A stretch of DNA of 41,125 nucleotides from Triparma columacea (Eukaryota > Sar > Bolidophyceae > Parmales > Triparmaceae), in contig BRYA01000192.1 in the NCBI GenBank assembly GCA_030267965.1, forward strand, positions 1 to 41,125, in the 5' to 3' direction. Positions within the stretch are counted from its first letter, which is position 1, and each line of letters begins with the position of its first letter. Shown here piece by piece: positions 1 to 41,125 of this stretch. The notes beneath the pieces are model-generated. The model was not told where the DNA came from. It did not search any database and saw only the letters and a program-made list of their open reading frames with translations. The translations under genes were made by a program, and so were the position numbers.

Positions 1-213
1 GCCGCGAACTTTTTTTTTTCTGACAATAATGGTGCAAGGGGTTTTGGGCGTTTTGAGAGGGCGACCGCAGGAAGGGCTGAGCCAGTTTCAGTGGACAGCC
101 AGTTCTCTTTCTTATTCCAATTCTTTCCTCAAATATAGATTAAGAAGATATTAAATATACGTACAACCTCATAATATAACCTAATATAGAATCTACAAAC
201 ATATTGATTCGCA

Positions 214-3200
214 ATGCTTTGTAGAACAATAGTTAGATTCAGACCATCGATCAGACCATCGAGAGAAGGGAGAGAAGCTATTCATAGATACCTCAATTCC
301 AGCCCCAATTCAGCCCTAAAACCTAACAGACATTCAAACAGACGAACATATACAACTAAAAGAGACATCAAGAGAGAAATCAAGAAGGCATCCTCACTAG
401 CTTCCTCACTAGCACAGCGACTAGAGGATGACCACCATACTGACCACAATACTGACCACAATACTGACCAACATACAGCCGACAACCACAACCACTTCGA
501 TACCACCTCTCATACCCACGCCTCTCCCATTAAGCCTCAACAACCAGTGGAAGGCTCCATCGTCTCCCTATCATCCTTCTTTAGTTCCTTTGACGACTCG
601 CCATCCTTAGACTCCCCTTCTTCTTCTTCCGACATTAAATACATTCCACCCTCCTCAAAAGTCCCTTCACCTACCAGCACAAACCAGCTCTCTGACCTCA
701 ACCCATCCTTCCATCCTCCCCTCTCCCCCCTTTCCCTCTCTAGCATTCTTCCCTCTAATCCTTCTTCCTCTCCCTCCACCGATCGTTACTCCCTTCCCCC
801 TCCCCCCACCGTCGACATAACCCAGTTTGGTTTAGAATCCTCCTCCCCACCTCCGAGTCTCTGGGACGTCCAGCAGTCCATCGAGACCCAGTGCTACGAG
901 CAGGCGAGCGCTGAGTACGCCAAGATGATAAAGGACATGAAGAAACGCAACGACATGACATCCATGAAGCCCATACAGATGGAGTTCGTAAAATGGTTCG
1001 ACCCCCTAACCTCAGCCATAAGAGACGAGCAGGAAGCATGCTTGAAGAGAATATCGGCGGAGGACAGATCAAACTACGGCCCCATACTCGTCCTCCTAAA
1101 GCCCGAGAAGCTCGCCGTAATATCCATGCACACCGTTATCTCCGAGGTCCTCCAGTCCCGTCAGGCCGTCGGTACCCCTTTCGTAACCGTCGTTACAGCA
1201 GTAGGAGAAGCGGTTAGGGCGGAGCTTGGGGTTCAGAAGGTTATGTATGAGAGGGCGTTTGGGGACGGGACGTTTAAGGATAGCAAGATCAAGGAACTTA
1301 TGAAGGGGACGGCACCGGCTAAGAGGGGGAGGAAGGTTGCACAGATTGTTAGGAGAGCAGGTGAGAAAACTGCGGGGAGGGGGGGGGGAGGGAGGGGCAT
1401 GGACACGAAATCGCGCGTTCATCATCATTGTCGTTATCATCGTTAGCTTACTAACCAAACACACACACAAACCACCTTCCCCCACACCTCGCTTCGCTCG
1501 GCGCCCAGACACACTACTGGATGACCCAGACTATAGATGGAGCCCAGAGCTCAAGGCCAAGGTCGGAGCGCTCCTTATCGCCAAAGTAATAGAGAACTGC
1601 ATCGCCTCCGACGGCAAGGAGGCGTTCGTGTACGGTAAGATAAGGGAAGGTTTCAAGAAGCTAATCGGGACCGTGAAAATGTCCGACTTCATGTACGCGA
1701 AAATGATGAACGAAGAGCTCCGTGGCGTCATCCACATCAGACACACCCCGATGGTCGTACCGCCGAAACCGTGGAAAAGTAGGACGGACGGATGCTATTA
1801 CTTTAATAGTACTAGCATGATGAGAACACACGGATGCGAACTTCAAAACAAGGCACTGGACGAGGCGGAACTGGACACGGTGTGCGAGGGACTTAATGCA
1901 CTGGGGAAAACACCGTGGAAGATTAATAAGGAAATGCTGGAGATACAGCTGGAGGCATGGAGGAGGTGAGAATTTTAGGAAGGCAAGGGAGAGCGAGCAT
2001 CTTTAAGGTTCAAGGTCAAACTCTCATCTTTAAGGTTCAAGTTTAAATAACTAACGACACATCTACCACGACTCGCTTCGCCGCCCACTGTAGAGGATTG
2101 ACCCTGGGGGATTTACCTCAAACAGAAGACCATGAACTCCCCGAGGAACCTAAAAAGTTTGATAAATCTAACTTCGCACCAGCACCACTGAATCCTGACG
2201 GGAAGGTTGATAAGGAGCACCCAGACTACAAGAACTACATGGAGAAGCTCTCTAAATACTACGACGAAAAGAAGATATACCAAAAGGTCAAGCAGAGGAA
2301 CTACGAGCTTCACTCACTGAGATGCGACACTCTCATTAAGCTCGACCAGGCACAGCAGTTCCAGGACTTTGAGGAGATATTCTTCGGTTGGAACCTCGAT
2401 TTCAGAGGTCGGGCTTACCCCGTGCCTCCCAACCTAAACCACCTAGGGAGTGACCTCTGCAGGGGGGTCCTTTCCTTCAGTGAGAAGCTCCCACTTACGG
2501 AGAGGGGGTTCTACTGGCTAAAGGTAAACCTCGCGAACCTTTACGGCGCCAACAAGATAAGCATGGACGCCCGTGCTAAGTTCGTCGACGACAACTGGGA
2601 CGATATCGTAAAGTCCGCTCAGGACCCCCTCGGACACCTATGGTGGAACGAAGCCGACGAACCGTGGCAGTGCTTAGCCGTATGCAAGGAACTTACGAGG
2701 GCGGTGGAAAGCGGGGACCCGGCGGGGTACGAGAGCTCGTTGTTTGTTAGCATGGACGGGAGCTGCAACGGACTACAGCATTATGCGGCACTGGGGAGGG
2801 ACAAACAAGGGGGAGCGGCTGTCAACTTGACACCCATGGAAACGCCGCAGGATGTGTACTCTCAAGTTCTGGGGATCGTACTGGAGAAAATCGATGGGGA
2901 GATCGCAAAGGAACTCGGACCAGAGCCGTCCGCGGCGGACATGATGAAGAACGATTGTGCCAAGAGGATTCATGGGCTCGTGAACCGGAAGGTCGTGAAG
3001 CAGACCGTGATGACGTCAGTTTACGGCGTCACGTACATCGGGGCGAAGGAGCAGATCAAGAACAGGCTGGAGGAGCAGTTCGAGGAGATCGGTTTGGACG
3101 TCTACGACGCAGAAGTCGAGGCACAGCTGGAGAACTGCGCCAGGTACCTCGCCCGCCTCACCCTAACGTCCCTGGACGAGATGTTCTCCAACGCCAGGGC

Positions 3201-3708
3201 CACCATGGCGTGGCTGGGCGAGGTCGCGGCGATCGTCTCACACCAGAGGCAGCCCATGAGCTGGATAACTCCCCTCAACCTCCCGTGCGTCCAGCCTTAC
3301 AGGAGGAAGCAGGAGAAGATCGTCAACACCGTAGTCCAGGCCATCATGATGGTCGACAAGGAGGACAACCTGCCAGTCAGCATAAGCAAACAGAGGAGCG
3401 CGTTCCCACCAAACTACGTACACTCACTGGACTCGACACACATGCTCATGACGGCCATTGAAATGGAAAAAAGGAACCTACCATTCTCAGCGGTACACGA
3501 CAGCTACTGGTGCCACCCTCGGAACGTGGACACAATGAACGAGGTGCTGAGGGAAAAGTTCGTTGACCTATACAGCAAACCACTACTACACCAACTCAAG
3601 AAAGACCTGGAGGACAGGTATGGAAGGAACTGTAACTTCCCAGAGGTACCGGAATTCGGGGAACTGAGACTTGACGATATCAAAAAGAGTACGTACTTCT
3701 TCCAGTAG
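214..3708 (+). CDS. RPO41: Mitochondrial single-subunit (T7-type) DNA-directed RNA polymerase, 3 exons
   Basis: Transcribes organellar DNA, most likely mitochondrial. Exons are 214-1360, 1509-1965 and 2094-3708, all GT-AG and phase-consistent, giving about 1072 aa. The catalytic core is complete. Motif A (DGSCNG) has metal-binding Asp ~756. Motif B (RKVVKQTVMTSVYG) has Arg ~833, Lys ~837 and Tyr ~845 with the same spacing as T7 R627/K631/Y639. Motif C (AVHDSYW) has Asp ~1004. The DFRGRAYP block typical of RPO41/POLRMT is present near exon 3. The N-terminus (MLCRTIVRFRPSIRPSR) is rich in Arg/Ser and lacks acids, as in a mitochondrial presequence. It is followed by a low-complexity Ser/Pro/Thr region to ~residue 210, then the N-terminal domain. 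The length fits nuclear-encoded RPO41 enzymes. A plastid or dual location cannot be excluded, since some algae and plants have several copies. AATAAA lies ~45 nt after the stop. Confidence 0.95.
1998..2041 (+). repeat. Intronic direct repeat, 17 nt x 2
   Basis: Within intron 2 of the mitochondrial RNA polymerase gene, CATCTTTAAGGTTCAAG occurs at 1998-2014 and again at 2025-2041, a period of 27 nt. It has no evident function and looks like a small local duplication. Confidence 0.8.
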
Positions 3709-3823
3709 AGGAAGAGGATATTAGAAATGTTTTATATTACGTGTTTTGTCAATAAAAATCTGTTTCTTCATCATCATTATTATCCAAATTATCAACCACT
3801 CCAATCCACTACAATTTGGATTC

Positions 3824-4907
3824 ATGTTTTCCTGTAGAATCGCGTTGGTAATCGCGTTTTTCGTCGCTGCTGCAATTCCTTGTTCTCCCTTCTCTCCGTC
3901 AGCTTCCCCAAGAAATAAATTAAAGAGGGTCTCCTCCTCCTCCTCTCTTTTTTCCGCCAAGTTTCTCAACCCGGGGGACTCTATCGCTGTTTTTGGAGCA
4001 TCCGGTGGTGTTGGTCAATTAATATGTAAGTGGTGTGAATAATCAGTGATCATCTGTACATCTCACAACAACAAAAACCATATCGCTCATCCTTGTCATC
4101 GACCACTCCACTTCCTTCCCTCCCCCCCACCACCTCCACCGCCCCTCCACTGCAGGCGGTAAGCTGGCGAATGCGGGTTTTAAGGTCGTGGCGTGTACTA
4201 GGGACACTGCGAAGACGCAGGAGTCGTTCAGAGGTAAGGGGGGTGATATTTCCTTCGCAAAGATTGATTTGATAAGCGCGAACGAGAGGGAGATAAGCGA
4301 CGTTATCACGGCTTGTCAGGGGGTGGTTATTGCTACGGGGACGACGGCTTTTCCAACGACGAAGTGGAGAGGAGGGAACACCCCGATTCAGATAGACCTC
4401 GAGGCTACCAAGAAGATCTTGTCTGCCATCCATCGAATCAACAGGGAGTTGGATGAAAGTGATGAGGGACGTGTGAAGAAGGTCCTCCTATTAACCTCGA
4501 TTGGGACCCAGAGGCGGGAGCAGTTCCCGTTCCTCGTACTTAATCTATTCAAGGTGCTGGACTGCAAGAGGGCTGCAGAGGAGGCTTTGGTGGAGGCATC
4601 TGAGAACGACAAGTTCACCCATGTGATTGTGCGGCCGGGGAGGCTCATCGGGGGCCCATGGACAAACTACGACCTAGCCAGGTTGTTCAAGATTGAGAAC
4701 CAGGGAGGGGAGGGCGTGGAGATGGAGGTTGGGGATGGATTGGTCGGGGATGCTTCGAGAGACAGGGTAGCCCAGGTTTGCTTTGCCGCTCTGGCCAGCC
4801 CAGTTTGCTCGAATGTTGATTTTTCGGTCGTTGATGATGACAAGAGGAGGATGGATGAGGATGAAATGGGTGCGTCGTTCGGCAAGATGGTCGGATTGGA
4901 GGTCTAG
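3824..4907 (+). CDS. NAD(P)-binding atypical SDR (NmrA/NAD(P)H-binding-like), probably organelle- or ER-routed, 2 exons
   Basis: Exons 3824-4025 and 4156-4907 join in phase to about 317 aa. A Rossmann nucleotide-binding loop, VFGASGGVGQ (GxxGxxG), lies just before the intron. Exon 2 continues with the second beta strand (FKVVACTR) and the family's RPGRLIGGPWTNY segment, where atypical SDRs with an NAD(P)H-binding domain carry VRPG. The substrate is unknown; homologues include plastid and mitochondrial complex-I-associated SDRs. The chosen ATG at 3824 opens a hydrophobic leader (about residues 1-20) followed by a Ser/Arg/Lys-rich stretch. In algae with secondary plastids that would suit bipartite plastid targeting; this is inference. 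An in-frame ATG at 3746 would add 26 residues but sits in the 3' region of the upstream gene, so it was not chosen. The gene is convergent with centrin. Confidence 0.8.
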
Positions 4908-5034
4908 TGTAGATAGTAACAATAGCCCCACCCCACCGCTTTGTATTTGATGATGTTCTGGTTTCTATTTTTTACATTTAGTAGGCGCCTCCAGGCAAGC
5001 CCCTCCCCCCGCATGAACTTCATAAGACCTCTAT

Positions 5035-5654
5035 TTACGTGAAGGTCTTCTTTGTCATAATGGAGTAGAACTCCTCGGGGCTGATCTCTCCGTCCTGGTC
5101 TGTGTCAGCCCTCTCGATCATCTCGAGGAGCTCAGCGTCGCTCATGGTCTCTCCAAGCTCCTTGGCAACCCTCTTGAGGTTGCGCAGGGTAATGTGCCCA
5201 GTCTGGTCGTCGTCAAAGAGGTTGAAGACCTTTTGGATGTCCTCGCGAGAGTCCTTGTCGCTCATTTTGGCGGTCATCATGTCGAGGAACTGGAATGGCA
5301 ATCGAAGCGAGTAGCAAAACAGGGTTAGTGGAGAGCAGTAAGATCTTCTTCTGGTGGTCTTCTGAACGATCGCCTCCCTCGTTGCTCGCTCGTCGCCCCC
5401 TCCATTCTCACCTCCTCAAAATCAATTTCTCCGCTTCCATCCTTGTCAATGTCCCCGATCATCTGGTAAATGGTCTGGTTCTTGGCCTCGAAACCCAAAC
5501 TCTGCATGGCAGCCTTGAGCTCCTTGGGGTCGATGGTCCCACTTCCGTCGGTATCGAAAAGGTTGAAGGCCTCCCTGATCTCCTCGATCTCCTCCTCGGA
5601 GAGGCCGGGCCTCTCGTAGGTCTTGGCAGGCTTACGGGAGGGGGTACGACGAGA
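5035..5654 (-). CDS. CETN: Centrin (four EF-hand calcium-binding protein), first coding exon not resolved
   Basis: Basal body/centrosome calcium sensor. Two coding exons are clear on the minus strand: 5654-5412 and 5289-5035 (phase 0, intron GTGAG...CAG), giving about 165 residues. Four EF loops are visible: [36 protein letters not shown] and [12 protein letters not shown]. The first, second and fourth look calcium-competent; the third has Thr and His at unusual positions. The basic N-tail [18 protein letters not shown] and the KTFT end are centrin-like. There is no in-frame ATG in the first listed exon. A pyrimidine-rich acceptor ending ACCAG sits just before SRRTP, so the start Met must come from a tiny upstream exon. 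The best candidate is ATG at 5940-5938 followed directly by GTGGGT, but this is uncertain. The gene diverges from the one at 6183. Confidence 0.92.
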
Positions 5655-6182
5655 CTGGTTACATTTTGAGAGGGAAAGAGGGAGTGGGGGGGTCAAAGGG
5701 AGTTTTACGGGTTAGTTAAGGGTAAATATACCACGAGATCGGACAATAAAGGACAATTGTCAGAGTGTTGGTGAGAAACTCAGGCCAATCGGTTCGAACC
5801 GTCCTGAACAGGGAAGGGAACAGACAAACTGTATGGGGTCAACAGCGCCTGGCATTTGCATACAGTGTCAAGATCCTTACAACCACTCTTCGTAACCCTC
5901 AGTCGATCCTTCGTAAGGCAATAGAGGCAGCACCCACCATTTCTAAGTTAATAGGCTGGAGAAAGAAAGCAGCAGTTTCACACAATCAACGAAAGGTGAT
6001 ATTCATTTAGCCAAATTAATTCTCATACACACAATATCCCGGTACAGCGCTCTAATTCACTCTCCTTACCCTCCCCTCCCCAAATTCTAGCATTCCAGTG
6101 CACCCCGAAAAATCAGAGCCCTTTTCTGCCTCCCCCTTTGGACCTCACGCCAAATCGTTTGCTTTTGTGAGGGCCTTCCTAG
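5655..6182. other. Intergenic/5' region between centrin and the gene at 6183
   Basis: About 530 nt between two divergent genes. It probably holds both promoters and a minimal first exon of centrin (candidate ATG at 5938-5940, minus strand). A 12-nt palindrome CGGTTCGAACCG occurs near 5790. The plus-strand reading frame 5765-6010 has no recognisable content and is not annotated as a gene. Confidence 0.5.
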
Positions 6183-6806
6183 ATGCTGAACGACGACTTA
6201 GGCGCGCCGCTAATGTCTAGCGTAGATTCAGATGCAGTGGCATTCTATGATGAGGACGCTGTGCTCACCATGAGCTCTCATGTTGCCTCTGGGTACATTA
6301 TTCTCTTGACGGCTGACAAAGACATGGCACTCCCTGCTTTGCTCGACGGTAATGTTATAGACGCTGCATATGGGCTCTCAAGCCACGCGATTTCTGCATC
6401 AACTGCGACAAGGAAGTGAGTCAATTGGAGAAAAAGGAGTAGTCTGCCAGCAACCCTTCTTCTAACTAACGATGTGTTGAGTCCTGTTGCTCCTGCTAAC
6501 CTCCTCCCCGCTCCCACCCCACCCTGCAGACTCATCACTTACGCCAAAAACTACATCAAGAAGCTAACTCCTGACATGCAGATGAAGAGCGTCAGCTGCT
6601 ATGAGCAGCTTTTCACTATTGTAATTAAGTATCACGAAGCCATGGACGACGCTGGTCTTGTGAGGTGCTGCAAGGAGGGTGAGATTAGGAGGGTGGCCTT
6701 GGTTGAGATGAGGAGGGAATTTTCCGCAATCGACTCCAATCCATCCATCCCCCCGCCCCCATCCTTTGACGCTGAGGATGAAGAGAAGGATGGTGTAGAA
6801 GAGTGA
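6183..6806 (+). CDS. Unknown small soluble protein, 2 exons
   Basis: Exons 6183-6415 and 6530-6806 join in phase (GTGAG...GCAG) to about 169 aa. I do not recognise the family. Exon 1 is acidic at its N-terminus (MLNDDLGAPL...) and gives mixed helical/strand sequence. Exon 2 begins with LITYAKNYIKKLTPDMQMKS and continues with a helical, partly charged region (VRCCKEGEIRRVALVEMRREF). It ends in a Pro-rich then very acidic tail (DAEDEEKDGVEE). There is no signal peptide or membrane segment. It is convergent with the DDX19-like helicase, 102 nt away, and divergent from centrin. An extra upstream exon is possible because TAG directly precedes the ATG. Confidence 0.65.
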
Positions 6807-6908
6807 GGCGCAGAATATGATGTTAAAAACTTTTTTTGAAGATCAATGATTTCCTTCCGCTTGTATTCGCTTTTATTTACCCTTTCCTCTCTCTCTTCCT
6901 CCTCCAAG

Positions 6909-8354
6909 CTAGGCTAGCTCCAACTGATCGGCCAGGACCTCGGGGTCGGCCTCGCACTGTTGAATCATCTCCTTTCCGGGGGCGAAGTGGTGCTCAATCT
7001 CTGCCAGGGTCCTCTTCGAGTTGTCATCTTGGACGAGGTTGATTGCAGTTCCCTTGCGTCCGAATCTGCCTGTCCTTCCAATCCTGTGCAAATAAGTCTC
7101 GAAGTCAGGGGTCCAAACCCCCGTCTGTGGGTTCTTCGCCCTGGGCATGTCGTAATTGACCACAAGGCAAACGTTGTCCACGTCAACCCCGCGAGCGAGA
7201 ACGTTTGTAGTGATAAGAACCTTGGTCTCCTGCCTCCTGAAGCTGTCCATGAGCTGGTCGCGCTCGCTGTTTTCGACCTTTGAGTGGAGGACGCTGCATT
7301 TGTAGCCATTCATAGTGAGGGTCTTGTGAACCTCGTCGGCCTCGTTCCTGGTCTCAACAAAGACGATACTTTGTCCGATCTCGAGGAGGGAGTACATGTC
7401 CTCGAGGAACTGCCTCTTACCCCCGCCGTACTGGGAGGTGTCGACCCACAATTGCTTAATGACGTCGAGGACAAGCTCCTCGTCACTCTGCAAGAGGATT
7501 TTGTCTGCCTGGCCCACGAGTTTCTCGGCGAATGCCAAGACATCCGTAGGGAAGGTGGCGCTGAAGAAGAGGCACTGACACGTAGGAGGCATCGCTTTTT
7601 TGATCATGAGAGAGTTGGTGCGATGGCTGCTTTCGTTGCACATCTCATCAGCCTCATCGAGGACAAAGACCTTCACCCCACGAGGGTCGATGAACCTCTT
7701 CTTGAGCCAATCGCAAACCTTTCCGGGGGTCCCCACGACAATGTGGGCCCCGACACCCTGGCCCCTCTCGATCATCTCCCCAGCCAGGCCCATCCTGGTG
7801 CGGAGGCCGACCATGTGAACACTCATGGGGGCAACGCAATTGTGCACGATCTGAACAGCGAGCTCGCGGGTAGGTGTTACACAGATTGCTTGCGTGGTGG
7901 CGGGCTCGTCGACTGTGACGCGGTAGAGCATCCCAAGGACAAAAGCAGCAGTCTTGCCAGAACCAGACTGGGCCTGAGCAATCAAGTTCATCGGAGGCTC
8001 GTTCAATATCCGGGGCAACGAGTAAGCCTGGATAGCAGAAGGCTTCTCAAATCCCATCTGGAAGACTCCCTTAAGCAAGTGCTCAGGGAGGTGCATCTCC
8101 TGAAAAGTGGTCATTGACGAAAGATGAGATGAGTTGTTCGACTGAACTACCTTGAGGCGGTCAGTGAGCTGAATTTTCTGTCGCTCTAGTGCAAGTTTCT
8201 GTAACTTATTCGTCATTTCTTCCGAAGGAGGCGCTCGGACAGCAGGGGGGACAACAGGGGCAGCAGGGGCAACGGGCTCGACAGCAACAGGAGCCATTGG
8301 GGCCACAGGCTGAGGGGATGCCGCAGTCGGTGAGGTTGCAGCGAATGATGCCAT
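6909..8354 (-). CDS. DBP5: DEAD-box ATP-dependent RNA helicase, DDX19/Dbp5 family (mRNA export)
   Basis: Single exon, 481 aa. Family members remodel mRNPs at the cytoplasmic face of the nuclear pore, activated by Gle1/InsP6, and also act in translation termination. All helicase motifs are intact: motif I QSGSGKT (GSGKT ~131-135), Ia PTRELA (~161), II DEAD (~233-236), III SAT (~265-267), and VI HRIGRTGR (~423-430). The Q-motif region reads MGFEKPSAIQ. The block LPEHLLKGVFQMGF followed by a NEPPMNLIAQ insert is diagnostic of Dbp5/DDX19 among DEAD proteins. The N-terminus is an Ala/Pro/Val-rich disordered extension with a short helix (NKLQKLALERQK) before the core, where DDX19 has its autoregulatory helix. 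The first Met at 8354 is chosen; no intron is seen. The window also codes a Nup160-like nucleoporin, which is probably coincidental. Confidence 0.95.
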   Translation of the reverse strand: MASFAATSPTAASPQPVAPMAPVAVEPVAPAAPVVPPAVRAPPSEEMTNKLQKLALERQKIQLTDRLKVVQSNNSSHLSSMTTFQEMHLPEHLLKGVFQMGFEKPSAIQAYSLPRILNEPPMNLIAQAQSGSGKTAAFVLGMLYRVTVDEPATTQAICVTPTRELAVQIVHNCVAPMSVHMVGLRTRMGLAGEMIERGQGVGAHIVVGTPGKVCDWLKKRFIDPRGVKVFVLDEADEMCNESSHRTNSLMIKKAMPPTCQCLFFSATFPTDVLAFAEKLVGQADKILLQSDEELVLDVIKQLWVDTSQYGGGKRQFLEDMYSLLEIGQSIVFVETRNEADEVHKTLTMNGYKCSVLHSKVENSERDQLMDSFRRQETKVLITTNVLARGVDVDNVCLVVNYDMPRAKNPQTGVWTPDFETYLHRIGRTGRFGRKGTAINLVQDDNSKRTLAEIEHHFAPGKEMIQQCEADPEVLADQLELA

Positions 8355-8958
8355 TCCTATCTGTTGTTATAATTGTAAGAGGTCGGGGTAAGATGTTGTG
8401 TGAGGTCAAAATTAGATTAAAAACACAGAGGGGGCCCGAAAACGACGACCAATAAATCAGGGCAGAACAAAGACCGGGACAGAGGACTTGACCTGTGGGC
8501 TCATAATTCGGTTGTGATCCCGCCTGAGGTTTGTGGAGCGTTTTGCTTGCGTCCTCTTTTCCTTCCTTACCTATAGATTTTCCCCACAGTATTCCAGTAA
8601 AACACTATTTGTTAGTGGTCATTTGAGGCTTTCGTCGTCTAGGCGATGGACGAAAGAGAGGTTCCGTCTTAATCTCCGCGTAATAAAAACAAAATGAGAT
8701 GGTTTTGTTGAGCAAACGAAACCGATCCGTTCACTTTACCAGCACTTGTTGCATGAGGTCCTTCGAGGTGAGGCATGGTAGCCCCGTCCCCCAACAACGC
8801 TCCAGCAGTTCCCCATCCAATCCACCACCTCTTAGCCTCCAAAAACTGTCCCAAACCTTTTACTTTTCCTCCTGCCACCCCCGACTATTCCCCTCGACGA
8901 CAAAAACAAACCCCGACAACCACTCAGCCAACTCTTTTCCTCTTTTTGAAAAGAAGAA
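8355..8958. other. Intergenic region, no gene seen
   Basis: About 600 nt between the start of the Dbp5 gene and the 3' end of the small EGF-like gene, both on the minus strand. It holds the Dbp5 5' flank (with CCAATAAATCAG near 8450) and the terminal region of the EGF gene. A perfect 8-nt inverted repeat (CTTTCGTC 8629-8636 / GACGAAAG 8649-8656, 12-nt spacer) is the only obvious structure. Several short reading frames occur but none has recognisable protein content. Confidence 0.55.
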
Positions 8959-9871
8959 TTAGCCGAGGATGGTCTGGTGCTGGCATTTGTTTCCGTAGTA
9001 GCCAGAGAAGCACTTGCAGAGTCCCTCGCTGTAGTCGCAGATTCCACGTCCAGAGCAGTCACGTCCCTCAGTCGATCCGTGTCCGAGGAGGATATCAGCA
9101 CCGGAGGGGCACTCCTGGAGGGAGCAGTCGGGTCCGCGGAAGCCGAGGTCGCACTGGCACCCAACGTGCTTGAGGGCATCCCAGGCGGTGGTGTAGGTGG
9201 CTCCGTTTCCGTTGGCAGCAGCAAGGGCGGACTGGGTGAGGCAGATTCCGCGGTTGTTGCAGTCGGAGGGGCACACGGTCCTCTCGCAGGCCATGCCCTC
9301 GTATCCGTCGAAGCACTCGCACTCGCCGGACTTGCGGTCGCAAGACCCCTTGTTGGAGCACTCAACGCTGGGGTGAGCATCGTTGGCCTTGGTGGCAACA
9401 GCAGCCCAGGCGAGGCCCTTGGGGCAGGTGCGGAGGGAGCAGTCGTGCTCGGTCCAGGCGGGGTCGTCGTTGGGGCGTAAGTAACAGGTGCACTTGTCTG
9501 TGGAAGTTGGGTGCGGGAAGGGCTTCAGGGTCAGAATTCAGGCAGGGTGGATGGCCGGCGCACAGGAACTATTTCAGGTGTGGCTAAAAAGTAATAAAGG
9601 GCACTAGTTCGCGTAAACATTAATGTCGGAGAGTCAAGTTGTGGTACTGATTTGACCCTTGGGGTGAACATCGAAAGGAAAAAGATGCAGGAACACTCAT
9701 AAAAAGGGGAATGTTTGCATTCACAACAGACGCCGGGAGATTGCATATATGTTGATATTTTTGCTTTTCTCACTCACCGTTGGCACCGCAAGATCCGTGT
9801 CCGGAGCAACCGTTAGGGCAGTAAGCCGAGACGGAAGCGATGAGAGCAGCAACGATGACGGACTTGAACAT
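8959..9871 (-). CDS. Small secreted Cys-rich EGF-like repeat protein, 2 exons
   Basis: Exons 9871-9778 and 9497-8959 (minus strand, intron 280 nt, GTGAG...CACAG) join in phase to 210 aa. The first exon codes a clear signal peptide ([16 protein letters not shown]), cleaved before YCPNGCSG. The mature protein has at least three EGF/tenascin-like units with the spacing C-S-G-x-G-x-C...C-x-C-x-x-G-(Y/F)-x-G-x-x-C. These include [16 protein letters not shown]...[17 protein letters not shown]...CQCDLGFRG and DCSGRGIC...CKCFSGYYG. There is no membrane anchor, so secretion or cell-surface/wall association is expected. The same unit types appear in the larger protein at 21794-23706, so the two belong to one family expanded in this organism. 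The specific role is unknown. Confidence 0.88.
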
Positions 9872-9974
9872 TTTTAAGGTATGTTTTGCTGCTCAAATCG
9901 GCTCAAAAGTTCCAGTGGAAGAGGACGAGTGATTGTGGAAAAAATTTGAGAATTGATTTTTTATCGAAGAAATA

Positions 9975-11150
9975 TTAAATTGGGTGCGTTAAATCATCTT
10001 CGCCGTGACTGCCTGTACGGACATCAATTGCGCTAATTGACGCTGTTGATGCCGACCTCTGCGTTCTTGTTAAAAGTTCCCTCTTATCTTCAAGGTAGGT
10101 CATGATTTGGGACTTGAGGGCCTGGTTGGTAATGATATCTATTTTCATCTTCTGTCTAGTCACTGGCGATACCTTCTTGTACACCAACCACTTAATGATA
10201 TTGTCCTTTTCGTACGAGTGTCCGTCTTGGGCCACAACGGGATCTGCCATTACCTCCATGCTTATAGGACACAGAAAGTGCTTCGGAGCGTCTGAGAGAT
10301 CCAAAGCTTGTATTTCTTGCTTCCTGGCGATGGCTGCCTGCTGCTGGAACGACCTCTCCGACACGTTTCTGTTGGTGTTGACGCTGCTGCTGCCCCTCGG
10401 GCCCAGCGAGATTTCCATGTTGCCGCCCCCTGGGAGCCCTTCCGTCCACCATGTGTCGCTGACATATCCCATGGGCTCCTCCCACGGCTGGGTGAGATCC
10501 GGTTGCGAAGTTATCGTCTTGTCGAACTGGTTCAGAGCCTTAACCCAGAGAAGGGCAATGTAGCCAGAATAAAAGTCAAAGGAGACAAAGCCAAAAATTA
10601 TGAAGAGGAGCCACCACGACTCATCAGTGGCAAAGGCGATGACAAGGATGTACGCTGAGAAAAGTAAACACACCGAGATTAACGTGAAGGCATGGATTGC
10701 AATGTGTAGCACTTGGAATGTTAAGTTGGCGTAAAGTCCATGGGCCGATATGATTATCAGCAACAAGTTAAGCGCAAGCGATGTTTTTGCTATACCCCTC
10801 TTCACGGCTCCAAAAGAAAGTGCTGCAAAGGTCTCCAACAATGAGAACTCAAGCCAACGCAGGAGGAAATTCCGTTGTCCCATCAGTGAGCTGGGGATCT
10901 TTGTGATCGGAACGACCCCGGTCTCGAACTTTACCTTCTTCGGGAGATATGTGGGGTGAACTGGAATAACTTGAGCGGGTGCTGGGGCAGCACCATCCAA
11001 TATGCTTGAACCACCTGGAGAAGGAACAGTGTTTAATGAGCTGTGATCTGTTTGGTCCCCGATACTTCCCGTAGGATCGTCTGAATGGGCTTCCTGATAC
11101 CCATCAACGGGTGTGGAGCTTACTGAAAGCGGATTGACAGGTAGCTTCAT
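9975..11150 (-). CDS. U-box E3 ubiquitin-ligase-like membrane protein
   Basis: Single exon, 391 aa. After a ~95-residue disordered N-terminus there are three to four hydrophobic segments between about residues 125 and 225 (for example LALNLLLIIISAHG, then a long TLISVCLLFSAYILVIAF stretch, then WWLLFIIFGFVSF). A cytosolic linker follows. A U-box lies at about residues 305-375, starting FLCPISMEVMADPVV and including GHSYE and the IIKWL helix; it is RING-like but lacks zinc ligands, as in the PUB/CHIP family. Proteins of this type recruit E2 enzymes, and the membrane anchor suggests membrane-protein quality control or turnover; substrates are unknown. The C-terminus is Ser/Thr-rich. It lies head-to-tail after the Nup160-like gene (145 nt). 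Confidence 0.85.
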   Translation of the reverse strand: MKLPVNPLSVSSTPVDGYQEAHSDDPTGSIGDQTDHSSLNTVPSPGGSSILDGAAPAPAQVIPVHPTYLPKKVKFETGVVPITKIPSSLMGQRNFLLRWLEFSLLETFAALSFGAVKRGIAKTSLALNLLLIIISAHGLYANLTFQVLHIAIHAFTLISVCLLFSAYILVIAFATDESWWLLFIIFGFVSFDFYSGYIALLWVKALNQFDKTITSQPDLTQPWEEPMGYVSDTWWTEGLPGGGNMEISLGPRGSSSVNTNRNVSERSFQQQAAIARKQEIQALDLSDAPKHFLCPISMEVMADPVVAQDGHSYEKDNIIKWLVYKKVSPVTRQKMKIDIITNQALKSQIMTYLEDKRELLTRTQRSASTASISAIDVRTGSHGEDDLTHPI

Positions 11151-11295
11151 GAAGGAATTCTACTTCTGCACAACAATATTTCTCTTTTTCTCGAACATTC
11201 GGTCTTTTCGGTGTCTTTCTGTTTGTGGCTTTTTCCTCGCGAGGGCCAATAATTAAGAGACCTAAAATGAATTCATTTGTAGCATTATGTTTATT

Positions 11296-14200
11296 TTACC
11301 TCGCGAGGGCCCGGGCTGAGCTCAGGGCTTCCTCGCCGAGTTTGAGGACCTTGAAGTGCTCCCTGATTGTGGCCTCCGCATCATTGCGAGCCTTCTGGAG
11401 GACTTCCACAGCATCCTGTGAGAGATCTACCCCCCCCAGGTCGCCACCTAGGGTCTCATCAGTTAGCTCGAACAAGGTGTCGATTGTGTTATACGGCACG
11501 TAGTCCACCCCTCCCTTCTCCGGGGGAGTGGTAAGGGCATTGTTTTTCCTCGCCTCAAAGTCCTGTCCTGACGAGAGGCAGTCGCGCACGAGCACGAGCG
11601 CCTCGACGTACAAGCCCCACTCCATATAAAGGCGGAGGAGACCGGGAGCGTTCTCGTCACTGTCTCCTTCACTTGGTGAGAGCGTCGCGAAAAGAGAGTT
11701 GGCAGAACCTCCTCCCCCCAGCATGCTTGTCAACCACAAGGGCAAGTCGCCCCTGCCCTCCTCAATCCGAAGGAGCTCCGACGCGACAAAGAGGGCGAGG
11801 CCATTCTGGCTGTTGCCGAACCGCTTGACGGTCTCCTCCAACCTTCCCCACGCTGCCTTCCTCTTGTCAGCCCTTGACGACATAAACCTCCCATACTTCC
11901 TATTCCCATCGAGCAGCCCAGGCTCCACCCTGTCGATTCCGAAGCTATCACCAACGCAAAAGTCGCATAAAGCAGCTACAAGGTACTTGATCTTGTCGCC
12001 GAAGAGAACTTCGTTGTGGGAATAGGCAGCCTCACAAAAGTCCAGCGCACTGTCAATCATCCCGAGCGCACAGAGCATAGAGAAGACGTCATCTGCAGAG
12101 AGGAGCTCTTGGTCGGGAGGAAGGTCCAAGGCTTTCTTCGCCAGCTCAAGCGCGCCATTGAACTTGACATCTTGCTTAGACAGGAAGTTCCTCTTTGAGG
12201 GGACCACTGGGTTTGAGGTCGAGAGGAATTGTTGGGATTCCTTGGAGACCATGTTCAGTAGGGTGTACTTGGATACCCAGTCGGGGGCCAGCGCAGCCGC
12301 CCTGCGCCACTCGCCTCTGCTCGCACACACGGCCGCGGCCTCCTCCAGCAGACTTGCCTCCACGAGGCCCCTAACTATCACCTCGAAGACCTCCACGGCA
12401 GAGTTGCTGTCTCCAGAGCTGACGACTCCCATGGGGAGAGAGCAAAGCTTCTCGAGTTCTCCCGCCTCTACCATCTTTACAGCAAGCCTGGCTGCCTGCT
12501 CGACCTTGCGGTCTTGGTCGGGGTTTGAAAGACTGGCGTTGTAGGCCAAATCCCAGTCGCGCGACTTGCAAAGGTAGTTGAACTGCGCGGAATGAAGCTG
12601 CTTGGAGAGGAACGATGAAGTAAAGGCATCGGAGTCCGAGAGGGTAGAGAGGAGAGTCACGCAGTCGTTCACGCAGCGGAGGCAAATGGCGAGATAGTCA
12701 GAGTCGGTTCCCATCCACCGTTCAACAGCGTTGAGGCGCTCAACGTAGCACTCTAGGCGAATGGCGATGTTGAGGAGGTTGGGGAAGGAGGCGAAATCTT
12801 GCTTGGACGTGACAAGCTTGGTAATGTCATTCTTCTGAACGGACTCGAGGATCTCATCAGTAAAGTACTCAGTGCAGTCGTCCGGGATGCTATTTTTAAG
12901 AGCTGCGATGACTCCCGACGGTGATGGAGTGGTAGCCGGGGAGGAAGCCCAGGAGGAGAGTTCAGAAGAGAGTGTGGCAGGGGAAGGGAAAATAGAGAGA
13001 CGATGGGGCCACGCTCCCCACTCTTCCCACCCTCCGAGGCCAAGTTTGATGCGCCCCTCGTGAATTTCTCTGGTGACATCCTCATCAGCCATCCTGATGT
13101 TTATCCAGGAGGAAGTGTCCCTAGTTGAAATATACGACTTGAGAGGCCTCGAAAAACCATCTGCTGTGTATTTGATTCCGATCTCGGAACAATTCCAAGT
13201 CTTGCAGACTCCCCACCACTGGGTGGCATGGCGGGCTAGAGTTGTGATGGTCGAAGAGGTAATATTGGAGGCCCCGAGGTGGTTAGCAGCAGACACCACA
13301 GCCAGGCGATAAATAGAATTGGTAAGATTGGAGAAAGCGAGGTGGTGAGCCAAGATCGATAGAGAGGCAGTCGACAGAGAGCAACGAGCGAGGGAGGAAA
13401 TGTGGTCGGTCGTCAATTCATGGTCGTTGGAGGAAGCATGGGCGTCAACAAACGCCTCGGGGGATGTTGAGGAATCGAGGAGGGAAGAAATGTCGGTGTT
13501 GGTGCTCGTTGTCAGGGAAATTCCGAGGGCTTGGGCGTTGGCAATGAGGGTAGAGGTAACCGAGACTGAGGGGGGGAGGGAGGACACCTTCTTGAGGACA
13601 TTTTGGACGATTGGAGAGGGAGGCTGGAAGGAAACGACCTGGACATGACCAACGCCATTGCGAGTGTATCCCCCGTTGATACCCACGGCTACGACACTCC
13701 AGTGGGCATCTACGGTCTGCATGATGCGGGACTTGCGGTGAGGCCAATCCTCCGAGGTCGCCTGGCGAAGCTGAAGGTCCCTGAAAACTTGGGGGATTGC
13801 GTCGGGGTTGAGTTTCGTCTGCTTCTGCTTGCAGAGACGGTCAACGGCATCGGTCAATGATCCGTGGCCTCCGCCAGCCGCGGAGATGGCGTTGAGCGGG
13901 GAGGGAGCCGGCACAGGCGTAGAGGAGAGCTCCGCGGTGTTGGACGAGGAGTCAATGGCAAACTTTAGCTGGGTTTTCACGTCAGTAATGTAGCTAATGG
14001 CGAGGGAGACTGGGTCCACCTCTTCTACATTTGAATCCGTGTCGATGACGTAGAAAGTGCCTCTGACAGGATCGGAGTGAAGGGAATGACCTTGGACGAA
14101 CTTCTGACGAGGGGCCTGGTCGAGAGAGTTCTTGTCGAAGAGGTAGAGAATTCCCTCGCCGGAAGGACCATCGCCAAGGACGGCGACGGTGTTGTTCAGC

Positions 14201-15176
14201 AAAGCGAGACGACCCCCTCCTCTGCACTCGATCTGGGACTCCTCTCTGTCTCCAACGATGAGCTTCTCAGAGCTCATGAGCTCCCAAGATCCAAAAACGT
14301 CGTCCCTGAGGGTAATACGTCTTACGCCTCCGTCGTAGCAAAGAGCATACAGGTTGGAGTCGCAAGCCAGCATACCATACGTTCCCTCGATACCCTTGGC
14401 GGCGACAACGTCGTCAGGGACCACAGAGTTATCGGGAGGATCGGCAGACGACGAAGAAAGGAGGCTACCAATCTTGGAGAACACCCCCATTATCGATCCA
14501 GAGCCGCAACCGAACTGCTCAACCCTGAGGGAAGAAGACGCAAATGATGCTTTCCAGTACATTCCCTTCTCGTGCTCCCAAACAAAGGAGGTATTGATCC
14601 AGTCACACTCGAAGGAGAACCCGATACCGTCGTACGACTCGGGAACCTTCCCTCCGAACAAATTGTACGACGTAGTGGCGAGGGTAGCGAGGTCGATGGC
14701 GTGGACTGAGGGTGGGATGGATGGGGGGGGGAGAGGAAATGAAAGAAATGAGAAGAATGAGGGTCAGAATGGGCGATCATGCAAAACAAAATTTCTGGTT
14801 CTGACTTACCAGTCAAATCAACCGTAGGGATGAACAAAACGTGATGAAACAGCCTAATTGCGTGGCCAACAAACATCTCGGGCTCCGCACTATGTGCCGT
14901 CTCCCCACTATTCTCCTCCTCGCAACTAATCTGGATAACCCCGTCCCTCTCGCTCTCAATCCTTATGATTTGATCTCCTATGTAGACATTTGATCCTTCA
15001 TTCGAGTCTACAAGAGTGAAATTAGGCCCAGAGCCTAATCGGGTTTCGGAGACAGAGGAGGAGGAATTAAGGCTCCCAGTGTGGTACAGGGAGGGACTTG
15101 AGGCAGCATCGGGGGGTGCTGGGAACGAATATTCATATGACACTGTTGGTGACGGCACGAAGCTTGGAACCTCCAT
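11296..15176 (-). CDS. Nucleoporin of the Y complex, Nup160/Nup120-like, 2 exons
   Basis: Exons 15176-14810 and 14705-11296 join in phase (GTAAGT...CTCAG) to about 1258 aa. It would be a scaffold component of the nuclear pore outer rings. The N-terminal ~500 residues look like a beta-propeller (FVGHAIRLFHHVLFIP, NLYALCYDGGVRRITL). The rest is alpha-solenoid with repeated helical hairpins. C-terminal landmarks resemble Nup160: GLLRLYMEWGLYVEALVLV and DYVPYNTIDTLFEL. Poor sequence conservation means Nup133 or another solenoid nucleoporin remains possible; the propeller-plus-solenoid design itself is clear. The start ATG at 15176 is in frame. An upstream in-frame GTG at 15182 is not a start. Confidence 0.65.
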
Positions 15177-15396
15177 AGCCACAATTTTTTATCACTTCCT
15201 TTTTTTGGGGGGGGGAGGAAGAAAAGAGGAAAGAAAGAGGTCAAAACACGACAAAGCAACGGAGCGCACGAGAGTGTCAGCGGCAATATCCACGACAGTG
15301 TCCACTATGGCATTCGGAAATGCACCGTTTAAATCGTAATTTCATTTCAAACCTCCATTACACTAATTTTCCCCCTGTTCCCCTGCTTGCGCTCAG

Positions 15397-18300
15397 TTAG
15401 TTCTCGACTCCTGCCTTCCTCCTCTTGTTCGATGATGACATCTTGCCCTTGGCCTTGCCTCCCTTCTTCGTGGTGGTTTCGACGTTCTGGGTGCTGGATT
15501 CTTTGAGTGCCCCCTCGCTCGCCCCGATGCCGATCGTTCTAGTGACGGTGGAGACTCCGTCCACAAACTTAGTTCGGAAGATGGTGTTTGCGTTGTTGAA
15601 CATACCTTCCTTGAGGGAGACTACTATGAACTGCGAGTTTTTGAAGTGCGTGCGCAGCATGTTTCCGATGTTCTGTGTGTGGCTCAGGTCGAGGGCAGCA
15701 TCTACCTCGTCGAGAATGTACATGGGCGCGGGCTTGAAGAGCAGCATACTAAGGATGAGGGAGAGCGCGAGGAGACTCCTCTGACCTCCGCTGAGCTCCG
15801 TCAAGGACTGCTTCCAGACGTCTCCGAAGGCCACCTTGACCTCCAACCCCTCCCAAGCCTCCTGTCCCTCTGGAGGCTCCAACTTGGCCATCGTTCCCGG
15901 AAGCAGCGTGCTAAAGATACTTCCAAAGTCGGCGTTGACTTTCTTCCAGGTCCGCGTGAGCTCGGTCTTCTTCTTCTCGTCGAGCTCGAGGATGACGGAC
16001 TCGATCTTCTTCTTGTCATTCTCAATCACCTTCCTCTTTCTCAACAACTCTGTGTACTCGCCCTCGGCCTTTTCAATCATGCCCATGACCTTCTTGTTGA
16101 TCTTCTTGGACAAGGAGGCCTGCTCGGTCCTCAGTTTCTTGAGCTGCTCGCTCTTCTTGTCAGGGTCCACGGCGTCAAAGTCGTAGTCCGAACCTGCCAC
16201 TCCGAAGTGCTCCTTCTCGCTCTCGATCCAGGGGTGCTTCTTTATGATGTTTCCGACGAATCGCTCCGCCTGAATTTTCTCTTTATGGAACCTGTGGACG
16301 TCGATGTCGAGTTTCTTCGCCTCGAGCTCGCAGTTGTTGATGAGTTTCTGGAGGCTTTCCTTCTCGCTTGTGAGGCCCTTGATCTTTTTGCTGCACTCCC
16401 CAATCTTGCCCTCCACCAAGTCGAGCTTCTCCTTCGCAACGAGGTAAAGCTCCTGCTGCTCGGTGACCTGGTCCTCTAGTGCCGTCTTCTCTTCGCCGGC
16501 CTTCAAACTTGCCTGCTTCATGGCTTCCACGTTATCTTTCGCAGATATGACTTCCTTCTCAGTGGCTGCGAGCTCGATCGAAAGGATCTCGGCGTTGTTG
16601 CCGACCTGAGCAGCCTGCTCGGACTTCTGGTTTGCGAAGGCCTTGGCGTCCGCAATTCTCTTGTCGAAACCCTTGAGCTTCTCCTCACGGGCGGCAGTCA
16701 GCTCGGATTCCTTAGCCTTGAGGTCCTTGTGGAGGGCGAGCTTGGTCTTGTACTCTAGCTCCATGTCCTTCAGGGTCTGCTTAGCCTCGTCGATCTCGGC
16801 GGTCATTGCCTTGAAGTTGTTCTCGATCATTCCGTATTTTGTCTGGCCGAGGTGCTTCTCGGCCTGAGCAAGCTCGGCCTCGGCGAGTTCGATCTTGTCA
16901 CTAATCTCGCCGTAGTTGGCACTGGCTCCCTTGAGCTTCTCGTACTCGGACTTCACCTTGCTGTACTTGGCATGAACTTCCTTGAGCTCCTGTTTGGCAG
17001 AAGCGAGAGTGGAGAGACGCTCGAGGGTAGCACCAAGGCTCTTGTTGCTTCCTCCACTGATGGTTCCAGAGGGATCGTAGACGTCACCCTGGAGGGTGAC
17101 GGTGCGGGTCTTGGTGGCGTCGCATATCCTGTTGGCGGCCTCCATGCCGTCGACGACAAGGGAGGACCCGAAGACGTACTGAATGGCGGTCTCGACCTCA
17201 TCGGCATAGCCGACGAGTTCAATAGCGGGGGTCGCGGTAGTGCCGAGCTTAGATGCGATTTTGGAAGCAGCGGCGGCGGCGTTGGAGGGGACGCGGCGGG
17301 CGGATATTTTGTCGAGGGGGATGATGGTGACGCGACGCTGGAGCTTGCCCTTGGCAAGGAGTGCCTTGCCGGTGGCGGCCTCGTCGACAACGACCTGAAA
17401 GAGCTTTCCTCCGGCGACGACCTCGAGGGCAGTGGCATGCTTGGACTCGCTTACGGTAATCAACTTGGCCACGAGGCCCTTGACCTTGTCCCTGTCGAAT
17501 CCCTTGACGGGATCGGAATAGTTGAAAGAAAGGCGGCCGGCGAGCTGAGCAGAGATAGTGTCGATGTCTTCCTTTAGGGAAGAGTACCTGCCCTCGTAAG
17601 ACCTCTTCTTCTCGTAGAGCTCGGATTCGTAGTCCTCGTCGAAGTTGAGGGCGGCGCGCATGGCCTTCATCTTCTCAACATTCTTGGCGAGCTTGTCGCG
17701 CTTGTCCGAGATGGTCTTGGCTGACTTCTCCTCCTTCTTCATATCGGCCTCCAGGGTCTTGGCGGACTTTCCGAGGTGGTTGATCTTCATCTTGGACTGC
17801 TTCACCTTGGCCTCAGCGTTGTTGGCATCGGCAAGGGCGGCTGCGATCTGCTCGGGGAGACTCTTGGCGTCGTTGCTCTGGCTGGTGGAAATTCCGGCGC
17901 ACATGTTCTGGTACTCCTCTTGGAGGCTGGCGTACTCCTTCTCGGCATCTTCAGCCTCGGCCTTGATGACCTCCGAGTCCTTGGCGTCTTGGACGATGGC
18001 TTCCTTTTTAGCCTCGACGGCCTTCTCGGCGGTAACTACGGCGGATTCGGCCTTGGTGATGGCAACGTCGGAATCCTCGGCGACCTTGGTGGCGTTCTGG
18101 AGGGCGGAGTTGACCTTGACGAGGTCCTTAGAGATATTCTCCTCAGTCGTCTTGCAGGCTTGGAGCTGCGAGGAGCGAGGTGAGGAGTGAGAGGTGAGGT
18201 GTGAGAGGTGAGGAGTGAGAGAGGAGCGAGAGAGAAGCGAAGGGTTGCGTTAGTGGATAGATTGTCGTTGCACCTGCCGCTATGCTGCTTTGACTTCTAC

Positions 18301-19545
18301 CAATTCTCACCTCCTCCTCGAGCTCACCGCTCATGGAGAGTTTAATGGTCTCGATCCCCTCGTTGCGCTTGGTGACCTCGACGGCGTGCTCGGCGGCCTT
18401 GCTGTTGAGATCCTCGATCTTTCCCTTCATTACCACGACCTCTTCCTTGGAGGTGGAGAGGGTCTTCTGGCACTTGCTGAAGTCGTAGGCGACGCAGAAC
18501 CTCTCGATCCTCTCAATGTCGGCGTTGTTCTTGGACCACTTGAGGTAGTGCTGCTTCTCGCCACGGAGGCGTTCGAGGGTAGGGGTGATTTCCTCGTTAA
18601 GAACCGAGTTGAGCTCATCGACCTTGAGCTGCTTTTTGTCAATGGTCTTCATGGCACTCTGCTTCTTCGTCTCGTACATCCTTGTTCCCGCGGCCTCCTC
18701 GACCATGCCGAGGATTTCGACCGGCTTCATGTTGAGCACCTTGGTGATGCGGCCCTGCATGATGAGGAAGTGGGGGTTGTTGACATTGAGCTGCACCGAG
18801 TGGAAAAGGTTCTGCACCTGACCAGCCTGGGCGGTGTGTCCGTTGATAAGGTATTTGCTCTTCCCTCCAATCAGGACCTGCCTGGTTACGGAGACCTCGG
18901 TGGAACTCTCGTAGCCGACGGGGGAAGTGTTGGGATCAGAGTTGTCGAAAACAATTGTCACGACAGCCTTGTTCACTCCCGCCTGACCCTGCTTGTAAAC
19001 CAACTCGTGGAGGTTTCCGGCTCTGACTTGACTGAGGTTGGTGATTCCCAAAACGAAGCAGATGGAGTCGAGAATGTTACTCTTTCCACTTCCATTCAGA
19101 CCCGTGATGGCATTGAAATGAGGATCAAACCTGTCGAAAGGGGGAGAAGGGGGGTTGAGATGGGGGTCAGAGTTGATAAGGTCGCGTGTGAGGGCGGTAT
19201 TGGCCGCCAAAAGGTCACAGGCGCTCCTCCTTTGAGAGTGAAAAGTTTGATCCTCGACTTCGATTTGAATGTCAAGGTCCAAAAGTAGGACAAAATCGAC
19301 GTTTGTTGTTAAATATGGGGAGTTTTCTGTGTCAATCGTTCCATTTCTTTTTCAAATACAGCACGAATATTACCCCTCTTGTCGAAGAGGCGCTTTAATT
19401 TGGGAGTTTTGCTTCGAAACTTGTGAAGAGCTGAGGAGGGGGGTCCTTTTTCTGGCCAATCAAGCGTTCAATTAACTTACCCTGCAATCACCGTACGGTG
19501 AGCGTAGGACTTGAATCCATCAACGATGATCTCTTTGATATGCAT
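15397..19545 (-). CDS. SMC2: Condensin subunit SMC2 (structural maintenance of chromosomes 2), 3 exons
   Basis: Chromosome-condensation ATPase that pairs with SMC4. Exons are 19545-19481, 19130-18311 and 18165-15397, all in phase, giving about 1217 aa against ~1200 for the family. The start MHIKEIIVDGFKSYA is the canonical SMC2 N-terminus. Walker A is GLNGSGKS at residues 32-39, split from the start by intron 1. A long coiled coil follows, with the hinge near residue 660 (GDVYDPSGTISGG). The second coiled coil leads to the ABC signature LSGGQRS (~1082) and Walker B YILDEVDAALD (~1112). A Lys/Ser-rich basic tail ends ...NKRRKAGVEN. Intron 2 (18310-18166) is a run of imperfect CTCACTCCTCACCT-type repeats on the coding strand. 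It shares a 195-nt divergent promoter region with COMMD4. Confidence 0.97.
18168..18240. repeat. Imperfect tandem repeat inside SMC2 intron 2
   Basis: On the plus strand the intron carries repeated GGTGAGGAGTGAGA-like units (GAGGTGAG / GAGTGAGAG). On the gene's own strand this is a long pyrimidine-rich tract leading straight into the CGCAG acceptor, so it probably doubles as an extended polypyrimidine tract. Confidence 0.7.
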
Positions 19546-19740
19546 ATTGATTGAGCAAGATTTGGAAGTAAATCTAAAAAACTACCCACACAAAGACAAA
19601 AGACCAAAGCTCCATCCTTGGATCCTTTCCTGCTGTTGGAATAATACCGTCTTCGATAGAATTATAAAGCCTCCCGTCCTCTTGCTTATCAAATCTCGGG
19701 CCTCCATCCTCCTTGCCTGTCCAGAACGACTGAATAAGCC
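19546..19740. promoter_or_regulatory. Divergent promoter region between SMC2 and COMMD4
   Basis: Only 195 nt separate the start codons of two divergent housekeeping genes, so both core promoters and 5' UTRs must lie here or overlap. I see no convincing TATA box. Confidence 0.5.
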
Positions 19741-20530
19741 ATGAAGTTTGCCATCTTTGCCAACGACTTTGCTCCAGATTGGTTTGTTGTGACAATCCCT
19801 AGTGTACAGACGCTGACGTCTATCCGCCTCAAGCTACTTCTCAAAACACTCTTCAATAATCTCCTGCAGTGCACCCCTCAGGCTCCGGTCGTGAGTGTGA
19901 CCCCTGCTATCAAGGGGGAACTCTCCGTATCCGAGGTGAAGGTGAGAAGGCAGAAACTAAGCTGGATTTTTTGTGAAGTGGTCATCTCCGTCTCCCCTGC
20001 CCCTCGCTCACACCTCCTCTGAACCCCAATCTCTCCGCCTCCCCTTTAAACAGGCCCTTGTGTCCTCCCTGACCTTTGTGACCCTTTCCATTGTCCGCAT
20101 CCTTTCCTCCTCCTACGAAACCGTCGAGCCTGTCATCGTCGACTCGACGGTGATTGTCGGGGAACTGTGTCAGCTGGGTCTCACGAAAGATTTGGCCGAG
20201 GGCTTCGCCACAATCTTTGAGGAGTACAGGGAGCGCTTGGTGGATTGGAATGTCAAGGTCATGACCAAGACCCCCAACCGCCTCAATGACGTTTCTTGGC
20301 GCTTGATGATGAACGTGATTTCCACATCTGTAACCTTTGACGCCGGGGAGCCCACTCCATCCTTGACGAACCAAAAACCAAAGGGTATGGAGGTACAGAT
20401 GAATTTCAAAGTGGCCACAGCGACCCCAACCAACAAGAACATTGCCTTCAGCGCAGACTTGGCGACTTTTGATACCCTGAAGATGGAGCTTGAAAGGGTA
20501 AGGGAGCTCATGAATGACCACCACTCATAG
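19741..20530 (+). CDS. COMMD4: COMM domain-containing protein 4 (COMMD4), 2 exons
   Basis: Exons 19741-19941 and 20054-20530 join in phase 0 to 225 aa. COMMD proteins form the Commander complex, which with retriever recycles endosomal membrane cargo. The N-terminus MKFAIFANDFAPDWFVVTI matches the COMMD4 pattern (small strand, then (C/A)PDW, then an all-helical HN domain). The intron splits ...SEVK / ALVSSLTF, where COMMD4 proteins have a conserved helix. The COMM domain spans about 135-222: NRLNDVSWRLMMNVIS, a hydrophobic strand with MEVQMNFKVATA, and the final helix FDTLKMELERVRELM. It is convergent with the DNA glycosylase, with 43 nt between stop codons. AATAAA follows the stop. The presence of COMMD4 suits a flagellate or ex-flagellate lineage. 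Confidence 0.85.
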
Positions 20531-20573
20531 TTGAAGATAGACAAATAAAGAAGAATTTCACTGAAGGAAACAA

Positions 20574-21572
20574 TCAGGGCTTTCGTTTGTAGTCGTCCCA
20601 AGCTGAGTACGCATACATACAGAGCAGGCTCCTCCAGGGTGAAAATTTTGTGGCCGCCAGATTTTCCAATGCTGCCTTGCCCTTGCTACTCTCAAACTTG
20701 TCAGGTTGGCCGTGAAGAATTACTCCAAGACCCTTCCTAACTGCGAGGTCTCCAACGCTAAATATATCTTGACGCCGAAGTTTAAAGATCTGGAACATTT
20801 CCACACTCCATAAACCCAATCCTTTGACGGCAACCAGCTTGTTGCGCAGCTCCTCGTCATTCAATGACGCAAGGTCGACATCCTTCAACTTTGCAGGGTC
20901 AGAAAAGTGCTCCGCCAAGGATCTGATGTAGCTGATCTTGCCCTTCGACAGCCCAGGCTTCTGCCCGTTTACCATCTGCTTCATCTTACCGCCTTCGCAG
21001 ATCTCGGTGTAAGAGGCGTTCAGGACTTTCTCCCACTAAGATTGAGGAAGAGTGAAGCGTAAACCGAAGTTGGTTAGTTCATGATGAGCAAAGCTACATG
21101 ACGAGAAAATGGCACGAGGACCAATGTGAAAACTCCAACCCTGTCTGCTCACCGTAATCTCCTCGCCTTCCTTGACCCCGAAAGCCTCAAGGGACTTCTT
21201 ATGTATCGTCTCTGCTGCAGCACTAGCCAATTGTTGTGAAATAATTGTACGAAATAGAGAGGGAAACCACTGTGGCACCAACCCTCCATCAACAAGGGGG
21301 CGGGACAGATGAGTTGGGATCTTCTTTTCCCTCACCCACTTTCCGAGACCCTGATCCGCTTGACTAAGAAATTTGACACCGTCCTCAACCTTCCAAGCCC
21401 TAATCACCAATCCCTGTGGTGTACGTCTAGCATCAATCTCCCTTGCAACTTCGATAGACGGAAAGTTCTCTTCCTCCACTGTTTTTGTTGCGAATGAAGA
21501 GCGCTTCTTCTTGGCAGGGCTTCCGCTGGTTGTGAGTGCTTCGACTGGTGTTTTGGTTCTTCTCTTGCTCAT
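20574..21572 (-). CDS. DNA-3-methyladenine glycosylase II (AlkA/MAG type, HhH-GPD), nuclear, 2 exons
   Basis: Base-excision repair enzyme removing alkylated purines. Exons 21572-21153 and 21035-20574 join in phase 0 (GTGAG...CTTAG) to 293 aa. The N-terminus is basic with a nuclear-localisation-like KRRTK...KKKR pattern. The HhH-GPD fold begins with the QWFPSLFRTIISQQLAS helix (AlkA: substrate-pocket helix). The helix-hairpin-helix is LVAVKGLGLWSVEM (~208-220) and the catalytic Asp is ~236 in FSVGDLAVRKG. The C-terminal helix FSPWRSLLCMYAYSAWD matches the family's WRSLA..Y..W. The length suits yeast/protist MAG-type enzymes. Confidence 0.9.
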
Positions 21573-21793
21573 CCTCTCACAGATTTTCCTTCTCCTAGAT
21601 TTGCTGCTTCATTCAGACCTTCTCCCTTATCCAAACACCGTAAACTCCCCATCCCCATATTTCATCTTTGTTCACGCGCTGATTCGGGTGGACCTTAGCT
21701 AGACTCGCTTTGCTTGTCGTTCGCGGCTCAAACTACCCCTCCGTCCCGTGTCACTCTGAAGAACCTCCCCTCCCCTCCCCCCCCCCCCCAACG

Positions 21794-23706
21794 ATGTTGA
21801 ATTGGAGGCCATTTTTCTGGGCTTTCCTCATCAGTCTCATTCGGAATTCCGACGCTATAGTGGCGTGGTCGAGATTGGATATGTCTCCGGTGAGAATTTG
21901 TAGTCCCTTAGTCACTCCTCTGCAACTCTTCACATACTAACCGCCCTCCCCCCCTTGCAGTCCAATGCTTTGTGCACGCCTACGGAGATCAAGCTGACAT
22001 TTAAGACCACCACTCCGATAACACATACGGATCAGATCCGCCTCGACATGCCGGGCTTCACACGAGGCAATTGTAATAATGCTGCTAGTACCAACCTCCA
22101 CGATCAGGCTCTAGCGAAGCGTTATCCTGCTGCCAAGTGGAACGTCAAGTGGTACGAGGGCACCGTCGCGAACTCCTTCCATGACTCTTATTTTCTCATG
22201 AATCCTGTTCAGGGTACCGCCGGAGTTTCGGCCAATGAGGTGGTGATAATTATTGTTGACAAGGCGTTAGAGATCAAGGCGAATTGTGGGACGGTGAGCA
22301 CCCAGGCTTTCACCCTGTACGATGAAACCCTTGCGACGACGACTATTGCTGCGGCAAATCGTACCAATTTTACTGGAGGCTGCTACTTCACGGACACGAG
22401 ACTTGACGTGCACCAGCCTCTTGACAAAACTTGGATGAAGCTCACTCTTCAGTTCCGCCCTGCCATGAACATTGTCGGCGGGGAAAACATCACATTTAAC
22501 ATGGCTGGCTTCACCAACAGTAACTTTACTGGAAAGGTATACCATTATGGGACCAATGTTCCTGGACAAGGTGATGGAGCCGCAATCACAAACGTTGAAT
22601 GGGACTTTTACGACAGATACTCTGACGCTCGTTTCCACGCTTACTGGACGGAGGGTACATACAAAAAGCACCTCCCAGGTTACGTCAACTCCACTCTGCG
22701 GTTCAAGGTAGAAACAGGGCAGACACTCACGGCTGGGACTCTCTACACTGCCGACGTTGACAGGATCAAAGCAAAGATTGGTACCGTGTGCAGCCTTCCC
22801 GAAGATTACGATAAGATAACAATTTCCACTGACGCCGCTGCCGGAGCGGTTGTAAAGGCTAGGGTCGGACATACTGACTCTGTAGGCAACGGCTGCAAGC
22901 AGCTTGGCTTCTGCAGTGGTCACGGAAAGTGCAACTTTTGCACTGAGAGTTGCACTTGCGACAAGGAGTACGGAGGAGCAGGAGCAATAGTTGGGCTGGA
23001 CATCAAAAAAGATTGCTCAGAGAGAGTTTGCCCTGCTGGTTATTCTTGGGGAGCGCTGCCGACTGACAGTAACTTGGGGCACCACCTTGAAGAGTGCTCC
23101 GGTGCTGGCATTTGCGAGCGCGGGAAGGGAGTGTGTATTTGCTTTGATGGTTTTGGCGGGGCAAAATGCGACAGGAGGACGTGCCCTGTTTTAAATTCAG
23201 AAGTTTGCTCGGGCCACGGCACATGCTTAAGCATGCGCCAACTGAGTATGAAACCCGACGCGCTCCCTTTGTCTGATCCCTGGGACTATAAAACTACTGG
23301 TGTGCTGTACCCGATTTACGGTGGTGGGAGGGAGGGAAACATCATCGTTGGTGAAAACAATGTTACATGGGACGAGAGGTTCTTGCACCAGTGCCATTGT
23401 GATAGTGGATGGCCGGTGGGCCTGGGTTCTGGTGAGACCCAGGTTCCGGAATACTTCGGCCCTGCCTGCAACTTAAGGCACTGCCCTTCGGGCAACGACC
23501 CGCTGACAAAAATTGACGAAACGAACTGCACTGGCGTTACTGCAGCGGGGGGGAAAGGCGTAGGCCAGAAAGGGAACTTGTGCCATGCAGAGTGTAGTAA
23601 CCGGGGTCTCTGTGATTACGAAACGGGTACTTGCGAATGTTTTAATGGTTTCTGGGGGCACGCCTGTGACAAGCTGAAAGGCATCAACGTAGAAGCAAGT
23701 GAATAA
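21794..23706 (+). CDS. Secreted multi-EGF cysteine-rich protein, 2 exons
   Basis: Exons 21794-21889 and 21961-23706 join in phase 0 (GTGAG...TGCAG) to 613 aa. Exon 1 is almost exactly the signal peptide (MLNWRPFFWAFLISLI then charged residues). Residues ~33-310 form a Thr/Asn/Gly-rich region predicted to be beta-rich, with two similar halves (LTFKTTTPITHTDQIRLDMPGFT and LTLQFRPAMNIVGGENITFNMAGFT) that look like an internal duplication. Residues ~320-605 hold four or more EGF/tenascin-like units (GFCSGHGKC, ECSGAGIC, VCSGHGTC, ECSNRGLC...CECFNGFWG). No TM anchor is seen. It is likely a cell-surface or extracellular matrix protein, and a paralogue in style of the protein at 8959-9871. It is convergent with the next gene (52 nt). 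Confidence 0.85.
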
Positions 23707-23758
23707 AGATCTTTGTGTCACAAACAGAAAAGCGCTTTCTTTTATTATGCACATGGCC

Positions 23759-26392
23759 TCAATATCCAAAGTCAGGAGACAACACCTCGGAGAATCCCCA
23801 TCTCCCCTTGGTGATCCACCTAACGAGCCCATCCCTGACGCCCTCGCAGCACCACGCCTCTGCGGTGTCCTTCCTATTGCACCGCACCTCCATTGACGAG
23901 GAGCTCACAGACGTTGTCAAAACAAATAACAGGCGTGCACCACAAAGGGTCGTCGAGAAAGCCCAACCTGTGACCTTTAGCATTGGCTCTTGAAGGCTGA
24001 CAACACTGCTCCGCTCGTCGCTCGAAATCGCAAAGTCGCTCAAGTTGATCTCAGCGTAGTTAAGGACGTCCCAATTTTCATCGTTAGCCTTTTCGACAAC
24101 ACTGCCGTCGCCCCCCTGTAAACTCCAACTCACGACCTCGCTCATTTTTGACCAAATCTTCCTGAAACCCTCCCCGTCCCCTCCCGCGCACCAGTCTGTC
24201 AGCTTGCACGGGCGCAACCGTCTCCAGAAATCCACCTCGACGTTGTCAGTGTAAACAACCATCCCCGGCGAATAGAGGTCATGAAACACAGCCACCTCAG
24301 TAACTATTTCGAAGGAAGCGAAGGGGGCGGGAGGAAGGTAATACCGGCGGTCGACCGGGTCTTTCACCTTGTAAATGTCAACGATGCCCACCTCGACGGA
24401 AGCGGAACTGTTTATATCCGCGATGGTCAACTTAATCCGAATACCATCGATCTCAAATCCGCACGAGCTAGCAACCGCCAATTCTACCACGTCGCCGTTG
24501 CTCTTTATCGTGAGATTGACCCCATCCATCGGTAGCGTCACTACGGAAGAAGCGAATGACAATGCTTTGTGGTCGAAGTGGCCGCGATACCTGTTGAAGT
24601 CTACCTCGGTGGCTCTTTCCCCCAGAGCGTTGCATAGTGCCATCCTCCACTTCAACGGGACTCCGGATATCTTAATCTTGTCCTCGTCTCGGGAAGAGGC
24701 ATCGTGAAAAAGATTTTTCGGTCTTCCTTTGACCATGGGCGTATCAAAGACATCGTCAATCTTGCTCTTGATTTTCACCATGACGCCAGGAGTGAATCTA
24801 ACATCTTCGACTTGACTTGCAACCTCCTGCGTTTCAAACATGAGGCGCTCCTTGTCTTCCCTCCAAATCTTGAGGGCGAAGTCGTTGACGCTCTCCAAAG
24901 AGATGCCTCCCACAACGTCAAAGAAGGAGTTAAATACCTACGAAGGGGGGGGGAGTGTTAACATATTAAGAAAGATTTGCCTTTCGCTTTTGGCACTTCT
25001 CACCTCCCCCCACGCCTCGCCTCCGTCGCCCCAATCTAAAACAATGTCCGCAACGCTCGTCAGCGTTCTGATCAGGTCTTTGAAACCATCTTCCACCGCC
25101 TGCATTATTTCTCGTCCTATTATTGTCATCATGACCCTCGCAGTGTTCACATCCCCATCCTCCACCCCCTTGGCCGCTTGAACCAGCACCCTTCCCCTTG
25201 CCGTTCTCCACTCCCGGTACCTTTTGACCATGCCCCCTTTGTAATGATCGTAAATGCTCTGCAACCTCCACTCGATTACGTCGTTCCAGTCGGCATTCAG
25301 CCTCTCCACGATGGTCCAACATTCTCCGGTTTTCAAATAGCTCAGGACGCGCTCAAGGCGGGGTTTCGTCAAATCCTTAGCGGTGCTTGAATTGGGTAGA
25401 CCCAATTGAAGGGTAGTGAGATACACGTAGACAGCAAAGTCCAAGTCTGAAGGATCAAACGGACGGCCCTCCATAATGTCTTCGGCCTTTTGGGTCAACT
25501 CCTTGGGCACACTCAGCTGTGCGGAGCCCCAACCTGGGCACTTGACGCGATCGTACTCCAGGGAGCCGAGGTACTCGTGAGCGACTCTATGCGACCAGGG
25601 CTCTGTCTCCTTCCTCTCCTTCTCCATCCCTCCCACCATCCAGCGTCCCGCGAGGGGAGAATGATCGCAGGGCCAATGCTGAGGCTTGACCGGAGGGGGG
25701 ATGACCGCTGCGTCGCCTTGCCCCGCTGATTCGTCGCTGATATCCTTTTCCTGCTGGCCGCCGTCGCCCTCATAGCTGACCCAGCCCCACTCTGCTTCCT
25801 CAGGCTCCTCGTCCATCCTGACGGGCTTGTCTCCGACAGCCTCCCTAGACCATCGCTGCTGAAGGATCTCCTCGACGTCACCTCTCCTCCCCAGCCGCGC
25901 CATCTCCCCCGTTCTGACCCCGCATACACCCCTGGACACCACAACACTCTCGCAGGCCTTGATGAACTCCTTGAAGGCATACTTCAGGTAGCTACCATAG
26001 CACTCCTCGTTGGAGTTGGAGGACTCATGTGCCGCGTACACTTCATCGTACTGATTTCTGAGCCATGTGACGTACTCCACGATCAACTCTTGAACACGAT
26101 AATCTGTATAATCCCGAAAGGCTGTTATGAGAGCCCCCAAGCCAATAATATGTTCCTTGTTTTGTAGTGAGGTAAACGTTGATAGAGGTATAGACTTTGC
26201 CGTCAATATTTTCGCGCAGAAAGCGTCGTTCAGCTCATCTTTCAGAGAGGAGGGAGGATTCGATCCAAGGGAGATGTATTTTAATTTCCTTATTGATGAT
26301 GTAGCGGAGGAGTACGATACTCCGGCACTTTTAAGAACCCGATATACGTCTTCTGTGGGGTCACAGGGAAGGGGGATGAAGCGATCCACCAT
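23759..26392 (-). CDS. Large uncharacterised protein, 2 exons
   Basis: Exons 26392-25004 and 24937-23759 join in phase 0 (GTGAG...CGTAG) to 855 aa. I do not recognise the family. The N-terminal ~170 residues are helical (ITAFRDYTDYRVQELIVEYVTWLRNQYDEVY). An acidic, disordered stretch follows (DEEPEEAEWGW). The centre is helical again, with a charged segment VERLNADWNDVIEWRLQSIYDHY. The C-terminal ~300 residues alternate strands and loops with Val/Asp-rich segments, possibly a beta-sandwich. There is no signal peptide or TM segment. A Tyr/Trp-rich helical-plus-beta design could suit a trafficking or cytoskeletal adaptor, but that is only a guess. Its first ~30 coding bases plus 5' flank recur as a 43-nt copy at 34955-34997. 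Confidence 0.75.
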
Positions 26393-26403
26393 TTACTCGC
26401 AAA
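26361..26403 (+). repeat. 43-nt repeat, copy A (start codon of the 855-aa orphan gene)
   Basis: Matches 34955-34997 in the same orientation at 41 of 43 positions (differences at 26363 and 26393). It covers the start codon and first ~11 codons of the orphan gene on the minus strand plus 11 nt of 5' flank. No similarity continues on either side. Confidence 0.95.
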
Positions 26404-26457
26404 GCCCGTTTTTTTCTTTCAAATTTCGTTTACATTCACTCCCTCGACACGGGAAGT

Positions 26458-27306
26458 TCAACAGATTAATACTACTCCGAACGTATAACACAACACAGGG
26501 ATAGCCGCAATCACGGAATATGGCGTCAACGTCACCATCGCAAAAACCAGAGGCTTCTTAACCCCATAAAAAAGCCCAACAAGGGTTTGGGCAATCCAGG
26601 TCGCAGTACAGGCGAGGATTACCAAGAAAATCTTAACGCTTCTATCGCGCTCAAAGAAAAAGACATCGTTAAAGTCGTCACGTTCATAATCTGTCGCTGT
26701 GTGATTTGCAACACCCCATTGCATATCCGCGCTATCGGAGACCTCCATCCCCTTGGTGACTAAGGTGACGCAGTAAATGGCGGCTGCGGCCGCCATTGAG
26801 AACAAAATTGACACAAAGAGCATCTCGGCAATCACCTTTGTGGTCGTAATGAGGGATGTTGAAAGAGGGACAGTGAAGTCAAGAATTTCCTGATTGACAT
26901 CATAGCCTGCACTCCGAATCTTGCTCTCTATATCCAGCTTGTCTGCGAGTTTCACCAACGATTCGTTGATATGCATATCAAGCGCAGCCCCCTTCCTTGT
27001 CTTTGCCCTCTCCCTCCCTTCCGCCCTTTCTTCAACTAGTGGTTCCTTTATTTGGAGTCTAGTTTCTGCGCTGGCCACCCGCTCCCCGGCGCTCTTCTCA
27101 ATGTCCCGCAGGAATCCAATAACAATCATCGAAACGGGACTCTCTGTCTCTTGATCATCAGCAATCATTTCCAACTCCCTTGAGCTCACATCTTGCAATT
27201 CTTCCCTCAACGTTGACAAATGCGCTCGAATTACCTCGACAACGCGATCCTTAGCACTGACGTCACTTCGGACAGATTCTTCGCCAGAATCGGCGGGAAC
27301 TATCAT
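26458..27306 (-). CDS. Uncharacterised membrane protein with three to four TM segments
   Basis: Single exon, 282 aa, start ATG at 27306. Residues 1-130 are soluble, charged and probably helical/coiled (VVEVIRAHLSTLREELQDV, ERVASAETRLQIKEP). Hydrophobic segments follow at about 163-185 (MLFVSILFSMAAAAAIYCVTL), 226-245 (FLVILACTATWIAQTLVGLF) and 250-282 (VFAMVTLTPYSVIAAIPVLCYTFGVVLIC, probably two passes). I do not recognise the family. It lies 65 nt upstream of the 855-aa orphan gene on the same strand and is compactly packed like its neighbours. Confidence 0.65.
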   Translation of the reverse strand: MIVPADSGEESVRSDVSAKDRVVEVIRAHLSTLREELQDVSSRELEMIADDQETESPVSMIVIGFLRDIEKSAGERVASAETRLQIKEPLVEERAEGRERAKTRKGAALDMHINESLVKLADKLDIESKIRSAGYDVNQEILDFTVPLSTSLITTTKVIAEMLFVSILFSMAAAAAIYCVTLVTKGMEVSDSADMQWGVANHTATDYERDDFNDVFFFERDRSVKIFLVILACTATWIAQTLVGLFYGVKKPLVFAMVTLTPYSVIAAIPVLCYTFGVVLIC

Positions 27307-27537
27307 GATTGACTTGATCTTAAGTAACAGAAATAAATCTCAGAATAATAAATAAACAATCAAAGAAACTTCCGGGACCCTCTTGCATGCCGTTCTTGCG
27401 AGCTTGAATTTTACCGCAAAGGGGCCCCTTTATTGTATCCTCTTCTAGTGTATAACCCTTTATTGAATCTCCCAAATTTCTCCTCACCCTTGATTCCGGG
27501 GGTCCGAAAGACCTCGGACTTGACCCAAAATCCCCAA

Positions 27538-28431
27538 TCACTGCCATTCCTGCTTGTGTACACGCTGATAGTGTATATTCATAGTAATAAGACAATCGAT
27601 AGTGTGTTTGTTAGGTGTATAAGTCATAATTGGCAGGCATTTGACGACAAGGCAGCATTTAGAGACATTTAGATAGTCTCCATCCGGCTTTCTCATCTTG
27701 AAGACCTTGCCCGTCATAGACGCGGTCCTTTCCTGCAGAAGGCCGGGGTCAACGAAGGTGTCAATCACTTCCCTGATATGAGGCATGGATTCTTGGAAGT
27801 TTTTTCCATCGCACATCTTTCCAATGTTTCGGAACTTCCACGGACTGGTTATGGTCATCCCGTCTCTGTAAAGCACGCCGATCACAGCGGCAGTGCTCGA
27901 GGTGCCGCAACCAATAGCGCAGTCAGCCAGTAGCTTTGGGGGGGTCCCCGCTCCCTGCAAGTCAGAAAGCACAGCGTAGGCGCTCTCGACATTCTGGAAG
28001 CTGCCCCCCTTGTGTGCATTCACCAAGAAGCACATCATGTTGACTGAAGGGTCGAGACCGTCAAGTTCAATCTTGATACTCTCATCATAACCTTCTTTGT
28101 CCCCGCTCAACTCGTCCCCACTGTGCTGAATACAGCCATCGCAGGCCTTCAGGTTGTTATAGAAGCAAGCGTCAATCAACATACCTGCAAAGTCAAAAAC
28201 AAGGACAGAGCAATCGAGATCAACGGGGGACATACCCTCGAAGACTACAAAAGGGGGGAATTAGGGTTAGGGTATATCTAATGTGGGATCCTTATCACAA
28301 CGTTGAACAGCGTGGCACTTACAATCCCAGGATAGGCCTAACTCGAGGTCATGACCTTTCGTAAGCTTCACCTCAACATCCCCACCGACATCGACATGCA
28401 CATCGCTCAGTGTGATACCGCTTTTACTCAT
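27538..28431 (-). CDS. TerD-domain (tellurium-resistance/stress family) protein, 2 exons
   Basis: Exons 28431-28323 and 28244-27538 join in phase (GTAAG...TTGTAG) to about 271 aa. The TerD beta-sandwich is recognisable from LELGLSWD followed by DLDCSVLVFD and a fYNNLKACDGCIQHSGDEL segment, then GYDESIKIELDGL. This is the DLD...YNNL...HSGD...DE pattern whose Asp residues bind calcium in bacterial TerD. The second half (ACAIGCG-like turn, SPWKFRNIGKMCDGKNFQ) completes the domain. In bacteria these proteins belong to membrane-associated stress modules (ter operon); the eukaryotic role is unknown. The last ~45 residues after YLNVSKCC do not look like TerD and may be a wrongly read 3' end. The intron contains TTAGGGTTAGGG near 28262. 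Confidence 0.82.
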
Positions 28432-29577
28432 TTTAGTGCTCAAATGGAAGGATTAAATAGGGTTATCAGCCCCCTTCTATAATTGGGGTTAATCAAGTAA
28501 ACACACTTTTCAATATGAAGTTCACTTTTCATAGCATTGTTACGGCTATTAACATACCACGTGAATATTCCCCTATTCCCCTTTCCCCTCCCTTAACATC
28601 TCCGCCGCAATCATTTCCTCTCAATCCCACTTTTCCCCATGCTGGTAACTCCCCACACACCAACCCCATCCAAATTGAAAGTATTCCTGTCCCAAATCTC
28701 GTCGTACCCCACCCCCAACCACCACGGAGCCCACGAACTATCCTTCTGCCGTCACGACCATGTTCCTGCCAAATAGAACAACTCCCCTCTCCTCCCCCCC
28801 CTCCCCATGCCGCTTTAGTGGGATGGGAGACGTTTCACTGGGATTCATAGAGGATCGAGCCTCCCTATATACTGCTCAGCGGAATCATTGGCAGAAAACG
28901 TACTTTTAGACGCAGAGGAGACGAGTAATCATGGCCCAAATCGAGGAAATAGAGCAATGAGGATGGCAGAATGTATCTCCAGAAGACGAATTAATTAATT
29001 TAAAAGACCGTAGAGGGTATAGATTACGTCTATATAATACGTGAGTGGATTAAAAGGGCGCGAAGAACTCTATAACAAAAGCAGTTTATTAGCCCTAACT
29101 TGTTTCACCCCCAGGTCTCCTGGCCGAACTGAACATGGATTGAGTTTTCAGAGATTCACTGCAACTTATTTTATCCGCTGGAAAGCTTTCTTCAAGTGTC
29201 GTCCTCAAATGTAAGCGTATTGCTCCAAAGACCCCCTTTTCGGAAAATTCTTGTGCTTAAGTTGTTATTGCGTGCTTTTGAACGGCCGTGCTTGTCCCAT
29301 TAAGCAGGTTAATCTGAGTGAGATTGGGCAGCAGTTCGTTCTCTTCAACAGCTTTCTTTTTTTGGTGATTGGTTGTACTTTATGCGTAGTATTTTCCTTT
29401 AACTTTCTAGTTGTTCGCGGGGGGGGGGGGGTGCAAGGGCGTGTTGAAGTGTATCAAAGGAGAATTTCCTACCTCGAGGTGACACTCGAGTGCAACTTCT
29501 TCAAATTACAAGTCAATAGCTCAGACTCACACACACTCCTACGCCTTCACTCCTTTTATCCAAAGCGCTTTGAGGCT
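28432..29577. other. Intergenic region between the TerD gene and the Fanzor gene; possible left part of a mobile element
   Basis: About 1.15 kb, more AT-rich than the rest of the window. It contains a Pro-rich reading frame (28515-28850, low confidence, probably not a gene), a decayed spliced fragment (28961-29214, listed separately) and a poly-G run near 29420. No terminal inverted repeat matching the right flank of the Fanzor gene was found by eye. The promoter and 5' UTR of the Fanzor gene and the promoter of the TerD gene must lie here. Confidence 0.4.
28961..29214 (+). pseudogene. Possible decayed two-exon coding fragment
   Basis: A frame opens right after a TGA at 28958-28960 and runs to a GTGAGT donor at 29041. 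A CCCCCAG acceptor at 29112-29114 restores the same frame (leftover AC + G), and it then stays open for 31 codons to ATG-TAA at 29209-29214. The conceptual product reads like real protein (DELINLKDRRGYRLRLYN, then SFQRFTATYFIRWKAFFK). There is no in-frame start codon, and upstream stops interrupt possible earlier parts (a partial MAQIEEIEQ lies before the TGA). I do not recognise a family. It could be the tail of a degraded host gene or of an element-borne gene. Confidence 0.3.
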
Positions 29578-32500
29578 ATGGCCTCTTCACTTGGCCAAAA
29601 GAGGACGAACTCCGGGGGGGGGGGAGGGGGGCAGGGGGGAGGACAGAAGAAGAGGAGGTGAGGTCATGCGAAGGACGGGGAGTAGTTACATTGCTCCGCT
29701 GCGCCGCTCTGCTCACTGCTCCGCTCCTTACACACTCCTCTGCGCCCCTTGACCACAACAGCAAGCAGGTTCAGCAGGACGAGCCGACCATCCCCACCCT
29801 CTCCAAAGCTAGCCCGTTTGGAAGCTTTAAGGAGGAGAATATAAGCAGGCTTGATAAGGAAACACATCAATACACAATTCATGACCAACGTGTCATCGGC
29901 TCAGCAACTGGCCTCATTGAAAGTTGGGAGGAATACCACGACCGTGGATTTTGTGAAGATGATGTCATCGAAGGTGAGTTACGGTAGGGCGCCAGGGTGG
30001 GGATGGGTTTACTCTTTTCTTGTTTTTTGACTAACCACTCAAATTTTGCCACACGCACCACTCTAGAAATGGTCACCATCTGGGCGCGAATCGAATGGTC
30101 CATTTACCACGAAATTTGTAAAGGCTATCCCAAAAAGATGTCCAAAGCTCAACTCGTCGCCAAAGTGAAGGCGATATGGAAAAGGTGGCGCGACCAGGGG
30201 ATATTGTTCCACGAGGCGGTGGAAATATATCTAAAGGAGGGCGCGGAGGGAGTAGAGCAGTTCATTGAAGCGGAGCCGCAATTCGAAAGTGTTAGACCAG
30301 AACTACAGCAGTTCGTTGCTGCAAAACAACAGTTGGAACAGCAGGAAGACAAATACCCCAACTTTGAAATACACGCAAGCGAACTCATTGTACACTACGG
30401 AGTAGGAAGGTGAGATTTTGACTGAGGATGACAGAGGAAAGGACAACTGCAACCCAATTTCCCACACACATGATGTCTCATTTTTCACTTCTCAAAAACG
30501 TTCCCAGGGGAGACGCTCGCCACATCGTTTCAGCGGGAACAATTGATATTTTGTTTAGGTAAGTTTAGCATGCAAGAAGTGGACTTTGCGGAATTCGCGA
30601 CGCGACCTGCGTGAATATGCAATAAAAGCATTTTGAGATTTTGCCGGGGTGGGGGGAGGTGGGGAGGTGGTGTCACCAAAAAGTTGAAGCCAAGAATTAG
30701 AGGCTGAATATACCGTTTCCAGGAGTCACGACCGCACGGGGTTTGCCACCCCCCGGTCGTTTGCGAACACAACTTCCGCGATCCTCAACTTTGTTTGCAA
30801 GTGGAGGACATGAGCCCGAATGGTCAACACTACCTTTTGCCAAAGATCCTTCATCTGCGCACTAACAACATCGATCTCCCCACAGCTACAAGAAAGATGG
30901 AACCATCCAAAAGAAGGTGAGAAGCGTTACAAAGGACTTCTTCGTCAGATCTCAGATTCTCACCAAACACCCGAACCCCCTCTCCAACAGTTTGGGTTGA
31001 TCGATTTGAAGAGGAGCTCCCCTCACAAAGTTGCTGATCTAAACAACAAGAAAAGCAATCTCCACCACACGTACGCGCTCCAGCTTGCGCTTTATCGAAA
31101 AATGCTGAAATATTCGTTTGACATTGATGTGTCCATGCAAGATACTTATATCCTTCAATGTCACGCCGACAACGTTGACTCTAAGCCTAACCTCATCAAG
31201 GTGATGGTAGATAAGAGCAAAACGGCCCAGCGTCTGCTTGATGATAAAGCAGAACAAGAAGATGAAGAGGAAAAGGATGAGCTCCCAAACGAAGACCCCC
31301 TTACCACCTCCTCGGCCCCTTCTATCACCTCAACCACCTCCGCGGACCCTTCCATCATCCCAACCACCTCCGTGGCCCCTTCCACCACCACCACGTCCAA
31401 CCATATGTCTATCAAGATGTCCCTCGCAAGATTGAAAATGTCCCCAGAGTTTGAACAGGGGATCACAATTTTGGTAAAGAAGCTAAGTAGGTGGCTCGCA
31501 CAAGCTACGAACCTTGGCAAAGTTTTCTTCGCTGACCAATACAAGAAAGGGGACAAGGCCGCAGACCCCACCATCGTTCCCTTACATATCCAAACCCTTT
31601 GGGATTGGATACTGAAGGCCTCCTCACAAGAAGGGTTGAGTAAAACTTATGATGGGAAACTCGCAGGGCTAGGTTACGTCGAAGCTCTAAGGGAACTTAA
31701 TAAGGAGGTGAGGAGTGGGTCAAGGAATTTTGAGGTTGTGTACCATTGTCTCACCCTTGCTAAATTCCCTCCACCAACAGCTTTATACAAATGAAGGGGT
31801 AAAGGTGAGAATGGGAGATGGTGTACAGTGCCTCCATAACTTGTGCCTCCATCGCTCCGCTCCGCTCCGCTCTTTTCCTCACGTCACCTCCTCCCCCGCC
31901 CCCTTTTCCAGTTGGAAAGTTGGAAGGGGCTTGACTCGTTCAAAGACAACCTTGCAAAACAACTTACAACGGAAGCCACAAACATGGGTGAGAAAGGATA
32001 GTCTGGTCGCTGTTGTTTTCGTCGGGTCAATTCGCTTCTTTTACTGACTTCAAAATCTCGGTCATTTCTCGCTTCACTCGCTTCTTCGAAATACAGTCAA
32101 GTCAACATTCAACCAACAGGTTGATAAAACCATAAGTATGATTGTCTCGATGGAGATTTTTAAATATAGGGCCGACAATGAGGGGGGATACCCACGAAAG
32201 AAGTCGAAAAAGAAGTTGAAAAAGTGGAAGAAGGAAGTCGCGAAATTTCTTCTAAACCCCGACCCTGAGGCTTCCGCCCCTGGTTTCATCCCTTACACCT
32301 CCTCATTTAAGGAAAATGGGGAAAAGATTCAGGGTAAGATCTCGGAGCTCAGGACGGTTTTCAAAGTCTATCTCGGGAAAGTCAACGAACTCATGCCGTT
32401 GGTTGACCCGTTGGTTGTTGACGGTATTGTTAAGATTCCAGTTGAGATTACCAACTTTGAATATACAAGCGAGAAAGAGGTGAGAATTGTCAAAAGCTAC

Positions 32501-33940
32501 TGTATAGCAACGCCCCCCCCCCCCTCCCCTCCCTTTTCAACACGCTTCTTTACTCACACACTTCTCCCACCCCACCCCACCCCCATCTGTTCCACCAGAT
32601 CACGTACACTTATCAGTATCCCAACCAAGGCCAATCTACAAGGCTTACAAGAGCGTCTGAGGCGACAGCGAAAGTACCAAAAGAAAGGACCCACGTGTTG
32701 ACGTCGTGGGAATGTAAACAGTTTGGTGAAGTGTTCAGGGACCTTCCTGTCGGCACTCGAGACAACCCCACTCAGTTTCCCACCCTCTACCTAAGGAGGG
32801 GGAAAGATGAAAGGGATCTTATCCCATCCCTCATCAAGTACCGAAGCATCAACAAGAATGACTTGGGTACGATCGACATCCTACACAGCCTCCTCTACTA
32901 CCTCGATTGTTACAGGATCGAGATGAAGGAAGACTCCGAGAAATACTACAACAACCTCCACTCCGATGTCATCGCCCGACACTTCAACTTCAAAGGGAAA
33001 AACAAGAAGGGGAAGAACAAGAAGGGGAAGAACAAGAAGGAGTTTAAGTTCTCAGCCTCCAACATCTTTCCGAGGAACGTCATGAAGTCCTCCTCAATAA
33101 TTCCCCACCATGAGTTCCAGCCTAATCACTTCCAAATATGCGGTTTAGGTAACGTTTGGGACTTCCGAAAGATGTTCTTGCAAAATGAGAAGCTGGTGAA
33201 GGGCGACAAGTACGATAGCAAAGGTGCAGTAAATAAAGCTCTAGGTGGTCCGGAGGGTGAAGGAAAGAGAAAGGGGTACTGCCGACGATTCTTCAACAAT
33301 AATTTGCGAGCACTAGATGGTATGACAGTCTTTGGAAATGGGGAAAGAGCAACAAAGCTCTCAAAACTCTTTGCCAACCACATCACAACCGATGGTGTTT
33401 GGGTGACGGTATTATTCAACGTGCCCAACCCTACAACCTCTGCAACCTCTACAACCTCCTCTTTCCCTACCAAAGGCGAAGGTGTTGACCTCAACTCTGC
33501 TACACCCCCCCCTGTAAAAGTGGGTGAAAAGCTAGGTAAACACCTTTTTGTTTGGGGGGGTGACCCCGGTAGACGTGACATGATAACGGGCGTTCTTGTG
33601 CATGGAAAGGAGGAAGACGTTGGCAAAGTTGTGAAGCTCAGTACTAAGCAGCATGTTTTTGAGAGCGGCCGCAATTTCCTCAGCCACAGTACAACCCAGA
33701 TGTACAAGGGAGCAAAATGGGGAGAGAATAGTACTGTTCAGGTGAGAAAGGACGCACCTTCACTACCCTAACCTGATCGCAACCCTCTTTCCGGATCTAT
33801 CTCTCACTTTGATTTTTGTCCCAACCCCCCCCCCCCCCCCATCCTTCTCAGGAGAAACTGACCAACATCAATCGTCCCACCCACAAGACATTTTCTGCAG
33901 AAAACTTGAGGTCGTACATTAGGTACATGAACGAGAAGGC

Positions 33941-33972
<32 letters not shown>

Positions 33973-34721
33973 AGAGTCTGAGTCTTGGAGACACAATCCT
34001 CAACCTTAAGATCGATTCCAAATGGAGGGAACACAAGGGGGATGTCTATAGTAAGAGGGACGCCAGTCTGGACAAGTTATGCAACAAGTTCGCCGAACCG
34101 ATGCGCAAGTACAACAAGATGGCCCGCAAGCACAACAAGAAGAAGAATGTGGAACAGATGGAGATGGGGAAGACACTGATCGCTTACGGAGCGGCAAATG
34201 TCAACTCTGTTGGATTCGGCTATGCTCATGCTCCCCAGAAACGTCTTCGCCACCGCCTACAACACGTCCACAATATCGATGTGATACTCATCGATGAGTG
34301 GCGCACGTCACAGATTCTGTCAAAGTTTGACATTGACAAGGAGAACAAGAAGGAGGAAGAGAAAACGAAAAGGATGAAGGGTTCGTCGTCGTCCTCGAGT
34401 GACATGGACATGGAGAATGATTCCCAACCCCCCATATTCCTGAAGACTCCACTTAGAGACTTGAGGAAGGTCACAAAAGAGGAGTACAAGTCGGGGAAAT
34501 GGAAGCGCATGATGTGCTACCAAATCTACAGCGTACGTTACGGCTTGGTAAATGGGAGGAGGGTTTATGTTCACAGGGACGTAAACGCAGCCAAGAACAT
34601 TGGAGCTATCTACATATCTCTTGTCGAACTCGGAGTACGCCCTGAAGAGTTCACCTCTCCGAGACAGAAGGAAGAAAGGAAGAGGCGGGAGGCAAAGGAG
34701 AAGAGCACCAAGAAAAAATGA
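29578..34721 (+). CDS. Fanzor (eukaryotic TnpB-like RuvC nuclease) fused to an N-terminal PD-(D/E)XK nuclease, 11 exons
   Basis: Exons 29578-29657, 29762-29973, 30067-30409, 30508-30558, 30886-30916, 30991-31707, 31781-31804, 31912-31987, 32097-32479, 32599-33741 and 33852-34721 join in phase to about 1309 aa. The N-terminus is Gly-rich with an NLS-like GQKKR. Residues ~60-310 are a RecB/Cas4-like nuclease: FHEAVEIY (His146, Glu150), AGTIDIL (Asp225), LIDLKRS (Asp244, Lys246) and ALQLALY (Gln270, Tyr274). An acidic, Ser/Thr-rich linker spans ~318-372. Residues ~375-1309 are a Fanzor: TTDGVWVTVLF before RuvC-I GGDPGRRDM (Asp961), RuvC-II LIDEWRTSQ (Glu1169) and RuvC-III HRDVNAAKNIG (Asp1263). 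The zinc ribbon (normally TS..C..C and C..C) is degenerate, with only one Cys. TnpB and Fanzor enzymes are RNA-guided DNA nucleases of mobile elements. A split into two genes is unlikely because exon 6 holds the end of one domain, the linker and the start of the other. Confidence 0.85.
32995..33039 (+). repeat. 15-nt coding minisatellite in the Fanzor gene (3 units)
   Basis: Three in-frame units of GGGAA(A/G)AACAAGAAG code GKNKK repeats, a Lys-rich loop in exon 10. It lies before the RuvC core, so it may be a nucleic-acid-contacting or merely tolerated insertion. Confidence 0.9.
33942..33977 (+). repeat. GAGGGT hexamer repeat in the Fanzor gene (about 6 units)
   Basis: Five perfect GAGGGT units and one GAGAGT code an (EG)n run in exon 11, between RuvC-I and RuvC-II. 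It is in frame and so length-variable without frameshift. Confidence 0.9.
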
Positions 34722-34910
34722 AAATGAAAAAAAACAAAAAATCCATTCACCAGAATGGTCTGTGACGTTCACCACAACGAGGAGGGGGGTGAGGGTTAGG
34801 GTTACCCTAACCCGTCACACATTCGTGTCACGGAAACTGAAGAGACATTCCAGAATGTCCAGATAATTCCAGTGGCACGAGGCCCGCTTGGAACCTGCCC
34901 AAGCATAGAT
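34722..34910 (+). ncRNA. Candidate Fanzor guide (omega-like) RNA scaffold: four hairpins after the stop codon
   Basis: Directly downstream of the Fanzor stop are four perfect stem-loops. They are CCATTC/GAATGG (34743-34748 / 34753-34758), GGGTTAGGG/CCCTAACCC (34793-34801 / 34805-34813), GACATTC/GAATGTC (34844-34850 / 34853-34859) and GCTTGG/CCAAGC (34886-34891 / 34899-34904). In TnpB and Fanzor systems the guide RNA scaffold overlaps or follows the nuclease 3' end and the guide lies beyond the element's right end. The location fits. Transcription and scaffold identity are inference only; some stems could be a terminator or chance. Confidence 0.3.
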
Positions 34911-34954
34911 CGAGATCGTTAGCCTACTAATAATTGATTTAGAAGAGTAATTTT

Positions 34955-34997
34955 TCCCAGGGAAGGGGGATGAAGCGATCCACCATCTACTCGCAAA
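34955..34997 (+). repeat. 43-nt repeat, copy B (fragment of the orphan gene start)
   Basis: Near-identical (41/43) to 26361-26403, same orientation. On the minus strand it would code MVDRFIPLP then diverge, so it is an isolated fragment and not a gene start. It lies ~50 nt beyond the last hairpin downstream of the Fanzor gene. Confidence 0.95.
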
Positions 34998-35056
34998 TGT
35001 CTCAATTTGCATGAAATGTGAAAGGACTTTTATTTTTTCGTGCAAACTCATATAAG

Positions 35057-37924
35057 TTACATCCACGCGACGCTTGCGCCTCCTCCCCCCTCCTTGAACC
35101 CCTTGCCCCTACCACTTCCTGCCGGCGCTGCATTGTCCCCCACCTTCCAACCCCTCACGCAAGGTTTGTTATTCCCTTTTCCCACTGGCTCGACTCTGCA
35201 CCAGAGCGATATGGTGTCGCCCGCAAGGGAGGAGAACTCGAGGTTGCTTTTCTTGAAGGTGTGGAGCTCGTTTGCCTCCCGTTCGCCCCCCTTTTTCTTG
35301 CTTTCAATTTTTACTACTGCCACCCAGGGGAGACCGAATCTTTTTCTGCATACAAGGAGGGTGTAGCTCTTGACCGGCTTGGGGATGCCTGTCCCTTCCT
35401 TGGCTAGTCTGAAGTTGAACTCTAACTTAGTTGTTTGGTTGAATGGTATTCCTTCGACCTTGAGGCAGTCCCATTCACCGCCTCCGTTCTGTGCAGCAAT
35501 CAGGCTTCCGCTTTCACGGGTGATGCCTTGGCAAACATCTTCAATGCCGTCATCTTCGTCGTCGTCGTCGCTGTAGTCGTCTCCTCGGCCCTCCTCGTCC
35601 GCCCCTGCCACTCCGTTCCCTCCACCTTCCCTGTCCCCCCTCTTCCCCTCTGCATTGTTCTCAACCATGCTTCTCAACTTGACAGGCGCCAGCAGCATGT
35701 CCGTCCCGCGGACACTCTCGAGGTTCTCGCAGTTTCTGGCGGCCTTTAGCATCCTATTGACGGCCGACCCACTGATTGGGTTGTCACCGACGCTGATGAT
35801 CTTGAGTGTGTTGTTTGTTTTGATGGCTTGGGTGATGAACCTAGCGCCCCCGTCTCCAATGTCGTTCGAGGAGAGGTTGATATCAGTCAAGGTGTCGTTG
35901 AATGACAGCATTTCGCTGATGCACTCGGCCCCAGCACAGCCGATGGAATTCTGGGAAAGGTTGAGGCTCAGGAGGGTTGACGGTTTGTTGGAGAGGGCCC
36001 TTGCAAATATCTGGGCGCCGTAGGCCCCGGCGAACGCACCCGTGATGTCAAGCGAGAGCATTCCCTGCATGTTTTGGGACAAGACCGTGATGGTATCCTT
36101 TGAGAGTTTGGCGTGGACGAGGCCCAGGTGTTGAATTGGAGGGGGTGGGGGAGGGGGGGTCGTGGTCGCAGGTACCATGATATCCTCCTTGTTTGGGTCG
36201 TGCTTCGATGCAGCTTCCCTAAGCATGTATTCGATGTGGTCGAGCCCGAGGAATTTGGCCATTTTGATCGGGCTGCTACCTGCGCCATTGGGTGCTGTGG
36301 GAGACGCGTTCAAGGCCAGAAGGATCTTAATGTGGTCGAGTTTGTTATGTCTGACGGCATGGCACAACAGGGTGTCCTTCATTTCATGAGAGGGTATCTG
36401 AGCGTCTAGAGCGCGGCCAGCCAGCGTGGGCGGGAAGGCGGACTCAAAAGTTTCAGCCTGCGTTACGCGAAGCGGGGAGCGGGGGGGGAACGAAACGATT
36501 ACCGAAGGGTTGCATTAGAGTTTTGATTCGTCGCGTACGTTGCATTCACTTTTTGTCCGTTCTCACCTTCTCCTCCGTAATGTACTGAAAGAGCTCTGCG
36601 AGTACGGAGTTCGTCGAGTGTCCTGCTTCCCCCTTCTTTTTCCCCTTCCTCGCCCGTGGGGGCGGTCGGGCTCCCTTTTTCTTGGCCGTTCCCCCTGCAG
36701 CGGGGGCGTTGAACAGCGACCTGACGAAAGCTAAGGCATTCATGGGGTCGTTTCCGGCGACGACAGCACCCTTGCGACCCTTGGCGCCGCCTCTTTTGGG
36801 TGGCGCGGCTCTCTTTCCCTTCCCCTTACTTTTCGGGTTCGCACCGATGACGGCGTTCTGATCGGTGATGGTGAGCTTGTAGTCAAAGAGGGTGCAACGG
36901 AAGGTGGAGAGCTTTCGCTGCTGCATCGCCCTTGCGGAGTTCGTCTTGGCAGAACCCGATTTGGAGGTCTTAGTTGATTTCCTACTTCGGCAAGCAAAGC
37001 GAGTCGCGAAAGGGGTTGGCATAGTGCGTTAGAATTTTGGCGGCGGTTAAGAGGAGGGAGGGGGAGAGAGGATATGCGGGAAGTTCATTTGTTGCACGTT
37101 TTCTCACCTCGCCCCCTTGCGAGCCAAGCCGCCTCCTCCGCCTGCACCCGCCTTGATGTTATCAGCCATGAAGGAGCCCATGTTGTTCTGGACGGCAATG
37201 TCGATGTTGCCCTCGATGTTGAGGTACGATAGCCACTTTGACTGGATGCCAAACTTCATTACCTTCTCGGCGGCCTTAGGACCAAGGTCGTTGAAGCTGA
37301 GGTCGACTCCTGTGAAGCCAACCTGCTCCTTTGGGTTATCTACCCCCTTGCGATCTAGAGTGACAAGGTCGGCGAACTCCTGGGCGCACTCGTCAGTCAG
37401 GTTATTGGACGATAGGTTGATGGTGCGCACCTCTGGGATGTCGGCGAGCTGGCGAATGAGGTACTGGAGCGATTCTCTGTTCATGGAAGTGGAGGACCTA
37501 TCGAGGTTCACAAGTAAAGAAGGGGATAGGGTATTTAGGTCGTCGCTGAAGGGGGGCAGGGGGGGAGAATGAAGGGAAGGGGGCGGGGGGTAAGGTGGGG
37601 GCCGTCACCGGAAACCTCTCCCTCAACTTACCTTCCACCTCCCTCCCCATCTTCCTCCTCCCCCCCTCCCACCTGCCTAAGTTGCTCCTTCAAATTGTCG
37701 TTCTGTTCCCTCATCTCCCTGATCGCCCTCTCCTTCTCTATCCTCTCGTACGCAATGAGCCTGTTCTGCTTGTTGACCAGGTGCTTGATTGAGTCGAGCA
37801 GGGGATCGGACTCTCTGTCGATCTTCGCCACATTCGAGCGGTCGTTCGCATCGGAAAGGTTGTACGGGTAGCTTGGGGTCTTCAATTTCGGTGCCGACCG
37901 CGGGGTGGAGCTTCTAGGAGGCAT
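35057..37924 (-). CDS. Leucine-rich-repeat (RNI-like) and ankyrin protein with basic insert, 4 exons
   Basis: Exons 37924-37632, 37497-37108, 36981-36567 and 36397-35057 join in phase to about 812 aa. Exon 1 codes a charged coiled-coil (NKQNRLIAYERIEKERAIRE). Exon 2 codes LRRs (VRTINLSSNNLTDECAQEFA, GVDLSFNDLGPKAAEKV, LSYLNIEGN). Exon 3 is a basic, disordered Lys/Arg/Pro/Gly region (PKSKGKGKRAAPPKRGG). Exon 4 opens with ankyrin-like repeats (KDTLLCHAVRHNKLDHIKILL, SPIKMAKFLGLDHIEYMLREA). It continues with ribonuclease-inhibitor-type LRRs (LLSLNLSQNSIGCAGAECI, LTDINLSSNDIGDGGARFI) and a C-terminal beta-like domain. Such proteins are scaffolds; the basic insert could bind nucleic acid or microtubules. 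For exon 4 the acceptor GCTCAG is chosen because it alone keeps phase 0. Confidence 0.8.
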
Positions 37925-38143
37925 GGCTGAATTACCAGGCACCTTAAACTAACTGGCTGTTTCGTTTTTTAAGTGTGGGGGTGAAGTGGAAGGAATTTCA
38001 AAATAGAGGGTCTTTTAAAAATGTCCTCCGTGAACGAGACAAAATATAAATTGACCTGGGGAGATGAGTCGGGGTGAAAATTTGGTTTAATTTTGCTGCG
38101 TGCTAAGTCACATATTTGTTTATGAGGAACTTTTTTCGGGTTA

Positions 38144-38155
38144 GGGTTATAACCC
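38144..38155. repeat. Perfect 12-nt palindrome of telomere-like sequence
   Basis: GGGTTATAACCC, preceded by GGGTTA, directly abuts the stop codon of the methyltransferase gene. It may be part of a 3'-end signal or a chance TTAGGG-derived element. Confidence 0.8.
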
Positions 38156-39375
38156 CTACCATGGAGTTGTGCCGGGCTCCTTTAGCTTCCTGACCGCCAA
38201 TTGGTCCCATCGCCATAAGATCCTCATGTCTTCCCTCCTCGCGTTCACGAAGCTGTCACACCCCTTCCGAACGGTGCCAAGTTTCTTCTCCATCTCATCA
38301 GGAAGTTCCCAATCTGATTTCAGGTGTGTGTGTGTGTGTGTGTGTGTGTAAGTGTAAGTGCGTTATTCTCGTTATGCTTCCGCTGGCCCCCCCCCCCCCC
38401 CCTTCCCCCCTTCCCTCCTCACCGAAGTAGTCATCAAATATCATGATGCCCCCGACAGCAAGGAGCTCCCAACTGCGACAAGGAACGAAGCGAAGCGAGC
38501 ATTAGAAGTGCGTTATAATGTTAGGTTAGAGTTTTCGGGGTCCTGGTGATTGGTTGGGTTTTAGGAGTAAAGCCCCTGGCAGTTCAAAACTTCAACCTTT
38601 ATCTTCTCGGTTCAGCCTCCCCCTTCCTTGGTTTTCTTCGTTCTTACCCTAGCATGGCGTCCCACAGCGCTCCACCCTCCGAGTGATCTCCGTCCACGTA
38701 AACGAGGTCGAACTTGTGTCCCTCTGTGATGAGGTCCGGCAGAGCCTTGGAAGCCGGCGCCTCGACCATGACTATGGAGGAGCCCGGGACGTTCCGCGTC
38801 ACCGCGTTTAGGTTGACGCGCAGGTTAGAGTTGGGAAAGGGCTCGACCCCAAGATAACGGGCGGAGGGGAGGTTCTCCAAAAGCCATGTTGATGTTCTTC
38901 CCTCAAAAACCCCAATCTCCAGCACCCTGGGGCCGCCCGGCAAGGCTTCCATGGCGGGTAAGTCGAGCAGCCACTTTGACCAGTTGCAGAAGTGAAAGTT
39001 GTGTGCCCAGTGCTCTGTGAAATTGTAGCCCCTGCCCTGGTCATTTGCCCGATTGTCTTCCGTAAATTCGTAATCGATTTTGCATTGGGATTGCCGACCT
39101 TTTCTGAGGGCATCGAGGAACATGACTTCCACGCATGAGGCCGCACCGCGAAGTTTGCAGGAGGTGGACAACGATGCGGTGGGGTTAATTGCAGCAACCT
39201 CAGCAACTACATCAGAAGCTAGGGAAACGATGTCCTCATAGTCTGAGGAGAGTGGAAATGTAATAATCTTAGGTTCGCCATCAATTTCGATTTCAAGTGA
39301 GATAGGCGAGGCGAGGCAGGAGTTATGGAGGAGGAGGAGAAGAAGGAGGAGGGTGGAAAAGAAGGTGATGTGCAT
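38156..39375 (-). CDS. Secretory-pathway class I SAM-dependent methyltransferase (Methyltransf_24-like), 3 exons
   Basis: Exons 39375-38648, 38472-38423 and 38313-38156 join in phase to about 311 aa. Residues 1-22 are a strong signal peptide or anchor (MHITFFSTLLLLLLLLHNS). Motif I is RVLEIGVFEGRTSTWLL (~149-165). An acidic loop follows at GVEPFPNSN. Motif FDLVYVDGDHSEG (~221-233) is typical of Methyltransf_24. Exon 2 (only 50 nt) codes WELLAVGGIMIFDDYF, the post-motif strand with the DDY signature, and exon 3 the C-terminal helix. The substrate is unknown. ER/Golgi or plastid-route localisation is implied by the leader. Read as a single exon the protein would stop before the conserved GG.MIFDDY strand, so the two short downstream exons are needed. 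Confidence 0.85.
38324..38347. repeat. (GT)12 microsatellite in a methyltransferase intron
   Basis: On the gene's strand this is (AC)12 just upstream of the exon 3 acceptor (intron 38422-38314). A 15-nt C run also lies in this intron near 38390. Confidence 0.95.
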
Positions 39376-39605
39376 ATCAAGGCAACAGCAGGATTTTAGG
39401 TATTGAATGCTGAGGGAAAGGAGGTTTTGGGGTGTTTGGGGTAATGATGGAGTGCCGGGGGGGGGACGGGGGGGGGAGAGAGAGAGAGATTAGGCAAAAT
39501 TGACGTAACTGGAAAAAATTGTTTTGCAACAAATCCGTCAATAATTTGGAGTCCCAGGAGCTTCAAAGGGTTTTGTAGATTGTAGAGAGGGACACACGTA
39601 TTTTC
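39376..39605. promoter_or_regulatory. Divergent promoter region between the methyltransferase and BRAP2-like genes
   Basis: 230 nt between divergent start codons, with G runs interrupted by a short GAGAGAGAGAGA tract near 39477. No TATA box or other recognised site is evident. Confidence 0.45.
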
Positions 39606-41125
39606 ATGCCTCCAATTCACGTTGAATATTCTCTTAACTTTACACCTCTACCTGAGGGCTGTGTAAATGCAAGAAACGAACAAAGGGCTAGCCAAAGGAA
39701 TGAACAAAGGGAACAAAGGAAAGGAGGCCGAGGAGTGGAGGGAGAAAAATGGCTATCAGACGGATTTAAATGCCTTGATTTGGCTGGAAACTCTCTTGAA
39801 CGGATACAAAATGTCAATATAAAGGAGTATAATTACGATGATTGCGTAGTCAACGTCATAGAGTGTCAATTGGCCTACCTCTCCCGCACAATTCCCTCTT
39901 CTACCTCTACTACTTCCTCTGATACTACCTCTACTACCTCCACTCCTACACTCCAAGTTGTTGTCCCTCTACCTCAACAAGTTCAACCATTCCTATCTTA
40001 CACATCGCCCTCAGACTGGTTTGTTTACTCGTCCTCACCTCCCACCTCATCTCCCACCTCATCTCCCACCAATCTCTTCACCTCCTGTGACCTGTATTCC
40101 TTCCCCTCAGGCCTCATGTCCCTCCTCACCTTCCCCACCCTCTCCTCCCTCTCCTTATTCTGTTCCACCGTCCTCGAGTTGTCCTTCGTTCCCCCCTCCT
40201 CCTCCCCCAAGGGTGGCAGGATGACCCCTACCCCGACAGTCCGTCGTTACCCCGCTGTACCCGTCGCCATCAATGGCGTCGTAGAGTGCTCTGACATTTC
40301 GCCCTCTCCGCCCTCATCCGCCCGCCCTTCGCTGAGAGGTCCCTCACCTGTCCTTGACTTGCACTCCTCGTCCCTACCTTCCTGCCCCTCCCTCCTCTTC
40401 CTCGTCTCGGGTTTCGGCGTCGGTTACGGTGGCTGCGACGGCAAGTGCTACATCCGCACCGAGGTCGAGGGCAACGGTCGGTGCCAGAGGGATAGGTACC
40501 TGTGGTGCAACTGCCACGGCTGCTGCGGGCTGAGGGACCCTGAAGCTTACTGCAAGGAGTGCGCTGAGGGGGGGGGGGAGGAGGGGGGGGTACCGGTGAG
40601 CGTTTGGACGTGCCTGACCTGCGGGTACAACGGGTGCGGGAGGTACAACAAGAGCCACGCGAAGGAACACTTCCTGGGGACTGGACACTTGTGGGTGATG
40701 GAGAGGGGGAGTGGGAGGGTTTGGGATTACGGGCTGGACAAATATATTAGCAAGGAGGGGGTGAGGAAGTGCGAGGGTGGGTGGAGTCACAGGAAGGGGA
40801 TGGAGACGAGGGGGGGGAGGACGGGGGGGGGACCGGGGGATAAGACTAGCAGAGTCAAGGGAGAGTACGAGAAGGCTGTTAAGGAGGCAGTTGAGGAGCA
40901 GAGGAATTGGTGGGAGGGAGAGCTGGGGATTGTAGAGGCTAAGGAGGAGCTCAATTGGAGGGAGAAGGTCGGGGAGGAGGGGGGGGGTGGGGATAAGGAA
41001 AGGTCAGAGGCTGAAGCTCGGTGCAAGGCCTTGGAGGAGTCAATCATGGACATAACTCGGGCCTGCGCCGAAGTGCAGAGGGAGGAGGTGAAGCTGCGGC
41101 AGGTCAGCAAGGGCCTCCTGGAGGA
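39606..41125 (+). CDS. BRAP2/ETP1-like UBP zinc-finger protein, partial (runs off the window)
   Basis: One reading frame is open from ATG 39606 to the window end (>506 codons) with no stop or needed intron. The decisive part is the UBP-type zinc finger from about residue 334: VWTCLTCGYNGCGRYNKSHA followed by a KEHFLGTGHLWVM helix and RVWDYGLDKYI. This matches the BRAP2 block (C..CG..GCGRY...HA..H...T.H...RVWDY.GD.Y). A coiled coil begins after ~residue 415 (EYEKAVKEAVEEQRNWW...), also as in BRAP2, an E3 ligase and Ras-pathway scaffold in animals. Upstream (~290-330) is a Cys-rich segment (GGCDGKCYIR, WCNCHGCCGL, YCKEC) instead of a recognisable C3HC4 RING. The first ~130 residues are a Ser/Thr/Pro-rich region after EKWLSDGFKC. 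The 3' end lies beyond the window. Confidence 0.7.
   Translation, partial: MPPIHVEYSLNFTPLPEGCVNARNEQRASQRNEQREQRKGGRGVEGEKWLSDGFKCLDLAGNSLERIQNVNIKEYNYDDCVVNVIECQLAYLSRTIPSSTSTTSSDTTSTTSTPTLQVVVPLPQQVQPFLSYTSPSDWFVYSSSPPTSSPTSSPTNLFTSCDLYSFPSGLMSLLTFPTLSSLSLFCSTVLELSFVPPSSSPKGGRMTPTPTVRRYPAVPVAINGVVECSDISPSPPSSARPSLRGPSPVLDLHSSSLPSCPSLLFLVSGFGVGYGGCDGKCYIRTEVEGNGRCQRDRYLWCNCHGCCGLRDPEAYCKECAEGGGEEGGVPVSVWTCLTCGYNGCGRYNKSHAKEHFLGTGHLWVMERGSGRVWDYGLDKYISKEGVRKCEGGWSHRKGMETRGGRTGGGPGDKTSRVKGEYEKAVKEAVEEQRNWWEGELGIVEAKEELNWREKVGEEGGGGDKERSEAEARCKALEESIMDITRACAEVQREEVKLRQVSKGLLE

Follow-up and report, generated by a model that had tools for sequence, protein, structure and literature searches.

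A predicted exonuclease-Fanzor1 fusion gene at the end of a probably inserted segment in Triparma columacea

Introduction

Fanzors, the RNA-guided nucleases found in eukaryotes, are cousins of CRISPR Cas12, and to our knowledge it is not settled why mobile elements retain them. A locus on contig BRYA01000192.1 of Triparma columacea may bear on this question; a first-pass annotation had proposed that one gene there fuses a RecB/Cas4-like PD-(D/E)XK nuclease to a Fanzor. Here, we asked whether both nuclease families can be recognised, whether they belong to one gene, and what such a gene might do. The window analysed is a stretch of 41,125 nt of this contig, and all coordinates refer to it.

Results

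Gene model

The proposed gene comprises eleven exons at 29578-34721 on the forward strand, as follows.

Exon 1, 29578-29657, +, Gly-rich basic leader (residues 1-27)
Exon 2, 29762-29973, +, beginning of the exonuclease domain
Exon 3, 30067-30409, +, exonuclease motif with H146/E150 (E 0.092 against PHROG 298 when searched alone)
Exon 4, 30508-30558, +, GTID motif (D225)
Exon 5, 30886-30916, +, YKKDGTIQKK
Exon 6, 30991-31707, +, D244-x-K246, Q270xxxY274 and linker; possible start of the Fanzor module
Exon 7, 31781-31804, +, eight codons
Exon 8, 31912-31987, +
Exon 9, 32097-32479, +, alternative start at 32121
Exon 10, 32599-33741, +, middle part of the Fanzor1 module: TDG (903-905) and DPG with D961
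Exon 11, 33852-34721, +, IDEWRTS with E1169, RD1263 and RPxxF; no C4 zinc finger

Translation of this model gave 1309 aa with a single terminal stop, which agrees with the earlier proposal of eleven phase-consistent exons and a protein of about that length; all ten catalytic residues that had been listed (H146, E150, D225, D244, K246, Q270, Y274, D961, E1169 and D1263) were found at the positions assigned to them. Use of the alternative acceptor at 32121 for exon 9 would yield 1301 aa instead. The ten introns all end in AG and begin with GTGAG (nine) or GTAAG (one). Under a codon model trained on five neighbouring ORFs, the assigned frame outscored its two alternatives in all 11 exons, a result aided by the gene model having been picked stop-free. 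Counting against the model, introns 1, 5 and 7 can each be read in one frame without meeting a stop, at slightly positive coding scores (3.7, 4.0 and 1.8, respectively); a stop-free frame is also present in intron 6, with a coding score of -7.8.

The N-terminal half resembles phage-type exonucleases

Exonucleases of the RecB superfamily with a PD-(D/E)XK fold carry a signature of a catalytic D, DxK and QxxxY, all of which are present here (D225, D244, K246, Q270 and Y274). In profile searches with the spliced protein, residues ~59-304 matched PHROG 298 (phage exonuclease) with an E-value of 1.6e-13. Further matches were to DUF3799 (PDDEXK; E 4.3e-5, 23.8 bits, below its cut-off of 26) and to the nuclease end of AddA (E 0.0012, far below the whole-protein cut-off). 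Exons 3 and 6, searched separately, both had PHROG 298 as the top match and fell at successive positions of its profile (95-147, E 0.092, and 182-283, E 3.6e-7, respectively), and the reversed exonuclease sequence gave no exonuclease match. These data support the assignment of the N-terminal module to the RecB-superfamily (phage-type) PD-(D/E)XK exonucleases, with a predicted nuclease activity. Unlike the proteins behind these three profiles, with which it shares the D...DxK...QxxxY motif, the module lies in a predicted spliced nuclear gene and appears joined to a Fanzor.

The three profiles thus bear out the RecB-like part of the first-pass label; the Cas4-like part had to be dropped. Cas4 is likewise a PD-(D/E)XK nuclease of the RecB superfamily, and is defined by a set of four iron-sulphur cysteines that surround its nuclease core. 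Membership was ruled out because this set is missing from residues 1-330, whose only cysteines are C91, C115 and C296. Moreover, profile searches with the module returned no Cas4 family match, and unlike Cas4 it has no CRISPR context; phage-exonuclease/AddA-like is the better description.

The C-terminal half aligns with Fanzor1

Since hhalign comparison with the narrow 19-row viral family A1 was uninformative (probability 1.7%), a broader Fanzor1 profile was built from three solved Fanzor1s and A1, the family of the viral protein L010. Residues ~641-1309 scored 34.9 bits against this profile, versus 6.6 bits for the best control among the reversed sequence, 2000 shuffles and 103 other ORFs of the window. 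ITTDGVWV (TDG 903-905, WED) aligned with known Fanzor1s, the RuvC-I DPG motif (GGDPGRRD, containing D961) fell in register with those of PpFz1 and GtFz1, and the alternative RuvC-II glutamate (E1169 in IDEWRTS) occupied a column shared by SpuFz1 and PpFz1; RD (D1263) and RPxxF aligned as well. TDG, DPG, the alternative glutamate, RD and RPxxF are thereby common to this protein and Fanzor1 (SpuFz1, PpFz1, GtFz1 and the L010 family). These results support the view that residues ~641-1309 are a divergent Fanzor1 with predicted omega-RNA-guided cleavage, in line with the earlier Fanzor placement. The profile check set in advance thus placed both halves, one in the RecB-superfamily PD-(D/E)XK nucleases and the other in Fanzor1.

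The module also departs from known members. The protein has 1309 aa, versus mostly 600-700 for Fanzor1 (PMC11423790), and differs further in its N-terminal exonuclease, in a REC lobe that was not recognised above chance by sequence and in lacking a C4 zinc finger in the stretch from TS to RD, with C1242 as the only cysteine in residues 1101-1309. PMC3627910 includes this finger in the 2013 Fanzor1 motif, and under that strict motif the protein is therefore not a classical Fanzor1. PMC10711439 ascribes the finger to "many" members, and by the 2023 fingerprints given there, including the RuvC-I DPG motif, the predicted protein counts as a Fanzor1 member. Low-complexity insertions occur in the protein, and the structure model of exon 11 was poor (pLDDT 42.8, pTM 0.22).

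Joining of the two halves

The firm Fanzor signal starts at exon 10, and the join therefore depends on four predicted introns. Exon 6 had been said to hold the end of the first domain, the linker and the start of the second, so that the fusion would not rest on a doubtful splice. The domain end and linker are indeed there; the Fanzor start is not above chance, residues 340-640 (the REC lobe region) ranking 20th of 2105 sequences against the Fanzor1 profile. The remark about splicing was accordingly too strong, as exons 6 and 10 are linked through predicted splices.

Searches with the exonuclease piece matched one protein among 103 candidates, P0002, which stands for 7 member sequences and comes from a different deposited contig (7353 bp at the longest). 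It is near-identical to exon 6 (5/239 differences) and its frame remains open across intron 6 (1/28 differences), a similarity too high to demonstrate selection. The stop-free frame through intron 6, nearly unchanged in P0002, would suit two adjacent genes wrongly joined, namely an exonuclease ending in a retained intron 6 and a separate Fanzor starting at the exon 9 ATG; the lack of a significant REC start in exon 6 and the reach of published Fanzor1s to ~800 residues (PMC10711439) point the same way. Such an exonuclease would stop at about 31792, and the Fanzor would have roughly 780 aa. However, the ends of intron 6 are canonical and its coding score is negative, the joined frame is the best-scoring one in each of exons 7, 8 and 9, and a Fanzor that began only at exon 9 would miss the family's N-terminal part upstream, as judged from the alignment by eye. 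We regard the two-gene arrangement as unlikely and infer one transcript carrying both halves.

Relatives

A single copy of the fusion gene was found in the genome. No independent relative spanning both halves emerged from the full-length protein and IMG/VR searches: the former gave nothing at E <= 0.01 among the 7999 candidates sharing most words, and single-sequence searches with both halves gave no match in PDB or IMG/VR. Many of the 7999 candidates were, we guess, drawn by low-complexity stretches. PADLOC returned zero matches for three pieces. The possibility that the exonuclease is a common repeat of its own genome was rejected, one locus being found, a count from which introns could conceal others. 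A phage tblastn match (33% over 72 residues, E 0.9) was taken as chance after the region was viewed. L010 came from a pattern search for Fanzor1 (one of two matches) and was returned alone by the A1 alignment against IMG/VR; the pattern matches L011, L008 and L009 looked like chance, and a further pattern search for Fanzor1 found none. Searching the Triparma genome with the viral Fanzor P0003 detected nothing, the present gene included, and is therefore uninformative on other Fanzors there.

Flanking repeats and a structured 3' region

Two kinds of feature beyond the first-pass annotation surround the gene: direct repeats and a structured 3' region.

Left 43-bp direct repeat, 26361..26403, +
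Bracketed low-GC segment, 26404..34954, no strand, 8551 bp, probably inserted DNA
Repeated 5' leader, 29207..29460, +, just upstream of the gene
Structured 3' region, 34722..34997, +, candidate omega-RNA of 276 nt, its final 43 nt being the right repeat
Right 43-bp direct repeat, 34955..34997, +

The bracketed segment has a GC content of 0.479, versus 0.529 in the remaining window, and the fusion gene sits at the right end of this probably inserted DNA. No convincing terminal inverted repeats were seen in the 300 bases inside each segment end, and no transposase was recognised. The left part is a mosaic of repeats, and sequences upstream of the gene recur on other contigs; copies of the 5' leader (69-76%) lie on C773, C342, C321 and C765, and in the last of these, the fifth copy, similarity continues past the leader into a similar exon 1. 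Homopolymer runs are abundant. This upstream patchwork of sequences from other contigs, together with the homopolymer runs, might suggest that assembly joined unrelated pieces within a repeat-rich stretch; against this, the coding frame stays open across 1309 codons, and P0002 carries exon 6 with 5/239 differences on a different contig, and an artefact seems very improbable to us.

The 276 nt 3' of the stop codon had an unusually low sense-strand folding z of -4.25, and in the tile comparison this region (-4.9 sense, -2.9 antisense) was the lowest of 296 tiles. Rfam gave zero matches within the window. The DNA 3' of the stop codon probably encodes an omega-RNA, with a putative guide role. A structured stretch 3' of the gene, close to a segment end, is an arrangement shared with Fanzor1. 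The same region, lying directly 3' of the gene, and the retention of D961, E1169 and D1263 with their surrounding conserved motifs argue against a single gene whose Fanzor is domesticated or decaying, no longer a guided cutter, with the exonuclease or DNA binding as its sole function; the lost zinc finger, low-complexity insertions, ten introns and single copy would fit such a history, which we nevertheless consider improbable.

Discussion

Taken together, we consider it fairly likely that this locus is one nuclear gene encoding an exonuclease and a divergent Fanzor1, with an omega-RNA at its 3' side, and positioned at a segment end; its most probable role would be homing by cut and resect. 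In this process, the omega-RNA would direct the RuvC domain of the Fanzor to a matching site, where a double-strand break would be introduced; the tethered exonuclease would then resect the new ends, with the result that repair off the element-bearing homologue would copy the element in. More tentatively, the protein may be a self-contained editor whose guided cut and tethered resection make repair favour homologous copying of the element, in which case the 43-bp flanking duplication could be what resected or widely staggered ends left behind.

For a Fanzor1 that moves together with another nuclease, PGv-1 offers a parallel; this Mariner element encodes a transposase, a GIY-YIG nuclease and a Fanzor1 (PMC3627910, section 7). 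It differs in keeping these genes separate, in the fold of its second nuclease and in having a transposase and terminal inverted repeats. No exonuclease-Fanzor fusion of the present kind appeared in the portions of the literature searched.

If the joint reading is true, a Fanzor tied to a recombination-type exonuclease would indicate break repair as the purpose for which the element carries it, and this purpose would be directly testable with two point mutants. Engineered Cas-exonuclease fusions exist, and the present protein would be their natural counterpart. If real, the fusion would amount to a genome editor of the cut-and-trim type made by nature. It would also offer a nuclease already equipped to resect the break it introduces.

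Exonuclease and Fanzor1 halves of the encoded protein

The first-pass annotation had proposed that an eleven-exon gene at 29578-34721 (+) fuses a RecB/Cas4-like PD-(D/E)XK nuclease to a Fanzor RNA-guided nuclease. This model was reproduced, giving 1309 amino acids with a single, terminal stop, and all ten residues named in that annotation were found in their positions; an alternative acceptor of exon 9 would yield 1301 amino acids. The nuclease assignment of the N-terminal half was borne out by a profile search, in which residues 37-324 matched PHROG 298 'exonuclease' (E 1.6e-13, span 59-304), DUF3799 PDDEXK (E 4.3e-5; 23.8 bits vs a cut-off of 26) and the AddA nuclease end (E 0.0012). Searched alone, exon 3 matched PHROG 298 profile positions 95-147 (E 0.092) and exon 6 positions 182-283 (E 3.6e-7), and the reversed sequence, used as a control, gave no exonuclease match. 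Genome-wide, a six-frame search found PHROG 298 at this locus only. The Cas4-like label was dropped, as the cysteines of the Cas4 cluster are missing.

Pfam returned just a weak TNB match for exon 11 (21.0 bits vs a cut-off of 26.3). As a Fanzor1 seed, an IMG/VR record (L010) was picked by sequence pattern; its protein, P0003, had 1368 relatives at E <= 0.001, the best 120 of which were listed. Nineteen of these led to the solved PpFz1, SpuFz1 and GtFz1, and a Fanzor1 profile was built from this family and the three solved proteins. Consistent with the proposed Fanzor identity, residues 641-1309 scored 34.9 bits against this profile, vs 6.6 bits for the best control (reversal, 2000 shuffles and 103 ORFs of the window), and share the alignment columns TDG, DPG, YG strand, IDEWRTS, RD and C-terminal RPxxF. 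According to the available text of PMC10711439, the fingerprint of Fanzors is DPG together with an alternative glutamate, and TDG is characteristic of Fanzor1. The Fanzor half of the gene lacks the C4 zinc finger that belongs to the 2013 motif (available text of PMC3627910). The family's N-terminal part did not match the gene above chance (20th of 2105), its best placement being residues 379-429, directly after the linker.

In L010, the frames beside the viral Fanzor1, at 827-1755 (-), are presumably GIY-YIG-like, judging from their motif. No Fanzor-exonuclease fusion appears in the available text of PMC3627910, PMC10711439, PMC10432273 and PMC11423790, in which the nearest arrangement is PGv-1, with Fanzor1 and GIY-YIG as separate genes (PMC3627910); L010 resembles it in its adjoining frames. 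Nor does such a fusion figure in the literature titles and abstract openings listed; the survey 'Programmable RNA-guided DNA endonucleases are widespread in eukaryotes and their viruses' could contain one.

One gene or two

The assigned frame scored best in 11/11 exons under a codon model built on five neighbouring ORFs, and in the remaining 8/8 exons under a second model trained on exons 3, 10 and 11 of the gene itself, a test that favours this frame since it was selected as stop-free. Under the five-ORF model, exons 3 and 7 had slightly negative coding scores (-1.3 and -2.8). A stop-free frame scoring slightly above zero also exists in each of introns 1, 5 and 7. Nine of the ten introns start with GTGAG and one with GTAAG; all end in AG. 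In favour of a single gene, exons 6-9 have a continuous frame and splice signals, and phase requires exon 8. Also in favour is P0002, a protein encoded on a different deposited contig (7 member sequences, the longest 7353 bp), whose exon 6 differs at 5/239 positions, spanning the exonuclease end, the linker and further. Counting against a single gene, P0002 is too similar for inferring selection, and its frame is open through intron 6 (1/28 differences), the intron 5 frame differing at 8/24; nor was a relative spanning both halves found. On balance, we consider it quite probable that the exonuclease and Fanzor halves form a single gene.

A repeat-bracketed segment in presumably nuclear DNA

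The assembly containing the window comprises 37.85 Mb in 789 contigs. We read the window as eukaryotic nuclear DNA, because (CCCTAA)n/(TTAGGG)n repeats lie at the start or end of many contigs among the places listed and a Pfam scan placed SMC, Nup160-like, U-box and LRR proteins among the frames neighbouring the gene.

The gene lies between two 43-bp direct repeats (26361-26403 and 34955-34997; 95% identical), which occur genome-wide only at these two sites. GC content is 0.479 in the 8551 bp between them and 0.529 elsewhere in the window; the lowest-GC stretch of this size begins at 26051. The probable insertion seems to have been placed at the start of a gene, because the left repeat contains the ATG of a minus-strand frame (24938-26392) and the right copy carries the same ATG. 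The left third of the segment is a mosaic of sequences present elsewhere in the genome.

Components of the left third of the bracketed segment (C numbers denote other places in the same genome)
26469-27320 and 27516-27682: C769-like DNA, 93-95% identity
27689-28434: C514-like DNA within a TerD-domain gene, 98% identity
28463-29130: multi-copy repeat, 93-94% identity to the three longest copies, others down to 87%
29207-29460: repeated 5' leader, 69-76% identity to four other places

The TerD-domain gene occupies 27538-28434 (-) (Pfam E 3.2e-20), and its 98% copy on C514 adjoins a second, diverged TerD stretch. A 293-aa frame at 26458-27339 (-), copied at the DNA level on C769 (93%), had no reliable match in Pfam; visual inspection shows hydrophobic stretches towards its C-terminus. 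The multi-copy repeat also occurs at C603, C586 and C177 and as partial copies; it is longer there, its left side being shortened in the window. At C765 (L037), the leader similarity extends into a first exon that is likewise basic and similar in sequence, with its donor site in a comparable position; the leader may therefore be common to a second gene there. Beyond this point, the C765 sequence is N. No transposase or recombinase was recognised among the selected window frames scanned with Pfam.

A candidate omega-RNA and a favoured mechanism

The 276 nt between the stop codon and the end of the right repeat (34722-34997 (+)) fold with a z of -4.25 in the sense strand, and 0/200 shuffles were equally stable. 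Among 296 window tiles on both strands, the lowest z (-4.59) belongs to a tile overlapping this region; the runner-up (-4.24), at 19045-19320 (-), lies on the antisense side near the SMC frames. The exact 3' stretch gave -4.9 sense vs -2.9 antisense (40 shuffles each). The region is single in the genome, the right repeat excepted, and Rfam had no match in the window. It is a natural candidate for the omega-RNA, because published omega/reRNAs sit at the element end and extend into the flank (available text of PMC10711439). Within it, at 34793-34813, lies a perfect hairpin of head-to-head (inverted) telomere-type repeats; the window contains 4 occurrences of CCCTAACCC vs 0.31 expected, and many contig ends, among the places listed, carry CCCTAA as their repeat.

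What we have established are component parts; the mechanism that we favour for combining them is one in which the Fanzor would make a guided cut, the tethered exonuclease would then resect the cut ends, and the element would then be copied in by homology-directed repair. Should the guide derive from the right repeat, the left repeat, which differs from it at two positions, might also be a target.
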